Shown here in pieces: positions 1-60,820 of a stretch of 60,820 nt of DNA. The position numbers were made by a program, and so were the translations under genes. Location of the stretch: assembly GCA_902578305.1 (NCBI GenBank), contig CACHCK010000006.1, positions 1-60,820 on the forward strand. The letters are read 5' to 3'. The stretch comes from an uncultured Pelagibacteraceae bacterium (GTDB taxonomy: Bacteria; Pseudomonadota; Alphaproteobacteria; Pelagibacterales; AG-422-B15). Below the pieces are notes generated by a model. That model was not told the origin of the DNA. It worked only from the letters and a program-made list of their open reading frames with translations, and did not search any database. Position 1 is the stretch's first letter, and the number at the start of each line of letters is the position of its first letter.

Positions 1-669
1 AAAATATGTTATCATCCAAAAACAATCGGTTTTTTAGTTGGTGAATTAATTAAACGGGTGACCAATAAATCAGTCGGTAAGAACTTAGAAGAGTTACTGA
101 ATAGTCCTCTTGAAACTAAATGTTTTATAGGTACACCTTCAGCATATCATGATAATATTGCTGAACTAATTAGTTCTGAAAGCCTAAGAAAAGCTTTCAG
201 TGATCCGACAAATGTAGATGAGTATCTAATTACTGCGTTTCTTAATCCTGCAAACAGAACAAAAACAGCAAATACAGCTGAATGGCGACTTGCAGAAATT
301 CCAGCTATGAACTGTCACTCTAATTCAAGATCACTTGCAAAAATTTATGATTTTTTCTTATCACATTTATCAAATAAATTTATTTCATCAAATACCTTTG
401 AAACCCTTACTACAGTTGCTGTAAGTGGAGACGATCATGTAATGAAGTCACCTATGCAGTGGTCACATGCAGGTTATAGTGTCGGTGGTGGAAAATTATT
501 TGGTAAAAGCAGTAAATCATTTGGTCATACTGGATGGGGCGGTTCTATGGCATTTGGGGATCCTGAAAATGGAATTAGCTGCGCATACACAATGAATTTA
601 TTAACTGGATCCATGCTCGGTGATCAAAGAGCACTTAAATTAGTTGAAACAATATATGATGCCCTATGA
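1..669 (+). CDS. Beta-lactamase-fold serine hydrolase, C-terminal part (5' end outside window)
   Basis: The reading frame is open to the first base of the window and enters with YHPKTIGFLVGELIKR, the segment that in class C beta-lactamase/EstB-type hydrolases follows the catalytic Ser-x-x-Lys and contains the Tyr motif. The catalytic serine therefore lies upstream of the window. The third active-site box is visible as HTGWGGS near the C terminus (KTG/HTG box). The GTG at 58 is an internal codon, not the start. The next gene overlaps its stop by ATGA, so it is the head of, or an early gene in, the sugar operon 1-4279. Family members are esterases, amidases or D-aminopeptidases; in this context an esterase removing acyl groups from a glycoside is plausible but inferred. 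Confidence 0.85.
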   Translation, partial: KICYHPKTIGFLVGELIKRVTNKSVGKNLEELLNSPLETKCFIGTPSAYHDNIAELISSESLRKAFSDPTNVDEYLITAFLNPANRTKTANTAEWRLAEIPAMNCHSNSRSLAKIYDFFLSHLSNKFISSNTFETLTTVAVSGDDHVMKSPMQWSHAGYSVGGGKLFGKSSKSFGHTGWGGSMAFGDPENGISCAYTMNLLTGSMLGDQRALKLVETIYDAL

Positions 670-1997
670 AACTAAGTTTTAGATCAAAATTGTTTTACGG
701 TGGTGGTGATTTTGCCATTAATATAATGTGGCAACTGACTGTCTTCTACTTACTATTTTTTTATACAGATATTTTTGGATTATCGCCTGCAAACGCTGGC
801 TTAGTTTTCTTTTTAGCGAAAATCTGGGACGCATTTACTGACCCGATTATGGGGTATATTGCAGATAATACTTCGACCAGATGGGGGAAATTCAGACCTT
901 ATATTTTGTTTGGATCAGTACCTGCGCTAATAATGATTATTTTATGCTTTACCTCACCTGATTTGTCACAAACAGGTAAATTTTATTGGGCACTTTTTAC
1001 ATACATTACATTCACCACTTTATATACAATCATTGCTATTCCAGTTGGATCGCTCATTCCGGCGATGACTCAAGACAGAGATGAAAGAACATCGCTCGCA
1101 TCATTTAGATATTTAGGAGCCAGCTCTGGATCAATTGCTGTTGCAGTTCTAACATTGCCTCTGGTTGGCCTTTTTAGCTCACCACAGTTCGGATTTCCAA
1201 TTGTAGTGGGTTGTTTGGCAGTGCTTGGGGCTATTTTTGCATTTCTGTGTTTTTTTAATACTAAAGAAGTTTATTCAAAGCCATATGAAGAAACCATTGG
1301 TATTAAAAAAGTTACTAAAATGGTATTTAACAATTATCCATTACATTTCGTAATATTGGCACTTTTAACAACTTGGGTTGCAAATAATATCAAGCAACTA
1401 ACAGTTGTCTATTTTGTAAAATATAATCTTCAATTAGAGGCTTACTTTAGTCCAATTTTGCTTGGTGTGATTTTACAAATTATGTTTGGTGCATATTTAG
1501 TTAACTTAATAAAACATAGGTTTGAGAAAAAGACTTTATTCATGATTGGAACATTTCTTTACGTGATCACAGATTTAATAATCTATTATATTACTGGGTA
1601 TGAAAACTTTTGGTTATTAGCTTTTATTGCAACCTTTGGTTTCATTGGTTTCGGTATGGCAGGTGTCATGGCCTGGTCAATGATAGCTGATACAATCGAA
1701 TATGGTGAATGGAAATCTGGATTTCGTGCTGAAGGAGTCTTAAACGCAGCTCACGTATTTGTTTTTAAATTAAGTGTTGGTTTTAGTGCATGGCTTGCTG
1801 GAGTAATTCTTGAAAGCACAGACTATGTGGCAAATGCAATAGATCAAAGTCCAGAAACATTGAATGGTCTATTTATTATGGGATATATTTTTCCAGCTGT
1901 TGCTGGAACTATAGCAATAATAGTTACGTACTTTAATAAGTACGATAGTAACTTTTATGAAAGAATATTTTCTGAATTAAAACAGAGACAAAGTTAA
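666..1997 (+). CDS. GPH-family sugar:cation symporter (MelB-like)
   Basis: A 443-residue polytopic membrane protein with about 12 hydrophobic segments. The N-terminal pattern FYGGGDFAINIMWQLTVF, then DAFTDPIMGYIADNT and TRWGKFRPYILFG, is the signature of the glycoside-pentoside-hexuronide family, in which the Asp residues of the early helices bind the coupling cation. The start ATG overlaps the preceding stop (ATGA), and galactokinase follows three bases after the stop, so the four genes are probably one transcript. It likely imports an oligosaccharide or glycoside in symport with Na+ or H+. The substrate cannot be read from the sequence; the neighbouring galactokinase and beta-glycosidase point to a galactoside. 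Confidence 0.9.
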   Translation: MKLSFRSKLFYGGGDFAINIMWQLTVFYLLFFYTDIFGLSPANAGLVFFLAKIWDAFTDPIMGYIADNTSTRWGKFRPYILFGSVPALIMIILCFTSPDLSQTGKFYWALFTYITFTTLYTIIAIPVGSLIPAMTQDRDERTSLASFRYLGASSGSIAVAVLTLPLVGLFSSPQFGFPIVVGCLAVLGAIFAFLCFFNTKEVYSKPYEETIGIKKVTKMVFNNYPLHFVILALLTTWVANNIKQLTVVYFVKYNLQLEAYFSPILLGVILQIMFGAYLVNLIKHRFEKKTLFMIGTFLYVITDLIIYYITGYENFWLLAFIATFGFIGFGMAGVMAWSMIADTIEYGEWKSGFRAEGVLNAAHVFVFKLSVGFSAWLAGVILESTDYVANAIDQSPETLNGLFIMGYIFPAVAGTIAIIVTYFNKYDSNFYERIFSELKQRQS

Positions 1998-2000
1998 GTT

Positions 2001-3032
2001 ATGAACACAGTCTCGATTGGTGAAGGCTTTGGCAGAGTTAACCTCATTGGGGAGCATTTAGACTATAATGGTGGACATGTTTTACCGTTACAAATTAAGA
2101 ACTCAATTATCTGTGAGATCGTTGAAAATAAAAATAGTGAGTCTATTTCGATAGTTTCAGATAAATATGAGGACTCATTGATTATTAAGAAACTTGAAAA
2201 AAGAAATAATTGGGCAGATTTCGTTATTGGATCATGTCTTTATTTTGAGAAGAAATTTTCAATTAAGATTAACAATATCTCAATTTATATCAAAAGCAGT
2301 CTTCCACTGGGGGTCGGCCTCTCTTCCTCTGCTGCAATCACCGTTAGCACTTTAAAATCGCTAAGTTGCTATTTTCAAAAAAATTTAGCAGATGAAGATT
2401 TAATTAATTTAGCATTTGAGGTTGAAAATGATTTTGTTGGTGTAGGCGGTGGAGTTATGGATCAATTTGTATCGGTCTTAGGAAATCGTTATGAAGCTCT
2501 TTTTCTTGATACCTTTAATAAAAATTATGAATTGATACCAATTTTTCAAGATTATCTATTTCTAATAATTGATAGCAACACTCAAAGGATTTTATCAGAA
2601 AGTGAGTTTAACAAAAAAAAAGAATTATGTCTCAGTGCTGCAAAAAAAATGAAAATTCAAAACCTCTGTGCAAAAACAAAAATTGATGAAAATGATATTC
2701 AATTACTTTCAGACGAAGAGCTTAATGTTAGTAAACATGTAATTGAGGAAAATTTGAGAGTTGTAAAAGCAGCTCAATATTTAAAAGATAATAAAGCTGA
2801 AGAATTTGGAAAATTAATGACAGAAAGTCATATTTCTTTATCACGACACTATAGAGTTTCAACTGATAATTTAAATAAGTTGGTTGATCTATCTAATTCC
2901 TTTGGTGCTTTAGGATCTAAACTAACTGGAGCTGGTTTTGGTGGGGCAATCGTAACTTTAGTAAAAAAAGAGCTGGTTGAAGAACTTAAAAAGTATATTC
3001 TTGATGGGTATCCAAATGTTAAATTTATATAA
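2001..3032 (+). CDS. galK: Galactokinase (GHMP kinase)
   Basis: Phosphorylates galactose to galactose-1-phosphate with ATP in the cytoplasm. All family marks are present: the galactokinase signature GRVNLIGEHLDYNGG at residues 11-25, the GHMP ATP-binding loop LPLGVGLSSSAA at about 101-112, the catalytic-Asp region GGGVMDQFVS near 150, and the C-terminal motif SKLTGAGFGG near 306-315. At 343 residues it is somewhat shorter than the usual 380-390. It sits between the GPH transporter and the GH1 glycosidase. No galT or galE lies in the window, so the rest of the Leloir route must be encoded elsewhere. A related sugar kinase specificity (for example GalNAc) is possible but less likely. Confidence 0.9.
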   Translation: MNTVSIGEGFGRVNLIGEHLDYNGGHVLPLQIKNSIICEIVENKNSESISIVSDKYEDSLIIKKLEKRNNWADFVIGSCLYFEKKFSIKINNISIYIKSSLPLGVGLSSSAAITVSTLKSLSCYFQKNLADEDLINLAFEVENDFVGVGGGVMDQFVSVLGNRYEALFLDTFNKNYELIPIFQDYLFLIIDSNTQRILSESEFNKKKELCLSAAKKMKIQNLCAKTKIDENDIQLLSDEELNVSKHVIEENLRVVKAAQYLKDNKAEEFGKLMTESHISLSRHYRVSTDNLNKLVDLSNSFGALGSKLTGAGFGGAIVTLVKKELVEELKKYILDGYPNVKFI

Positions 3033-3034
3033 TT

Positions 3035-4279
3035 ATGAAACTTAATTTACCAAAAGACTTTATATGGGGTACAGCGACTGCTGCTCATCAAGTAGAAGGA
3101 AATAATACAAACTCAGATTTTTGGCTGCTTGAAAATACAAAAAATACCACATTTGCTGAACCGTCAGGAATTGCTTGTGATCAATTGAATAGATATGAGG
3201 AAGATATTAAGCTTATGTCATCTCACGCAATACAGTCCTATAGACTATCTATTGAATGGGCTCGTATCGAAGAGTCCGAGGGAGAATTTTCAAAAGAGGC
3301 GATTGATCATTACAAAAAAGTTTTAGATTGTTGTCATGAAAATAATCTTCAAACGTGCGTCACATTCCAACACTTCACTTCCCCACTTTGGTTTACAGCT
3401 AAAGGAGGTTGGGAAAAAAAGGAAAACGCAGATTTATATGTTAAATATGCTGAATTTGTAACAAAAGAACTGGGTGACCGTATAGATACGGTTTGTACAA
3501 TAAATGAGGCAAATCTAACTGCATGTTTTGCACATACATTTCCTAGCTACCCTGAACAAGGTATGAAAACTATCATGCCATTTGTTGAAGATGCAGCTAA
3601 ATCATGCGGATCAACTTTAGATAATTTTGGCCCATTTCTATTTGGCCATCCCTATAAAATACGTGACTGTATGATGGCGGCGCATGTAAAAGCTTTTACA
3701 GTTATCAAAGGTCTACTTACAAAAAACCAGCCTGTTGGTATTACACTTTCAATTATGGATTACCAAGCAGCAAAAGGAGGCGAACAATCACGTGATATTG
3801 CTCACGCTGAAACTGTTGATGTGTGCTTGGATCAAACTAAAGATGATGATTTCATTGGCATTCAAACGTATACACGTCACACTTATGGACCTGAAGGAAT
3901 TATGAAGCCTAACGTGAATGATGAAAATATGCTTGTTATGGGATATGAATATTATCCTGAGTCATTAGAAAATGTATTGAGGTATGTTGCCCCAAAAATA
4001 AACTGCCCGATGATTGTAACCGAAAATGGGATTGGCACAGATGATGATAATCAAAGAATAAAATACATCACTACAGCATTAAAAGGACTACAAAGCTGTT
4101 TAGATGACGGTTTAGATATACGAGGTTATTACTATTGGTCATTTCTTGATAACTTTGAATGGATATATGGCTACAAGCCGCGTTTTGGTTTAATCGAGGT
4201 GAATAGAGATACTTTAGAAAGAAAAAGCAAAGAAAGCCTAAAATTTTACGAGCAAGTTATAAGAAACTCTCAATCCTAA
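3035..4279 (+). CDS. Glycoside hydrolase family 1 beta-glycosidase
   Basis: Hydrolyses beta-glucosides or beta-galactosides with retention of configuration. The N-terminal GH1 signature FIWGTATAAHQVEG is at about residues 10-22. The acid/base Glu is in TINEAN (about E158; the usual motif is NEP, so the Pro is replaced by Ala). The nucleophile is in IVTENGIG (about E330). The aglycone/sugar-binding WSFLDNFEW stretch is near 368-376. No signal peptide is present, so it acts in the cytoplasm on imported substrate. At 414 residues it is slightly short for GH1. Following galactokinase by two bases, it probably releases the galactose that GalK phosphorylates. Confidence 0.92.
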   Translation: MKLNLPKDFIWGTATAAHQVEGNNTNSDFWLLENTKNTTFAEPSGIACDQLNRYEEDIKLMSSHAIQSYRLSIEWARIEESEGEFSKEAIDHYKKVLDCCHENNLQTCVTFQHFTSPLWFTAKGGWEKKENADLYVKYAEFVTKELGDRIDTVCTINEANLTACFAHTFPSYPEQGMKTIMPFVEDAAKSCGSTLDNFGPFLFGHPYKIRDCMMAAHVKAFTVIKGLLTKNQPVGITLSIMDYQAAKGGEQSRDIAHAETVDVCLDQTKDDDFIGIQTYTRHTYGPEGIMKPNVNDENMLVMGYEYYPESLENVLRYVAPKINCPMIVTENGIGTDDDNQRIKYITTALKGLQSCLDDGLDIRGYYYWSFLDNFEWIYGYKPRFGLIEVNRDTLERKSKESLKFYEQVIRNSQS

Positions 4280-4710
4280 ATTTCGTTACTTTCTGCCTGA
4301 GTAAGAAAACATCCATTAATCAGCCATTCACCATCTTCTTGTTGCTGCATTGAGTAAATTGCAGTTACGAATTCACCTTCAGGATCAACTAAATATACTT
4401 CTAGGGAAGGCACTCCATCTTTAAGTGATATCTTGCCAAAGTTAACACTTTTGGGACGATAAACGGCCTGATACTGACCTACAACCATTTCACCAAATAC
4501 TTTTGAACTTGGAAATATTTTCTTGATAATCGGTGATGCGAAAGAATATGCTTTCTCAAAATCATCATCTTGAAATGCCTGCAGCTGCTGACTTACTACA
4601 GAAATAATCTCTTGTTCATCTTCATCAGTAAGTGAAAACGCAGATGTGCTTATTAAAAGAACAATCAAAAATGGAAGTATTAATCCTTTGACAATCTTAA
4701 TCGTCAACAT
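4276..4710 (-). CDS. DUF4864-like exported protein
   Basis: About 144 residues from the ATG at 4710; a TTG two codons further upstream (4716) would also be in frame. The N terminus has a hydrophobic signal-peptide-like segment ending near STSAFS. The rest (EQEIISVVSQQLQAFQDDDF, SFASPIIKKIF, then an antiparallel-strand pattern ending in DGEWLINGCFL) matches my memory of DUF4864, a small SnoaL/NTF2-like periplasmic family common in alphaproteobacteria. Function unknown. It starts inside the last codons of the PsiE-like gene, so the two are co-transcribed. Its stop overlaps the GH1 stop tail-to-tail by four bases (CTAA). Confidence 0.75.
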   Translation of the reverse strand: MLTIKIVKGLILPFLIVLLISTSAFSLTDEDEQEIISVVSQQLQAFQDDDFEKAYSFASPIIKKIFPSSKVFGEMVVGQYQAVYRPKSVNFGKISLKDGVPSLEVYLVDPEGEFVTAIYSMQQQEDGEWLINGCFLTQAESNEI

Positions 4711-5068
4711 CAGCAAATATTTTAAGCTTTCTCGCTTTTAATATAAGAACAGCTATAGCAATCAATAAAATAGCACCTCCCTCGTATAGCAGCATGCTTG
4801 GATTCATAGTCTTGCCCTGTAAGATTATTAAACGTGCAACAGCAGTAATAGCGATAAACAGCGGTATACTGATTCTGATTCTATTTAGTGTCCAATATTC
4901 TCTAATCATCTGTATAACTTCGAGATAAATAAATAACAAAAGTAGATCAGCAAGTTCAACGAGATTTTTTTCATACATTGCATATATTTCATAGCCAATA
5001 GCTATTACTGTAGCAAAGATAATTATTACCAGAGCTATTTTTTCAATGTATTTAATTGTATCTATCAT
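4697..5068 (-). CDS. psiE: PsiE-like membrane protein
   Basis: 123 residues with four predicted transmembrane segments (about 10-30, 38-55, 66-85 and 95-112). The pattern LADLLLLFIYLEVIQMIREY followed by RLIILQG matches the phosphate-starvation-inducible PsiE family; the molecular function of that family is not established. The start codon overlaps the thiolase stop (ATGA on the minus strand), and its 3' end overlaps the DUF4864 gene, so it is the middle gene of a three-gene minus-strand unit. No Pho-box-like sequence can be assigned because it has no promoter region of its own. Confidence 0.75.
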   Translation of the reverse strand: MIDTIKYIEKIALVIIIFATVIAIGYEIYAMYEKNLVELADLLLLFIYLEVIQMIREYWTLNRIRISIPLFIAITAVARLIILQGKTMNPSMLLYEGGAILLIAIAVLILKARKLKIFADVDD

Positions 5069-6246
5069 AAAATCTCAAAAAGACCTGCTGCTCCCATTCC
5101 GCCACCAACGCACATTGTTACAACACCGTATTTAGCGTTTCGTCTCTTACCCTCTATTAAAATATGTCCAGTCATTCTAGAGCCAGTCATACCATATGGG
5201 TGTCCAATAGAAATTGATCCTCCGTTTACATTTAATTTCTCATTATCAATTCCTAGCTTGTCTCTACAGTATAAAACTTGAACTGCAAATGCTTCGTTCA
5301 GTTCCCATATATCGATATCATCAACCTTTAAGCCATGTTGCTCTAGGAGTTTTGGGACAGCAAATACTGGTCCTATACCCATCTCATCGGGCTCACAAGC
5401 TGCAACAGAAAGTCCTCTAAAAATTCCCATTGGCTCAATATTTCTTTTTTCTACTTCTTTAAGATCCATTAATAAGCATGATGATGCTCCATCTGACAGC
5501 TGACTAGCATTACCCGCAGTAATATATTTATCAGGTCCCATAACTGGCATTAAACCAGCAAGGCTCTCAAGTGTAGTTTGTGGTCGATTACACTCATCTT
5601 TATCAACTGTTACTTCTTGTTCTGTAACTTCCTTTGTTTCTTTGTTCATTACATCCATTTTTGTCGTTAGAGGAACAATCTCGTCTTTAAATTTTCCTGC
5701 CGTTTGAGCTGCAGCTGTTCGCTGTTGACTCTGTAGAGAATATTCATCTTGGTATTCTCTGCTTACTTTGTATCGATCTGCTACAACATCTGCAGTATTA
5801 ATCATAGGCATCCATAATGCAGGACAAATTTTTTGAAGTTCAGGCTCAATAAGGTGTTTCATGTTCATGTTCTGCTGTGTCATGGAGATTGACTCTACTC
5901 CCCCACCTATAGCTACTTTAATTCCATCAACAATAATTCTTTGAGCAGCTACCGCTATTGATTGTAAACCTGATGAACAAAAACGATTTATAGTAGTGCC
6001 AGGAACAGTTACAGGGCATCCTCCTGCAATTGCAACATTTCTTCCAATATTATGACCCGTTGCTCCCTCTGGTTGTCCGCATCCAAAAATTACATCTTCT
6101 ACTTCACCAGCTTCAACTCCTGCTCTTTCAATAGCATGTTTAACAGTATGGCCACCCATTGTAATGCCGTGAGTTTTGTTAAATCCACCTCTCATAGCTT
6201 TTGCTAATCCAGTTCTTGCAGTTGAAATTATTGCAGCTTCTCTCAT
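5065..6246 (-). CDS. Acetyl-CoA C-acyltransferase (thiolase)
   Basis: 393 residues, normal length for type I/II thiolases. The nucleophilic Cys is in NRFCSSGLQ (C90), the catalytic His in SIGHPYGMTGSR (H349) and the second Cys in CVGGGMGAAG (C379). It cleaves 3-ketoacyl-CoA with CoA or, in reverse, condenses acetyl-CoA. Residues around 190-240 carry the usual loop domain. Presence in a window with several beta-oxidation enzymes suggests a degradative role, but biosynthetic acetoacetyl-CoA formation cannot be excluded. It is the first gene of the minus-strand unit with PsiE and DUF4864, separated from the divergent thioesterase gene by about 190 bp of very AT-rich sequence that should hold both promoters. 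Confidence 0.92.
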   Translation of the reverse strand: MREAAIISTARTGLAKAMRGGFNKTHGITMGGHTVKHAIERAGVEAGEVEDVIFGCGQPEGATGHNIGRNVAIAGGCPVTVPGTTINRFCSSGLQSIAVAAQRIIVDGIKVAIGGGVESISMTQQNMNMKHLIEPELQKICPALWMPMINTADVVADRYKVSREYQDEYSLQSQQRTAAAQTAGKFKDEIVPLTTKMDVMNKETKEVTEQEVTVDKDECNRPQTTLESLAGLMPVMGPDKYITAGNASQLSDGASSCLLMDLKEVEKRNIEPMGIFRGLSVAACEPDEMGIGPVFAVPKLLEQHGLKVDDIDIWELNEAFAVQVLYCRDKLGIDNEKLNVNGGSISIGHPYGMTGSRMTGHILIEGKRRNAKYGVVTMCVGGGMGAAGLFEIL

Positions 6247-6436
6247 ACTATATTGCCCTTATAAATATTTAGAAAACCGTAAGATAGACTTTTTATATAA
6301 AAAAAAAAGTTTAATTTTATTTAAAAAAATACATCAAAAATACCCTCAATTTTGGCAAATATTTTTCTTTATTCTGCTTGACCATATCCGAATTGAAGTC
6401 TAGAAAGTCGCATTCTTTGAATCAGGGAGATTCTCT

Positions 6437-6874
6437 ATGGTCATGTTAAAGACAGAAGTATCAGTACCAAGCTGGGTACCAGAAGGATACAAAAAACTTG
6501 GATGGCATGCTGGCTTTGATGTATTAATTGGACCAATGTATTTTAAGCGAGAAGAGAATAACCAATATAAATTCATTACTAAAATTTTGGATAAGCATCT
6601 CAATGCTCATGGTATTGCACATGGTGGCTACTCCATGTCATTAGCAGATATTTTCTTAGGATCTATGGTATTTGCTGCATGTGAAAAAAAACCTTGCAGT
6701 ACTATTTCACTAAATTGCAACTTTGTAAGTCCCGGTCTTCAGGATGATATTGTAGAATGCGATGCTAAGGTTACAAGAACTACGAAATCACTCGTCTTTA
6801 TTGAGGGTAATTTGATCTCACAAGATAAAATTATTTTATCTGCCTCAGGTATTTGGAAAATATTGAATCAATAA
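6437..6874 (+). CDS. PaaI-type hotdog-fold thioesterase
   Basis: 145 residues; single hotdog domain. The segment LNAHGIAHGGYSMSLADI (about 54-71) holds the Asn/His-Gly-Gly/Asp arrangement of the PaaI/YigI thioesterase family, followed by the ISLNCNFVSP strand and a C-terminal SGIWKIL strand. It probably hydrolyses acyl- or aryl-CoA thioesters in the cytoplasm. Start chosen at the ATG of MVMLKTEV; the next in-frame ATG two codons on (6443) is nearly equivalent. A GGGAGATT stretch lies 5-12 bases upstream and could serve as the ribosome binding site. It converges on the Nudix gene with a 7-bp overlap. Confidence 0.8.
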   Translation: MVMLKTEVSVPSWVPEGYKKLGWHAGFDVLIGPMYFKREENNQYKFITKILDKHLNAHGIAHGGYSMSLADIFLGSMVFAACEKKPCSTISLNCNFVSPGLQDDIVECDAKVTRTTKSLVFIEGNLISQDKIILSASGIWKILNQ

Positions 6875-7401
6875 TAATTCATAAATCGGTCAAGGCTGAT
6901 ATAAGTTTTCATATCATTAATCTTATTTGTTTTAAGTAGCCTTCTTACTTCTTGGACTGAATATATTTTTGTCTCTAGAACCTCATCTTCGTCAAAATTT
7001 GTCTCACTCTTCTTATAGCAATGAGTTAGATAGCAGTGCACTATGCAAGTGTTATATGCTGGGGTTGAAAAGTATTTGCCTATCATTTTCCAATTTTTTC
7101 CATGATAACCAGTTTCTTCAATTAATTCTCTTTTGGCGCAACTTAATGGCTTTTCTCCTGGGTCAATAGTTCCTGCTGGGACTTCAAGCATAATTTGATC
7201 TGATCCGTATCGATATTGTTTGAGCAAAACTATAAATTTCTTATCAATTATTGGAACAATACAAGTTATGCCATTGTGTACAATAAGATCCCTAATAGTT
7301 TTATTTCCATTTACCCATTTAACTTCATCAAAATGTAAATCAAAAACATTCGCTTTAATTCTTTTCTTGGTTTTAATAAATTTTGCTTTTCTTAGAGTCA
7401 T
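6868..7401 (-). CDS. Nudix hydrolase, ADP-ribose pyrophosphatase-like
   Basis: 177 residues. The Nudix box is intact: G-T-I-D-P-G-E then seven residues and RELIEETGY (about residues 97-120), which coordinates the catalytic Mg2+. The preceding VLLKQYRYGSDQIMLEVPAG is typical of the NudF/ADP-ribose pyrophosphatase subgroup. It probably hydrolyses ADP-ribose or a nucleoside diphosphate sugar to AMP or NMP plus sugar phosphate. It overlaps the upstream ProX-like gene by four bases and lies in a minus-strand run with the nucleotidyltransferase gene; a link to sugar nucleotide turnover is possible but not shown. Confidence 0.85.
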   Translation of the reverse strand: MTLRKAKFIKTKKRIKANVFDLHFDEVKWVNGNKTIRDLIVHNGITCIVPIIDKKFIVLLKQYRYGSDQIMLEVPAGTIDPGEKPLSCAKRELIEETGYHGKNWKMIGKYFSTPAYNTCIVHCYLTHCYKKSETNFDEDEVLETKIYSVQEVRRLLKTNKINDMKTYISLDRFMNYY

Positions 7402-7898
7402 TTTTGAAAATCTCTCATATTAATAAATTCGACTTTTGAATGATGCTCTTCAATCAGATTTATCAGGTCATTTGGAGCTATTGACACTGTTGACGTGTTG
7501 ATTAAAGGATGGAAATTCACAATTTCATATTCCATAAACTCTTGATCAAAGAAAAATTTAACTTTTTTTTCTTTATCGTTCAATAATCCAAATGGAGATA
7601 CTGATCCGGGTTTGATACCTAGAATATTCATTAAATAATCTTCATTTGCAAAAGACAATTTTTTGGAGTTTAAAGGTACTGATGCTTTTTTTAAATCAGC
7701 AATAATATCCTCAATAAAACTTACTAAAAAAAAATTATTTTTTTTATCTTTCAAAAAAAGATTCTTTGAATGCGCTCCTTCGATTGAACCTCGAAGATTT
7801 TTAGAGTCTTCGACTGTAAACAGCGGTTTATGTTCAGTAATCTTATAACTAATAGACTCTGAGTCTAATAAATTAATTAATGAAATTTTATCAAACAT
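7398..7898 (-). CDS. YbaK/ProX-family aminoacyl-tRNA deacylase
   Basis: 166 residues matching the YbaK/EbsC editing-domain family. SKNLFLKDKKNNFFLVSF (about 44-61) carries the conserved Lys of the deacylation site, and GIKPGSVSPFGLLND (about 94-108) is the characteristic G-x-x-x-G-S/x-S-P-F-G loop of the ProXp-ala (PrdX) subgroup, which hydrolyses Ala-tRNA(Pro) made in error by ProRS. It acts freely in the cytoplasm. The gene overlaps its upstream neighbour by one base and its downstream neighbour by four, so it is in the middle of a translationally coupled minus-strand run. Confidence 0.85.
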   Translation of the reverse strand: MFDKISLINLLDSESISYKITEHKPLFTVEDSKNLRGSIEGAHSKNLFLKDKKNNFFLVSFIEDIIADLKKASVPLNSKKLSFANEDYLMNILGIKPGSVSPFGLLNDKEKKVKFFFDQEFMEYEIVNFHPLINTSTVSIAPNDLINLIEEHHSKVEFINMRDFQK

Positions 7899-8767
7899 TA
7901 AACAAGAGAACTTAATTTCTCTTTATATTTTGAGTTGGGCATTTGATCAATTAGAGTTCTAAGTTGTTTCTTTGTAATCCATCCATTTAAATATGAATCC
8001 ATTTCAATAGACCCAAATAGCTTTTTTCCCTTTTTTTGATATTTGTGAATATAGTTTGAGGCTTCAAGCATTTCTTCTGCATCACCAGTATCAAACCACT
8101 GAACATCATTTTTTAATGCAAAAACTTTTAAGAGACTCTTTCTAAGATAAGATTGATGCACATCAACTATTTCTAATTCTTTTCTTTTAGAGGGCTTTAA
8201 ATTCTTAACAATTGATATGGAGCGTTTATCGTAAAAATAAAGACCAGGTATTGTAAGATTACTCTTCGGTTTTTTTGGTTTCTCAATAATTGATTTTATA
8301 TTTTTTCCTCTATCGTATTCAATAACTGCTGATTTGTGTGGATATTTTGTTTTTACAGCTAAGACAGCAGCTCCATCCTTGAGCGACTGAACTTTTTTTA
8401 AAGTTGATGTGAAGCTCTTACCAACAAATAAATTATCAGCTAAGGCTAAAACAAATGGTTTTTTATTAATAAATTTTTTGGCAATATTAACTGCATCAGG
8501 AATTCCAACTTGTTTTTTTTGAAATGTGTAACTGAATTTCATGCCAAGCTGTTTTCCCGAGCCAAATAGTTTTCTAAATTCTGGTATATCTTTCTTTTGA
8601 GATATAAAAAGCACCTCGCGAACACCAGCCTTAATTAAGTTTGATAACGCGTAATAAAGTAAAGGTTTATCATATAAAGGCAGAAGAGGCTTCACTGTTA
8701 CTTTTGTTGCAGGCGAAAGTCGAGTTCCCTTGCCGGCAGCGAGAATAATGCCTTTTTTAAATCTCAT
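7898..8767 (-). CDS. Sugar-phosphate nucleotidyltransferase, RmlA-like
   Basis: 289 residues, the length of glucose-1-phosphate thymidylyltransferase. The nucleotide-binding motif GIILAAGKGTRLSPATKV is at residues 6-23, followed by KPLLPLYDKPLLYYAL. The region LALADNLFVG (about 109-118) is the Asp/Asn pair of the catalytic site, and VQWFDTGDAEEMLEASN is the C-terminal active-site strand. RmlA makes dTDP-glucose from dTTP and glucose-1-phosphate. The usual LGDN is LADN here, and no rmlB, rmlC or rmlD lies nearby, so another NTP or sugar specificity is possible. Confidence 0.8.
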   Translation of the reverse strand: MRFKKGIILAAGKGTRLSPATKVTVKPLLPLYDKPLLYYALSNLIKAGVREVLFISQKKDIPEFRKLFGSGKQLGMKFSYTFQKKQVGIPDAVNIAKKFINKKPFVLALADNLFVGKSFTSTLKKVQSLKDGAAVLAVKTKYPHKSAVIEYDRGKNIKSIIEKPKKPKSNLTIPGLYFYDKRSISIVKNLKPSKRKELEIVDVHQSYLRKSLLKVFALKNDVQWFDTGDAEEMLEASNYIHKYQKKGKKLFGSIEMDSYLNGWITKKQLRTLIDQMPNSKYKEKLSSLV

Positions 8768-8790
8768 TAAAATTTAATTTGTTAAAAATA

Positions 8791-9642
8791 CTATTTACTT
8801 GATTTATGTTTCAAGAAATTTTTATCCCTTAAATTTCTATACTCTGGTTTTTTCTTTTGCATTTTTGACATCATTGTAGTCATTACATCTTCTTTATGAA
8901 GCGTAGCTGCATTCCAAAGCGCTACATTATCTAGTCCTTCTTTAACAGAGTGATCTCTTGAGTAATTGAGAACTTCTTTTGTAACCCACATCGCAAGTGG
9001 TGTTTTTGATGCTAATTTTTCAGCCATTTCAAAAGCACTATCAATCATTTCTTCATGACTCTCATGCAAAGAGCTCACAAGGCCTACTTCTTTTGCTCTT
9101 TCAGCAGATATCTTTTCTCCCATCATAGTCCACTCACGCGCTATACCAGCAGGTATAATTTTTGGTAATCTTTGGATCGTTCCTATATCTGCTGCCAAAC
9201 CTACATTTATTTCCTCAATTAAAAAAAATGCATCTTTTGTACAAAGTCTTATATCAGCGGCAGTGATTAAATCGATACCTCCACCAATACATCCTCCTTG
9301 AACAGCGGCAACAACTGGAAATCTCGCATCCTCCAAACATGAAGCAGCACGTTGCAAAAACTTTAACTGTTGAATAAAATACCCCCTACTTCTGCCAAGC
9401 TCCTGATTTGTTTCGTGTTCGACAACATCATCTTTAAACATGCTAAGGTCTATTCCAGCGGAAAAGTGTGGTCCCGTAGAAGATACAATTAAAGCTCTAA
9501 TCTCACCACTATCATCCAGCTCTTCAACTTCCTTTGGAAATAATCTCCAGAAATCCTCGTTCATTGAATTTCTTTTTTCAGGCCTATTAAACCTGATATG
9601 AGCAATTGAATTATTTATTTCAACATCAAAGGGTTTTGGCAT
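8791..9642 (-). CDS. Crotonase-family protein, delta(3,5)-delta(2,4)-dienoyl-CoA isomerase-like
   Basis: 283-residue crotonase. The oxyanion-hole strands are HFSAGIDLSMF and VQGGCIGGGIDL. The run IGGGIDL, FFLIEEINVGLAAD and IGTIQRLPKIIP closely matches the ECH1 subgroup, in which an Asp in GGGxD, a Glu in the next strand and an Asp in LAAD form the active site (rat ECH1 Asp176, Glu196, Asp204); all three are present. That enzyme shifts 3,5-dienoyl-CoA to 2,4-dienoyl-CoA during breakdown of unsaturated fatty acids with odd-position double bonds. A 2,4-dienoyl-CoA-reductase-like SDR lies at 16089. A plain enoyl-CoA hydratase is the alternative. The long charged C terminus is ordinary for this group. 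It is divergent from the MaoC gene. Confidence 0.8.
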   Translation of the reverse strand: MPKPFDVEINNSIAHIRFNRPEKRNSMNEDFWRLFPKEVEELDDSGEIRALIVSSTGPHFSAGIDLSMFKDDVVEHETNQELGRSRGYFIQQLKFLQRAASCLEDARFPVVAAVQGGCIGGGIDLITAADIRLCTKDAFFLIEEINVGLAADIGTIQRLPKIIPAGIAREWTMMGEKISAERAKEVGLVSSLHESHEEMIDSAFEMAEKLASKTPLAMWVTKEVLNYSRDHSVKEGLDNVALWNAATLHKEDVMTTMMSKMQKKKPEYRNLRDKNFLKHKSSK

Positions 9643-9717
9643 GTTTTTTTCCTCGCTTTAGATAAGTGATCTATATAAAGTATATATGCATTTAAAAATT
9701 AGAGAAATACATAAAAA

Positions 9718-10566
9718 ATGGCTATTAATTACGAAGAAATAATGTCCATGACTTCAGAAAACATTGAAGTTTCCTATACTGATAAAGATTCAATTCTCTA
9801 TAGTCTAGGCGTCGGTCTTGGGAATGACCCAATGAATTTAGATGAATTAAAGTTTGTCTATGAAAATTCACAAATTGCATTGCCGTCAATGGCTACTAAT
9901 TTTCAATATCACTCGCCATTATTGCTGAAGACAAATATTAATTTCATTATGGTTGTTCATGGTGAACAGAGATTATCAGTAACTAATCCTATACCTGTCT
10001 CAGGAGATTTTATAACCAACGCAAAAGTTATAGGTTGTTATGATAAAGGTCCTGGTAAGGGTGCAATTATTGAGGTTGAAACAACTGTAAATCTTAAAAA
10101 AGATAATACAGAAATCTGTAAACTTGTAAGTACAACATTCGCTAGGGGGGATGGTGGCTTTGGTGGACCTGAGTCTCCAAAAAAAGAATTAGCAAGACCT
10201 GAGGGTAAACCCGACTATGTACATGAAATAAATACCAAACCTGATCAAGCATTAATTTTTAGACTTTCAGGTGATTACAACCCATTGCACTCTGATCCAA
10301 ATTTTGCAAAGTCTGCTGGTTTTGAACGGCCAATTCTACATGGCATGTGCACATACGGTATCGCATGTAGATCAATTATTGAAAGTGTCTGTGATAAAGA
10401 TGTAAAAAAACTTAAAAGATTTGATTGTCGTTTTTCTTCACCTGTATATCCTGGAGAAACAATAGTTACAGAAATGTGGAAAGATGGTAATAATGTTTAT
10501 TATCAGTCCAAAGTAAAAGAACGTGATAAAATGGTAATTAAAAATGGAGTTAGTGAAATAATATGA
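9718..10566 (+). CDS. MaoC-like (R)-specific enoyl-CoA hydratase
   Basis: 282 residues with a double-hotdog layout. The C-terminal domain carries the hydratase-2 motif: SGDYNPLHSDPNFAKSAGF with the catalytic Asp and His, then PILHGMCTYGIA (about residues 184-222). The N-terminal hotdog lacks these residues, as in eukaryotic-type hydratase 2 proteins. It hydrates trans-2-enoyl-CoA to (R)-3-hydroxyacyl-CoA. The stop overlaps the start of the acyl-CoA dehydrogenase gene (ATGA), giving a coupled pair that would perform two consecutive beta-oxidation steps. The 75-bp gap to the divergent crotonase gene must hold both promoters. Confidence 0.87.
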   Translation: MAINYEEIMSMTSENIEVSYTDKDSILYSLGVGLGNDPMNLDELKFVYENSQIALPSMATNFQYHSPLLLKTNINFIMVVHGEQRLSVTNPIPVSGDFITNAKVIGCYDKGPGKGAIIEVETTVNLKKDNTEICKLVSTTFARGDGGFGGPESPKKELARPEGKPDYVHEINTKPDQALIFRLSGDYNPLHSDPNFAKSAGFERPILHGMCTYGIACRSIIESVCDKDVKKLKRFDCRFSSPVYPGETIVTEMWKDGNNVYYQSKVKERDKMVIKNGVSEII

Positions 10567-11750
10567 TACCAAAAGTTGGAATTTCTGAGGGTAAAGAACC
10601 TCTTTTTTATAATGAGTCTCATCATGCATGGAGAGAAGAAGTAAGAAAATTTGTTTCAAAGGAAATAGCTCCTTTTGTTGAAGAATGGGAAGAAGCTGGT
10701 GAGTTTCCAAGAGAACTCTATAAAAAAGCTGCTGATGTAGGTCTAATGGGAATGGGCTATGATGAAAAGTATGGCGGTACAACAGAAGGTATTGATATTT
10801 TTCACGGTATCGTAACAGCTGAGGAATTCGCCCATGGATGTGGTGGTGTTTCAGCAAGTCTTTTATCACACAATATTGCAATACCATTAATACAATCTTT
10901 GGGTACAGAAGAGCAAAAAGAAAAATTTATTCCCCCAGTTGTAAGAGGTGAGAAGATAGCAGCTCTTGCAATGACAGAGCCTTCGGGAGGATCAGATGTT
11001 GCAAGTTTGAAAACTAAAGCAGTTAGAAAAGGCGACCATTTCATTGTTAATGGCTCAAAAATGTTCATTACAAGTGGAATGCGTGCTGATACATACGTAG
11101 TTGGAGTAAGAACTGGTGGTGAAGGTGCTACCGGAATATCAGTTCTGGTTATTGAAAAGGATACGCCTGGCTTCACGCAAACACCTCTCAAAAAAATGGG
11201 ATGGCTCAGCTCTGATACAGCTGTACTTTACTTTGATAATTGTAAAGTGCCTGTAGAAAATTTGATTGGTGGAGAAAATAGTGGCTGGATCGGCGTAATG
11301 AGCAACTTCAGTCAAGAAAGACTTGGTATGGCAGCTGGTATGAATGCTTACTCTCAAATTTGTATTGATGAAGCAGTAGCTTGGGCAAAAGAGAGAAAAA
11401 CATTTGGTAAGCCATTGATTGATAATCAAGTAATAAAACATAAACTCGTTGATATGAACAGAGCAGTTAAAACATCAAGAGCTTGGACTGAATTGCTATC
11501 TTGGAGAGTAATGAATGGTGAAAGCCCAATTGCAGACTTGGCAATGCTGAAAGTACATGCAAGTAAAGCGATGGAATTATGTGCGAGGGAAGCGATGCAA
11601 ATATTAGGTGGCGCAGGATACCTTCGAGCTAATAGCGGGCCTGGAAAAGTTGAGAGGATTTATAGAGAAGTAAGAGTTAATGCTATTGGCGGTGGATCAG
11701 AAGAAATAATGTACGATTTAGCTGCAAGACAATTGGGATATAGATCTTAA
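10563..11750 (+). CDS. Acyl-CoA dehydrogenase
   Basis: 395 residues, normal length. The family signatures are AALAMTEPSGGSDVASLKT (flavin-binding loop, about 137-155) and QILGGAGYLRANSGPGKVER near the C terminus, followed by RDVR-like REVRVNAIGGGSEEIM. An FAD flavoprotein that oxidises acyl-CoA to trans-2-enoyl-CoA, passing electrons to ETF. The usual catalytic Glu position is filled in the segment just before the C terminus (GGGSEEI). It is translationally coupled to the MaoC hydratase. Chain-length preference cannot be determined. The stop codon abuts that of the convergent DmdC-like gene with no spacer. Confidence 0.92.
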   Translation: MIPKVGISEGKEPLFYNESHHAWREEVRKFVSKEIAPFVEEWEEAGEFPRELYKKAADVGLMGMGYDEKYGGTTEGIDIFHGIVTAEEFAHGCGGVSASLLSHNIAIPLIQSLGTEEQKEKFIPPVVRGEKIAALAMTEPSGGSDVASLKTKAVRKGDHFIVNGSKMFITSGMRADTYVVGVRTGGEGATGISVLVIEKDTPGFTQTPLKKMGWLSSDTAVLYFDNCKVPVENLIGGENSGWIGVMSNFSQERLGMAAGMNAYSQICIDEAVAWAKERKTFGKPLIDNQVIKHKLVDMNRAVKTSRAWTELLSWRVMNGESPIADLAMLKVHASKAMELCAREAMQILGGAGYLRANSGPGKVERIYREVRVNAIGGGSEEIMYDLAARQLGYRS

Positions 11751-13520
11751 TTAAAACTCTGCAACTTCCATATCCATCATTGATGACTTGCCTGCTTGCA
11801 CTTTTTTTGAGTACATAGTTAACTCTGGCATAATCTTTTCAACAAAATACGTTCCAGTTTTTATTTTATTTTTATGAATAGGTTCATTTTTTCCAACTGA
11901 GAACTTTGCCATACGTGCCCACATATATGTCATTGAAGATAGAGCTACTAAATTTAGGTAATCAGTAGCAGAAGCAAGAGCATTTTCGGGATCCTGCATA
12001 CCGTTTTGCATTAACCACATTGTTGATGCAGTAACTTCATTGAGAGCATTCTCGAGAGGTTTAATAAATGAGGATATTTCCTCATTATCTTTATTTTCAG
12101 ATAGAAATTTTTGAACCTCTTTTTGAAAATTTTGTAACAACCGTCCCTGGTGCATTGTTAATTTTCTTCCAACTAAGTCTAACGCTTGAATGCCATTTGT
12201 ACCCTCATATATCATTGTAATTCTTACATCTCTCATGTACTGCTCGAGAGGATATTCTTTTGTAAAACCACTACCGCCTAAGACCTGTAAAGATTCTGAA
12301 CAATTTAAAAAACCTCTATCAGTGCAGTAAGCTTTAATTATTGGTGTCATCAATGCAGCAAAATCATCAGCTTCCTGTCTTACTTTTTCATCAGGATGAT
12401 CTTCTGCAAGATCAATTTTCATTGCTGTATAAATGCATAATGCACGCATTGCTTCAGTTGTTGCTTTGACATTCATTAACATTCTTCTTACGTCAGGATG
12501 AACGATTATATTGTCAGCTTTACTATCTTTGTCTTGCTTATCCTTGACAACAGACCTCATTTGTTTTCTTTCTTTTGCAAATTCTAAGGCGTTTTGATAT
12601 GAGATCTCAGACATTGCTATACCTTGGAGTCCAACTTTTAAACGTGCATCATTCATCATCAGAAACATTGCTTCCATACCTTTGTTTTTTTCTCCAACAA
12701 GCCAACCTTTTGCATTTTCAAGATTCATAACGCAAGTTGGCGAAGAATTAATTCCAAGCTTATGTTCTAATCCGCCACAATAAATTGTATTTCGAGAGTT
12801 ATCATCCAGTCTCTTCGGTACAAGAAATAAACTTATTCCTTTAATACCCTCGGGTGCATCTGGTGTTCTTGCAAGCACAAGATGGATAATATTTTCTGTT
12901 AAGTCATGTTCACCAAATGAAATCCAAATTTTTTGACCTGTTAATTCATAATGATCATCTTTAGGAACTGCAGTTGATTTTATTAAGCCAAGGTCAGTTC
13001 CGCACTGTGGTTCTGTCAGACACATAGTACCCATCCACTCACCAGAAGTCATGTTAGGTAGATATTTATCTTTAAGTTCCTCTGTAGCTTTTTTTAAGAT
13101 GGTTTTCATTGCTCCATGACTTAATCCTGGACCCATATAGAATGCCATATTAGCAGCTATACCAATCTCACCTGCAAGTATGGCAGTCGTAAACGGTGCT
13201 CCACCGCCACCATATTGAGTGGGCATAGTTGCACCAACATAGCCTGACGACTTTACTGCATCATACAATTTTTTAAATCTTTCAGGGGTATGAACTTCAG
13301 GACCCTCTGCTCCATCAGTTACATATTTTAAGCCCTCTCTGTCGCCAATTTTATTACTATCTAGTACTTCTTGCTCATTAAGGCGTCCTATTTCAGAAAC
13401 AACGCTCATGAGTGTTTCGGAGTCATATTCCTTGAACTTCTCTATGCCAGCAATAACCTCATCGTAGTTAAGCATAGCCAGATTGTATTTGAAATCTTCT
13501 ATTGGACTTTTGTACGACAT
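11751..13520 (-). CDS. DmdC-like acyl-CoA dehydrogenase (long form)
   Basis: 589 residues, the long ACAD architecture with an extra N-terminal segment (about 1-40) and a C-terminal helical domain after about residue 465. Signatures: MCLTEPQCGTDLGLIKSTA, GQKIWISFGEHDL, QVLGGSGFTKEYPLEQYMRD and RITMIYEGTNGIQALDLVGRK (the family hallmark, catalytic Glu in YEGT). This form includes DmdC, the 3-methylmercaptopropionyl-CoA dehydrogenase of the DMSP demethylation pathway, and medium/long-chain relatives. Marine origin and the adjacent divergent TSUP exporter make a methylthio substrate reasonable, but the family is broad and specificity is inferred. Confidence 0.85.
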   Translation of the reverse strand: MSYKSPIEDFKYNLAMLNYDEVIAGIEKFKEYDSETLMSVVSEIGRLNEQEVLDSNKIGDREGLKYVTDGAEGPEVHTPERFKKLYDAVKSSGYVGATMPTQYGGGGAPFTTAILAGEIGIAANMAFYMGPGLSHGAMKTILKKATEELKDKYLPNMTSGEWMGTMCLTEPQCGTDLGLIKSTAVPKDDHYELTGQKIWISFGEHDLTENIIHLVLARTPDAPEGIKGISLFLVPKRLDDNSRNTIYCGGLEHKLGINSSPTCVMNLENAKGWLVGEKNKGMEAMFLMMNDARLKVGLQGIAMSEISYQNALEFAKERKQMRSVVKDKQDKDSKADNIIVHPDVRRMLMNVKATTEAMRALCIYTAMKIDLAEDHPDEKVRQEADDFAALMTPIIKAYCTDRGFLNCSESLQVLGGSGFTKEYPLEQYMRDVRITMIYEGTNGIQALDLVGRKLTMHQGRLLQNFQKEVQKFLSENKDNEEISSFIKPLENALNEVTASTMWLMQNGMQDPENALASATDYLNLVALSSMTYMWARMAKFSVGKNEPIHKNKIKTGTYFVEKIMPELTMYSKKVQAGKSSMMDMEVAEF

Positions 13521-13632
13521 AGGTTTATGAATAATTATTGTAATTTAAATATATATAACCTTTGTCTCATAAATTGCAAATTTCTAATTTTGTTGACCAC
13601 ATCGATGGGGAAAGTCTGAAAAGTTTAGAATT

Positions 13633-14556
13633 ATGAGTATTTATCTGCCTATTGCAGAGCTCTCAGTTAACATTTTTCTATTATTGTCTTTAGGCGGAGT
13701 TGTAGGATTTCTATCTGGCATGTTTGGTTTAGGTGGAGGCTTTTTAATGACACCATTACTAATATTCATAGGTATACCTACTAACGTTGCTGTTGCAACA
13801 TCAGCAAATCAGATCGTTGCATCTTCAATTTCTGGAACATTAGGTCACTGGAGACAAGGTCTTGTAGATTTCAAAATGGGAGGGGTATTGCTTATTGGTG
13901 CCTTCTTTGGATCAATCTTGGGTGTTTGGATATTCAGTAAGCTTGTTGCAATCGGACAAATTGATACTGTAATATCAATTTTATATTTTACTCTTTTAAC
14001 AGGTATTGGTTTATCAATGCTGATTGAAAGTTCTCAAGTAATAAGAGATAGAATAAGAAGAAAAAGTGTTAAACGAAAAATTCATTATCATAACTGGGCG
14101 CATAGACTGCCTTTCAAAGTAAGATTTTATAAATCTAAATTATACATAAGTGTTATTCCTCCTATTATAATTGGCTTTGTAATTGGGATCTTATCAGCAA
14201 CAATGGGAATTGGTGGTGCTTTCATATTAATTCCTGCGATGATTTATTTTCTGGGAATGCCTACATCAAAAGTAATTGGCACATCATTATTTCAAATTAT
14301 TTTTATAACTGCAATAGTCACTATTCTTCATGCAACTACTACTTTTGCTTTAGATGCGGTACTAGCTTTCTTTTTAATACTCTCTTCTGTTATTGGTGCT
14401 CAAGTCGGGGTATTAGCGGCTAATAAATTAAGAGGTGAAGAAATAAGGGCTTTACTGGCTATTATCGTATTAGGTGTTGCAACTAAAATTGCACTTGATT
14501 TGTTGGTAGAACCTAATGAAATCTTTAACTTATCTGTAATACGATTAATTTTTTAA
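13633..14556 (+). CDS. TSUP (TauE/SafE) family sulfite/anion exporter
   Basis: 307 residues with about eight hydrophobic segments. The two internal repeats each start with the family motif: GFLSGMFGLGGGFLMTPLL (about 23-41) and GILSATMGIGGAFILIPAM (about 183-201). TSUP proteins move sulfite, sulfoacetate or other small organic anions across the inner membrane. It is the first gene of a plus-strand run with tightly overlapping TIGR02186-like and CcdA genes. The 112-bp divergent spacer to the DmdC-like gene invites co-regulation, which would fit export of sulfur compounds released during organosulfur catabolism; that link is inference. Confidence 0.88.
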   Translation: MSIYLPIAELSVNIFLLLSLGGVVGFLSGMFGLGGGFLMTPLLIFIGIPTNVAVATSANQIVASSISGTLGHWRQGLVDFKMGGVLLIGAFFGSILGVWIFSKLVAIGQIDTVISILYFTLLTGIGLSMLIESSQVIRDRIRRKSVKRKIHYHNWAHRLPFKVRFYKSKLYISVIPPIIIGFVIGILSATMGIGGAFILIPAMIYFLGMPTSKVIGTSLFQIIFITAIVTILHATTTFALDAVLAFFLILSSVIGAQVGVLAANKLRGEEIRALLAIIVLGVATKIALDLLVEPNEIFNLSVIRLIF

Positions 14557-15347
14557 TGATGAGACAACTATTTATTTTATTTTATCTTTTGATTGGAATG
14601 ATGACGCCCTCAATATCAATTGCACTTGTTATTGGCTCAGACCAAGAAGAAATATACATTGATGCAAATTTTTCAGGCGAAGAGCTCCTTGTTTTCGGGG
14701 CGTTTTATTCTGATCCATCTCAGTCAAGAGATAGTAAAAGTGACATACTTATCGAAGTTGTTGGCCCTCTAGAGGATGTTGCACTGAGAAAGAAAGACTC
14801 ATATTTTGGATTTTGGTTAAATTCTAAAAGTGTAACTTTCAGAGATGTGCCTGGATTCTATTATCTTTCGAGTACATCCGAACTTACGAATGAATTTTTA
14901 GCGAATAATCAGATTGGACTACTTGAGAAAAAGAAATCAGAGATGATCGATTGGAGCTCACTAACTACTGATTGGGGCAGCGTTATAAATGAAAAGGAAA
15001 AAAAAGAATTTTATAATGCTTTAATTAGAACAAAACAAAATGATAGTTTGTATAAACAAGTTTCTGATGAAATTGAAATAATTGATGGAAATCTATTCAG
15101 ATCTTACATTGATATTCCTAATACAGTTCCTGTAGGAGAATACAATGTTAATCTTTATCTAATTATAGACAATGAGGTTTCACAGGAATATTCATATAAT
15201 TTTATGGTTGCTAGAGTTGGAATTGAGGAGGCAATTTACTCATTTTCAAAAAACTATCCGTTCTTTTACGGATTGATTTCTCTAGTAATTGCAATAATTA
15301 TTGGTTGGAGTGGTGCCGAAATATTTAAGAGATTTAGAAAAGTATAG
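14556..15347 (+). CDS. TIGR02186-like membrane-anchored periplasmic protein
   Basis: 263 residues: N-terminal signal peptide (about 1-24, ending SISIA), a mostly beta periplasmic region, and one C-terminal transmembrane helix (about 233-252, FFYGLISLVIAIIIGWSGAE) followed by a short basic tail. The opening VIGSDQEEIYIDANFSGEEL with LLVFGAF and the placement directly behind a TSUP exporter match the alphaproteobacterial family TIGR02186, function unknown. It shares one base with the TSUP stop and one with the CcdA GTG start, so the three proteins are probably made together. An accessory role for the exporter or a periplasmic redox partner for CcdA are both open. Confidence 0.75.
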   Translation: MMRQLFILFYLLIGMMTPSISIALVIGSDQEEIYIDANFSGEELLVFGAFYSDPSQSRDSKSDILIEVVGPLEDVALRKKDSYFGFWLNSKSVTFRDVPGFYYLSSTSELTNEFLANNQIGLLEKKKSEMIDWSSLTTDWGSVINEKEKKEFYNALIRTKQNDSLYKQVSDEIEIIDGNLFRSYIDIPNTVPVGEYNVNLYLIIDNEVSQEYSYNFMVARVGIEEAIYSFSKNYPFFYGLISLVIAIIIGWSGAEIFKRFRKV

Positions 15348-16078
15348 TGACTGAAATTTCATATTTGTATGTAGTTCTTGCGGGTCTCCTTAGTTTTCTC
15401 TCCCCATGCGTATTACCAATTGTTCCAGGTTACTTATGTTTTATGGCAGGGACTAGTTTGGATAAATTACAATTGGATGAAGGTGATGAAATTAAAAAAA
15501 AGGTTTTTAGTTTTTCATTAAGCTTTGTATTAGGTTTTTCTACGGTATTTGTAATACTGGGTGCTTCTGCAACTTTACTTAGCAGCATAGTTTATGAATA
15601 TCTCGATTTTTTACGTATTGCTGGGGGAATAATAATTATCATATTTGGTATTCATTTTATGCAAATCGTGCAAATACCATTTTTGAACAGGGAGATGAGA
15701 TACCAAATCGAGAGCTATAAACCAGGTGTAGTTGGCTCTTACGTAATTGGGCTATCATTTGCATTTGGATGGACACCTTGCATTGGACCTATTCTGGGAA
15801 GTGTCTTATCAATAGCCGCAAGCTCAGAGACAGTAACGTATGGAATTGTTTTACTGATGCTGTATTCAGCTGGCTTAGGAATACCTTTTTTAATTGCGGC
15901 CTATGCAATAAATGGCTTTATGAAATTTTTATCAAACATAAGAAATTATATAAGGGTAATTGAAATTTTTACTGGTCTTTTGCTAATTTTATTTGGTATC
16001 CTAATACTAACAAACAGAATTCAAGAATTGGCTTTCTTTTTTATAAAGTATTTTCCATTCTTAGCGCAATTTGGATAA
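15347..16078 (+). CDS. CcdA-like thiol-disulfide electron-transfer membrane protein
   Basis: 243 residues with six or seven transmembrane segments. The two redox cysteines of the CcdA/DsbD-beta family are in SFLSPCVLPIVPGYL (helix 1) and FGWTPCIGPILG (helix 4), each next to the conserved prolines. CcdA carries electrons from cytoplasmic thioredoxin to periplasmic thiol proteins, for example for cytochrome c maturation. The start is GTG at 15347, embedded in the preceding stop (TAGTGA), which indicates translational coupling. The partner appears to be the TIGR02186-like protein or an unlinked thioredoxin. Confidence 0.9.
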   Translation: MTEISYLYVVLAGLLSFLSPCVLPIVPGYLCFMAGTSLDKLQLDEGDEIKKKVFSFSLSFVLGFSTVFVILGASATLLSSIVYEYLDFLRIAGGIIIIIFGIHFMQIVQIPFLNREMRYQIESYKPGVVGSYVIGLSFAFGWTPCIGPILGSVLSIAASSETVTYGIVLLMLYSAGLGIPFLIAAYAINGFMKFLSNIRNYIRVIEIFTGLLLILFGILILTNRIQELAFFFIKYFPFLAQFG

Positions 16079-16088
16079 AGGAGTAAAT

Positions 16089-16964
16089 ATGTTTCAAAAA
16101 GATTTATTAAAAAATAAAAGAATTTTAGTTTCCGGTGGAGGATCGGGACTTGGTAAAGCTATGGCAACAAGGTATTTAGAACTTGGTGCCGATGTCTATA
16201 TCTGCGGTAGAAGAAAGTCAGTATTAGATGAAACGGCTAAAGAGCTTATGGATATGCATGGGGGATCTGTAAAATCAATCTCATGTGATATCAAAGTTCC
16301 TGAGGCAATTGAGGATATGGTAAATGAAATTTGGAGTGAAGGACCACTAACTGGGTTATTAAACAATGCAGCGGGAAATTTTATTTCGAGAACAGAAGAT
16401 TTATCTCCAAGAGCATTTACTGCTATTTCTAATATTGTTTTCAATGGAACATTTTATATGACGAATGCAATAGGTAAAAGGTGGTTAGCTGAAAATTTAA
16501 AAGGAAGTATAATTTCTATTTTAACTACATGGATTGATAGCAGTGGCCCATATACAGTTCCATCAGCAATGTCTAAATCTGGTTTAGCGACAATGACTAG
16601 ATCTCTTGCAGCTGAATGGGGAAATAGAGGTATAAGATTAAATGCTATATCGCCTGGACCTTTTCCGACTAAAGGTGCGTGGGATAGATTGGCGCCAGGT
16701 GGAAAAGGTGCAAATATGATGGAGTCAATTCCAATGAAAAGAACAGGAGAGCTTAGTGAGCTCGCAAATTTGGCAACTTTCTTGATGGCAGATGGAGTTG
16801 ATTACTTAACAGGAGAAATCATTACAATTGACGGGGCTCAATGGTTAAATCATGCGGGTAATTTCTATGAAATGTTAAAAGATGTAACCGATCAAGAGTG
16901 GGAGCAACTCAGAAATATGATTAAAGCCTCAAATGATGCAGATAAAGCAAAAAGATCTGTCTAG
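16089..16964 (+). CDS. SDR oxidoreductase, 2,4-dienoyl-CoA reductase-like
   Basis: 291 residues from the ATG at 16089, preferred over the in-frame TTG at 16071 because AAAGGAG lies at 16077-16083 with a five-base spacing. The NADP-binding Gly motif is SGGGSGLGKAMATRYLELG, NNAAGNF is the SDR NNAG-type motif, and SAMSKSGLATMTRSLAAEWG supplies the catalytic Lys. The Tyr of the usual YxxxK is replaced by Ser (SAMSK), as known in peroxisomal and mitochondrial-type 2,4-dienoyl-CoA reductases. The product probably reduces 2,4-dienoyl-CoA to 3-enoyl-CoA during unsaturated fatty acid oxidation. Its stop overlaps the next SDR gene tail-to-tail by four bases (CTAG). Confidence 0.82.
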   Translation: MFQKDLLKNKRILVSGGGSGLGKAMATRYLELGADVYICGRRKSVLDETAKELMDMHGGSVKSISCDIKVPEAIEDMVNEIWSEGPLTGLLNNAAGNFISRTEDLSPRAFTAISNIVFNGTFYMTNAIGKRWLAENLKGSIISILTTWIDSSGPYTVPSAMSKSGLATMTRSLAAEWGNRGIRLNAISPGPFPTKGAWDRLAPGGKGANMMESIPMKRTGELSELANLATFLMADGVDYLTGEIITIDGAQWLNHAGNFYEMLKDVTDQEWEQLRNMIKASNDADKAKRSV

Positions 16965-17764
16965 ATAAAGGAATCCTTAAAAAGCTTTTTGCTCAAACCT
17001 CTTATAAGTGATGGAAGGTGTCTCATAAAAAAAGACGCAAATTTTGCCTCAAATCCAACTGGATGATGGATTCTACTTGAGTCATAAGCTGACCAAACTG
17101 AGCTTACGACCTTCTCAACTGGATAAACTTTTGTTTTTTGATTGACAAATTCACGGTCTAATTGACTTTTTACTCCAGTAGTAACTGCTTCAGCATCTAA
17201 GATAGGTGTTTCGGTAAACCAAGGATTAATTTCAGATACTTTGATGCCATACCGCTCAAACTCAATACGCAGATTTTCAGTAAGAGAGCTTACTGCATGC
17301 TTTGTTGCTCCATAAACTGATATGCCTGGCGCTGTAATAAGTCCCGCAACTGAACTTGTGTTAAGTAGCATACTGTTTTTTGTCCTTTTTAAAATTTCAA
17401 GCATTGTAAAACATCCATTAACAACACCTTTAAAGTTTACATCAATTATTTTGTTCATTTCCTCAATCTTTATATCCTCAAATGCTCCAGCAAAGTTTGC
17501 TATACCTGCATTATTAAAAAATATATCGCACCTACCGCCTGTATATTGTGAGAAACTTTTTTCTGCTTCAATCCAATCTTCAATATTAGTTACATCTAAC
17601 TTTTGATACATACATTTATTATGACCAATGATTTCGGCTACCTCTTTCAAGCCTTCTTGATTAATATCAAAAAGCCCTACATTCCATCCATTTTCAGCAA
17701 AAGATATTGCGGTTGCCTTACCGATTCCTGATGCTGCTCCAGTAATAAAAATACTTTTTGTCAT
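16961..17764 (-). CDS. Short-chain dehydrogenase/reductase
   Basis: 267 residues, classical SDR. Cofactor motif TGAASGIGKATAISFAENG (about 8-26), Asp at the end of beta-2 (GLFDIN, suggesting NAD(H) preference), NNAGIANFAG, and catalytic Ser plus YGATKHAV (Tyr/Lys, about 152-159). The C terminus has the basic/hydrophobic FMRHLPSLIRGLSKKLF stretch, suggesting association with the membrane. Substrate unknown. It is six bases downstream of a TetR regulator gene in the same orientation, so the regulator may control it or be co-expressed. Confidence 0.85.
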   Translation of the reverse strand: MTKSIFITGAASGIGKATAISFAENGWNVGLFDINQEGLKEVAEIIGHNKCMYQKLDVTNIEDWIEAEKSFSQYTGGRCDIFFNNAGIANFAGAFEDIKIEEMNKIIDVNFKGVVNGCFTMLEILKRTKNSMLLNTSSVAGLITAPGISVYGATKHAVSSLTENLRIEFERYGIKVSEINPWFTETPILDAEAVTTGVKSQLDREFVNQKTKVYPVEKVVSSVWSAYDSSRIHHPVGFEAKFASFFMRHLPSLIRGLSKKLFKDSFI

Positions 17765-17770
17765 CTATAG

Positions 17771-18385
17771 CTAAAGTCCTTTTAAAAATAATTTAGTTGC
17801 AAATGAGCTTACCTCAGTTGGTTTCAAATCATTTCTTTCCAATAATTGGTCACCAAGATTAACGCTAACAGCAATGACAGATGTTACCATAAGTGAAATA
17901 TCGTTTTGAGGAAATCTAATAATTTTTGACATGTTTATTGTTACTTCTAACAATTTTTTATTAAAATTTTGGTATTCTCTCGAATTTTGACCCAACCATT
18001 TAAGATCTAATATATATTTTTTGTTATTTTTGAAAAAAATATAATTTTCTGCGTCATTAGATATCCAATTAAACCAGCTATTAAAAGCAATACTGACTAA
18101 TTCATCAAAGGTTTTAGCTTTATTAATTTCAGGAATTATAAAATTACTAAATTCGTTAATAAGCCTATTTACAATAACTAAAAATACTTCAACTTTATCA
18201 TCAAAGTAATTATAGAATGTCCCAGAGCCCAAACCAGCCTCGGATACAATCTCTCTTACATTAGAACTATCAAGGCCCTTTTCAGTAAAAACTTTTCTTG
18301 AAGCTAAAATTATCGAGTCACGATTCTGTTGTTTGTTAAGCTGCCTCTTTCTTTTGTTAAAAGGAAGATCAATGGTTTTATTCAT
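17771..18385 (-). CDS. TetR/AcrR-family transcriptional regulator
   Basis: 204 residues. The N-terminal helix-turn-helix is clear: ILASRKVFTEKGLDSSNVRE then IVSEAGLGSGTFYNYFDDK (about 26-65). The C-terminal ligand-binding domain is helical and not assignable to a ligand class. The start codon overlaps the pyrD stop by four bases, so it is transcribed with pyrD and the downstream SDR. TetR proteins commonly control adjacent genes and lipid or efflux functions; the target here is not visible. Confidence 0.87.
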   Translation of the reverse strand: MNKTIDLPFNKRKRQLNKQQNRDSIILASRKVFTEKGLDSSNVREIVSEAGLGSGTFYNYFDDKVEVFLVIVNRLINEFSNFIIPEINKAKTFDELVSIAFNSWFNWISNDAENYIFFKNNKKYILDLKWLGQNSREYQNFNKKLLEVTINMSKIIRFPQNDISLMVTSVIAVSVNLGDQLLERNDLKPTEVSSFATKLFLKGL

Positions 18386-19425
18386 TTATTATTTACACCC
18401 ACTGCTTCTGAAATGTTTGCAAATCCATCATCTTTGATAAGTTTAACAAGATCAATCAAAATCTTATTTATCAGTTGCGGACCACTATAAGTGAGTGAGG
18501 TATAAATTTGTACTAAAGATGCACCTAATTTGATTTTATTATATACGTCTAATGCACTACCAACTCCACCAGCACCAATTAAAATTAATTCTTGATTTGT
18601 CTCTCGGTATAAAAATTTTAGAACTTTATCTGATAAATCCTTTATCGGGGTGCCAGATAATCCACCTTCTCTTTTCTTATTGAGATCTCGTAAAATTTCT
18701 GGTCTAGAAAGTGAGGTATTTGTAGCAATAATTCCATCGATATTATATTTATTTACAAGATTCAAAATCATACTGTAGTGGTCATTTGTATTATCTGGAT
18801 CAATTTTTAGCATGATAGGCTTTTTATATTTTTCCTCATCCCTAATTTGAGATATTTCTCTTAAAAGTACTTCAAGATATTCTTTTCTTTGCAATTCACG
18901 TAGGGCTTCAGTATTTGGAGATGAAACATTAATGGTAACATAATCGCAAGAGACTGAGATCTTTCTGTAAATTTTTAAATAATCATCAATGAAATTTTTA
19001 GAGTCTTTATTTGGTCCAATATTTGATCCTACAATACCTGTCTTTTTTGCAGACATAAGATTCTTAATAAATCTCTTCTCGCCCTTATTATTAAAACCTA
19101 ATCTATTAATTATCGCATTATCCTTTTTTAATCTAAAAACTCTTGGCTTTGTATTTCCAAATTGTGGCATTGGTGTAACAGTTCCACATTCCACAAATCC
19201 AAAACCAATCTTTAATAAAGGATCTATCAATTCAGCATTCTTATCGAAGCCTGCAGCAATTCCTAATGGGTTACTAAAGCTGAGACCTTTTATATTAGTA
19301 TGCAAACATTGATCATGAAAACCTGAACCTATAAATGAGCTCCCATATTTTGTTAATTGTATTGTGAAGTTATGAGCAGTCTCAGGTGGTAAAAGTTGAA
19401 GCAAACCAGTTAAGAAATTCATCAC
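18382..19425 (-). CDS. pyrD: Dihydroorotate dehydrogenase (quinone), class 2
   Basis: 347 residues. Oxidises dihydroorotate to orotate in pyrimidine synthesis, passing electrons through FMN to the quinone pool at the inner membrane. Visible motifs: GLSFSNPLGIAAGFDKNAE (residues about 47-65), FGFVECGTVTPMPQFGN, VTINVSSPNTEALRELQ (class 2 has the catalytic Ser here), the Lys of PIMLKIDPD, GIIATNTS, and the phosphate-binding LIGAGGVGSALD. The N-terminal 40 residues form the membrane-associating helices. It overlaps both lysS upstream and the TetR gene downstream by four bases. Confidence 0.95.
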   Translation of the reverse strand: MMNFLTGLLQLLPPETAHNFTIQLTKYGSSFIGSGFHDQCLHTNIKGLSFSNPLGIAAGFDKNAELIDPLLKIGFGFVECGTVTPMPQFGNTKPRVFRLKKDNAIINRLGFNNKGEKRFIKNLMSAKKTGIVGSNIGPNKDSKNFIDDYLKIYRKISVSCDYVTINVSSPNTEALRELQRKEYLEVLLREISQIRDEEKYKKPIMLKIDPDNTNDHYSMILNLVNKYNIDGIIATNTSLSRPEILRDLNKKREGGLSGTPIKDLSDKVLKFLYRETNQELILIGAGGVGSALDVYNKIKLGASLVQIYTSLTYSGPQLINKILIDLVKLIKDDGFANISEAVGVNNK

Positions 19426-20987
19426 TTACTCACTTTTATTCTTTCTCTTATAAGCTGAATAGTTTCTTTGATGCCATAGATAGCGATAAAAGTACCGAAT
19501 CTTGGTCCATCACTTTTACCAAATAAAACTTGATAAATAAGTTTGAACCAGTCCCTTAAATTATCAAAGTTATGATCTTTTCCGATTTGATAAATTTCAG
19601 TCTGTATAGTCTCAGCATCCACATTGTCTGGCAAAAGCTCAATTCGATTAATTAAATCTAAAAAAATATTTTTCTCATCTTCATCAGGTACTTTATACTG
19701 AATTTTATTGGCATTAACGTTTTGTTCAAATGAAATTGCTCCTGTTATAAGTTCTAACATAAAATTATGATCAGAATTGACAACTGAACCATCATATTTT
19801 TTTATAAAGTCTAGAATAAAGTCCGGATCATTCTTTCCACTTGCTGAAACTAAATTTAATATTAAATTAAAAGAGATAGGAATCGAACCAATATAATTTT
19901 GACTATTCATGATGTGCCATACTGGATTTTCAATTTTTTCGTCATCATTTTGATCATTAAATTTATTAAGATGACTCAAAAATTCGTCAACTGATTTAGG
20001 TATAATATCCAGAAATAGTTTTTTAGCTCTTCTTGGATTTTGATACATAAAGTAGCTTAGTGTTTCCTTAGGCGCATACGATAACCATTCTTCAATGCTC
20101 AAACCATTCCCCTTTGATTTTGAGATTTTTTCACCATTTTGATCAAGAAACAACTCATAGAAATAATTTTCAGGAGGTTGATGTCCTAACGCACGGCATA
20201 CTTTTGATGAAAGTTGAAAAGTTGGTATCAAGTCTTTACCATACATTTCATAATCAATATCTAAAGCGCACCACCTCATTGCCCAGTCCACTTTCCATTG
20301 TAGTTTGCAATTACCATTCAAGATAGACTGTTCGGTTTCCTTATTATTCTGGAGATAAATAATCGTATTCTTTTCTGTATTAATTGAAATTATTTCAACT
20401 TCAAGAACATGTCCTGTTTCTGGACAAATAGGCAAAAATGGGCTGTAAGTTTTTTTTCTTTCCTCTCCTAGTGTAGGTAATATTATTTTCTTAATCTGAT
20501 CGTACGAATTTAAAACTTTAATTAATTGGTCATTAAAAAATCCTGTTTTATAAAGCTCTGTCGCACTTTTAAAAGAATATTTGAACCCAAACTTATCAAG
20601 AAATTCTTGTAACTTTTCATTGTTATGATTTCCAAAACTCTTGGATGTTTTAAAGGGATCCGGAATCGAAGTAAGTGGTTTGTGTAAATTTTTTTCCAAA
20701 ATTTGCTGATTAGGAACATTATCGGGCACTTTCCTTAATCCATCCATGTCATCAGAAAAAGCAATCAATTCAACTTCATAGTCGGATACCGCTTTTATAG
20801 CGTTTAGTACCATGGTGGTTCTTGCAACCTCTCCAAAAGTCCCAATGTGTGGAAGTCCACTTGGCCCGTAACCGGTTTGAAGTCTTATTTTTTTCTTATT
20901 TTTTTTTTGGATTTGATTAATGATCTTTCTAGCTTCCAAAATTGGCCAGGCTTTTGAGTTTTCACTAATTTGGCTATTTAGTAACAT
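19422..20987 (-). CDS. lysS: Lysyl-tRNA synthetase, class I
   Basis: 521 residues from the ATG at 20987 (MLLNSQISENSKAWP), preferred because homologous N termini begin a few residues before the conserved SKAWP; the frame stays open upstream to an ATG at 21047, which would add 20 residues. Class I Rossmann signatures: GLPHIGTFGEVAR (HIGH) and KISKSKGNGL (KMSKS). It charges tRNA(Lys). Alphaproteobacteria, archaea and spirochaetes use this class I form instead of the class II enzyme of most bacteria, so the gene supports the taxonomic placement. It overlaps pyrD by four bases and is divergent from folE. Confidence 0.95.
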   Translation of the reverse strand: MLLNSQISENSKAWPILEARKIINQIQKKNKKKIRLQTGYGPSGLPHIGTFGEVARTTMVLNAIKAVSDYEVELIAFSDDMDGLRKVPDNVPNQQILEKNLHKPLTSIPDPFKTSKSFGNHNNEKLQEFLDKFGFKYSFKSATELYKTGFFNDQLIKVLNSYDQIKKIILPTLGEERKKTYSPFLPICPETGHVLEVEIISINTEKNTIIYLQNNKETEQSILNGNCKLQWKVDWAMRWCALDIDYEMYGKDLIPTFQLSSKVCRALGHQPPENYFYELFLDQNGEKISKSKGNGLSIEEWLSYAPKETLSYFMYQNPRRAKKLFLDIIPKSVDEFLSHLNKFNDQNDDEKIENPVWHIMNSQNYIGSIPISFNLILNLVSASGKNDPDFILDFIKKYDGSVVNSDHNFMLELITGAISFEQNVNANKIQYKVPDEDEKNIFLDLINRIELLPDNVDAETIQTEIYQIGKDHNFDNLRDWFKLIYQVLFGKSDGPRFGTFIAIYGIKETIQLIRERIKVSK

Positions 20988-21089
20988 GATATTGACATTA
21001 GCATATATATCGTACAATTCGCCGAAAAATAAACAATTTTTTGACAATATTCATTGTAGATTTACTGATTAATAAATCTATCAAATAAT

Positions 21090-21112
21090 AAAACTATAAA
21101 TTTTATAGTTTT
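21090..21112. promoter_or_regulatory. 23-bp palindrome upstream of folE
   Basis: Two 11-base arms, AAAACTATAAA and TTTATAGTTTT, are perfect inverted repeats about a single central T. It lies 26 bases before the folE start and about 100 bases before the lysS start, in the divergent spacer. It could be an operator or a weak hairpin in the folE leader. Being all A/T except one G:C pair, some of its symmetry could be chance. Confidence 0.4.
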
Positions 21113-21137
21113 TCATATAGTACTCACTCTGCAATTT

Positions 21138-21743
21138 ATGAAAAAAAGAAAAGCAGTTAAACCTACAAGGCAGCAAGCAGAAGATGCTGTTAAAACCCTT
21201 ATGGCATTCGTGGGTGAAGATATTAAACGCCAAGGAGTGCTTGATACACCAAAAAGAGTCGTTAAAGCATACGAGGACTGGTTTGCAGGTTATAATGAAG
21301 ATCCAAAGGAAGTATTAAAAAAAACTTTCGATGAACTTGAGGGATATGATGAGATAATAATGCTCAGAGATATTAGAATTGAATCGCACTGCGAACATCA
21401 CATCGCACCATTTATTGGTTCAGCACATGTTGCATATCTTCCAAATAAAAGAGTAGTTGGTATTAGTAAACTTGCTAGAATTACCAGGATATATATGAAA
21501 AGAATGCAGATCCAAGAAAAACTCACTGCACAGATTGCACATTGCATACAAGATGTCCTAAAGCCAAAAGGAGTTGCTGTGGTTGTTGAAGCACAACATC
21601 AATGTATGACTACACGTGGCGTAGGCACACCAGGTATTTCAATGGTTACCAGTCAATTATTAGGTAAATTTAGAACAGATGCATCTACAAGAAGAGAATT
21701 CTATAGCATGATCAATCAGGGATCAATTCTCAAAAAAAATTAA
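21138..21743 (+). CDS. folE: GTP cyclohydrolase I
   Basis: 201 residues. Converts GTP to 7,8-dihydroneopterin triphosphate, first step of folate (and possibly queuosine) synthesis. The zinc ligands are in ESHCEHHIAPFIG (Cys and His) and QCMTTRGV (Cys). GISKLARI and RVVKAYEDWFAGYNEDP are also typical. The basic N terminus MKKRKAVKPTRQQAED is short, as in alphaproteobacteria. A 23-bp palindrome lies just upstream (21090-21112). trkH follows after ten bases, so the two may share a transcript. Confidence 0.96.
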   Translation: MKKRKAVKPTRQQAEDAVKTLMAFVGEDIKRQGVLDTPKRVVKAYEDWFAGYNEDPKEVLKKTFDELEGYDEIIMLRDIRIESHCEHHIAPFIGSAHVAYLPNKRVVGISKLARITRIYMKRMQIQEKLTAQIAHCIQDVLKPKGVAVVVEAQHQCMTTRGVGTPGISMVTSQLLGKFRTDASTRREFYSMINQGSILKKN

Positions 21744-21753
21744 AATTTAAAAA

Positions 21754-23205
21754 ATGATAAATTTTAAAATAATACTTAATGTATTAGGTTATTTGTTGAT
21801 TGCATTAAGTTTTATATTACTAATACCAGCATTTCTGGACTTAGCTTTTAACAATGAAACATGGCAATCATTCATAATAAGTTCAATAATTACTCTAGGA
21901 TTCGGTATTACTTTTTTTATTTCAACAAGAAATTCTATAGAAAATAAAATCCAAACCCAAGATGCATTTTTAATTACTACATTATCCTGGGTTTTTATTT
22001 GTATTTTTGGTTCCCTACCTTTCTTTTTAGCGAACCTTAATATTAATTTCACAGACTCAATGTTTGAGTCCATGTCAGGCATTACCACAACAGGATCGAC
22101 AATTCTAAGTGACATAAGGTCTATGCCTGAGGGTATTCTGCTTTGGCGAGGACTTCTTCAATGGATCGGGGGCGTTGGTATAATCGTAATGGCCATTAGT
22201 ATACTTCCTGTATTACAGGTAGGAGGCATGCAAGTCTTCAGAACAGAATCATCAGATACAACAGAAAAAATCTTACCAAGAACTGCACAGGTATCTTTTG
22301 CGGTAATCATAATATATTTATTATTAACCTTCTTCTGTTTCATATCCTACTGGTTAAGTGGTATGAGACTTTTCGAGTCTTTAGTTCATTCAATGACAAC
22401 GATAGCTACAGGGGGGTTTTCAACAAGGAATGACTCCTTCGCTAGCTTTGACAATCGATCAACAGAATACATTGCAATCTTGTTTATGATTTTAAGTAGC
22501 CTTCCAATTTTAATATATCTTGAGGTTACACGTAGTGGTATCAAAAGTTTTTTTAGAGATACCCAAATAAAAACTTTTTTAATCATAATTTTTGTAAGCT
22601 CTTTATTAGTAATTTCATACTTATGGATATTTGATCTTAAAAATTTTGAACAGTCTGTAAGGCATGGTGCATTTAATGTTGTCTCAGTTATAACTGGTAC
22701 AGGTTATACTTCAGATAATTATAATTTGTGGGGGCCATTTCCAATTTACTTACTTTTCTTTGGCATGTTTGTTGGTGGATGTGCTGGTTCGACAACTTGT
22801 GGAATCAAAGTATTCAGATTTCAGATATTGTTTGAAACTCTAAAAATGCAAATTCAAAAACTCTTACACCCCCATGGCGTATTTGTTCCACACTATAATC
22901 ATAGAAAGATTCAGGATGAAGTAACATCTTCAGTCATGAGTTTCTTTTTTATATTCATACTCAGTTTCATCACTATTACTTTACTTTTATCAATGACTGA
23001 GCTGGACTTTGTAACTTCATTATCAGCAGCTGCAACTTCTCTTGCCAATGTTGGGCCAGGACTTGGAGCCACAATAGGTCCAGAAAATTCTTTTTATGCC
23101 GTATCTGATCCTGCAAAGTGGATACTTATATTCTCAATGTTGTTGGGGAGATTAGAAATATTAACTGTATTAGTTATCTTTCACCCTGCTTTTTGGAAGA
23201 AATAA
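21754..23205 (+). CDS. trkH: TrkH potassium uptake channel subunit
   Basis: 483 residues, polytopic. The four membrane-pore-membrane repeats show their filter loops: ESMSGITTTGSTIL, HSMTTIATGGFSTRN, NVVSVITGTGYTSDN and SLANVGPGLG, each with the conserved Gly. TrkH with cytoplasmic TrkA forms a K+ uptake system; trkA is not in the window. Full length compared with the family (about 480). Its stop is immediately followed by the stop of convergent argF, with no terminator space. Confidence 0.95.
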   Translation: MINFKIILNVLGYLLIALSFILLIPAFLDLAFNNETWQSFIISSIITLGFGITFFISTRNSIENKIQTQDAFLITTLSWVFICIFGSLPFFLANLNINFTDSMFESMSGITTTGSTILSDIRSMPEGILLWRGLLQWIGGVGIIVMAISILPVLQVGGMQVFRTESSDTTEKILPRTAQVSFAVIIIYLLLTFFCFISYWLSGMRLFESLVHSMTTIATGGFSTRNDSFASFDNRSTEYIAILFMILSSLPILIYLEVTRSGIKSFFRDTQIKTFLIIIFVSSLLVISYLWIFDLKNFEQSVRHGAFNVVSVITGTGYTSDNYNLWGPFPIYLLFFGMFVGGCAGSTTCGIKVFRFQILFETLKMQIQKLLHPHGVFVPHYNHRKIQDEVTSSVMSFFFIFILSFITITLLLSMTELDFVTSLSAAATSLANVGPGLGATIGPENSFYAVSDPAKWILIFSMLLGRLEILTVLVIFHPAFWKK

Positions 23206-24114
23206 TCAAAATATTTCTTTTAAAATTTCTTTTTGGACAAAAAGTCTATTGCTCGCTTCTTGCCAAACCCTTGAATTATTTCCATCTATTACACTTGCCT
23301 CAACTTCCTCATTTCTGTTTGCTGGAAGACAGTGCATAAAAATACTATCCGATTTAGCCTTATTCATAACTTTTTCGGTAACTCTGAATTCTTTTAATAA
23401 ATCATAATCCTGTTTCTTTATATTCTCTCCCATTGATTTCCAAGTATCCGTCATCACAGCGTCAGCTTGAGCAAGAATTTGATCATTTATTCGATGATGT
23501 ACAATATCATCTATATCAATTGAAATATCGTATTCCTTCATTTTTTCTTTATACTTTTCAAACCATGCTTCTGGGCAAAAAATATTGAGTGAGAAGCCTA
23601 AATCTTTTTTAAAAGCCTCAATCCAGGAATTTGCCACATTTGTTATTGGTCCCATCCACACAATATTCAATTTTTGTAAACTGCCCCTCTCCTCCAATAA
23701 CGTCATCAGTCCAGCCAAGCACTGGCAAGGATGTGATAGGTTAGAAAGTGCATTTATCACAGGTAAATTAGATAATTTCGAAGCACTCATTATCGTTTTA
23801 TGATCGTTAACCCTAAGAATAAGTCCATCGGCATATAGCCCAAAAGTATTAATAGTATCACTTACGCTTTCTTTATCGTTACCTAGGTGAATATCTTCCT
23901 TATTTAAAATTGTTGTGAAGCCACCTAATTGTTTTATTGCAATATCAAATGACAGCCTTGTTCTGGTCGATTTTTTTTCAAAAAACAATACTAGATTTTT
24001 ACCGTTCAGATAATTTTGTATTGTTGTTTTAGACCTCTTATTTTGTAAGGCATTATCTAATAAGATAATTAATTCACTCTTTGAGAGATCTTTTATATCT
24101 ATAAAATTTTTCAT
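23206..24114 (-). CDS. argF: Ornithine carbamoyltransferase
   Basis: 302 residues from the ATG at 24114 (MKNFIDIKDLS). The six codons further upstream lie inside argD, and the chosen start forms a TAATG overlap with the argD stop. Carbamoyl-phosphate motif KKSTRTRLSFD, then the LSHPCQCLAG motif (ornithine/carbamoyl phosphate site) and the MHCLPANRNEEV motif. It makes citrulline from ornithine and carbamoyl phosphate in arginine synthesis. The argD-argF order is typical in alphaproteobacteria. Confidence 0.96.
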   Translation of the reverse strand: MKNFIDIKDLSKSELIILLDNALQNKRSKTTIQNYLNGKNLVLFFEKKSTRTRLSFDIAIKQLGGFTTILNKEDIHLGNDKESVSDTINTFGLYADGLILRVNDHKTIMSASKLSNLPVINALSNLSHPCQCLAGLMTLLEERGSLQKLNIVWMGPITNVANSWIEAFKKDLGFSLNIFCPEAWFEKYKEKMKEYDISIDIDDIVHHRINDQILAQADAVMTDTWKSMGENIKKQDYDLLKEFRVTEKVMNKAKSDSIFMHCLPANRNEEVEASVIDGNNSRVWQEASNRLFVQKEILKEIF

Positions 24115-25280
24115 TATTTTAACTCGCTGCAAGTAGCTCTTATTTTATCTAATGCTTCATCGCATTCTGTTAAGGTAAGATTTATTGGAGGCAAAAGTCT
24201 TACTACATTGTCTGACGCTTTTACGGTTAGAATATATTTTTCTCTTGCTAGATTAACAAACTTATCATTTTCAACTTGACACTTTAGCCCTAAAATAAAC
24301 CCTCTTCCTCTGATATTTTCAATAACGCTTGGAAAATCCGTAATCACATTTTGAAGTCCTTCATAGAGTTTTTTTGCAACAACATTAATTTCAGTAAAAA
24401 ATTTGTCTTTTAGCATTATATCCAAAACGGCATTTCCAACCGTACAAGCAAGCGGATTACCTCCGAAAGTTGAACCATGGGAACCAAAGTCCATTTTTTC
24501 ACCAACTTTTTTTGATGTCAGGCATGCACCTAATGGAAAACCATTTCCAATAGCTTTGGCTATTGTCATAATATCTGGATTTACTTCAGACCATTCATAT
24601 GCAAATAATTTTCCTGTTCTACCCATGCCGCATTGCACTTCATCAAAGATTAGAAGGCAGTTATTTTCATCACAAATTTTCCTTAATCCCTCAAGGCATT
24701 GCTTAGGAACTTCTCTTATACCGCCCTCACCTTGTATTGGTTCAATAATTACTGCAGCGGTTTTTTCACCTATTGAGTTCTGAAGCTGCTCATGATCACC
24801 AAATTCAAGAAATTTAAAATCATTTACTGTGGTATTAAAAGAACTGAGTTTGTCTGGACCTCCCGCTGCAAGTGCCCCTATTGTTCTGCCATGAAATGAA
24901 CCTGAAAAACTTAAGATTTCTGTTTTATGTGAAAAATTTTCTGAACTATGAAAATATCTTCTAGCAATTTTTATGCTTGCCTCAATAGCTTCAGTACCTG
25001 AATTACAAAAGAATACATAATCTGCGAAAGAATTATCACATAATCTTTGGGCGAGTTTTTCTTGTTCTGGTATCTGATATACATTTGATAAATGCCATAA
25101 TTTATCAATTTGATCTTTTAATTTATTGTTTAGATATGGATTTGAATAACCTAGGGAATTAACTGCTATTCCTGTACCAAAATCTAAAAACTTTTCCCCT
25201 GATTTTGTATACAAATAGCTACCAACTCCATGGGTAAATTCTAAGTTTGATCTAGGATATGTTGGAAGAACATTGGTCAT
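24114..25280 (-). CDS. argD: Acetylornithine aminotransferase
   Basis: 388 residues, PLP-dependent class III aminotransferase. FCNSGTEAIEASIKIARRY binds the cofactor phosphate, LLIFDEVQCGMGRTGKLF holds the PLP-binding Asp, and TIAKAIGNGFPLGA holds the Schiff-base Lys. It interconverts N-acetylglutamate semialdehyde and N-acetylornithine; in some bacteria the same enzyme acts on succinyldiaminopimelate precursors, relevant since dapD and dapE are also in the window. It is coupled to argF downstream and starts one base after the ABC permease stop. Confidence 0.95.
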   Translation of the reverse strand: MTNVLPTYPRSNLEFTHGVGSYLYTKSGEKFLDFGTGIAVNSLGYSNPYLNNKLKDQIDKLWHLSNVYQIPEQEKLAQRLCDNSFADYVFFCNSGTEAIEASIKIARRYFHSSENFSHKTEILSFSGSFHGRTIGALAAGGPDKLSSFNTTVNDFKFLEFGDHEQLQNSIGEKTAAVIIEPIQGEGGIREVPKQCLEGLRKICDENNCLLIFDEVQCGMGRTGKLFAYEWSEVNPDIMTIAKAIGNGFPLGACLTSKKVGEKMDFGSHGSTFGGNPLACTVGNAVLDIMLKDKFFTEINVVAKKLYEGLQNVITDFPSVIENIRGRGFILGLKCQVENDKFVNLAREKYILTVKASDNVVRLLPPINLTLTECDEALDKIRATCSELK

Positions 25281-25281
25281 T

Positions 25282-26049
25282 TTATGGTCTCAATTTATAA
25301 CCTGATTTTAACATTAAATAATTTATCGCGATAAGAAATATAAAAATTACTAACAATATAAAAATAGCTGTAAGGTATGAAGAATCGCTTACACCTAGAA
25401 AGCCATAACGAAAACCATCAATCATATAAAAAAATGGGTTTATTAAACTTGCCGTTTGAATGGGTCCTGGTAACACAGTTATTGAATAGAATGTACCAGA
25501 AAGAAAAGACAACGGAACAATTACAAAGTTGCCTACCGTTCCAAGATGGTCCCATTTTTCAGCCCATATTCCTGAAATAGTTCCAATTAATGACATGATT
25601 GCTGAAGCTATTATAGCAAAAATAAGAATTATATAGATATTATAAATACTAACATCAGCAAAAGGGTACATCATAAGAGCACAAGCAACTGCAACAACTA
25701 CCCCCCTGGTAATTCCTGCTAAAGTAAAAGCTAAAATTATTTCAATATTATTAAGAGGCGGCATCAAGAGATCAACAATATTGCCCTGCACTTTGGACAT
25801 CAAGATGGAAGAAGAATTATTCATAAAGGCATTTTGAATGATGGTCATCATTATCAAACCTGGGAATAGAAAACTTTTAAAACTATCAAGTGGATAGTTA
25901 GTTCTTACAGAACCAATCGCTGTAGTAAAGATTACCATAAAAAGCAAACTAGTAGCTGCAGGTGCAACAATTGTCTGGAGTGGGATTTTAGTAAATCTTT
26001 GTACTTCTTTTTTGTATAAAGTAATAATACTTATTGGATTGTACTGCAT
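25282..26049 (-). CDS. ABC-2 type transporter permease
   Basis: 255 residues with six transmembrane segments. The opening TLYKKEVQRFTKIPLQTIVA and the central FLFPGLIMMTIIQNAF plus LLMPPLNNIEIILAF are typical of the ABC-2 exporter permease family (NodJ/YadH-like). It should pair with an ATP-binding subunit to export a lipid, polysaccharide or drug, but none is adjacent, so the partner is elsewhere. It is the first gene of the minus-strand run with argD and argF, and faces gcrA across about 190 bp of AT-rich DNA. Confidence 0.85.
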   Translation of the reverse strand: MQYNPISIITLYKKEVQRFTKIPLQTIVAPAATSLLFMVIFTTAIGSVRTNYPLDSFKSFLFPGLIMMTIIQNAFMNNSSSILMSKVQGNIVDLLMPPLNNIEIILAFTLAGITRGVVVAVACALMMYPFADVSIYNIYIILIFAIIASAIMSLIGTISGIWAEKWDHLGTVGNFVIVPLSFLSGTFYSITVLPGPIQTASLINPFFYMIDGFRYGFLGVSDSSYLTAIFILLVIFIFLIAINYLMLKSGYKLRP

Positions 26050-26237
26050 AGCGTCTGTTTAATTAAATTTCTTAAAATGTCATTAATATTTAGATTTCAG
26101 TAATTATTCTATTCAACTGATATTTATAGATAAATTTTTATACTCACAGATTGAGCAATAATATCAACATTTAGTATATTTATATTGAATTCTATCAAAA
26201 TGTAGTGGTAACATTTGCCATCAATTAAGGAGAAATT

Positions 26238-26693
26238 ATGCCCTGGACATATGAACGAATTGAGAAGCTCAAACAGCTTTGGGACGAAGGTCTAACAGCA
26301 AGCAGAATTGCAGCGGAGTTAGGTGAAGTTACAAGAAATGCGGTAATTGGTAAAGCACACAGATTAGGTCTTTCGGGCAGAATGGCCTCGAAAAGTAAGA
26401 ATAATGGAATATCCATAATACGAAAAAAAAGAATAAGTGTATCAAGAAGTCAAAAAGTAATTGATATCTCACCTGGTATTGATGAGCCAATGAATCCAAC
26501 ATCATTTCAAGATATTAAGGATGGCTTATGTAGGTGGCCACTTGGAGAACCAGAGGAAATAGATTTTAAATTCTGCGGAAGGAATACGAATGAAGGATTT
26601 GTCTACTGTCAAGCTCATCATAAACAAGCTTATCAACCACTGAGCAAAGTAAGAGAACGAAAGAAAATCAAAAAGAAATTTAGAATTTCTTAG
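26238..26693 (+). CDS. gcrA: GcrA cell-cycle regulator
   Basis: 151 residues. The N-terminal DNA-binding domain WTYERIEKLKQLWDEGLTAS then RIAAELG and NAVIGKAHRLGLSGR (about 3-48) is diagnostic of GcrA, an alphaproteobacterial factor that works with sigma70 RNA polymerase at promoters carrying CcrM-methylated GANTC sites. The C-terminal CRWPLGEP, FCGR and YCQAHHKQAYQP region is the sigma-interacting domain. A good AAGGAG ribosome site lies eight bases before the ATG. Its presence implies GANTC-dependent cell-cycle control in this organism. The stop overlaps the convergent 29-codon sORF by four bases. Confidence 0.96.
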   Translation: MPWTYERIEKLKQLWDEGLTASRIAAELGEVTRNAVIGKAHRLGLSGRMASKSKNNGISIIRKKRISVSRSQKVIDISPGIDEPMNPTSFQDIKDGLCRWPLGEPEEIDFKFCGRNTNEGFVYCQAHHKQAYQPLSKVRERKKIKKKFRIS

Positions 26694-26779
26694 AATAAAA
26701 ACTCAAGAGAGAGGCTTAAACCAAAAGAAAAGATTAATAAGATTACAATTACAAATATTACTCCGTTAATTAAGTTCAT
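26690..26779 (-). CDS. Small single-pass membrane protein (29 aa), hypothetical
   Basis: A 29-codon frame, ATG at 26779 and TAA at 26690. It begins MNLINGVIFVIVILLIFSFG and continues with about nine more mostly hydrophobic residues, so almost the whole protein is one membrane-spanning helix. It starts just past the stop of the M48 protease gene and has a good ribosome binding site (AGAAGGA, about seven bases before the ATG). Its stop overlaps the gcrA stop tail-to-tail by four bases (TTAG), the same geometry seen for several convergent gene pairs here. I do not recognise the family. Too short to exclude chance, but RBS, position and composition agree. Confidence 0.55.
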   Translation of the reverse strand: MNLINGVIFVIVILLIFSFGLSLSLEFLF

Positions 26780-26781
26780 TT

Positions 26782-27846
26782 TTATTCCTTCTTATAAGAT
26801 GGTATAAGTTTTTCACCTTTACTTATTTTTTCTTTAATTTCTTTAATTGTTGACTCCATTCTGACATATCTTTCTGCAGTTGATGGATGAGTTCCTCCAG
26901 TTGAGTAAATTGAATTTGGAACTTCTACAGCAAATCTTCTCCAAAAATTTACTGCGTCATCTAAGTTATATCCCGCTTGTGCTAAAATATACATACTAAG
27001 ATAATCAGCCTCATTCTCATATTCAATTGAATAAGCAGTAGCGCCAATACTTTGACCCATCTCCATCATGTCCTGTGGTAGACCGACATATATTCCAACC
27101 AATAATCCAAGTAACGCCCCTGTATTTGCATTTTGAATTTTGTCTGCAACATGCTTATTGGCATTATGACCTAATTCATGAGCAAAAACAATTGCTGCTC
27201 CAGTTTCATTTTGTATTAGCCACTTTGCCATCCTTAGTGAAAAAACCATAATCTCACCATTTGCAAAAGCGTTAAACGTATTGTTATCAAGATCAATGAC
27301 AAAGTTAAAACGGCACCTTTGTTCGCTTCTGATTTTTATATTTTTAAACTCATCTCCTCTAAGAATCTTAAATTCATATAATTTTTGGTATTCTTTATCA
27401 ATCTTTTCAATATAAGATTTAAATGCATCTTCCCCCTGGATTAAGCTTTCACCGTCTATTTCTAAAATTTCATCACCAACTAAGACACCCGCTTTACTTG
27501 CAGGCGAATTAGTGCCTAAACTCACGACTTTTAATTTTGATCCTAGTGAAAGACTTTTATTTATTTCTTTACGGATCGTTTCATATGCGGAGTACTCATT
27601 TGCAAGATTCATTCCTAAAGCAAATATTCGGTCATCCTCAGCACATAAATCTGAAGCACTGAACAATATATCTGTAGCCATCGTTGAAAATGGTAAATAC
27701 GTATCAAGCCACGAATCGGCAAACATTTGGTTTTGTATATCTCTCTCTTTTTCAGTTATTGTTGTACTGTAGTCTGGAAGCTGTGTTTGCGGTTGGGCAC
27801 AAGAGATAAGAAACAACAAAGCTAAAATTGAGAATTTTTTTATCAT
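26782..27846 (-). CDS. M48-family metalloprotease lipoprotein with PDZ domain
   Basis: 354 residues. A lipoprotein signal LLFLISCAQ puts the lipidated Cys at residue 16, with Ala at +2, so sorting to the outer membrane is expected. A PDZ-like domain spans about 102-175 (LKVVSLGTNSPASKAGVL, VGDEILEIDG). The zinc site is FAHELGHNANKH (HExxH at about 223-227), with the third ligand in YENEADYLS near 275. The closest well-known relatives are periplasmic M48 proteases such as BepA/LoiP, which degrade misassembled outer-membrane proteins; the PDZ insertion is a frequent alphaproteobacterial variant. Overlaps the upstream EamA gene by four bases. Confidence 0.9.
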   Translation of the reverse strand: MIKKFSILALLFLISCAQPQTQLPDYSTTITEKERDIQNQMFADSWLDTYLPFSTMATDILFSASDLCAEDDRIFALGMNLANEYSAYETIRKEINKSLSLGSKLKVVSLGTNSPASKAGVLVGDEILEIDGESLIQGEDAFKSYIEKIDKEYQKLYEFKILRGDEFKNIKIRSEQRCRFNFVIDLDNNTFNAFANGEIMVFSLRMAKWLIQNETGAAIVFAHELGHNANKHVADKIQNANTGALLGLLVGIYVGLPQDMMEMGQSIGATAYSIEYENEADYLSMYILAQAGYNLDDAVNFWRRFAVEVPNSIYSTGGTHPSTAERYVRMESTIKEIKEKISKGEKLIPSYKKE

Positions 27847-28718
27847 ATCCGTTCTGAGCGTTCTTTTCTAATCATATAGTACGAGTGAATAAATATAATA
27901 ATTATTATAAAAATGCCACCAATCAAGGTTTTTTGTGTTGGTGCTTCACTGATAAAAAACCATACCCATAAAGGTCCTAAGGCGGTCTCGAGTAAAAAGA
28001 AAATTCCCACTTCAGGAGAACTAATGAATTGCGGCGCAATACTTATGAATACAAAAGATACACCTACAGTTACAATCATTAATGACAAAAGTGTCAAATC
28101 AGTTGAATTAATTATGAAACTATTAATAAAGAATACTGCTACGCAAGCTGTTAAAAGTTTTCCTAATATATACGAGGGTACAAAATTGATATTTGGCGAA
28201 CTTCTCATTACAGTTAAGCTTGCTCCAACAAAAGCTGCACATAGGAGTCCATAAAAATCACCTAGATATCGATTAAGCTCGTATGACTCATAGAAAATAT
28301 AAATTACAGCAATCAAACAACCAAGAGAGCAAATCCACGTGATCAATTGAGGTTTCTCGTTAAGAAAGATAAATGAAAATATTGACGCAATTATCGGAAC
28401 GAGACTAATCATTATTAAAGCGTTTGCGACATCTGTATTCGCTAAAGCTAAAATAAATGTAATGTTAGATCCCATTATTAAGATTGCATTTAATAGCCCG
28501 GGTTTTCCGATACTCATAAAATCTGGAACAGCTCTAGCACTGAAGAAAACAAAATAGCCAATTAATAATGCAGTTCCAGGAAACAGAGATCTATAAAACA
28601 AAAGGTTCCATGTATCAATTGATACGAGTCTTATAATTAGTGAGTCTGGAGTTACAATCATTACTCCAATAAATGCAAGTAGGGTTCCCTTTTGTGTATT
28701 TGATAATTTGTTAAACAT
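27843..28718 (-). CDS. DMT-family transporter (EamA)
   Basis: 291 residues with ten hydrophobic segments in two five-helix EamA repeats (about 12-145 and 155-285). The motif SLVPIIASIFSFIFLNEKPQ ends repeat 1 and LLETALGPLWVWFFISEAPT ends repeat 2. Such proteins export amino acids or other small metabolites, but the substrate is not predictable. It overlaps the downstream M48 gene by four bases. A tRNA-Arg gene lies ten bases upstream on the same strand, so it may be read from the tRNA promoter. Confidence 0.88.
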   Translation of the reverse strand: MFNKLSNTQKGTLLAFIGVMIVTPDSLIIRLVSIDTWNLLFYRSLFPGTALLIGYFVFFSARAVPDFMSIGKPGLLNAILIMGSNITFILALANTDVANALIMISLVPIIASIFSFIFLNEKPQLITWICSLGCLIAVIYIFYESYELNRYLGDFYGLLCAAFVGASLTVMRSSPNINFVPSYILGKLLTACVAVFFINSFIINSTDLTLLSLMIVTVGVSFVFISIAPQFISSPEVGIFFLLETALGPLWVWFFISEAPTQKTLIGGIFIIIIIFIHSYYMIRKERSERI

Positions 28719-28727
28719 AAATTTTAA

Positions 28728-28804
28728 TGGCGCGCCGGGAGAGATTCGAACTCCCGACCCCCAGATTCGTAGTCTGGTGCTCTATCCAGCTGAGCCACCG
28801 GCGC
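28728..28804 (-). tRNA. tRNA-Arg (anticodon ACG)
   Basis: A 77-base cloverleaf with CCA encoded. Acceptor arms GCGCCGG and CCGGCGC pair perfectly. D arm GCTC-AGCTGGATA-GAGC, anticodon stem CCAGA/TCTGG around loop CTACGAA giving anticodon ACG, and T loop TTCGAAT. The ACG anticodon is normally deaminated to ICG by TadA to read CGU, CGC and CGA. It lies between the VTT protein gene and the EamA gene, both on the same strand. Confidence 0.97.
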
Positions 28805-28836
28805 ATATAGGTTGATTATAGTTTATTTTCGTATAA

Positions 28837-29532
28837 TCAAACCAAAAATCTTTTTTTTATAAATTTGTAAATTACAGGAACTATTACAATTATACTTATC
28901 AATAAAACAGGAAGTAAATACTCTATTTTTAAAATATCACTTGATGAGAAATTTTGCGTTTCCATAATATTTTGAATTCCATTTCCAATACTCACTAAAA
29001 TATATGCCCAGGGAATAACACCAAAGATCGTTGCTATAAAATAGTCTCTAAACTTCATATCCAAGACAGCTGGAAGTAAATTTTGTATTCCAAATGGAAC
29101 TCCTCCTATTACTCTTATAAAGAGTAAGTAGCTTATCGAATTACGATTAAAACCATCTTTGAACTTTTTAAATCTTTCACCGAATTGTTTTAAAATATAA
29201 GCTTTAAATAAGTATCTACCGTACAAGAATACAATTACTGCTCCCGTGATTTCACCAATTATAGCTATGAGTAATCCTATATATAGACCAAAGTAAAATC
29301 CTGCTAAAATACACACTGGTGTTATTGGACCCATTAAAGAAATCATCACTGCAATTATTAGGATGCATATAACAACTGAGAATGATGGATAGGAAAGAAT
29401 ATAATCCTGAATATATCCATGTTGGTTTATTAAGAATTCCATGGATATAGGGTTATATTTCCCCAGAAAATATAAAATTAGAATGATAGCGAGACCAATC
29501 CCCAGTAACCTTAATGACTTATTTTTAAACAT
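28837..29532 (-). CDS. VTT-domain (SNARE-associated/TVP38-like) membrane protein
   Basis: 231 residues with about six hydrophobic segments. The conserved core MGPITPVCILAGFYFG, IIGEITGAVIVFLYGRY and FIRVIGGVPFGIQNLLPAVL (about 65-155) is that of the TVP38/TMEM64/DedA superfamily (SNARE_assoc domain). Members are implicated in lipid scrambling or transport and membrane homeostasis. Specific function unknown. Divergent from rpmH across about 76 bp. Confidence 0.87.
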   Translation of the reverse strand: MFKNKSLRLLGIGLAIILILYFLGKYNPISMEFLINQHGYIQDYILSYPSFSVVICILIIAVMISLMGPITPVCILAGFYFGLYIGLLIAIIGEITGAVIVFLYGRYLFKAYILKQFGERFKKFKDGFNRNSISYLLFIRVIGGVPFGIQNLLPAVLDMKFRDYFIATIFGVIPWAYILVSIGNGIQNIMETQNFSSSDILKIEYLLPVLLISIIVIVPVIYKFIKKRFLV

Positions 29533-29555
29533 ATTTCTTATTTAATGAATATTAA

Positions 29556-29584
29556 TTGACTATCAATAGAATGCAATTTATAAG
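29556..29584 (+). promoter_or_regulatory. Predicted sigma70-type promoter of rpmH operon
   Basis: TTGACT at 29556-29561 and TATAAG at 29579-29584 are separated by exactly 17 bases, close to the sigma70 consensus. Transcription would begin near 29591, about 18 bases before the rpmH ATG. It would drive rpmH, rnpA, yidD, yidC and possibly argB-dapD-dapE, as gaps between these genes are 0-13 bases. Confidence 0.6.
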
Positions 29585-29608
29585 CCAATCACCTAACAAA
29601 ATAGAGTT

Positions 29609-29743
29609 ATGAAAAGAACATTTCAACCAAGCAACTTAGTCAGAAAAAGACGTCATGGATTCAGAGCACGTTCTGCGACTAAAGATGGAAGGATTATTTT
29701 GGCTAGGCGCCGTGCTAAGGGCAGAAAAGTTCTCTCAGCTTAG
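29609..29743 (+). CDS. rpmH: 50S ribosomal protein L34
   Basis: 44 codons from ATG at 29609 to TAG at 29741-29743. The product starts [20 protein letters not shown] and continues with the [20 protein letters not shown] pattern that is universal for L34. First gene of the classical rpmH-rnpA-yidD-yidC cluster, 13 bases before rnpA. Too short for most ORF cut-offs, but the identification is unambiguous. Confidence 0.98.
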
Positions 29744-29756
29744 AACAAGATATTCA

Positions 29757-30089
29757 ATGAACAAATTAGAGACATTAAAATCCTCAAAGGATTTTCAAAG
29801 AGCTAAAAGTGGACTCTTCTTTAGAAGTAAGTCCTTTTTATTGCAGGCTTACGAGGATAAATCGTGTAATAAGGTAAAAGTTGGATACACAGTTTCAAAA
29901 CAAAATGGAAACGCTGTCGTAAGAAATAAAATAAAGAGGCGATTAAGAGTAATTGCAAAAAATATTATTGGGGAATATGGTATTAAAAATTGGAATTACG
30001 TAATTATTGGTAAGAAGAATTCGCTTATTGAAGATTTTAAAAATCTAGAATTTGAAATGAATACAGCAATTAAAAAAATTCATAGTTAA
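29757..30089 (+). CDS. rnpA: Ribonuclease P protein component
   Basis: 110 residues from the ATG at 29757 (MNKLETLKSSKDFQRAKSG). The frame is open further upstream to an ATG at 29655, but that would overlap most of rpmH and add 34 residues foreign to the family, so the internal start is chosen. VGYTVSKQNGNAVVRNKIKR then RLRVI is the RNR signature that contacts the RNase P RNA. It works with the catalytic RNA (not in this window) to mature tRNA 5' ends. Confidence 0.95.
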   Translation: MNKLETLKSSKDFQRAKSGLFFRSKSFLLQAYEDKSCNKVKVGYTVSKQNGNAVVRNKIKRRLRVIAKNIIGEYGIKNWNYVIIGKKNSLIEDFKNLEFEMNTAIKKIHS

Positions 30090-30092
30090 CAA

Positions 30093-30326
30093 ATGAAATC
30101 AATTTTTATATTTCTTATAGTAGTATATCAAAGATTAATCTCTCCATATATTCCCTCATCGTGTCGTTTTATGCCAACATGCTCTGAGTATGCAAAAGAG
30201 GCAATTGAAGAGCACGGCTTAATTAAGGGAACATATTTAGGTATGAAGAGAATAACAAAATGTCATCCAATAAAGCTTTTAGGTGGTTCGGAAGGTTATG
30301 ATCCTGTTCCAAAAGAGAAGAAGTAA
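30093..30326 (+). CDS. yidD: Membrane protein insertion efficiency factor YidD
   Basis: 77 residues. The family pattern [20 protein letters not shown] followed by [11 protein letters not shown] is complete, with three conserved Cys residues. A small amphipathic inner-membrane-associated protein that assists YidC-dependent insertion. Placed three bases after rnpA and four before yidC, the usual arrangement. Confidence 0.96.
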
Positions 30327-30329
30327 TCT

Positions 30330-32051
30330 ATGGAAAGTAGAAATCTAATACTTGCAATAATACTCTCGGTAGGTGTTCTATTTATCTGGAGCTTTTTCTT
30401 TGAAGCGCCTGAGCAAGAAATGCTTAATGGAGAAATAGAAAGTGGTGACGTGTCAGAGGTTAACTCAAATGAACTTGATATGGAAGCCATTGACGAAATT
30501 GAGAGATCTCTCGGTATTACTGAAAATGATAACATTGGTTTAGACGAGGCGCTGAGTGCAGACAAAAGAGTAAAAATTGAAACGAACAGCATTGTTGGGT
30601 CAATTAATCTAAAAGGTCTAAGAATTGATGACATTGTTCTCAAAAAATATAATGAAACTCAAGAGGAGTTTTCAGAAAAAATTAGAGTTTTACAACCAAT
30701 TGATACTTATGACGGCTATGAAGTAACATTTGGATGGATAAAAAATCAAGACGCTAATTTTGAAACACCAAATGCTGAGTCTATTTGGAAAGTGTCTAAT
30801 AACAATGCTACTCTTACATCGAACAATGAAGTTGAATTTGAATGGAGCAATAAAACTGGCCAGACATTTGTAACTACAATTGGATTAGATGAAGACTATT
30901 TATTTGATATTACACAAGAAGTTAAAAATAATTCGAAAGAAGCAATTATTATAAATAACGCAAGTAAGGTAACAAGAAAGCAGGCGCCTTCTTTATCTGG
31001 TATGTTTATTCTGCATGAAGGGCTGCTAGGTGTCTTACAAGAAAAACTTGAATTAATAGATTACGACGACCTAAAAGATGACGAAGAAACACTAAACTTT
31101 GAAAGCGATAACGGTTGGGTGGGCATTACAGATAAATACTGGTTAGCCGCGCTCATTCCAGATCAGAATAAATCATTCAAAGCTATTTATACTTATGATA
31201 ACGGGTACATTGCTTACTATAGATCTCTAAATGCAACAAAAGTTGCAGCTGGTAGTGATCACATTGTTGAGAATCAAATATTTATTGGTGCTAAAGAAGC
31301 TAAACTCATCGATCGATATCAAGAAGATTATGGAATCTATAATTTTGATTTAGCGATTGACTGGGGCTGGTTCTATTTTCTTACAAAACCTTTATTCAAT
31401 GTAATTTACTTCTTCTCTGAATTATCAGGAAACTTTGGTTTAGCTATCATTATATTAACTGTTATTACAAGAATAGTTTTCTTTCCTCTTGCAAACTGGT
31501 CATTCATCTCCATGGCCAAAATGAAAATGCTTCAACCTGAAATGACAAGAATTAAAGAGCTTCACAAAGATGATAGAGCGCAGCAACAACAAGCACTAAT
31601 GGCTTTGTACAAAAAGGAAAAAGTAAACCCAATTTCAGGATGTTTGCCAATACTTATTCAAATTCCATTTTTCTTTGCGATTTATAAAATGTTATTTGTT
31701 TCAATTGAAATGAGACATGCCCCTTTTTATGGATGGATTCAAGACCTTGCTGCAAAGGATCCAACGACCATATTTAATCTTTTTGGTCTCATACCTTGGG
31801 ATCCGCCATCATTTATGATTATAGGGATTTGGCCAGTGTTGATGGGCTTAACTATGTATATACAACAAAAACTCAACCCAGCTCCTCCCGATCCAATACA
31901 AGCAAGAATATTCATGTTCTTTCCGCTCTTTATAACAATTCTCTTAGCACAATTTGCTGCTGGTCTTGTAATTTACTGGACTACAAATAACGTACTCTCA
32001 ATTATTCAACAGTGGATAATCAATAAAAGAACCACGGTCAAAACAAATTAA
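30330..32051 (+). CDS. yidC: Membrane protein insertase YidC
   Basis: 573 residues. An N-terminal membrane anchor (about 5-24), a large periplasmic beta-rich domain (about 60-345), then the conserved five-helix insertase core (about 355-565): FFLTKPLFNVIYFFSELSGN, the NFGLAIIILTVITR helix, KMKMLQPEMTRIKELHKDD, YKKEKVNPISGCLPILIQIP and VIYWTTNNVLSIIQQW. It inserts inner-membrane proteins alone or with SecYEG. The region around residues 25-70 is very acidic. argB follows after one base; the GTPase gene engB, often between yidC and argB in alphaproteobacteria, is absent. Confidence 0.96.
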   Translation: MESRNLILAIILSVGVLFIWSFFFEAPEQEMLNGEIESGDVSEVNSNELDMEAIDEIERSLGITENDNIGLDEALSADKRVKIETNSIVGSINLKGLRIDDIVLKKYNETQEEFSEKIRVLQPIDTYDGYEVTFGWIKNQDANFETPNAESIWKVSNNNATLTSNNEVEFEWSNKTGQTFVTTIGLDEDYLFDITQEVKNNSKEAIIINNASKVTRKQAPSLSGMFILHEGLLGVLQEKLELIDYDDLKDDEETLNFESDNGWVGITDKYWLAALIPDQNKSFKAIYTYDNGYIAYYRSLNATKVAAGSDHIVENQIFIGAKEAKLIDRYQEDYGIYNFDLAIDWGWFYFLTKPLFNVIYFFSELSGNFGLAIIILTVITRIVFFPLANWSFISMAKMKMLQPEMTRIKELHKDDRAQQQQALMALYKKEKVNPISGCLPILIQIPFFFAIYKMLFVSIEMRHAPFYGWIQDLAAKDPTTIFNLFGLIPWDPPSFMIIGIWPVLMGLTMYIQQKLNPAPPDPIQARIFMFFPLFITILLAQFAAGLVIYWTTNNVLSIIQQWIINKRTTVKTN

Positions 32052-32052
32052 A

Positions 32053-32940
32053 ATGTCTATAAAAAATAATGTGAGTGAAAGCTCTAAGCTTTTACAGAAA
32101 TATTGGCCATCTGGAAAAAAATATTTTGAAGGTACAGATCAATTTATAAAAAGATATAAAAATCGAATTATTGTTATTAAATACGGAGGTTATGCTCTTA
32201 CAAAACCTCATTTAGTAAAATCATTTGCAAAAAATATTTCTCTTCTAAATCAATTGGGAATGAAAGTTATTATTGTTCATGGTGGAGGACCCCAAATTGA
32301 AAATCATTTGAGAAAGAAAAAAATTAAGAATGAAGAATACCAAGGTTTAAGGGTTACAACAAAACAGATTTTAAGTGTTGTTAAGACGGTTCTAGCCAAT
32401 GATCTAAATAAACTTATTTCTAATGAAATTACAAAATATGGCGGTAAACCCAAACGTTTTAATGGAATAAGACAAAAAATCATCAATGCAAAAATAGCCA
32501 TGAATGGGAATATTGGTTTTGTTGGAGAGCCCAAAAAAATTAATAAATCATTAATTCAAGCAGCGCTGGGTAAAAATCAAATACCTGTGATTGCACCGTT
32601 GGGATATGATTCAAATAAAAATACGCTAAATATTAATGCTGATACTGCGGCTGCGTCTATCGCTGAGACAGTCAAAGCCGAGAGACTTCTGCTTTTGACA
32701 GATGTAGAAGGGGTAATGGATAATAACAAAAAATTAATTACCGAGCTGGATCGTAAAAAAGCATTTCAATACATAAAAAAAGGCACTATAAAAAGTGGTA
32801 TGATTCCCAAAATTAAGGCGTGTTTCAATACCCTTAAAAATGGGGCAAAAGGAGTTGCTTTAATCGACGGTCGTAAACAAAATGCAGTGGTTATGGAGCT
32901 TTTAACCACGAAAGGTGCAGGAACACTGATAAAGAAATGA
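32053..32940 (+). CDS. argB: Acetylglutamate kinase
   Basis: 295 residues, amino-acid kinase fold. [12 protein letters not shown] (about 36-47; the usual second Gly of KYGG is kept), [35 protein letters not shown] and [10 protein letters not shown] are the ATP- and substrate-binding segments. It phosphorylates N-acetylglutamate, second step of arginine synthesis, complementing argD and argF at 23-25 kb. The N-terminal helix before residue 30 is the type seen in hexameric, arginine-inhibited forms, so feedback control is likely but inferred. Stop overlaps dapD by four bases. Confidence 0.95.
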
Positions 32941-33761
32941 GTGATAATACAGAATTAAAAAATAAAATTGAAAGTGCTTGGGAAAATATTACTAAAATTT
33001 CACCTAACGATACAGACATCGCTGATGCTGTAAATGAAGTTATAAAAAAACTTGATAATGGACAATTTAGGATTGCAGAAAAAAACGGCAATGATTGGAT
33101 TGTTAATCAGTGGTTAAAAAAAGCCGTACTTATATCATTTCGAATAAATGATAATAAAATTTTAAAAGGACCTTACACGTCTTGGTTTGACAAAGTAAAA
33201 GGTAAAACTGTTGATTGGAATGAGGATCAATGGAAAGAAGCTGGCTACCGACATGTTCCAAATGGTACCGTTCGCGAGGGATCATTCATAGGTAAAGGTG
33301 TAGTGCTGATGCCTTCCTTTGTAAATATTGGCGCTTATATTGATGAAGGCACAATGGTTGATACATGGGCAACTGTTGGCTCATGTGCTCAGATTGGAAA
33401 AAACTGTCACTTATCAGGCGGTGTTGGTATTGGCGGTGTTTTAGAACCGCTACAAGCAAATCCAGTAATAATTGAAGACAATTGTTTTGTTGGCGCGAGA
33501 GCTGAAGTTGCCGAGGGTGTAATTGTTAGAGAAGGATCGGTTCTTTCAATGGGAGTATATTTAGGTGCGTCAACAAAAATTGTGAACAGGTCTTCAGGTG
33601 AAATTAGTTACGGTGAAGTGCCTGCTTATTCTGTAGTAGTTCCAGGAAGCCTTCCAAATGAAGACCCTAAAAAGCCAAGTTTATATTGTGTTGTAATCGT
33701 TAAAACAGTTGATGAAAACACAAGAAAGAAAACATCCATCAACGATTTACTCAGAGAATAA
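32937..33761 (+). CDS. dapD: Tetrahydrodipicolinate N-succinyltransferase
   Basis: 274 residues. Helical N-terminal domain, then a left-handed beta-helix of hexapeptide repeats from about residue 105 ([59 protein letters not shown]). It converts tetrahydrodipicolinate and succinyl-CoA to N-succinyl-2-amino-6-ketopimelate in diaminopimelate/lysine synthesis. dapE, the later desuccinylase, follows after three bases. Confidence 0.97.
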
Positions 33762-33764
33762 AGT

Positions 33765-34910
33765 ATGAACGTCGTTGAACTAACAAAATCACTCATTTCT
33801 TGTCCGAGTGTTACACCGAATAATGAAGGTGTCTTAGACCTGCTCCAAAAGGAACTCACTGACATGGGGTTTACATGCGATCGATATTTATTCAGTGATA
33901 CTGATACCCCGGATGTAGACAATTTATTTGCAAAGATTGGGAGTGGTGCACCACATTTATGTTTTGGTGGTCATACTGATGTTGTTCCTGTTGGTGATGA
34001 AAATGCTTGGAGTTCAAATCCATTTGAAGCCACTGAGAAAAATGGAAAGTTATATGGCCGTGGTGCGAGTGATATGAAATCTGCTATAGCCGCATTTGTG
34101 TCAGCGGTAAGGGAATACTTAGAAAATAATCAAGTCAAAGGCACCATAAGTCTCTTGATTACAAATGATGAAGAAGGCCCAGCAATCAATGGGACAAGAA
34201 AAGTACTTGAGGAAATTTATAAAAATGGTGAGAAGATAGATAGTTGCTTAGTAGGAGAACCAACATGCCCGAATAATTTAGGCGAAATGATAAAAATTGG
34301 AAGAAGAGGCAGCATGACCACGACTATTAAAGTTTCAGGAAAACAAGGTCATGTCGCATATCCTGAGTGGACGCTTAACCCAATAAATCCACTAACATCA
34401 ATACTCAATACATTATGTAATTTAGAGCTTGATAAAGGCACAGAAGACTTTCCGCCTTCAAACATGGAAATTGTAAAAATCGCATCAAGCGAAGGTGCAA
34501 CTAATATTGTTCCACAAACCTCGACAGGAACATTCAATATTCGGTACAACATTAATCACACAAAAGAAAGTCTCCAGTCAATGATTAACGAAGTTGTTTC
34601 AAAGAATATTGATAACAGTGAATACAAAGTTGATGTTACTTTCAATAATTCGGCAGAACCTTTTTTAACTGAAAAAGGCAAATTTACAGAGATTGTGAAA
34701 AGTTCTGTTGATGAGATAACAGGTATGAATTCATCTCTCACAACAACTGGCGGAACATCAGATGCAAGATTCTTCAAAGACTACTGCGAAGTGGCTGAAT
34801 TTGGACTTATCGGAGAGACTGCGCACCAAATTGATGAGAATGTAAAAACTGAAGATATAAATAAACTTAAAGACATTTACAGTCTTATAATCAGTAAGTA
34901 CTTCCAATAA
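33765..34910 (+). CDS. dapE: Succinyl-diaminopimelate desuccinylase
   Basis: 381 residues, M20 metallopeptidase family. First zinc-ligand motif FGGHTDVVPVGD (about 66-77), bridging Asp in GRGASDMKSAIAAF, catalytic Glu pair in NDEEGPAINGT, and the C-terminal TGGTSDARFF plus GLIGETAHQIDE. It removes succinate to give LL-diaminopimelate. Last gene of the rpmH-argB-dapDE run; a gap of 340 bp follows. Confidence 0.96.
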   Translation: MNVVELTKSLISCPSVTPNNEGVLDLLQKELTDMGFTCDRYLFSDTDTPDVDNLFAKIGSGAPHLCFGGHTDVVPVGDENAWSSNPFEATEKNGKLYGRGASDMKSAIAAFVSAVREYLENNQVKGTISLLITNDEEGPAINGTRKVLEEIYKNGEKIDSCLVGEPTCPNNLGEMIKIGRRGSMTTTIKVSGKQGHVAYPEWTLNPINPLTSILNTLCNLELDKGTEDFPPSNMEIVKIASSEGATNIVPQTSTGTFNIRYNINHTKESLQSMINEVVSKNIDNSEYKVDVTFNNSAEPFLTEKGKFTEIVKSSVDEITGMNSSLTTTGGTSDARFFKDYCEVAEFGLIGETAHQIDENVKTEDINKLKDIYSLIISKYFQ

Positions 34911-34948
34911 ACGTTAACTATTTTATCAACTTCAGAGCTATTTAGGTA

Positions 34949-35035
34949 TTATACTATCAGCAACATAAGCATGATGGTCAAAGCTATATCCAATTTAAGG
35001 GGGGAAGGATTAAAATTCCATCTAGTTCCAAACAT
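34949..35035 (-). CDS. Small membrane protein (28 aa), hypothetical, second of two tandem sORFs
   Basis: A 28-codon frame, ATG at 35035 and TAA at 34949. It starts MFGTRWNFNPSPLK, followed by a hydrophobic segment rich in Leu, Ile and Met (ALTIMLMLLIV). A weak TTTAGG ribosome site overlaps the end of the preceding sORF, suggesting coupling. Unrecognised; too short to exclude chance. It points toward dapE and ends about 40 bases from the dapE stop. Confidence 0.4.
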   Translation of the reverse strand: MFGTRWNFNPSPLKLDIALTIMLMLLIV

Positions 35036-35044
35036 AATAAATAC

Positions 35045-35146
35045 CTAAATAATTGCTCCAGCTAATTGAAAAACGAAGTAAACAGTCAAAATTACTGGGA
35101 AAGCCCTAAGAAAGTAGTTGAATGATTGCTCAAATATTTTTTTCAT
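35045..35146 (-). CDS. Small membrane protein (33 aa), hypothetical, first of two tandem sORFs
   Basis: A 33-codon frame, ATG at 35146 and TAG at 35045. The product begins MKKIFEQSFNYFLRAFPVI, a basic/amphipathic start followed by one membrane helix (about 17-33). No strong Shine-Dalgarno sequence is seen before the ATG. It is divergent from the ATP-grasp/alpha-E/transglutaminase operon and nine bases ahead of the second sORF. Not recognised. Confidence 0.4.
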   Translation of the reverse strand: MKKIFEQSFNYFLRAFPVILTVYFVFQLAGAII

Positions 35147-35167
35147 ACGTACCGTTTACATAATTTA

Positions 35168-35208
35168 CTTTGCCAGCGGCAGAGCAATCACATGTCAATT
35201 TGGCAAAG
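35168..35208. promoter_or_regulatory. Inverted repeat before the ATP-grasp operon
   Basis: CTTTGCCA at 35168-35175 is perfectly complementary to TGGCAAAG at 35201-35208, with a 25-base loop, about 43-80 bases before the ATP-grasp ATG. It is the only relatively GC-containing element in the AT-rich spacer and could be an operator for the divergent transcripts. A similar TTTGCCAG core (complementary strand) occurs at about 54787-54794. Confidence 0.35.
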
Positions 35209-35250
35209 GCATAAAATTAATTAGAACCACTATTTGAGTAATATGAGCCC

Positions 35251-36657
35251 ATGTTTGATGAGATGTACAGTGAAGATGCTCAAATTAGACAGCATTATTT
35301 GCAAGTTAATTCATGGCTTAGAACAATGTCCTCAACAGTAATTAGTCAGAAAAATTACGAAGCAGAATCACACTTTAAAAGAATAGGTATAACATTTTCA
35401 GTCAAAGATGATGATATGTCTGAGCGAATCATCCCTTTTGACCTAATCCCAAGAATTTTAACTAACTATGAATGGTCAAAAATTGAAAAGGGTGTCATTC
35501 AAAGATCCAAGGCGCTTAACGCATTTTTATATGACATTTATAACAATGGTGAAATATTTAAAGCCGGCATCATTCCAGAAGAAAATATTTTAAAAAAAGA
35601 CTCATATGATCAATCTATGATTAATTTTTCGCCTCCAAATAAAATATATAGTCCCATTGTAGGAGTAGACCTCATAAGAACTGGTAAAGACGATTTTTAT
35701 GTATTAGAGGATAATTGCAGAACACCTTCCGGAGTTTCTTACATGCTTGAAAATAGAGAAATAATGATGAAGATGTTCCCAGATTTGTTTCACTCAAATA
35801 GAGTTTTGCGCGTTGACGATTATCCAACCAGACTGCTTCAAACTCTAATGAGCTTAGCTCCAAAAAAATGTGAGAGCTCTGTTCCAACTGTTGTCCTTCT
35901 GACACCTGGCCATTTGAACAGTGCTTATTACGAGCATACTTTTCTTTCTGATCAGATGGGTATTGAAATGGTTGAAGCCCAAGATTTATTTGTTGAAAAT
36001 GATTTTCTTTACATGAAGACTGTGGATGGACCAAAGAAAATTGATGTAGTTTATAGAAGGATTGATGATGATTATTTAGACCCTCTTGCTTATAATCCTA
36101 ATTCTGTAATAGGAGTTCCAGGTATAACTCATGTCTATAAAACTGGAGGAGTAAATATTTGCTCAGCGCCAGGGGCAGGAATCGCCGATGATAAAGCGGT
36201 ATATATATACGTTCCAGAGATGATAAAATTTTACTTAGGTGAGACTCCCATACTAGATAATGTTCAAACATGGAGATGTGAAAGAGATGATGATCTTAAA
36301 TATGTTCTAGAGAATATTGACGAATTGGTCATAAAAGAAGTTGATGGCTCAGGTGGGCATGGGATGCTAATTGGTCCAAAGTCCACAAAACAGGAAATTG
36401 AAGATTTTAGTTCTAAGCTAAAATTACACCCGGAGGGATATATTGCTCAGCCAACATTAGATTTATCCTCATCTCCAACTTTAATTGATAATGAAATTTC
36501 TGGAAGAAGAGTAGATTTACGACCTTTCTGTTTGCTTGGAGAAAAGGTCCAATTGTGTCCAGGGGGTTTGACAAGAGTAGCTTTAGGTAAAGGATCTTAC
36601 ATTGTTAATTCATCACAAGGAGGAGGGGTAAAGGATACTTGGGTCCTTGCTGATTGA
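35251..36657 (+). CDS. Circularly permuted ATP-grasp type 2 protein
   Basis: 468 residues, the length of the cp-ATP-grasp family (formerly DUF404/DUF407). Recognisable segments: GVDLIRTGKDDFYVLEDNCR then TPSGVSYMLENREIMM (about 138-172), VVYRRIDDDYLDP, VNICSAPGAGIADDKAVYIY, VIKEVDGSGGHGMLIGP (ATP-binding loop) and RRVDLRPFCLLGEKV. Predicted from comparative genomics (Iyer, Aravind and colleagues) to form amide or peptide bonds; no reaction is established. Always clustered with alpha-E and transglutaminase proteins, as here: the next two genes follow with spacings of one and two bases. Confidence 0.9.
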   Translation: MFDEMYSEDAQIRQHYLQVNSWLRTMSSTVISQKNYEAESHFKRIGITFSVKDDDMSERIIPFDLIPRILTNYEWSKIEKGVIQRSKALNAFLYDIYNNGEIFKAGIIPEENILKKDSYDQSMINFSPPNKIYSPIVGVDLIRTGKDDFYVLEDNCRTPSGVSYMLENREIMMKMFPDLFHSNRVLRVDDYPTRLLQTLMSLAPKKCESSVPTVVLLTPGHLNSAYYEHTFLSDQMGIEMVEAQDLFVENDFLYMKTVDGPKKIDVVYRRIDDDYLDPLAYNPNSVIGVPGITHVYKTGGVNICSAPGAGIADDKAVYIYVPEMIKFYLGETPILDNVQTWRCERDDDLKYVLENIDELVIKEVDGSGGHGMLIGPKSTKQEIEDFSSKLKLHPEGYIAQPTLDLSSSPTLIDNEISGRRVDLRPFCLLGEKVQLCPGGLTRVALGKGSYIVNSSQGGGVKDTWVLAD

Positions 36658-36658
36658 T

Positions 36659-37594
36659 ATGCTAAGTAGAACAGCTGAAAATCTCTATTGGATAAGTCGC
36701 TATATGGAAAGGGCAGAAACGATGGCAAGGCTCTTAGATGTAGGTTATAGAATGTCACTTTTTCCCAACCCTAAAGGATACCATAATGAATGGGACTCAG
36801 TTTTATCTGCTGCAGGAGCTTCGCAAGGTTATTTTTCAAAATATAATGAAATCAATCAAGACAATGTTGAGGATTATCTATTTTTTGACGAGGAAAATCC
36901 ATCCTCAGTTTACAGCTGCATATCAAAAGCAAGAAATAATGCTTTATTGGTTAGAACAGCTTTCACGCCAGAGGCATGGGTTGCCTTAAATAAGTCCTAT
37001 AAAGAAATGCTGGAATTTAAAAAAGGTAAATTTATTAGATCTGATCTTCCCAACTTTACTGAATGGACAATTCAACAAGTAAATATGTTCCGTGGTTCAG
37101 CAAATTCATTATTGAGAAATGATGGTTATCATTTCATTTTTCTCGGGACGTTCATTGAAAGAGCTGATAATTCAGCAAGACTATTAGATGTAAAATATTT
37201 TGTCTTACTTCCTACTGCAGACTACATAGGAGGGAATCTCGATAATTTACAATGGATAATATTATTGAGATCACTCTCATCTTTTAGAGCTTTCAGGTGG
37301 GCTTATGAAGGTGATGTTACATCTTCAAAAATTGCACATTTCTTCATACTAAATAACGATTGTTCTCGATCGTTGAGTTTTTGTATTAATAATATTGTTC
37401 ATCACTTAAACAGCTTAAAATGTAGCCCAAATAAAATAAGTGATATTTATTCGGGTCTTAAAGGGGTGCATGAAACGATTAAGAATGAAACAGTTGAGTC
37501 TATTATTGAGTATGGCTTACATGAATATGTTACTAATTTTGTAAGTAAAATTTCTTACTTAGATAATCAAATTCAAGATCAATTTTTTGGATAA
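36659..37594 (+). CDS. Alpha-E domain protein
   Basis: 311 residues from ATG 36659 (MLSRTAENLYWISRYMERAE), preferred over an in-frame TTG at 36647 that lies inside the preceding gene. All-helical alpha-E domain (DUF403): the N-terminal motif just quoted, TARLLDV-like MARLLDVGYR, and GTFIERADNSARLLDVKYF. Its role is unknown; it is a constant partner of cp-ATP-grasp proteins and may hold the substrate or partner. It starts one base after the ATP-grasp stop and ends two bases before the transglutaminase gene. Confidence 0.9.
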   Translation: MLSRTAENLYWISRYMERAETMARLLDVGYRMSLFPNPKGYHNEWDSVLSAAGASQGYFSKYNEINQDNVEDYLFFDEENPSSVYSCISKARNNALLVRTAFTPEAWVALNKSYKEMLEFKKGKFIRSDLPNFTEWTIQQVNMFRGSANSLLRNDGYHFIFLGTFIERADNSARLLDVKYFVLLPTADYIGGNLDNLQWIILLRSLSSFRAFRWAYEGDVTSSKIAHFFILNNDCSRSLSFCINNIVHHLNSLKCSPNKISDIYSGLKGVHETIKNETVESIIEYGLHEYVTNFVSKISYLDNQIQDQFFG

Positions 37595-37596
37595 TT

Positions 37597-38418
37597 ATGT
37601 TACTTACCATTAATCATACAACTAATTACGAATATAATGATAATCTTCTTGGATTAATTCAAACCACAAAACTTACACCGTCACCTTATAACGGTCTAAA
37701 AATAATTGAGTGGTCGGTAAAGAGAAATAACAAAGAAGGTGGAGTGGTTTTTAGAGATGGTGAGGGAAATAATATTGTTAATTTCAAAAGCGAAGCATTA
37801 GAAAAAACTGTAAAGTTTGAAGTAAAAGGTAAAGTAGAAACGTTAGATACTAATGGCATTTATGAAAGTTTAAATGATAAAACAAATCCTCTGGTTTACC
37901 TTAGAAATACGAAATTAACGGAACCGAACGAAAAAATAATAAACTTAGCAAATTTAGCTGCAAGTAAAAATTCTAACTTGGATAAAATATCAGTAGCTCA
38001 TAACATAATGCTTGCGGTAGCAAATAAAATTGAATACGTACCTTATACAACAAATACCAATACCTCCGCTGCTGATTCCATTAATTTAGGAAAAGGAGTT
38101 TGTCAGGATCAAGCTCATATAATGATATCTGCGGCAAGGTATTTAGATATTCCGTCAAGATATGTTAATGGATATATGCACAAAAATAAAAATGACTCAG
38201 AGTTTCAGGCAACTCATGCTTGGGCTGAACTATATATTGATAAACTTGGCTGGATTGGCTTCGATCCTACAAATAAATGTTGTCCTGATGAAAGATATAT
38301 AAGAGTTTCCTGTGGACTCGACGCAAGTTTTGCAGCCCCTATAAGAGGAATTTTTTACGGAGATAGTGACGAGAAATTAAACATAAGTGTTCAAACTATC
38401 GAAAATTCTGCACAATAA
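37597..38418 (+). CDS. Transglutaminase-like cysteine peptidase family protein
   Basis: 273 residues. An N-terminal beta domain (LLTINHTTNYEYNDNLLGLI) is followed by a transglutaminase core: catalytic Cys in NLGKGVCQDQAHIMISAARY (about 168-187), His in ATHAWAELYI and Asp in GWIGFDPTNKC. The triad is complete. No signal peptide, so it is cytoplasmic. In this cluster it is expected to cleave or transfer the amide/isopeptide bonds made by the ATP-grasp protein. The common fourth member, a proteasome-type protease gene, is not adjacent. Stop abuts the convergent truA stop. Confidence 0.9.
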   Translation: MLLTINHTTNYEYNDNLLGLIQTTKLTPSPYNGLKIIEWSVKRNNKEGGVVFRDGEGNNIVNFKSEALEKTVKFEVKGKVETLDTNGIYESLNDKTNPLVYLRNTKLTEPNEKIINLANLAASKNSNLDKISVAHNIMLAVANKIEYVPYTTNTNTSAADSINLGKGVCQDQAHIMISAARYLDIPSRYVNGYMHKNKNDSEFQATHAWAELYIDKLGWIGFDPTNKCCPDERYIRVSCGLDASFAAPIRGIFYGDSDEKLNISVQTIENSAQ

Positions 38419-39159
38419 TTAATATTTCACTTCCATAAAATATAACCCCTCTGGGGGTGCTAGTGCTCCACATTGAGATCTATCTTTTGAGTTTAATGCA
38501 TTCATAAAATCATTAGGTAACCAACTATTTTCGCCAACTAATTTAAGACTACCAACAATGGATCTAACCTGGTGATGCAAAAATGATTTTGCAGTGAAAC
38601 CAAAATAGATATTTTCTTCTGATTGGCTAATTTTTAGGCTGTCTAAAGTTTTAATTGGACTATCAGATTGGCAATGAGCCGAACGGAATGTTGTGAAGTC
38701 ATGCTGACCCTCGATTGAAGGAATGCATTCCTTCATCAAATCAACATCAATCTCTTTATGTACTTGCCAAGCTCTTCCCTTCTCAATAGTGAGTGGCGAC
38801 TTTCTGTTTACTATTCTATAAAGGTATTTTCTCTGAGTTGCATCAAATCTTGCATGAAAATCATTATGTGCTTTCTCTACTTCTAATATGGAAATAGGAA
38901 ATGGCCTCAAGTGATCGTTTAATGCGTTCTTAATTACATATGGTTCTAGTAATTTTTCTGTAACATCAAAATGAGCGACTTGCCCCATTGCGTGAACACC
39001 CGCATCTGTTCTACCAGCCCCAAAAATAGTTATGTTTTCCTCAAATATATTATTTATTGCTTTTTCAATACACCCTTGAACTGATTGTCCATTTTCTTGT
39101 CTTTGCCACCCGACAAACGGGGTGCCATCATACTCAATTTTTATTTTGTACCTGTTCAT
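38419..39159 (-). CDS. truA: tRNA pseudouridine(38-40) synthase
   Basis: 246 residues. The catalytic Asp is in GAGRTDAGVHAMGQVAHFD (about 47-65). Other family segments are YDGTPFVGWQRQ, RKYLYRI and FLHHQVRSIVGSL. It converts U38-U40 in tRNA anticodon stems to pseudouridine. The start overlaps fmt by four bases in the def-fmt-truA operon. Confidence 0.96.
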   Translation of the reverse strand: MNRYKIKIEYDGTPFVGWQRQENGQSVQGCIEKAINNIFEENITIFGAGRTDAGVHAMGQVAHFDVTEKLLEPYVIKNALNDHLRPFPISILEVEKAHNDFHARFDATQRKYLYRIVNRKSPLTIEKGRAWQVHKEIDVDLMKECIPSIEGQHDFTTFRSAHCQSDSPIKTLDSLKISQSEENIYFGFTAKSFLHHQVRSIVGSLKLVGENSWLPNDFMNALNSKDRSQCGALAPPEGLYFMEVKY

Positions 39160-40073
39160 TGAATATAAGAGCCGACTTCAATTTTATGTCCTAAAAGAAA
39201 GTCATTGATTGAACAATCTTGTTTACCTTCAACTCTGAGAAGCAACGGTCTAAGTGAATTAATGCCACAACCAATTAAAAATTCTTCATTCATGATCTTT
39301 CCGGCCTCTCCTTTCTCATGAATTACCTCAGCCTTCAGTATTTTAATTCTTTTATTATTTAGTGAAAACCAAGCGCATGGGCTAGGATTATAAGCATTTA
39401 TGCGTCTATTTATTTTCTCAGCATTTTCAGTCCAGTCTATTAAAGCTTCTTTTTTTTGTATTTTCTTCGCATAACAGGCTTGCGTATCATTTTGCTTAGC
39501 AAACTGAATAGAGCCACCTAATCTATCAATAAAGTTTATAAGCAATTCAGCTCCTTCATTTGCGAGTTCTTTTTCTAACTCAATATAATTTTGTTGTTCT
39601 ATTTTTATTTCTTTTTGCAGCCCAATATCTCCTGTATCAAGGCCTTTATCCATTTTCATAATTGTAACACCCGTGGTCTGATCACCTTCAATCATTGCTC
39701 TTTGAATTGGTGCAGCACCCCTCCACCGAGGAAGTAAAGATGCATGTACATTAAAACAACCAAGTTTAGGTAAATTGATTACTTCTTCAGGTAATATCAG
39801 TCCATAAGCAACAACAATTATTATATCCAAATTCATTTCTTGTAGTTTTTTTATTTCCTCTGATGAACTAATCGAAGGAGGCGAGCTAATTTCTATATTT
39901 TTAGCTTCAGCAAATTCTGCCACTGGTGAAATTGATAATTTCATTCCTCGGTTAGCCTTTTTTGCGGGGGATGTATATACACCCACCAAATGATTATTTG
40001 AAGAAACAATTTTTTTTAAAGATGGAACTGCGAATGGGGCTGTGCCCATGAATAGGATGCGATAATTTTTCAT
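39156..40073 (-). CDS. fmt: Methionyl-tRNA formyltransferase
   Basis: 305 residues. Formyl-THF site NVHASLLPRWRGAAPIQRAM (Asn, His and the SLLP loop, about 108-127), ITxMKMDKGLDTGD and the C-terminal OB-fold region with INAYNPSPCAWF. It formylates Met-tRNA(fMet) for translation initiation and pairs functionally with the peptide deformylase encoded five bases upstream. Confidence 0.96.
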   Translation of the reverse strand: MKNYRILFMGTAPFAVPSLKKIVSSNNHLVGVYTSPAKKANRGMKLSISPVAEFAEAKNIEISSPPSISSSEEIKKLQEMNLDIIIVVAYGLILPEEVINLPKLGCFNVHASLLPRWRGAAPIQRAMIEGDQTTGVTIMKMDKGLDTGDIGLQKEIKIEQQNYIELEKELANEGAELLINFIDRLGGSIQFAKQNDTQACYAKKIQKKEALIDWTENAEKINRRINAYNPSPCAWFSLNNKRIKILKAEVIHEKGEAGKIMNEEFLIGCGINSLRPLLLRVEGKQDCSINDFLLGHKIEVGSYIQ

Positions 40074-40078
40074 TTTAT

Positions 40079-40615
40079 CTAAGCGACGATTCGTTCTTTT
40101 TTTGATTGTTTTCTTGTTTTGATGAGCTTCTTTACAATCATGTTGCGTTTCATATTTGATAAATGATCAATAAAAAGAATTCCTTCAAGATGATCCATTT
40201 CATGTTGGATACAGGTCGCTAATAATCCTTTAGCGTTTAGAGTCGACTTTTTTCCATTATAATCAAGAAAGTTTATTTCACATTCTTCTGGACGATCAAT
40301 TTCCGCGTATTGATCTGGGACTGATAAACATCCCTCTTCATATGTTGAAAGATTTTTTGTTTTTACTGTAATTTCAGGGTTAACAAAATAAAGGGGTTCT
40401 TTTATGCCCTCTTCATTTCTCCAGCTTATATCCATCACAATTACACGCAAAGGAACTCCGATTTGAACCGCTGCTAGACCTATTCCAGGTGCGTCATACA
40501 TGGTATCCAACATGTCATCCATTAGATCCTGTATCTCTTTAGTTACTTCATCAACTGGTTTTGAAATCTGTTTTAAAAACGGATCTGGAGCAGTTAAAAT
40601 CTTTTTTACTGTCAT
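40079..40615 (-). CDS. def: Peptide deformylase
   Basis: 178 residues. The three motifs are complete: GIGLAAVQIG (about 44-53), EEGCLSVP with the metal-binding Cys, and CIQHEMDHLEGILF with the two His ligands and catalytic Glu. It removes the N-formyl group from nascent proteins. First gene of the def-fmt-truA operon. The C terminus is basic (KLIKTRKQSKKERIVA). Confidence 0.97.
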   Translation of the reverse strand: MTVKKILTAPDPFLKQISKPVDEVTKEIQDLMDDMLDTMYDAPGIGLAAVQIGVPLRVIVMDISWRNEEGIKEPLYFVNPEITVKTKNLSTYEEGCLSVPDQYAEIDRPEECEINFLDYNGKKSTLNAKGLLATCIQHEMDHLEGILFIDHLSNMKRNMIVKKLIKTRKQSKKERIVA

Positions 40616-40684
40616 AATCTTTAGATAGGCTAACTTAGATATAAGGTCAAGATTGAATAAAAAAATTGGGAAAATACAATAAAA

Positions 40685-41290
40685 CTAAATTTTTTGTCGT
40701 GCACTGAGAGCGGCAGCAATTGTTCCTTCATCCATGTAATCCAACTCACCACCAACAGGCACGCCGTGTCCTAAACGACTCACTTCAACACTGTGTTTTG
40801 ATAACGTGTCCGCTACGTAATGAGCGGTTGTTTGACCATCAACGGTTGCACTTAAAGCCAATATGACTTCGTCAATTTTTTCACCTTCAATTCGATCAAT
40901 AAGTTTTTTTAGATTTAAATCATCGGGCCCAATGCTGTTTATAGCAGATAGGTTACCACCCAACACATGGTACAGTCCGTTAAATACTTCAGATTTCTCA
41001 AGTGCCCATAGATCTGCGATATTTTCAACAACACAGATTTGATTTTTAGATCGACCCTCATTTGTGCAGATCATGCATGGAGAATTTACATCTATGTTTC
41101 CACAAATTTCACATGTAACAATATTTTCACTCGATGATATAAGCGACTCAGCGAGTGGGACCATTAACTGTTCTTTATTCTTTATTAAATGAAGTGCTGC
41201 TCTGCTCGCAGATTTGGGTCCAAAACCAGGCAGTTTACTTATTAAAAGTATTAACTTATCAATTTCTGGATTAGATATGCGAGATTTCAT
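40685..41290 (-). CDS. recR: Recombination protein RecR
   Basis: 201 residues. N-terminal HhH region KLPGFGPKSASRAALHL, the four-Cys zinc finger CEICGNIDVNSPCMIC (about 57-72), and a Toprim domain (ICVVENIADLWALEKS, ILALSATVDGQTTAHYVADT). It loads RecA with RecF and RecO in gap repair. Starts one base after the YbaB gene in the conserved order dnaX-ybaB-recR. Confidence 0.96.
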   Translation of the reverse strand: MKSRISNPEIDKLILLISKLPGFGPKSASRAALHLIKNKEQLMVPLAESLISSSENIVTCEICGNIDVNSPCMICTNEGRSKNQICVVENIADLWALEKSEVFNGLYHVLGGNLSAINSIGPDDLNLKKLIDRIEGEKIDEVILALSATVDGQTTAHYVADTLSKHSVEVSRLGHGVPVGGELDYMDEGTIAAALSARQKI

Positions 41291-41291
41291 A

Positions 41292-41615
41292 CTAGAAAGG
41301 CAGTTTCATTCCTGGAGGAAGTTTTATACCACCGGTAAGAGAACTCATTTCATCCGCAATTTTTCTTTGAATTTTGTCTCGCGCATCATTAAAAGCTGCA
41401 ACTATCAAATCTTCTAAAATTTCTTTCTCATTTTTATCTATCGCTGTTTCGTCAATGTTCACAGAAGTTACATTATTTTTTCCATTTATAGTTATTTTAA
41501 CTATTCCTCCACCTGAGATACCCTCGGCTTCCAGTGTTTCTACCTTTTCCTGAGCCTCAGCCATTTTTTTTTGCAAGTCTTGGGCCTGCTTAATCATATT
41601 GTTAAAATTATTCAT
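41292..41615 (-). CDS. YbaB/EbfC nucleoid-associated protein
   Basis: 107 residues. The pattern MNNFNNMIKQAQDLQKKMAE, GGGIVKITINGKNNVTSVNI and DLIVAAFNDARDK, ending in GGIKLPPGMKLPF, is diagnostic of the YbaB/EbfC family. It binds DNA as a tweezer-like dimer. Lies two bases after dnaX and one before recR. Confidence 0.95.
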   Translation of the reverse strand: MNNFNNMIKQAQDLQKKMAEAQEKVETLEAEGISGGGIVKITINGKNNVTSVNIDETAIDKNEKEILEDLIVAAFNDARDKIQRKIADEMSSLTGGIKLPPGMKLPF

Positions 41616-41617
41616 AT

Positions 41618-42892
41618 TTATTTCTCTTCAATTTGTTCAACTTCAGTCCCAGGAAAGAAATCAATGATTTCTTTTACTTTTGGATCCATTTCTGAAGATG
41701 TTTCTCCTGGTTTATCCTGTATTTTATTATCATTTTTTTCAACCATATTATTTAGTTCACTTATTAATTCATTAGGTTTTGGTATATCATTTAAATAAAT
41801 GATCCTAATGATCAACATTTCAAGCGAAGTTATGGGAGAAAATGAGTCTGTAACTTCATGCAATCCCTTATTAAGCATTTGCCAGATCATTGAGAGAGTG
41901 GATACATCAAGATTACCTGCTACCTCTTGCACTGCATTATATTCACTGTCTGTAAGTGAGCTTTTGACCCCCTCAGCTGCATCAATATTAATCATAGTCA
42001 AACTATGAACAGTTTCTATTAGATCTTTTATAATCATTGATGGATCAGCTCCGTTGTCATAAAGTTCATTTATTTTTTCAAGTGACTGTTGAGTTTGACC
42101 AGCAGTAATGAATTTGATTAGTTCTAAAATTTTGGTTGGATCGTTTAAACCGATCATCTCTTTCACTTGCTCTTCAGAAATATGCTTACCTGAAAATGCA
42201 ATAGATTGATCAAGTATAGATAGGCCATCTCTTACAGATCCATCTGCAGCTCTTGCGATAATTTTCAATGCACCTTCTTCAAACTCAACAGTTTCCTTTT
42301 CACATATAGATTTTAAAAAAATAACTAAATCATCAGGTTCAACTCTTTTTAAATCATATCTTTGGCATCTTGATAGTATTGTTGTAGGTATTTTTCTTAC
42401 CTCAGTAGTTGCAAAAATAAATTTCACATGAGGTGGCGGCTCTTCCAATGTTTTAAGTAATCCATTAAAGGCTGCGGTCGATAACATATGAACTTCATCT
42501 ATAATATATACTTTATACTTTGATGATACAGGCGAGTATTGAACGCCTTCAATCAGCTCTCTTATATCAGCTATTCCGGTGCGCGATGCTGCATCCATTT
42601 CATAAACATCAACACTTCTAGACTCTGTTATCGCTTTACAATTGTCACAAACCCCACATGGCTCGTTGTTATCTTGCTCCGTTATATTCAAACAATTTAA
42701 TGATTTTGCAATAATTCTAGCTGTCGTTGTTTTCCCCACACCTCTAACCCCTGTGAGTAAATAAGCGTTGGCAATTCTATTCATCTCAATTGCATTTTGT
42801 ATTGTCTTAGACATGAGATCTTGACCAATAAGTTCACTAAACTTTAGCGGTCTATATTTTAATGGAATAGGTATGTTGGTTGTTTCGGACAT
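41618..42892 (-). CDS. dnaX: DNA polymerase III subunit gamma/tau, short form
   Basis: 424 residues from ATG 42892; a GTG three codons upstream is also possible. Walker A GVRGVGKTTTARIIAKSLNC, the four-Cys zinc module (C-x8-C-x2-C-x2-C: CLNI, CGVCDNC), Walker B YKVYIIDEVHMLS and the arginine finger region TILSRCQRYDLKR are intact: a functional clamp-loader ATPase. The protein stops soon after domain III (about 365), and the linker and tau-specific region are nearly absent, only about 40-60 residues remaining and ending DPKVKEIIDFFPGTEVEQI. That end resembles the last helix of alphaproteobacterial tau C-terminal domains. The length equals E. coli gamma, not tau. Confidence 0.93.
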   Translation of the reverse strand: MSETTNIPIPLKYRPLKFSELIGQDLMSKTIQNAIEMNRIANAYLLTGVRGVGKTTTARIIAKSLNCLNITEQDNNEPCGVCDNCKAITESRSVDVYEMDAASRTGIADIRELIEGVQYSPVSSKYKVYIIDEVHMLSTAAFNGLLKTLEEPPPHVKFIFATTEVRKIPTTILSRCQRYDLKRVEPDDLVIFLKSICEKETVEFEEGALKIIARAADGSVRDGLSILDQSIAFSGKHISEEQVKEMIGLNDPTKILELIKFITAGQTQQSLEKINELYDNGADPSMIIKDLIETVHSLTMINIDAAEGVKSSLTDSEYNAVQEVAGNLDVSTLSMIWQMLNKGLHEVTDSFSPITSLEMLIIRIIYLNDIPKPNELISELNNMVEKNDNKIQDKPGETSSEMDPKVKEIIDFFPGTEVEQIEEK

Positions 42893-42912
42893 AAAAATCA
42901 CTAATCTTTAGT

Positions 42913-43002
42913 GGGAGATCAACGTAACCCAAATATCTTCGTTACGGCTGCTTCTTTTCAGACCTGACCGGATTGGCGAATAACTTGTCTACTCAATCTC
43001 CC
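42913..43002 (-). ncRNA. ffs: Signal recognition particle 4.5S RNA, small bacterial type
   Basis: On the minus strand the transcript would begin GGGAGAT and end ATCTCCC, closing a long hairpin of about 90 bases. The apical Ffh-binding domain GGTCAGGTCTGAAAAGAAGC followed by AGCC matches the consensus, with a GAAA tetraloop closed by C-G and U-A pairs in place of the commoner GGAA. A good -10 element (TACAAT, minus strand, 43008-43013) is placed correctly before the first G. It sits just upstream of dnaX, the usual alphaproteobacterial location. Confidence 0.95.
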
Positions 43003-43054
43003 AAAATATTGTATCATAACGAAAATAAAATGTTGTTTAATAAATAATAAATTA

Positions 43055-43978
43055 ATGAACAAAATAATATTTGCAAATAATCCTCTCGATAGAATGTCAG
43101 GTTTTAGAAGCGATAAAGACTGGCAAAAAGCAAATTTATTGGACAATGAAACACGTTTTGTTGTTTTTCACTCAGGGAAACCATTGATACACGTGAGCAG
43201 TGAACCTGGCTCAAATTCAACAATTTTTTTAGCCACATATGATCAAATAAAAAATTTTATTGAAGATGCTTATTTGCTTTTCCTAGGCAAGTTAAAAAAT
43301 AAAAGCTACTACGCCATAGATTTATCAAAAAGTAACAAAGACTTCGACAAAACTGCATTTCCTAACTGTAAATTTATTGATTTAAGATCGATAGCGCAGA
43401 GTATTTCCCCAGAAGACACAGGTATTCTTGCCCAGGCTAAGTCCATGGTCGAATGGAATTCATCTAATATTTTTTGTACCAGATGTGAAAGTTCCCGACT
43501 TGAAACTGTTGATGCAGGTTGCAAAAAAATTTGCAAAAATTGTAACGTAGAATTATTTCCTCGTGTTGACCCTGTCGTAATCATGCTTCCTATTTTTAAA
43601 GACAAATGTTTACTCGGTCGCCAAAAAATATTTCCACCCAGAATGTTCTCAGCACTGGCAGGTTTTTTAGAACCGGGTGAAACCATCGAAGATGCAGTTA
43701 TTAGAGAAGTTAAAGAAGAAGTGGGATTAAATGTTACAAGTGTTGAGTATAAATTTACCCAACCATGGCCATTTCCTTCTCAATTAATGATCGCATGTTT
43801 CTGTCAAACAGATGGTGATACAACTGATTTAGATCAGGATGAAATTGAAGATGCAGTATGGTTATCTCGAGAAGACTTAAATCGTATATTCGTTGGTAAA
43901 AGCCCTGACAGGATATGGATACCTCCTGCAATGGCTGTAGCTCACCAATTAATTGTTGCTTGGATGCACAATAAGTAA
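43055..43978 (+). CDS. nudC: NAD(+) diphosphatase NudC
   Basis: 307 residues. A four-Cys zinc ribbon (FCTRCESS and CKKICKNCN, about 139-163) precedes the Nudix domain, whose box is GFLEPGETIEDAVIREVKEE then VGL (about 208-230). The NudC-specific SQPWPFPxS motif is present as TQPWPFPSQLM. It hydrolyses NADH to NMNH and AMP and can remove NAD caps from RNA. Divergent from ffs; stop lies one base from the convergent pheA stop. Confidence 0.94.
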   Translation: MNKIIFANNPLDRMSGFRSDKDWQKANLLDNETRFVVFHSGKPLIHVSSEPGSNSTIFLATYDQIKNFIEDAYLLFLGKLKNKSYYAIDLSKSNKDFDKTAFPNCKFIDLRSIAQSISPEDTGILAQAKSMVEWNSSNIFCTRCESSRLETVDAGCKKICKNCNVELFPRVDPVVIMLPIFKDKCLLGRQKIFPPRMFSALAGFLEPGETIEDAVIREVKEEVGLNVTSVEYKFTQPWPFPSQLMIACFCQTDGDTTDLDQDEIEDAVWLSREDLNRIFVGKSPDRIWIPPAMAVAHQLIVAWMHNK

Positions 43979-43979
43979 A

Positions 43980-44813
43980 CTAATTGTTTCTATATGAATG
44001 TTTTGGATAAACACCTAAGACTTTCAGTTTTTCAGTATAAAAGGATAGTTCTTCTAAAGCTCCTTTTACCGATTGATCTTCAGCGTGGCCATCTAGATCA
44101 ATATAGAATTGAGCTTTATTAAAATCACCATCAACAATAAAACTCTCTAATTTAGTTAGATTAACCCCATTAGTTGCAAAACCTCCGAGTGCCTTATAAA
44201 GAGCTGAAGGAACACTCTTTACTTCAAATATGCAACTTGTCAGGTATGAAAGGTTTTCATTCCTATCTTGCTGAAGTTCCTTTGACATTATTAAAAATCG
44301 AGTTGTATTATTTTTCATATCTTGAATATTTGTATCTACTATATCTAATCCATAAGTATCAGCTGCAAGTGTTGAGGCAATCGCTGAGTCTTCAGTTGTC
44401 CCTTGCTCACTAATAAATTTGGCAGATCCTGCAGTGTCCGCCATTATAATGACATCTAAATTATATTTTTTTATCGCAGCATGACATTGTCCAATGGCCA
44501 TAGAATGACTGCGTACATTTTTAATTGTATCTAAGGAAGCGCCTGGTTTTACCATTAACTGATGATTGATCTCTTGAAAGTGTTCTGAATATATTTTTAA
44601 ATCATATCCACCAAGTAAGTAGTGAATATCCGCTACCCTCCCCGCGACCGAGTTTTCAATTGGTATCATGGCTAAATGACACTCTGATGCATTAACTTGC
44701 TCCATGGCAGACTCAAATGTTCTGCACGCAACAGGATTGTGATCAGGCGCAGCTTCAATGCACGCAAGATGTGAATAAGCTCCGAGTTCACCCTGGAAAG
44801 CTATTTTTTTCAT
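43980..44813 (-). CDS. pheA: Prephenate dehydratase
   Basis: 277 residues. The catalytic domain starts FQGELGAYSHLACIEA, contains IPIENSVAGRVADIHYLL and the TRF motif (NNTTRFLIMS, about 170-179). A C-terminal ACT domain follows (about 195-270) with SALYKALGGFATNGVNLTKL. The Phe-binding ESRP motif of many PheA proteins reads ESFI here, similar to what I recall for alphaproteobacterial forms. It makes phenylpyruvate from prephenate. Overlaps kdsB by four bases. Confidence 0.95.
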   Translation of the reverse strand: MKKIAFQGELGAYSHLACIEAAPDHNPVACRTFESAMEQVNASECHLAMIPIENSVAGRVADIHYLLGGYDLKIYSEHFQEINHQLMVKPGASLDTIKNVRSHSMAIGQCHAAIKKYNLDVIIMADTAGSAKFISEQGTTEDSAIASTLAADTYGLDIVDTNIQDMKNNTTRFLIMSKELQQDRNENLSYLTSCIFEVKSVPSALYKALGGFATNGVNLTKLESFIVDGDFNKAQFYIDLDGHAEDQSVKGALEELSFYTEKLKVLGVYPKHSYRNN

Positions 44814-45553
44814 TTGCTTAATATCTTTCTAATTTCTTCTAAGTCACCCGGAGTATCAACTCCGAGAGGTAAAAAGTCAATTAAACCAATTTTTATTTTC
44901 ATATTGTTATCAAGTGCTCTTAATTGCTCTAATTTTTCATTTTTTTCTCGATCAGTTTGAGACAAAGTTACAAATTTTTCTAGAGCATCTCTCTTAAAAG
45001 AGTAAATACCTATGTGATGAAAAAGGTTCTTAGAATCATAATCTCCTTGTTTTCTAACAAAATTCTCTGCATAAGATTCAGTTTCACTACCAGATAAATT
45101 ACAGACTGCTTTTACAAATTGCTCTTTCTTTAGATCTTCCTCTCTTTCAAACTGGGTAACCAGTGTGCCTATTTCATTTTCTTCTGATGATAATAAATTT
45201 AAAACTTTCTCTAAAGCCATCGCGTTAATTGTAGGCAAGTCGCCTTGTAAATTAATGATGTAATGAATCATTTTACCTGGATCAATTACTTGAAGCGCTT
45301 CATGCATGCGATCAGTACCTGTCTGATGATTTTCAGAAGTCATACATACATCACCCCCAAGACTTTCAATACACTTGGCGATTTCATCACTGTCTGTAGC
45401 AACCACTACTCGACCCAAATCAGAAGCAATGGCTGACTCCCAAACATGTTGGATCATTGGTTTGCCAGCAATGTCGAGCAAAGGCTTATTTGGTAGCCTG
45501 CTCGCTTGTAATCTGGCCGGGATGATTATCGCTGTGTTTTCTTGGCTTATCAT
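44810..45553 (-). CDS. kdsB: 3-deoxy-manno-octulosonate cytidylyltransferase
   Basis: 247 residues. IIPARLQASRLPNKPLLDIA (about 10-29) is the CTP-binding motif, followed by GKPMIQHVWE, VVVATDSDEI and INLQGDLPTI (the usual LQGDxP). It activates KDO for lipopolysaccharide inner-core synthesis, so the organism makes KDO-containing LPS. Order kdsB-pheA and divergent cytochrome gene are a frequent alphaproteobacterial arrangement. Confidence 0.95.
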   Translation of the reverse strand: MISQENTAIIIPARLQASRLPNKPLLDIAGKPMIQHVWESAIASDLGRVVVATDSDEIAKCIESLGGDVCMTSENHQTGTDRMHEALQVIDPGKMIHYIINLQGDLPTINAMALEKVLNLLSSEENEIGTLVTQFEREEDLKKEQFVKAVCNLSGSETESYAENFVRKQGDYDSKNLFHHIGIYSFKRDALEKFVTLSQTDREKNEKLEQLRALDNNMKIKIGLIDFLPLGVDTPGDLEEIRKILSK

Positions 45554-45641
45554 AAATAAATTATGCGACTAGAAGACGCATAAAAACTTGATTAAATTCG
45601 GTTATTGTTTAAATAATTATCTAATTACGTCAAGAGACATC

Positions 45642-46196
45642 ATGGATTCATTCGAAATTAATAAAATTGTAGCCTGTGTATTAGTTGTGGCCCTTGTATT
45701 TATCGGTTTAGCAAACTTCAGTGAGATTTTATATCATGTTGAAAAACCTGAGGTAGCAGCTTATCAAGTTGAGGGCGCTGAAGATATGGTGGTGTCTGCA
45801 TCAACAGCAATGGCAGACGATACTGCTACTGCGGAACCTGAAATACCAATTCAGACTCTGCTTGCATCAGCAGATATAGAAAAAGGTGCAAAGGTCTTTA
45901 AGAAATGTTCACAGTGTCATGTTGTAGAAAAAGGTGGAGCAAATAAAATTGGGCCAGCGCTCTGGGATATAGTAAATAAAGATATTGGTTCAAAAGAGGA
46001 TTATAAATACTCAAATGCAATGGCGGCATACGGAGGCAACTGGACATATGAGCAACTTAACGGATATCTTTTAAATCCAAAAAAATATATTGAAGGTACA
46101 AAAATGTCTTTTGTGGGTCTAAAAAAAGAAAAAGATAGAGCAAACGTCATACTTTATCTTAGAAGCTTCAGCGATAATCCTGCGCCAATTGAATAA
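45642..46196 (+). CDS. Membrane-anchored cytochrome c (CycM-like)
   Basis: 184 residues from ATG 45642 (MDSFEINKIVACVLVVALVF); the frame upstream to 45588 adds 18 residues not typical of the family. One N-terminal transmembrane anchor, a linker rich in Ala and Glu, then a class I cytochrome c: heme site KKCSQCHVVEKGGANKIGPA (C89, C92, H93) and Met ligand in GTKMSFVG. CycM-type cytochromes carry electrons from the bc1 complex to aa3 oxidase, indicating aerobic respiration. Typically divergent from kdsB in alphaproteobacteria. Confidence 0.92.
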   Translation: MDSFEINKIVACVLVVALVFIGLANFSEILYHVEKPEVAAYQVEGAEDMVVSASTAMADDTATAEPEIPIQTLLASADIEKGAKVFKKCSQCHVVEKGGANKIGPALWDIVNKDIGSKEDYKYSNAMAAYGGNWTYEQLNGYLLNPKKYIEGTKMSFVGLKKEKDRANVILYLRSFSDNPAPIE

Positions 46197-46324
46197 GTAC
46201 AAATAATCTGCAATATATTGATTGACGTCAGTCGGCACTATTACCTATTCTAATAATTAAAAATCGTCTTATTGATTTATCTTATTGATTTTTATGTATC
46301 ATTTTCAAATCAAGGTTTAGCGCA

Positions 46325-46347
46325 GACCTCATTGAAATTGTGTCGAA
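46325..46347 (+). repeat. Left copy of 23-bp direct repeat flanking the HAF gene
   Basis: GACCTCATTGAAATTGTGTC followed by GAA. It matches the copy at 48449-48471 at 22 of 23 positions in the same orientation. Together they bracket the 46383-48356 gene. Positions 46197-46382 otherwise hold a short tandem CTTATTGATTT pair and no gene. Confidence 0.8.
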
Positions 46348-46382
46348 TTGGTGAAGACTATTTCTTAAACTTGTGTGGAACT

Positions 46383-48356
46383 TTAAAATGCCGTTACAAA
46401 CTGAATCGCTGTTGAAGTCAGGCCTTCACTTAGAAATGGTGCATCCCGATAATTCAAAGATAACTTTATATGTTGATTGGGTTGCAGTACATAAATTGAA
46501 TATAACCCTGCCGCATATCGAGTAGTTTTTAAGACCTGCGGGGTAAGTGAAACACTATTAATGTACTGGCCGGTAGCATCATAACTACTGATCTTGTTGG
46601 ACAGATCATGTTCCATTCCAATATAGCCACCCGCTATCCACTGGTTGGCTAATTTCTTTTCACCGTAAAGATTAAGTTCATTGGTCACCGCATTGTGTTC
46701 CACGGCACTGTATGTAACGGGAAAATCGACTGCACTAGTCTCTATATACCCAGCACGATTTGAATTTTTATAATTTAATTTAGCCACTCCAGTTAAAGCA
46801 ATGCCTTGATAACTAGGTAAGGCAGTAACTACTTCTAATTGCATACCCTCACTAGCAATGCTACTGCTACCAGTTCCAGCTTCGGTATTGGTTAATACGT
46901 CACGGGTAATGTTATAATTTTCATTATTATAAGCTGCTGAGAGTTTAGCGGTATATTCACGACCAGCATAAGTTCCACTATACGCGGCAAAGAGTCCAAC
47001 TGTAGGTTCATTGCGGGTATCTTGATAATTACTAGGTAATTCCTGATCAGCTTGATCGATTAAGCCACCAAGAGATAAATTAGGTTGCAGTTGATAAGCG
47101 CCAACTAAGGTATATGCACTTTGCGCGCTATTGCTACTAAATTCATCGTTGTGATTATCACTATCTTGACGTAGTGATAATTGTGCACAAACCTTATTTA
47201 TCCCAAAAACATTACAGTTCGCATTTAAACTTTGGCTAAGAACATTATTTTTATAATTTAAAATAGAATGTAATTGTGAACCAGTAGTCGCAAGAGCGGT
47301 GGTGGTATTTGTAACATCTAACATTACATTTCTATAAATAAATGCTCGATTGCCATCTGTTGAATCTGAATAACCCACAATCACCGAGCCATCATCACTA
47401 ACATCGTGAGCGACGCTTGATGAACCGCCTGTTAATACACCTAAGCTGGTCACAGTGCCATCAACATATTTAACTGCTCGCCTACCATCTGTTGAGTCTG
47501 AATAACCCACAATCACCGAGCCATCACTACTAGCACTCTGAGCATAACTACCGTAACCATTTTCGTTACTACCCTCTAACGCGCCTAAGTTGGTCATCGT
47601 GCCATCAACATATTTAAATGCTCGATTTTCAGTTTCTATTGAATATGAATTCCCCACAATCACCGAACCATCACTACTAATACCTCGAGCGTAACTACGT
47701 ATTCCACCCGGTAATACACCTAAGCTGGTCATCGTGCCATCAACATATTTAAATGCCCGATTGCCATCTGTTGAATCTGAATAACCCACAATCACAGAGC
47801 CATCACAACTAACATCGTAAGCGCGGCTTTGTGAACCGCCCGTTAATACACCTAAGCTGGTCATCGTGCCATCAACATATTTAAATGCTCGATTGCCATC
47901 TGTTGAATCTGAATAACCCACAATCACTGAACCATCACTACTAACAGCATAAGCGAGGCTAATTGAAGAACCGCCCGCTAATATACCTAAGCTGGTCATC
48001 GTGCCATCAACATATTTGTATGCTCGTTTGCCATCTGTTGAATCTGAATAACCCACAATCACCGAGCCATCACTACTAACGCCGTTAGCGGTACTTATTT
48101 CACTACCGCCCGTTAATGTACCTAAGTTAGTCATCGTGCCATCAACATATTTAAATGCTCGCCTGCCAGCTGATGTATCAGCAGAACCTACAATTATCGA
48201 GCCATCACTATTAACGCCGGCAGCGTAACTATTTTCACCAACCTCTAATACGCCTAAGCTGGACATTTCAGCGTACAAAATTTTATATGAGCTTAAAAAA
48301 AATAAAGAACTCAGAATGGTAAGTTTGAGCAACTTTAATGTTGAAACACCTTGCAT
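46383..48356 (-). CDS. HAF-repeat autotransporter outer-membrane protein
   Basis: 657 residues. Signal peptide about 1-29 (LTILSSLFFLSSYKILYA). Residues about 31-345 are seven repeats of 44-48 residues, each with the pattern SSDGSVIVGYSDSTDG then RAFKYVDGT and MTSLGVLTGGS, the HAF extracellular repeat. Residues about 360-657 alternate polar and hydrophobic strands and end in Phe (IQFVTAF), as in autotransporter beta-barrels. The passenger is probably displayed on the cell surface, perhaps for adhesion; function unknown. It is visibly richer in G+C than its neighbours (31 of 60 in row 47401-47460 against 14 of 60 in row 49141-49200), is flanked by a direct repeat and interrupts otherwise conserved housekeeping DNA, so recent acquisition is likely. 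Confidence 0.85.
   Translation of the reverse strand: MQGVSTLKLLKLTILSSLFFLSSYKILYAEMSSLGVLEVGENSYAAGVNSDGSIIVGSADTSAGRRAFKYVDGTMTNLGTLTGGSEISTANGVSSDGSVIVGYSDSTDGKRAYKYVDGTMTSLGILAGGSSISLAYAVSSDGSVIVGYSDSTDGNRAFKYVDGTMTSLGVLTGGSQSRAYDVSCDGSVIVGYSDSTDGNRAFKYVDGTMTSLGVLPGGIRSYARGISSDGSVIVGNSYSIETENRAFKYVDGTMTNLGALEGSNENGYGSYAQSASSDGSVIVGYSDSTDGRRAVKYVDGTVTSLGVLTGGSSSVAHDVSDDGSVIVGYSDSTDGNRAFIYRNVMLDVTNTTTALATTGSQLHSILNYKNNVLSQSLNANCNVFGINKVCAQLSLRQDSDNHNDEFSSNSAQSAYTLVGAYQLQPNLSLGGLIDQADQELPSNYQDTRNEPTVGLFAAYSGTYAGREYTAKLSAAYNNENYNITRDVLTNTEAGTGSSSIASEGMQLEVVTALPSYQGIALTGVAKLNYKNSNRAGYIETSAVDFPVTYSAVEHNAVTNELNLYGEKKLANQWIAGGYIGMEHDLSNKISSYDATGQYINSVSLTPQVLKTTRYAAGLYSIYVLQPNQHIKLSLNYRDAPFLSEGLTSTAIQFVTAF
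47322..48266 (-). repeat. Seven tandem HAF repeats inside the autotransporter gene
   Basis: Repeats of about 132-144 bases. Neighbouring units share long near-identical stretches such as CATCGTGCCATCAACATATT and GAATCTGAATAACCCACAAT, while the variable 20-30 bases between them encode the GGS linker region. High nucleotide identity between units suggests recent duplication or ongoing recombination and makes the copy number likely to vary between strains. Confidence 0.85.
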
Positions 48357-48448
48357 TGGAACAAGGTTTAACTTGTTATTAATAAAAAAAAATAATCAAT
48401 TTTTACTGATATATTTATGTAGTTTAACTACAGATGTGCCTGTTAATG

Positions 48449-48471
48449 GACCTCATTGAAAATGTGTCGAA
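48449..48471 (+). repeat. Right copy of 23-bp direct repeat flanking the HAF gene
   Basis: GACCTCATTGAAAATGTGTC followed by GAA, one mismatch from the 46325 copy. It lies 99 bases upstream of the AmpG-like start. The 48357-48569 interval contains no other gene that I can support; the upstream extension of the AmpG frame to 48501 reads through this junction and is not family-like. Confidence 0.8.
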
Positions 48472-48569
48472 ATTATCGTATGATGTGTTGTATTTAGGTT
48501 TTGGGAAACGGGCAAGTAACTGAAACTAAACGAGAAATAAGATTTATTTATATATCGGCGCAATATTTA

Positions 48570-49901
48570 ATGACGAGAGAAAATGTAGGATTATCAATTT
48601 ATTTTGATAATAGAATGTTGCGCATCTTGCTGCTTGGAGCAATTAGTGGTTTTCCTTGGGTAATAATTGGAAGTGCTCTTTCACTTTGGCTTAAAGACTA
48701 TGAATTATCGAGAAGTACAATTGGATGGGCGGGTCTTATTTTTAGTGTATATGCAATTAACTTTATTTGGGCTCCAATTATTGACCGTGTAAAAATTCCT
48801 ATCTTAACTCAAAAAATTGGCCACAGAAAATCGTGGATTATTACTTTACAAGCAATAATACTGGTATGTCTATTTATTTGGACGACACTCAATCCAATTA
48901 CAAATTTAGAATTAATTATTTTACTTGGATTATTGATAGCTATTTCCTCGGCATCTCAAGATATAACAATTGATGCTTTAAGAATTGAGCAAATAGGTGA
49001 GGATGAAAAAGCATCAATGGCGGCTGGCGCATCAATAGCTGTGGTTGGTTGGTGGACGGGTTATAAAATAGGCGGAATGCTCACACTTTTTGTTGCTGAT
49101 TATTTTGAACAGCAAGGCTTAGCTAATTATTGGCAATTAACTTTTCTGTTCATTTGCTTAATCATTTTTCTTTTTAATATTGGACTTTTATTTATTCCAG
49201 AAGATCTATCGAATAAAAGGCAAATTGCTCAAAAGAGTGATCAAGATCGTTTAAAATTAAATAAATTTTCAGCCTGGTTTGTAAGCACTATCGTAAGTCC
49301 ATTAATTAGTTTCTTCAAAAAAAATGGGTTAACCATCAGTCTATTAATAATTGGGTTCATATTTTTATTTAAAATTGGTGAGGCATTTTTGGGGCGCATG
49401 TCCATTATATTTTACGACGAAATGGGATTTTCAAAATCTGATATTGCAATTTACTCAAAGGGACTTGGATGGATAACAACAATTATATTTACATTATTGG
49501 GCGGTTGGTTTTCCATAAAATCAGGTGTGGTTAGAGCACTATTCATTTCAGGAATTGCAATGGCGATTACAAACATAATGTTTAGTGTGATGGCATGGTC
49601 TGAGAAATCAGTTTTACTCTTTGCTGCCGCGGTATTACTTGATGATTTGGCTGCAGCTTTTGCAACTGTGGCTTTTGTTACCTTTATTTCGCTACTTGTT
49701 GACCGAACGTATACCGCAACTCAATATGCCCTTTTGGCATCGCTTGGAACAGCTGGAAGAACACTAATGGCATCATCTTCAGGATCATTAGTCGACTGGT
49801 TGCAGGGAGATTGGGGTGTTTTCTTTATAATTACCGCTGTCATGGTAATTCCTTCATTGATTTTGCTTTGGTTTATTAGAAATAAATTTTCATTCAATTA
49901 A
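48570..49901 (+). CDS. AmpG/PAT-like MFS permease
   Basis: 443 residues from ATG 48570; the frame is open to 48501 but the extra 23 residues look unrelated to the family and come from the repeat junction. Twelve transmembrane segments. The start YFDNRMLRILLLGAISGFPW, then GWAGLIFSVYAINFIWAPII (AmpG: loop before DR motif) and SSASQDITIDALRIEQ (the conserved ASQDI-DA stretch) match the AmpG branch of the PAT family. AmpG imports anhydromuropeptides for cell-wall recycling; relatives carry acetyl-CoA. A cytoplasmic NlpC/P60 peptidase gene is convergent and adjacent, consistent with recycling. Confidence 0.8.
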   Translation: MTRENVGLSIYFDNRMLRILLLGAISGFPWVIIGSALSLWLKDYELSRSTIGWAGLIFSVYAINFIWAPIIDRVKIPILTQKIGHRKSWIITLQAIILVCLFIWTTLNPITNLELIILLGLLIAISSASQDITIDALRIEQIGEDEKASMAAGASIAVVGWWTGYKIGGMLTLFVADYFEQQGLANYWQLTFLFICLIIFLFNIGLLFIPEDLSNKRQIAQKSDQDRLKLNKFSAWFVSTIVSPLISFFKKNGLTISLLIIGFIFLFKIGEAFLGRMSIIFYDEMGFSKSDIAIYSKGLGWITTIIFTLLGGWFSIKSGVVRALFISGIAMAITNIMFSVMAWSEKSVLLFAAAVLLDDLAAAFATVAFVTFISLLVDRTYTATQYALLASLGTAGRTLMASSSGSLVDWLQGDWGVFFIITAVMVIPSLILLWFIRNKFSFN

Positions 49902-49902
49902 T

Positions 49903-50733
49903 CTATAGCCTTCCAAGCTTTTTAATCTTACCATTTGATTTTAATATTCTTTTCTTCGCTGTACTTAGTGGCTCAATCGCAGTTTTCATATGAAAAGCAT
50001 TTGCATGAATAATATTCAAATTATCAATCATCATTGCAACATGCCCTTTCCAAAATACTAGATCTCCTGCTTTTAGATCTTTTTCATACTTAACTTCATT
50101 AGTAACAAATATCTCTTGCATATCTGTATCCCTTGGAAAAGGCCTATTATTAATCTGATGGAGATTTTGGATTAACCCTGAACAATCTATGCCCATTGAG
50201 TCTCTTCCACCCCATAGATACGGGGTATCTAAGTATTGTTTTGATAAATATATATGATTGAATTTGCTACTTTTAACCTTTACAAGATCTAGACTTGGAC
50301 ACCAACCCAAATTTTTAATAAGCGAATATTTTCCCTTAATTTTAATTACCTCAACTAATGAGTTAAAACTCAAGTAACCTTTTGTGGCACTTTTTATATC
50401 TGGTTTAGTGTAAATAACTGTTCTTAAGGAGATTACTTTTGAATTAGGTTTATAAGTTTTTCTCGTTAGATTAATAGAAGGAGTATATCCAACATAATTA
50501 TCTCTTCGAGACTGAATCCAAGACCACCCATTTTTAGTTTCAAAAACATCACATTCTTCACCATACAATAGTTGAGTACTTAATTTTGAACCTTTATTTG
50601 AATAAAGTGGAGAAAATGTGCTCTTAACTGTAGCCAGCTTTGCGTTCACATATTTTTTTCTTTTTACAATAGCTTTATATGCAGCTGAAGCTAAATCTCT
50701 TCTAATTGGAGTAATTCTTGAATCAAATATCAC
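49903..50733 (-). CDS. NlpC/P60 cysteine peptidase with SH3-like domains
   Basis: 276 residues, no signal peptide. The start MIFDSRITPIRRDLASAAYK is typical of the alphaproteobacterial cytoplasmic form. Two SH3b-like stretches (about 33-95 and 98-155) precede the C40 domain: catalytic Cys in GGRDSMGIDCSGLIQ (C184), His in KGHVAMMID (H231) and a third polar residue in IIHANAF (H243). Likely a gamma-D-glutamyl-diaminopimelate (di)peptidase acting on muropeptides, similar to YkfC. Convergent with the AmpG-like gene; nine bases behind the small membrane protein gene. Confidence 0.88.
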   Translation of the reverse strand: MIFDSRITPIRRDLASAAYKAIVKRKKYVNAKLATVKSTFSPLYSNKGSKLSTQLLYGEECDVFETKNGWSWIQSRRDNYVGYTPSINLTRKTYKPNSKVISLRTVIYTKPDIKSATKGYLSFNSLVEVIKIKGKYSLIKNLGWCPSLDLVKVKSSKFNHIYLSKQYLDTPYLWGGRDSMGIDCSGLIQNLHQINNRPFPRDTDMQEIFVTNEVKYEKDLKAGDLVFWKGHVAMMIDNLNIIHANAFHMKTAIEPLSTAKKRILKSNGKIKKLGRL

Positions 50734-50742
50734 TTCGTAAAA

Positions 50743-51063
50743 TTAAAGGGCAAGACCGAGATAGAGAAAAACAATTATTAAAATACCAATACCACCAAAG
50801 ATCATGGTCGCCCTAATCGTGACATCTAACTCCCTAGCTGCAAATAGGTGATAGATTAATGAGCCGATTAAAGGAATGAACATGACAATAAAAGTCCAAA
50901 TTACTTTTCCAGTCGTGCCTCTGTATTTTGAAAGAAATAAATCAAATAATGCAGTAGAAGTCCATGTCGCATATAAAAATATGGGGAGATAGTAGCCATA
51001 AAAGTTAAAAAATAATGATAAAAACGGTACATCATTTAATGGAAAAAAAGTAACACCTGGCAT
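50743..51063 (-). CDS. Small membrane protein with PLDc_N-like segment
   Basis: 106 residues with three transmembrane helices (about 13-38, 56-72 and 86-105). The stretch KVIWTFIVMFIPLIGSLIYH resembles the PLDc_N (phospholipase D N-terminal, membrane) motif, found as an independent small protein in many bacteria. Function unknown. It lies between the cupredoxin/beta-helix gene (37 bases upstream) and the NlpC/P60 gene. Confidence 0.65.
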   Translation of the reverse strand: MPGVTFFPLNDVPFLSLFFNFYGYYLPIFLYATWTSTALFDLFLSKYRGTTGKVIWTFIVMFIPLIGSLIYHLFAARELDVTIRATMIFGGIGILIIVFLYLGLAL

Positions 51064-51100
51064 CTAAAATCTCCTATAAATAGGTTAAACAATTAAACTA

Positions 51101-52759
51101 TTAGTTCAAATAGTTTCTTGCTTCTTCTGGTAATTCAATATCATTCAGTACATCTTCGAATTGTTGAAAAACCTCGACAGCTGGCTTTACAGACTTTCTG
51201 ATCATATAGGTAGGTAAATTTTTCTTATCATATCCTTGATTTAACAACTTTTCCATGATTGGCATATTTGGTTGATTTTCAGGTTTAGGAAAAGATCTCC
51301 AGTCACCTTGTTGATATCCACCGTCACTCGCATGAATAATTCTTGCAAGCGATGACCACATACCTGAGAGATCTGAGCTAAGTGGAATGTACCCTGCGTC
51401 ACAATTATTTAAAGACTGTAAACCTGGCGGTATAGAAGTGTTAAAATAGTTTCCTTTAAAACAATTACCAAGATTGGATATGCCACTAATTGCCATGTCT
51501 GCCCTGTTAGATGATAAAATTAGATTATCTTCAACTCTGTTTCCATGGGCTGGCCAATAATTCACATCAGCTGCTGCAGTAAGAATGACGCCATATAAAT
51601 CATGGTTAGCGATCACATTATTTTTGATTATGTTATTATTGCCACCAGCAATGATTACGCCGTTACCAAAAGATAAGTAAGTTGATTTTGTAGCAGGAGC
51701 ATCATTATTGTTGTTATTTTTAATTAAATTCCCAATAATAAATGTCTCTCTTTCAGGAGGTAGTAATTCAGAATCTAATGTATTTGGAGCTAGACCTCCT
51801 TTATTATTTCTAAATACTGAACTAATAATGTAGAGAGAACCTCCAGAATTAGTTCCAGAATAACCTAGTCCGTTATTTTCTGAGATAACATTATTCACAA
51901 TTGCATCACAAGGATAGCATTGTCCAATATAAAAACCTGCATCAGGAGATCCTGACGCATATGAATGCTCTAATACTCCATCAACAGCATCAAATGCATA
52001 AACACCATAGTCACCGTTGTTGTAGGCTGTTAAATATGACCCCCGATATCCCTTAACTGTTGCCCAATAAAAACCATTGAGCAATGCATTGCGTGCAGTA
52101 ATATTTTCAATTACAACGCCATCGACACCTGCAACAAGAACGCCATTACCTCTCTCAAATTCACCATCGATAATTGTGTTATTTCTATCCCAACCACGAA
52201 TTGTTATTGAAGGAACATTGACAACAACTTCTTCATAGTAAATTCCTGGTTTAATAAGAACCAAGTCCCCAGGATTTGATGCATTAACTGCATCTTGAAT
52301 TGTCTCATAATCATCAGGTACATTTCTTACTGATCCAGAGAAAGATGGAACTACGTCCATTTTTGAAAAGTTTGTATAATCCTCATAATTTATATCGCCA
52401 ACAACAACAGACCCAACCATCCCCCACTCACCATCAGGTGATGCATGAAAAGAGCAAAGATATTTATATAATCCCTCAGCTTCATAAGTAATATCTAAGT
52501 AATCACCTTTAGGTATCTCTTCGTATGAGCCCCAGGTTTCGTCAACGGCAATTACATTATGTGGATTATTGCCCCAGTTATTGAACCTAACCTTCCCTCC
52601 TTCATTTATTCTTACTACTGGTGGAGAGTATGAGTTATCAATTACCCTCACTCCAGTAAATGCTGCTGATTGATTTGGATCATTATCGCAAGAGGTAAAA
52701 AAAATCAGAGATGATAGGAAGAAGATTATGACAATAAAACTTTTTTTTGCAGCTATCAT
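51101..52759 (-). CDS. Lipoprotein with cupredoxin and NosD-like beta-helix domains
   Basis: 552 residues. Lipoprotein signal ending FFTSC (Cys 24) with Asp at +2, the E. coli inner-membrane retention signal. Residues about 34-121 form a plastocyanin/azurin-like cupredoxin whose type 1 copper ligands are all present: H67 (NPHNVIAVD), C102 and H105 (YLCSFHAS) and M114 (EWGMVGS). Residues about 140-460 are a right-handed beta-helix (NosD/PbH1 type: YETIQDAVNASNPGDLVLIK, ITIRGWDRNNTIIDGE, then Asn-rich turns). A C-terminal helical tail follows. NosD proteins act in periplasmic copper-site assembly; carbohydrate-active beta-helices are the alternative. No nos genes are nearby. Confidence 0.85.
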   Translation of the reverse strand: MIAAKKSFIVIIFFLSSLIFFTSCDNDPNQSAAFTGVRVIDNSYSPPVVRINEGGKVRFNNWGNNPHNVIAVDETWGSYEEIPKGDYLDITYEAEGLYKYLCSFHASPDGEWGMVGSVVVGDINYEDYTNFSKMDVVPSFSGSVRNVPDDYETIQDAVNASNPGDLVLIKPGIYYEEVVVNVPSITIRGWDRNNTIIDGEFERGNGVLVAGVDGVVIENITARNALLNGFYWATVKGYRGSYLTAYNNGDYGVYAFDAVDGVLEHSYASGSPDAGFYIGQCYPCDAIVNNVISENNGLGYSGTNSGGSLYIISSVFRNNKGGLAPNTLDSELLPPERETFIIGNLIKNNNNNDAPATKSTYLSFGNGVIIAGGNNNIIKNNVIANHDLYGVILTAAADVNYWPAHGNRVEDNLILSSNRADMAISGISNLGNCFKGNYFNTSIPPGLQSLNNCDAGYIPLSSDLSGMWSSLARIIHASDGGYQQGDWRSFPKPENQPNMPIMEKLLNQGYDKKNLPTYMIRKSVKPAVEVFQQFEDVLNDIELPEEARNYLN

Positions 52760-52761
52760 TT

Positions 52762-52980
52762 TTAAAAACCAACTAACAATCTTCTAGCAAGTCCAATGAT
52801 AGGTGCAAGAAAACCTAAATTACCCCTAGTGAGCATAAAGACAATCGCGATTATAATTGCAGCAAAGATTATAATCTTTATGACGCGTGATAATTTGCCG
52901 GGCTCAGTGTTAACTAAGGCCCTGATTATAAAGTATAGAGTAGCTGCACCTAGAACAAAAAAAACTAAAATTTTAATCAT
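52762..52980 (-). CDS. Small two-helix membrane protein
   Basis: 72 residues: transmembrane helices about 2-20 and 33-50, and a basic amphipathic C terminus (LARRLLVGF). It resembles the membrane-anchor part that precedes the J domain in alphaproteobacterial DnaJ-like membrane proteins, but no J domain follows, because the frame stops and the cupredoxin gene begins two bases later. I cannot assign a function. Probably co-expressed with the cupredoxin lipoprotein. Confidence 0.6.
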   Translation of the reverse strand: MIKILVFFVLGAATLYFIIRALVNTEPGKLSRVIKIIIFAAIIIAIVFMLTRGNLGFLAPIIGLARRLLVGF

Positions 52981-53031
52981 GACAAATTTTCCATTAAGAG
53001 ATTAATTTGACTGGGAAAATAAATCAACTGG

Positions 53032-53619
53032 TTAAAGATTATTCTCTAACTCATATTTCTTTATTGCTTCGGCTAACTCGATTTTTTCTGAACAATTGAA
53101 GATACAGATATCTGTTAGTATTGCTAGGTTTTCAAGGGCCATTTCATATCGATCCGTTTGTAAATACAGCTCACCTTGATAAGCTAATATATCGTCATGT
53201 TGAGGTTCAATTTCTAAACCTGTATTATAATATAGTTCTGCGTCATCAAATTTGCCAAGTTTGCGACTTGCAAAGCCAATTAAATTCCAACCGTTTGCAT
53301 TTTGAGGATTTTCATAGACATATATTTCTAAGTCTTTGAGTGCACCCTGATAGTTCTCATTCTTCTCAATTTCAAACAGAATTCGTTTTAACTCTTTATC
53401 GTAACCAGTACTTCCAGAATATTCTCCACCACCACTACTAGAACTTCCTCCTGAGCTACCGCCAGAACTACCTCCTGAACTACCGCCAGAACTGCCTCCT
53501 GAGCTACCGCCAGAACTACCTCCTGAACTTCCTCCTGAGCTTCCTCCACCGTCATTTTTAGCTGAAGCAGAAAAAGCCAAGCTGATACTGATAATAATGA
53601 CAAAGATTATATTTTTCAT
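53032..53619 (-). CDS. Secreted TPR protein with Gly-Ser repeat linker
   Basis: 195 residues from ATG 53619, which has an AGGAAAAT ribosome site and starts a proper signal peptide (MKNIIFVIIISISLAFSASA); the upstream extension to 53700 is not plausible. After the signal comes a low-complexity GGSS tract (about residues 24-66) and then two or three TPR units (ALKDLEIYVYENPQNANGWN, KFDDAELYYNTGLEIEPQHD, RYEMALENLAI). Two Cys in DICIFNCSE could form a disulfide. A periplasmic or surface scaffold is likely; partner unknown. Confidence 0.8.
   Translation of the reverse strand: MKNIIFVIIISISLAFSASAKNDGGGSSGGSSGGSSGGSSGGSSGGSSGGSSGGSSGGSSSSGGGEYSGSTGYDKELKRILFEIEKNENYQGALKDLEIYVYENPQNANGWNLIGFASRKLGKFDDAELYYNTGLEIEPQHDDILAYQGELYLQTDRYEMALENLAILTDICIFNCSEKIELAEAIKKYELENNL
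53422..53550 (-). repeat. Tandem 12-base repeats encoding the GGSS tract
   Basis: About eight or nine 12-base units (each reading GGTTCAGGAGG-like on the minus strand) encode repeated Gly-Gly-Ser-Ser. The units alternate synonymous codons, so repeats are not perfectly identical, but the tract should be prone to slippage in multiples of four residues without shifting frame. Confidence 0.8.
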
Positions 53620-53639
53620 ATTTTCCTGAAATAATTCTA

Positions 53640-54488
53640 ATGTTATACATTTCAATAGAAAAAATGACTGAATTCGACATATACGCGTATGGCGTACCAA
53701 TTGTGCTATTACTCATTGCAGCAGAGGTAATGTACTCAACTGTAAACGGGTTAGGTTTGTATAAATTTAGAGATACGCTAGCGGGCTTGGGATTGTTAAT
53801 TGGAAATTTTATGATCGGACTTTCAACAAAAAGTTCAATATTTTTTCTATACGTTTATCTGTACCAATATAAATTTATTACTGTGAATGAACTACTTCCA
53901 ACATGGGCTGTTTGGATCGTAACTTTCGTAATGATTGATTTTGTGTACTACTGGTATCATCGCTTTTCACACAGAGTCCGTTTCATGTGGGCTGTTCACA
54001 TGAACCATCATTCAAGTGAAGAAATGAACTTTACTGTATCATTAAGACAAGCCTGGTTTGGACCGATAACAAAAGTACCGTTTTTTATTGTAATGCCATT
54101 AATAGGGTTTGATCCAATTATTACTGCTGTAGCAGGAGTTGCGTCTACACTTTGGGGCGTAATTGGGCACACACAATGGATAAGACGACTAGGTATTTTA
54201 GAATACATTTTAGTTACTCCTTCATCACACAGAGTTCACCATGGCAGCAATGAATGCTACATTGATAAGAATTACGGTAACTTACTAATCGTATGGGATA
54301 GACTATTTGGAACTTTTGCAGAGGAAATAGAGCCTGTAAGATTTGGTATCAGAGAAAATGTGAAAACATTTAATCCTATCAAAATAACTTTTATGTTTTG
54401 GCAGCAAATGGTTTTGGATTTTAAAAATTCAAAAAACCAAAAGGAAAGATTCCTCTCATTCTTTGGTAAGCCTGAGTGGAAGCCGTGA
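53640..54488 (+). CDS. Fatty acid hydroxylase/sterol desaturase family protein
   Basis: 282 residues with four or five transmembrane segments. The diiron His boxes are complete: HRFSHRVRFMWAVHMNHHSS (HxxxH and HxxHH, about 102-121) and SSHRVHHGSN (HxxHH). These membrane enzymes use O2 to hydroxylate or desaturate lipids. A later ATG at 53664 (MTEFDIYAYGVP) is an equally possible start and leaves more room for the divergent TPR-gene promoter. Substrate unknown; carotenoid, sterol-like and fatty acyl chains are all known in the superfamily. Confidence 0.88.
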   Translation: MLYISIEKMTEFDIYAYGVPIVLLLIAAEVMYSTVNGLGLYKFRDTLAGLGLLIGNFMIGLSTKSSIFFLYVYLYQYKFITVNELLPTWAVWIVTFVMIDFVYYWYHRFSHRVRFMWAVHMNHHSSEEMNFTVSLRQAWFGPITKVPFFIVMPLIGFDPIITAVAGVASTLWGVIGHTQWIRRLGILEYILVTPSSHRVHHGSNECYIDKNYGNLLIVWDRLFGTFAEEIEPVRFGIRENVKTFNPIKITFMFWQQMVLDFKNSKNQKERFLSFFGKPEWKP

Positions 54489-54716
54489 TTATCTTGGATT
54501 ATTCTGAATAAATTCAATAAATTTCTCAAGTTCGGGTATTTTATCGTCTTCTATATCTTTATATGACATTCCAAAATGATTTTTTATTTCAAGTGCAATA
54601 TGAGCATAAGGATTTCGACCTTTTGGGTGTGAAGGATGGTCGGGCAACCTACCCATAAGTTCATCACCAGTTTTCTGGATTAATTTCCAAATTTTTTTTT
54701 TATTATCTTCATTCAT
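54489..54716 (-). CDS. Conserved-looking hypothetical protein (75 aa)
   Basis: 75 residues, soluble, charged. The central stretch GRLPDHPSHPKGRNPYAHIA is unusual (Pro/His-rich) and looks conserved, followed by IKNHFGMSYKDIEDDKIPEL. I cannot name the family. Divergent from the MarR-like gene, with an AT-rich palindrome between them; stop abuts that of the hydroxylase gene. Confidence 0.65.
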   Translation of the reverse strand: MNEDNKKKIWKLIQKTGDELMGRLPDHPSHPKGRNPYAHIALEIKNHFGMSYKDIEDDKIPELEKFIEFIQNNPR

Positions 54717-54793
54717 ATTTAGCTGAAATATAAAAATAAATAAAAACAGTTAGTTAATATTTATTATTCTAATATATGCCGCCAATCTGGCAA

Positions 54794-54814
54794 ATAATTA
54801 TTATTAATAATTAT
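54794..54814. promoter_or_regulatory. 21-bp AT palindrome between divergent genes
   Basis: ATAATTATTA, central T, TAATAATTAT: a perfect inverted repeat. It is 47 bases before the MarR-like start and about 78 before the divergent 75-aa gene. Size and symmetry fit a MarR-family operator, but it is pure A/T in an AT-rich spacer, so chance is a real alternative. Confidence 0.4.
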
Positions 54815-54860
54815 CCATACTATTTAATAATAGTTTCTGAAATCACTATTGAGGTATTTT

Positions 54861-55238
54861 ATGAAAACTGAAAAAATTTTTGAGCAAGTTTTAAAACAAA
54901 TTAAAGTTTTTGAAAGTGCTGGTGACAGAAAAGTTTTCAGCCGTTTAAGTCACTTTCGCCGATCAGTCTATGGTATTAGAATATGCTATGAGATAATGAG
55001 ACTATATTTTGATTCAAATATTAATAAAATTGAGTGCACTAAAGAATATCTAACAAAAAACATGTCAGATCTTGCTTCGAGAGCAACTATAATTAATTTT
55101 ATTAACGACGAAATAAGTAAAGGATCACTTGTTACTCAAGTTAGTTCAAAAGATAAGAGAGTTAAGATAATCCAGCCAGCAAGTGAATTAATTGATGAAT
55201 TCACTATGTGGCTAGATATGATAGATAAAGCAGCTTAA
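54861..55238 (+). CDS. MarR-like winged-helix regulator
   Basis: 125 residues from ATG 54861 (TTGAGG ribosome site seven bases ahead). The region YLTKNMSDLASRATIINFIN then DEISKGSLVTQVSSKDKRVK (about 61-100) has the helix-turn-helix plus beta-wing pattern of MarR proteins (ASRATIINFI recognition helix, SSKDKR wing). Similar small proteins are known in alphaproteobacteria. Target unknown; self-regulation through the adjacent palindrome is plausible. Stop abuts the convergent cold-shock gene. Confidence 0.7.
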   Translation: MKTEKIFEQVLKQIKVFESAGDRKVFSRLSHFRRSVYGIRICYEIMRLYFDSNINKIECTKEYLTKNMSDLASRATIINFINDEISKGSLVTQVSSKDKRVKIIQPASELIDEFTMWLDMIDKAA

Positions 55239-55445
55239 TTATTCTGCAGCTTGTAGATTTACTGCTGAGACTTTTCCATCTTTTTCCTCAGCGTCGTATG
55301 ATAGTTTTTGGCCTTCATCCAATTTTTTCATACCAGCAGCTTGAACAGCTGTGATGTGTACAAAGATATCTTTATCACCTTCTTCAGGAGCAATAAATCC
55401 GTATCCTTTTTTTGGATTAAACCATTTAACAGTACCAGTAGCCAT
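55239..55445 (-). CDS. Cold-shock (CspA-family) protein
   Basis: 68 residues, single cold-shock domain. RNP1 KGYGFIAPE and RNP2 DIFVHI are present in [20 protein letters not shown] and [15 protein letters not shown]. An RNA chaperone that binds single-stranded nucleic acids. It has an AAAGGA ribosome site nine to ten bases before the ATG and a predicted promoter at 55525-55553, giving a leader of about 70 bases. Confidence 0.96.
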
Positions 55446-55524
55446 AGTTGTTATTCCTTTTTTATTTAATTTAGACTTCGTATTACTCCAAAAAAAGGAA
55501 CAAAAACGTAATCTTTAGACGGAT

Positions 55525-55553
55525 CTTATAGCTATATATAGACTAAAAGTAAA
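55525..55553 (-). promoter_or_regulatory. Predicted promoter of the cold-shock gene
   Basis: On the minus strand TTTACT (55553-55548) and TATAAG (55530-55525) are separated by 17 bases. Transcription would start near 55518, leaving a leader of about 70 bases. The leader is AT-rich; no conserved cold-box could be identified by eye. Confidence 0.5.
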
Positions 55554-55637
55554 TTGTTTTAATGATAATAATTGAATTAACTTTACATTTAAATTTACAA
55601 AATACTCATATCTAAATAGATGGTATAACTTGATTTT

Positions 55638-56999
55638 ATGGATCTCACTAAAGATAATATTTCAACTTTAATAAGGCAAATTGCAATTCCTTCAAGTGTT
55701 GGTACTCTTTTTCAAACACTCTATAACATCGTTGATGTTAAGTTTGCTGGATTAATATCACCTGATGCTATCACTGCTATTGCAAAATCATTTCCAATTT
55801 ACTTCATTATTATTGGGTTTACCGCGGGTTTATCCATAGGAGTTACAGCGCTAATTTCAAATGCTCTTGGAAAAAATGATGAGAAAAAAGCATCGCTCCT
55901 TCTTGCACAGGCTATTCTTACTAGTTTAATTATATCTGTTCTAATTTCGTTGGTTGGAATTTATGGAACAGAACCTATTCTAATATTTTTGAAAACAAAT
56001 CCTGAAATTATATTCTATGCAAAAGACTATATGGATATAATTTTTATTGGCGCCTCACTTTTTTTTTTACAATTGACTATTAATTCATTTCTAGCTTCTA
56101 AAGGGGATACAAAGTCTCTACGAAATGTCCTAATTATTTCATTCTTTCTTAATCTAGTTTTGAATCCCACATTTATTTATGGAATATATTTTATTCCTGC
56201 AATGGGAGTGAAGGGTATAGCCTTAGCAACATTATGTTCACAACTGTTTGGTCTAATTTATGTTGTTATGAAGGTAAATAAGACAAATTTAAAAAAATTT
56301 CTTTACCCAGAATGCTTCGTACCCAAATATAATTTACAAAAAGAAATTTTAACTCAAGCAGTTCCCGCTACAATTTCAATGATGTTCATTGGTTTAGGGG
56401 TTTTTGTCTTATTATTTTATGTTTCAACCTACGGGGATTATTCAGCAGGCGGGTATGGTGCAGCGATCCGCTTTGAACAACTTTTTCTATTACCTGTTTT
56501 AGGCTTAAATGCTTCTACTCTCGCTTTAGTTGGTCAAAATTTTGGTGCTATGAATTTTAGCAGAATTCATGAGACTTATAATAGGTCAATTTTTTATGGA
56601 ACTTTCTTTATGGTCATATGTGGACTATTTATTTTCTTTTTATCAGACTACATCATGTACTTTTTTAGTGATAATAAAGAAATTATTTTATATGGATCAA
56701 CCTACCTGAAGATCGCTGCATTTGCCGGACCTTGCTATCCAATTTTCTTTATTTCGTCAGCATTACTTCAAGGTCTTAAAAAACCAAATTATCAAATGAT
56801 AATTAATTTAATGAGAATGGTGATATTGCCAGTCTGCGGACTTTCCGTTGCAGTTCTCTATTTAAAAGTTGATTTTACTACAATGTTTTTAGTGATATTG
56901 ATTATTAACTACATATTTGCAGCTGCAGTCTACAAATTTTCGACTTACCAAATCGGCTTTATGCAAAAAAACTATAATCCAAACTTTGATGCCGTTTGA
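55638..56999 (+). CDS. MATE-family efflux transporter
   Basis: 453 residues with twelve transmembrane segments in two MatE repeats (about 15-200 and 230-430). The opening RQIAIPSSVGTLFQTLYNIV then DVKFAGL is the usual MATE N terminus. Exports drugs or metabolites in exchange for Na+ or H+. Its 3' end overlaps the convergent binding-protein gene by 28 bases, the largest convergent overlap in the window. Confidence 0.93.
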   Translation: MDLTKDNISTLIRQIAIPSSVGTLFQTLYNIVDVKFAGLISPDAITAIAKSFPIYFIIIGFTAGLSIGVTALISNALGKNDEKKASLLLAQAILTSLIISVLISLVGIYGTEPILIFLKTNPEIIFYAKDYMDIIFIGASLFFLQLTINSFLASKGDTKSLRNVLIISFFLNLVLNPTFIYGIYFIPAMGVKGIALATLCSQLFGLIYVVMKVNKTNLKKFLYPECFVPKYNLQKEILTQAVPATISMMFIGLGVFVLLFYVSTYGDYSAGGYGAAIRFEQLFLLPVLGLNASTLALVGQNFGAMNFSRIHETYNRSIFYGTFFMVICGLFIFFLSDYIMYFFSDNKEIILYGSTYLKIAAFAGPCYPIFFISSALLQGLKKPNYQMIINLMRMVILPVCGLSVAVLYLKVDFTTMFLVILIINYIFAAAVYKFSTYQIGFMQKNYNPNFDAV

Positions 57000-57736
57000 T
57001 TGAAAAATCCTTTATTTTTTTGATCCGAAATCCAATGATTTATAAAGTTTATCCATTCTTGGTCACCTCTAGGTAACAAAATTGCGAATAGTTTTGCATT
57101 TTTAGGCTCGTCAATATTTATGATTGATAGCTCTGGATATAAATTGATAAGCTTCAAAGCATCAACTTTACTTGTTAATGATACATCAGCTCTTCCTGAC
57201 AGTACTTCCTGATATTCACGTGCAGGAGCTTCAACCATCACAATTTTTGAATCTGGAAACGATTTTTTAGCTTCATTTTCAAAGACTGTTCCGAGCGTAA
57301 CAGCAACTGTTGTATTGGCATTATTGATGTTATCCCAGCTTCCAATATTTTCTAAATTCTTAGCAAGAGTCATTGCTACCGTTCCAGTACCATAATATGA
57401 ATTTGAATAACCAGCGGTAAGTGCTCTCTGAGTCGTTATTGAAGCGCTGGATGTCATGTGGTATTTAGAGGCTACCACACCTGAAACAAGATTTTTCCAA
57501 TCTGTTGCAACAAACTCAATATCAACACCCATATCTTCAGCGAGTTTTTTTGCCACATCAATATCGTAACCCTCGTATTCATTCGTTTCAGGATTCATAA
57601 AGCTCCAGCCTGGAAAATCACCAGTTGTTCCGACTTTAAGCACACCAGTTTTCATAATTTCATCTAGTGTTGATGCATGTGATAAAGATGAAATAAATAA
57701 TGCAATAGAAATTAATAGGGCTTGAATGAACTTCAT
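56972..57736 (-). CDS. Family 3 periplasmic amino-acid-binding protein
   Basis: 254 residues. Signal peptide about 1-21 (LLISIALFISSLSHA). SBP_bac_3 fold: GVLKVGTTGDFPGWSFMNPE, YEGYDIDVAKKLAEDMGVDI and VSGVVASKYHMTSSASITTQ RA-type segments (about 31-105), then the second lobe with TVAVTLGTVFENEA. It resembles both polar amino-acid binding proteins and periplasmic cyclohexadienyl dehydratases (PheC). The divergent permease gene favours a transport role. No ATPase gene is adjacent. Confidence 0.85.
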   Translation of the reverse strand: MKFIQALLISIALFISSLSHASTLDEIMKTGVLKVGTTGDFPGWSFMNPETNEYEGYDIDVAKKLAEDMGVDIEFVATDWKNLVSGVVASKYHMTSSASITTQRALTAGYSNSYYGTGTVAMTLAKNLENIGSWDNINNANTTVAVTLGTVFENEAKKSFPDSKIVMVEAPAREYQEVLSGRADVSLTSKVDALKLINLYPELSIINIDEPKNAKLFAILLPRGDQEWINFINHWISDQKNKGFFNQTASKFGL

Positions 57737-57809
57737 ATGATTTTCCTTTTTTTAATATTTTTTAAAAATTATACGTTTATATTTAAATAATATAATTATA
57801 TTTTTTATC

Positions 57810-58568
57810 ATGAATTTCAACATAGCTGGAAAAATCAATGTCTTCCTAATACTTTTGTCTTTATTAGTATTAGCAGGATGTTCATCAAATTATCAATGGG
57901 GCTGGTATGTAATTCTGCCAAATAATAAGATTGGACTATCGAATATAGAATTCTTAATTGGTGGTTTAGGTTACACCATAGTTCTATCAGTAATTTCAAT
58001 TATAATTGCAATATTTTTGGGCTTAATTGTTTCTGTTGCAAGCATTTCAAGAAATAGAGCTCTTAACTACATAAATGTTGGCTATACAGAGATAATTCGA
58101 GCAATACCAGTTTTAGTCATGATTTTATGGGTTTACTATGGATTACCTGTTTTGCTAAACCTAAATTTTACTGCATTTACTGCAGGGATCATCGCATTAA
58201 GTATCTGTGAGAGCCCATTTATAGCAGAGATTTTCAGATCTGGTATCCAAGCCGTGCCTAAAGGTCAAAAAGAAGCCGGTTCATCTATGGGTATGAATTT
58301 TTTTCAAATTTTCTACCACATCACGTTACCTCAAGCAGTTCGAATAATTTTACCCGCATTAGGCAATCAATTTGTTTACATGCTCAAGATGTCATCCCTT
58401 GTATCAATCATTGGTCTGAATGAGTTAACAAGAAAAGCTAATGAGCTCGTAGTGAGTCAGTATCGACCTTTAGAAATTTATACATTTTTAGTATTAGAAT
58501 ATTTAGTCCTCATTTTAGTAGTTTCTTTTTTAGTAAGACGTCTTGAGAAGAGACTTAAGGTTTATTAA
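57810..58568 (+). CDS. Polar amino-acid ABC transporter permease (HisM/GlnP type)
   Basis: 252 residues. N-terminal hydrophobic segment ending LLVLAGCSSNYQWGW, then five transmembrane helices with the BPD_transp_1/HEQRO pattern (GLGYTIVLSVISIIIAIFLG, AIPVLVMILWVYYGLPVL) and the EAA loop QKEAGSSMGMNFFQIFYHIT then LPQAVRIILPALGNQF. LAGC is a textbook lipobox; similar permeases of alphaproteobacteria share the following WGWYV stretch as I recall. The divergent binding-protein gene at 56972-57736 is the likely partner. Stop overlaps selO tail-to-tail by four bases (TTAA). Confidence 0.88.
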   Translation: MNFNIAGKINVFLILLSLLVLAGCSSNYQWGWYVILPNNKIGLSNIEFLIGGLGYTIVLSVISIIIAIFLGLIVSVASISRNRALNYINVGYTEIIRAIPVLVMILWVYYGLPVLLNLNFTAFTAGIIALSICESPFIAEIFRSGIQAVPKGQKEAGSSMGMNFFQIFYHITLPQAVRIILPALGNQFVYMLKMSSLVSIIGLNELTRKANELVVSQYRPLEIYTFLVLEYLVLILVVSFLVRRLEKRLKVY

Positions 58569-60025
58569 GTCCCACAAAAAGTTTTATAGGGAATATTTGT
58601 TTTAGTTGGTGTTTTCAAATATTTGATGTTTACTTTTTTTAACTGGTAAGGTGAAGAAATTATTTCGTTAAGCTCATTAAACTTATCAAGCTTTCCATCT
58701 ATTTCTGCTTCGCTGAGTGCCTCTTCAACCAAATAATTTCTTGGAATTAAAATTGGATTACAACTCATCATCACATCCAAATATTCCTTACTTTTAACTC
58801 TTTTTTTCCATTCTCTTTTCCAATTATTAAACTCATCATCATCAAACTCTTTATCGTCTGCATGATCATAATTCATTAAATTACAAAAAGTATTTGTAAA
58901 ATCCGGTTTTTTTTGTTGCATCCATTTGATTAAGTTGTTGATGAGTTCTTCATCATCTTCACTATGATCATTAATACCTAGCTTTTTTTTCATCATTTGA
59001 AGCCATTTGTCCTTAAACAATGAACTAAATGTGTTGATTAAGTTTTGAGCTATTTCAATTGATCTTTTCTCATCTTTATCGATGAGTGGTAATAAGCACT
59101 CTGCTAACCTCACTAAGTTCCATTGAATTATTGAAGGTTGATTAGCAAAAGAATATCTTCCTTGCGTATCAATTGAACTAAAAACTGTATTGGCATCATA
59201 ATGATCCATGAAAGCACATGGCCCATAATCAATTGTCTCTCCTGATATTGTTGAATTATCTGTATTCATTACCCCATGAATAAATCCAACACGCATCCAT
59301 TCTACAATCAAATTAATCTGTTTTTGCATGACAGCTTTTATGAATTCAATCGCTAAATTTTCCGAAAATTTTAAATTACTGAAATGTCTTTTTATTGAGA
59401 AATCCAAAAGAGATTTCATGCCTTCATAATCTTTATGTGCCGCTAAAAATTGAAAAGTACCAATTCTAATATGGCTGCTTGCTACTCGTGTTAAAATAGA
59501 TCCTTTTAATGGAACTTCTCGGTAGACTTTTTCGCCAGTCTCAACAACTGCTAAACTTCTTGTTGTTGGAATACCCAAAAAATACATTGCTTCACTTATC
59601 AAATATTCGCGTAACATTGGTCCCAATGCAGCCTTACCATCTCCGCCTCTTGAATAAGGTGTTCGCCCTGAGCCTTTATACTGGATATCAAATATTTCAC
59701 CGTCTGGAGTTACTTGCTCACCAACGATGTGGGCCCTGCCGTCTCCAAGAATTGTAAATTGTCCAAATTGGTGTCCTGCATAAGCCTGTGCAAATGGCTT
59801 TGAACCATGAGGCAGTGAATTTCCCGAGAATAAATTGGATAAGTCTTCTTCTGAGATACCTTTTAAATTTAGGCCAAGCTTTTCGGCCAGTTCATTATTA
59901 ACAATGACAGTACTTGGATTAGTAACTGCATCTGGTTTTAATTCTGAGAACAGCTTGTCAGATATTTGGGTATAACTACTTTGTAAATTCCACCCTGAAT
60001 CAGAAAGGGATACATTATTTTTCAT
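58565..60025 (-). CDS. selO: Protein adenylyltransferase SelO
   Basis: 486 residues, pseudokinase fold that transfers AMP to Ser, Thr or Tyr of target proteins. Core motifs: AGHQFGQFTILGDGRAHIVG, GSGRTPYSRGGDGKAALGPM then LREYLISEAM, and HGVMNTDNSTISGETIDYGP with the metal-binding Asn/Asp. The C terminus ends FCGT: a Cys is kept near the end, where many SelO proteins carry Cys or selenocysteine. SelO responds to redox stress by AMPylating metabolic enzymes. Full length for bacteria (about 480-490). Confidence 0.95.
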   Translation of the reverse strand: MKNNVSLSDSGWNLQSSYTQISDKLFSELKPDAVTNPSTVIVNNELAEKLGLNLKGISEEDLSNLFSGNSLPHGSKPFAQAYAGHQFGQFTILGDGRAHIVGEQVTPDGEIFDIQYKGSGRTPYSRGGDGKAALGPMLREYLISEAMYFLGIPTTRSLAVVETGEKVYREVPLKGSILTRVASSHIRIGTFQFLAAHKDYEGMKSLLDFSIKRHFSNLKFSENLAIEFIKAVMQKQINLIVEWMRVGFIHGVMNTDNSTISGETIDYGPCAFMDHYDANTVFSSIDTQGRYSFANQPSIIQWNLVRLAECLLPLIDKDEKRSIEIAQNLINTFSSLFKDKWLQMMKKKLGINDHSEDDEELINNLIKWMQQKKPDFTNTFCNLMNYDHADDKEFDDDEFNNWKREWKKRVKSKEYLDVMMSCNPILIPRNYLVEEALSEAEIDGKLDKFNELNEIISSPYQLKKVNIKYLKTPTKTNIPYKTFCGT

Positions 60026-60069
60026 TGTTGCTGTAAACTTAATTTAATTTTACATATATTTATATCAAA

Positions 60070-60492
60070 ATGTTAATTCAAAAAGAACTTGAAATAGTAG
60101 TTGAAGGAAAAGGGCTCTATAATATTACAGATATTATAAATCAAGCTATTAGCAAACATAGAATATCAAAAGGTATCTGCACTATTTTTATCAAACACAC
60201 ATCCGCATCTCTAATTATACAGGAAAACGCTGACCCTAACGTCCTAAAAGATTTAGAAAATTACTTCGACAAAATAGTACCCGATAACGATAATTATTTA
60301 CATAGTGAGGAAGGTCCGGATGATATGCCTGCACATATTAAATCTTCTCTGACAAACACAACGCTAAGTATTCCAATTAAAGAAAAAAAACTTGACCTTG
60401 GAATATGGCAGGGAGTTTATTTATTTGAGCACCGATATAAGAATAATGATCTTGGAATAAAAAGAATTATTTCAATGACAGTGATTGCTTAA
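60070..60492 (+). CDS. yjbQ: YjbQ/UPF0047 family protein (secondary thiamine-phosphate synthase-like)
   Basis: 140 residues. The signature GICTIFIKHTSASLIIQENA (about 36-55), DNDNYLHSEEGPDDMPAHIK and LGIWQGVYLFEHR is complete. Members can substitute weakly for thiamine-phosphate synthase, though the true role is unclear. Overlaps the convergent cytochrome gene by four bases (TTAA). Confidence 0.95.
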   Translation: MLIQKELEIVVEGKGLYNITDIINQAISKHRISKGICTIFIKHTSASLIIQENADPNVLKDLENYFDKIVPDNDNYLHSEEGPDDMPAHIKSSLTNTTLSIPIKEKKLDLGIWQGVYLFEHRYKNNDLGIKRIISMTVIA

Positions 60493-60820
60493 TGAGGCAT
60501 TCTAAATTTATCGTGACAAGCTTTGCAACTCGACCAAATTAAATTCTTCTGAGCCTCTTTTAATTCATCTCCTGTAAGGCTAGCAGCAATCTGGGTAAAT
60601 TTTTTAACTTTGTCTGAAGTTTCAATCATCAAAGCATTAAATTCATCTTTTTGAAGCCAAATAGTAGGCAAAGCTTCTGTATCATAACCTGTTTTTGAAT
60701 TTTCAGGAAAAAGATCAATGAGTTTATCGTAATTTGCGCTCATTTTTTCTGAAAGCTCTATGATTTTATCATTATTACCTTTTGCTATTTCTGCAGACAT
60801 TTTTTTTGCATGGCTATAAT
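60489..60820 (-). CDS. Cytochrome c' family protein, C-terminal part (5' end outside window)
   Basis: The frame is open on the minus strand from the window edge; the ATG at 60800 is internal or alternative, since in-frame codons (YSHAKK) continue to the edge. The helical-bundle body (KIIELSEKMSANYDKLIDLF, ALPTIWLQKDEFNALM) and C-terminal heme site SSCKACHDKFR near the last ten residues are typical of cytochrome c' (four-helix-bundle, CxxCH at the C terminus). Periplasmic; may bind NO or carry electrons. Signal peptide must lie beyond the window. Confidence 0.85.
   Translation of the reverse strand, partial: YSHAKKMSAEIAKGNNDKIIELSEKMSANYDKLIDLFPENSKTGYDTEALPTIWLQKDEFNALMIETSDKVKKFTQIAASLTGDELKEAQKNLIWSSCKACHDKFRMPH

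Follow-up and report, generated by a model that had tools for sequence, protein, structure and literature searches.

Between its cycM and ampG-like genes, the genome studied here carries a horizontally gained 2.3-kb segment with one surface-protein gene, which encodes a HAF-repeat autotransporter. The segment lies in the window, meaning the whole 60,820-nucleotide stretch of DNA that was analysed, which is contig C6 of a draft genome (1.24 Mb, 34 contigs). For the joint reading, in which this gain brought in a type V surface propeller from a donor with the gene order ilvD-HAF, we estimate a probability of roughly two in three. The coordinates of the relevant features are collected in Table 1.

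Table 1. Features of the insert and its surroundings, in window positions
Feature	Position	Strand	Basis or remark
cycM, left neighbour	45642..46196	+	
Inserted segment, ~2.3 kb	46261..48561	.	junction alignment with the empty sites of 19 close relatives
23-bp direct repeat, left copy	46325..46347	+	
Cassette common to the phhB-QOR locus of G007, G020 and G022	46379..48435	-	DNA homology breaks off sharply at both ends
HAF-repeat autotransporter gene, 657 aa	46383..48356	-	ORF, PF03797, TIGR02913
Part of C-terminal autotransporter beta-domain, residues 397-597	46566..47168	-	PF03797; modelled without confidence
Passenger: seven repeats, predicted seven-bladed beta-propeller	47313..48287	-	structural model; PDB propeller matches
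23-bp direct repeat, right copy	48449..48471	+	
Sigma-70-like promoter match TTGAAA-17-TATGAT facing ampG	48456..48484	+	overlaps right 23-mer; count not above chance
ilvD 3' end and downstream DNA, probable donor carry-over	48521..48560	-	40-bp match at 88% to G047:C14, E 7.8e-8
ampG-like gene, right neighbour	48570..49901	+	start is the ATG at 48570, 9 bp past the insert

The gene and its predicted product

The HAF reading frame is intact, and in a profile search its product matched the TIGR02913 HAF repeat at 236.6 bits (cut-off 22.65) over seven stretches and, in the C-terminal beta-domain, the Pfam family Autotransporter (PF03797) at 36.8 bits (curated cut-off 26). HAF-repeat autotransporters are a known kind of protein. 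Those of Pseudomonas, Burkholderia and Stenotrophomonas plasmids and of Alphaproteobacteria are built alike, with an autotransporter domain C-terminal to the HAF repeats; the identity of the window protein to HAF autotransporters outside the genus is 24–42% overall. The gene described here differs in its setting, a short insert flanked by core genes in a streamlined genome.

A preliminary description of this DNA had placed the gene between cycM and an AmpG-like gene and had noted a G+C content above that of the surroundings, and both statements were borne out. At 40.4%, the G+C content is the highest among the 63 ORFs of the window (mean 34.1, sd 2.7). GC3 is only modestly raised (28.7% vs an ORF mean of 24.8, sd 2.5); thus, much of the excess is attributable to the amino acid composition of the repeats, which are rich in Gly, Ser, Asp and Val.

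The repeats had been described as seven and near-identical. Their number was confirmed, but near-identity was not, since full units share 57–86% amino acid identity with each other; at the DNA level, the first 84 bp of units 2–4 are 93–95% identical. Concerted evolution of the repeats was considered and found to be slight (0.80 within the gene vs 0.77 between genes). A model of the passenger (mean pLDDT 88.9, pTM 0.89) comprises 28 strands, four per repeat, and its matches in the PDB were WDR5-like (TM 0.5–0.6) and S9-peptidase propellers. The first-ranked match by E-value was TolB, a six-bladed propeller. As the seven repeats are modelled as seven four-stranded blades, they probably form one closed seven-bladed propeller rather than an open-ended expansion. 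This correspondence provides a structural reading of HAF repeats. It also weakens the proposal of an expandable copy number, as does the origin of the differing counts elsewhere (two repeats in G022, four or more in G020), which were read from genes lying at the ends of contigs, where arrays may have been collapsed or cut.

Residues 345 to 657 were modelled with pLDDT <50 from a shallow alignment, and the assignment to autotransport therefore relies on the PF03797 family match. The N-terminal sequence, KLLKLTILSSLFFLSSYKILYA, is hydrophobic. The protein would probably be exported through the type V route, with a putative signal peptide, a surface propeller as passenger and a C-terminal outer-membrane barrel. 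The predicted role of the modelled propeller is probably the binding of a ligand, a surface or another cell.

An empty site in close relatives

The cycM gene is present in 37 of the 43 genomes of the genus. In all 36 other cycM-bearing genomes, ampG begins about 45–75 bp past the end of the cycM match and the HAF gene is absent; these gap sizes were taken from DNA positions, and BLAST shows the same directly in 29 of the 36. Hence the gene, rather than being syntenic throughout the clade, occurs at cycM-ampG in the window genome only, and the recent acquisition of a surface protein suggested earlier is upheld by the empty site and by the fourfold-site identities given below. The closest relatives are mostly 96–98% identical, and in 19 close relatives the empty site could be read to the single base as CCTATTCTAATATTTAATGACGAG.

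When aligned to this empty site, the left junction of the window consists of TTCTAATA joined to ATTAAAAATCG, and the right junction of CGGCGC joined to AATATTTAATGACG, which together delimit the insert; since both junctions contain AATA, its end points are fixed only to within a few bases. The shared bases, AATA or eight of nine in AATAwTTAA, may represent either a short duplication of the target or microhomology in AT-rich DNA. Both junctions are clean and fall within one gap of the 60.8-kb contig, and no host base was lost. Apart from the 657-aa gene, the insert holds three other ORFs of only 47–50 aa. An ORF check of 46261–48561 revealed no transposase or integrase gene, no terminal inverted repeats join the two insert ends, and no RNA structure was found in the flanks. 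As a separate observation on cycM, its match in G036 (L021, G036:C6:85735-86340) contains an in-frame TAA, perhaps ahead of the true start codon.

In the relatives, ampG follows close behind cycM on the same strand, and the two genes may be co-transcribed. The insert parts them, and the HAF gene is antisense to both. The promoter-like match facing ampG, to which the right 23-mer contributes, might compensate for this separation; promoter-like matches in the region are no commoner than in shuffles.

Relatives of the gene and evidence of transfer

The HAF protein was detected in 4 of the 397 genomes of the order, all from one genus (the window genome, G007, G020 and G022), and in none of the other 393 searched. 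The three additional carriers are distant congeners whose proteins are 82–92% identical to that of the window over the main aligned parts, and their gene lies at another locus, between a quinone-oxidoreductase-like gene (QOR) and phhB. The DNA homology of the window to these phhB-QOR loci ends sharply on both sides, delimiting the shared cassette.

At fourfold sites, the barrel part of the window gene is 59–67% identical to those of G007, G020 and G022, whereas cycM, ampG, kdsB and pheA reach 30–48% in the same genome pairs; against two close relatives, the four housekeeping genes reach 84–98%. The excess of the barrel over the housekeeping genes in the same pairs indicates that the HAF gene moved between lineages. 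None of the three congeners is the direct donor, so that the search for donors proposed in the preliminary description yielded relatives but not the immediate source. No phage match to the HAF protein and no viral-contig relative were found. A phage or plasmid vector was thus set aside, as there was no phage match and the plasmid matches were distant (<60% identity).

Two readings would dispense with a horizontal gain. According to one, the gene is ancestral at cycM-ampG and has been lost from all relatives; its presence in other congeners is compatible with such a history, but the 36 empty sites span both subclades, the carrier congeners hold the gene at another locus, and many independent clean losses would be required, so we regard this scenario as barely plausible. 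The other treats the segment as an assembly or amplification chimera, that is, foreign DNA wrongly joined to the contig. The genome is a draft, the relatives are single-cell assemblies and the segment is seen in one genome only, all of which leave some room for an artefact; nevertheless, a chimera usually yields one junction, whereas here two clean junctions sit in one gap of the contig with zero host bases lost, and the HAF reading frame is intact. We therefore consider a chimera very unlikely, and horizontal gain remains the preferred reading.

The probable donor edge and the 23-bp direct repeat

At its right edge, the last 40 bp of the insert resemble the last ilvD codons and the downstream DNA of G047, a member of a different genus of the same family, with the stop codon in frame. 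The match comprises these 40 bp and one witness genome; the matching downstream stretch is absent from the 23 other full ilvD genes found, including that of the window genome. This edge suggests a probable origin of the gene in a donor that had the gene order ilvD-HAF, an order found in no genome searched. The DNA downstream of ilvD is itself variable: in G047 (L105, G047:C14) the next genes, oriented as ilvD is, encode a 214-aa protein and a 788-aa protein with a subtilase domain, and at two other loci (L173, G037:C7; L174, G028:C1) the downstream DNA holds a protein of about 450 aa and a giant alanine-rich repeat protein. Searches with the left 118 bp of the insert (46261–46378) returned no source, the best matches lying inside purK-like coding DNA and looking like AT-rich chance similarity. 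Matches of the right flank to phages were likewise at chance level only.

A 23-bp direct repeat had been reported to flank the gene closely, and the two copies, identical at 22 of 23 positions, are indeed present in direct orientation. Far from being a commonplace repeat, the 23-mer occurs just twice in the 1.24-Mb genome when up to three mismatches are allowed. The pair is the only one of its kind in the window outside tandem arrays (expected pairs in shuffles of the window, 0), and no copy was found in 52 other genomes of the family or in viral contigs. The copies lie about 65 bp (left) and about 90 bp (right) inside the insert ends. The block that they bracket is accordingly foreign, as had been supposed, but the inserted unit is wider than the block.

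It had further been proposed that the gene entered cycM-ampG by insertion into a 23-bp target, of which a copy would remain on either side, and that sister strains without the gene would hold a single copy. The repeats are real, direct, near the gene and unique in the genome, as such a model would have it; however, the relatives carry no copy, either in the empty-site alignments or elsewhere in the family genomes searched, and foreign DNA extends past both repeats, with the junctions outside them. Since the empty site holds no 23-mer, the repeat is not a target duplication of this insertion, and we give this model almost no credence. A regulatory element, either promoter or operator, instead of a recombination scar, is an unlikely reading of the repeat. 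Facing ampG, the right copy contributes a TTGAAA hexamer that is followed 17 bp on by TATGAT, but the left copy lacks a matching second hexamer, the motif is absent elsewhere in the genome, promoter-like sites in the region are not above chance, and the right promoter, if placed in the proposed donor, would point antisense into ilvD. In the preferred reading, the repeat, which lies just outside the shared cassette, could be the scar of an earlier entry of the cassette into the donor locus.

Proposed route of gain

The donor would probably be another SAR11-type lineage in which ilvD was followed by the HAF cassette, both in one orientation; there the 23-bp repeat would bracket the cassette, perhaps as a scar left when the cassette entered. 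From this donor, a fragment reaching from the last ilvD codons to beyond the HAF gene would then have been taken up and inserted into the cycM-ampG gap through recombination involving little or no homology. A broader and rather improbable extension is that a surface-protein cassette of about 2.1 kb circulates in SAR11-type lineages among a few fixed slots (phhB-QOR, downstream of ilvD and cycM-ampG) without a mobility gene, the 23-bp repeat being the footprint of a cassette-capture step in the donor.

Comparison with known SAR11 variation and the phhB-QOR slot

Large variation in SAR11 genomes is found mostly in a small number of hypervariable regions, while indels of single genes occur outside them, and strains HTCC1062 and HTCC1002 differ by autotransporters and gene indels (PMC2217521). 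The present case resembles theirs in that an autotransporter is present or absent between close SAR11 strains and in the single-gene indels in core regions; it differs in that their autotransporter is a deleted duplicate in a hypervariable region, whereas here foreign DNA was gained with readable junctions (PMC2217521). In replacement flexible genomic islands of aquatic prokaryotes, genes for exposed structures are swapped between lineages at fixed places (PMC4033161). The phhB-QOR slot, with its exchanged genes for exposed structures, is similar to such islands, but their proposed movement by homologous recombination in the flanks contrasts with the cycM-ampG insertion, which shows no homologous flanks (PMC4033161). 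What is new here is an insertion resolved to the base, together with an edge probably derived from the donor and the alternative slot. A single foreign surface gene lies in the gap separating two core genes, its junctions known to the base and its donor edge readable, and relatives of that gene occupy a slot used by alternative surface or secreted genes. In this way, the route by which these uncultured bacteria gain genes becomes traceable from single genomes.

The contents of this slot were compared across loci L042–L045, L076–L088 and L071. The convergent QOR-phhB gap is empty (1–8 bp) in most of the genus genomes examined, including the window genome (L071, G000:C10). Inserts in the genus comprise the HAF gene in three genomes, a 1971-aa protein that combines nine Big_5 domains with an autotransporter domain in four, and MORN, M23-peptidase, SHOCT and secreted-looking proteins of no assigned family. 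The gap thus looks like a multi-allele cassette slot for surface or secreted genes.

Several unrelated inserts (L077, L079, L078, L085–L087) share their QOR-side end just past the QOR stop codon. This short end is hairpin-like (GTGTCTACCTTAGACACGCTGG and variants), which would fit descent from a single ancestral insertion or use as a common terminator. Furthermore, the HAF copies of G007 and G020 (L042, L083) carry about 30 bp next to phhB resembling the 3' end of a 481-aa gene of G006 (L076), as if HAF had replaced a gene of the G006 type in the slot. Elsewhere in the window, the gene at 53032–53619 (minus strand) encodes a small protein with a Gly/Ser-rich stretch and contains tandem 24-bp repeats at 53440–53547, an array that is a candidate for length variation.
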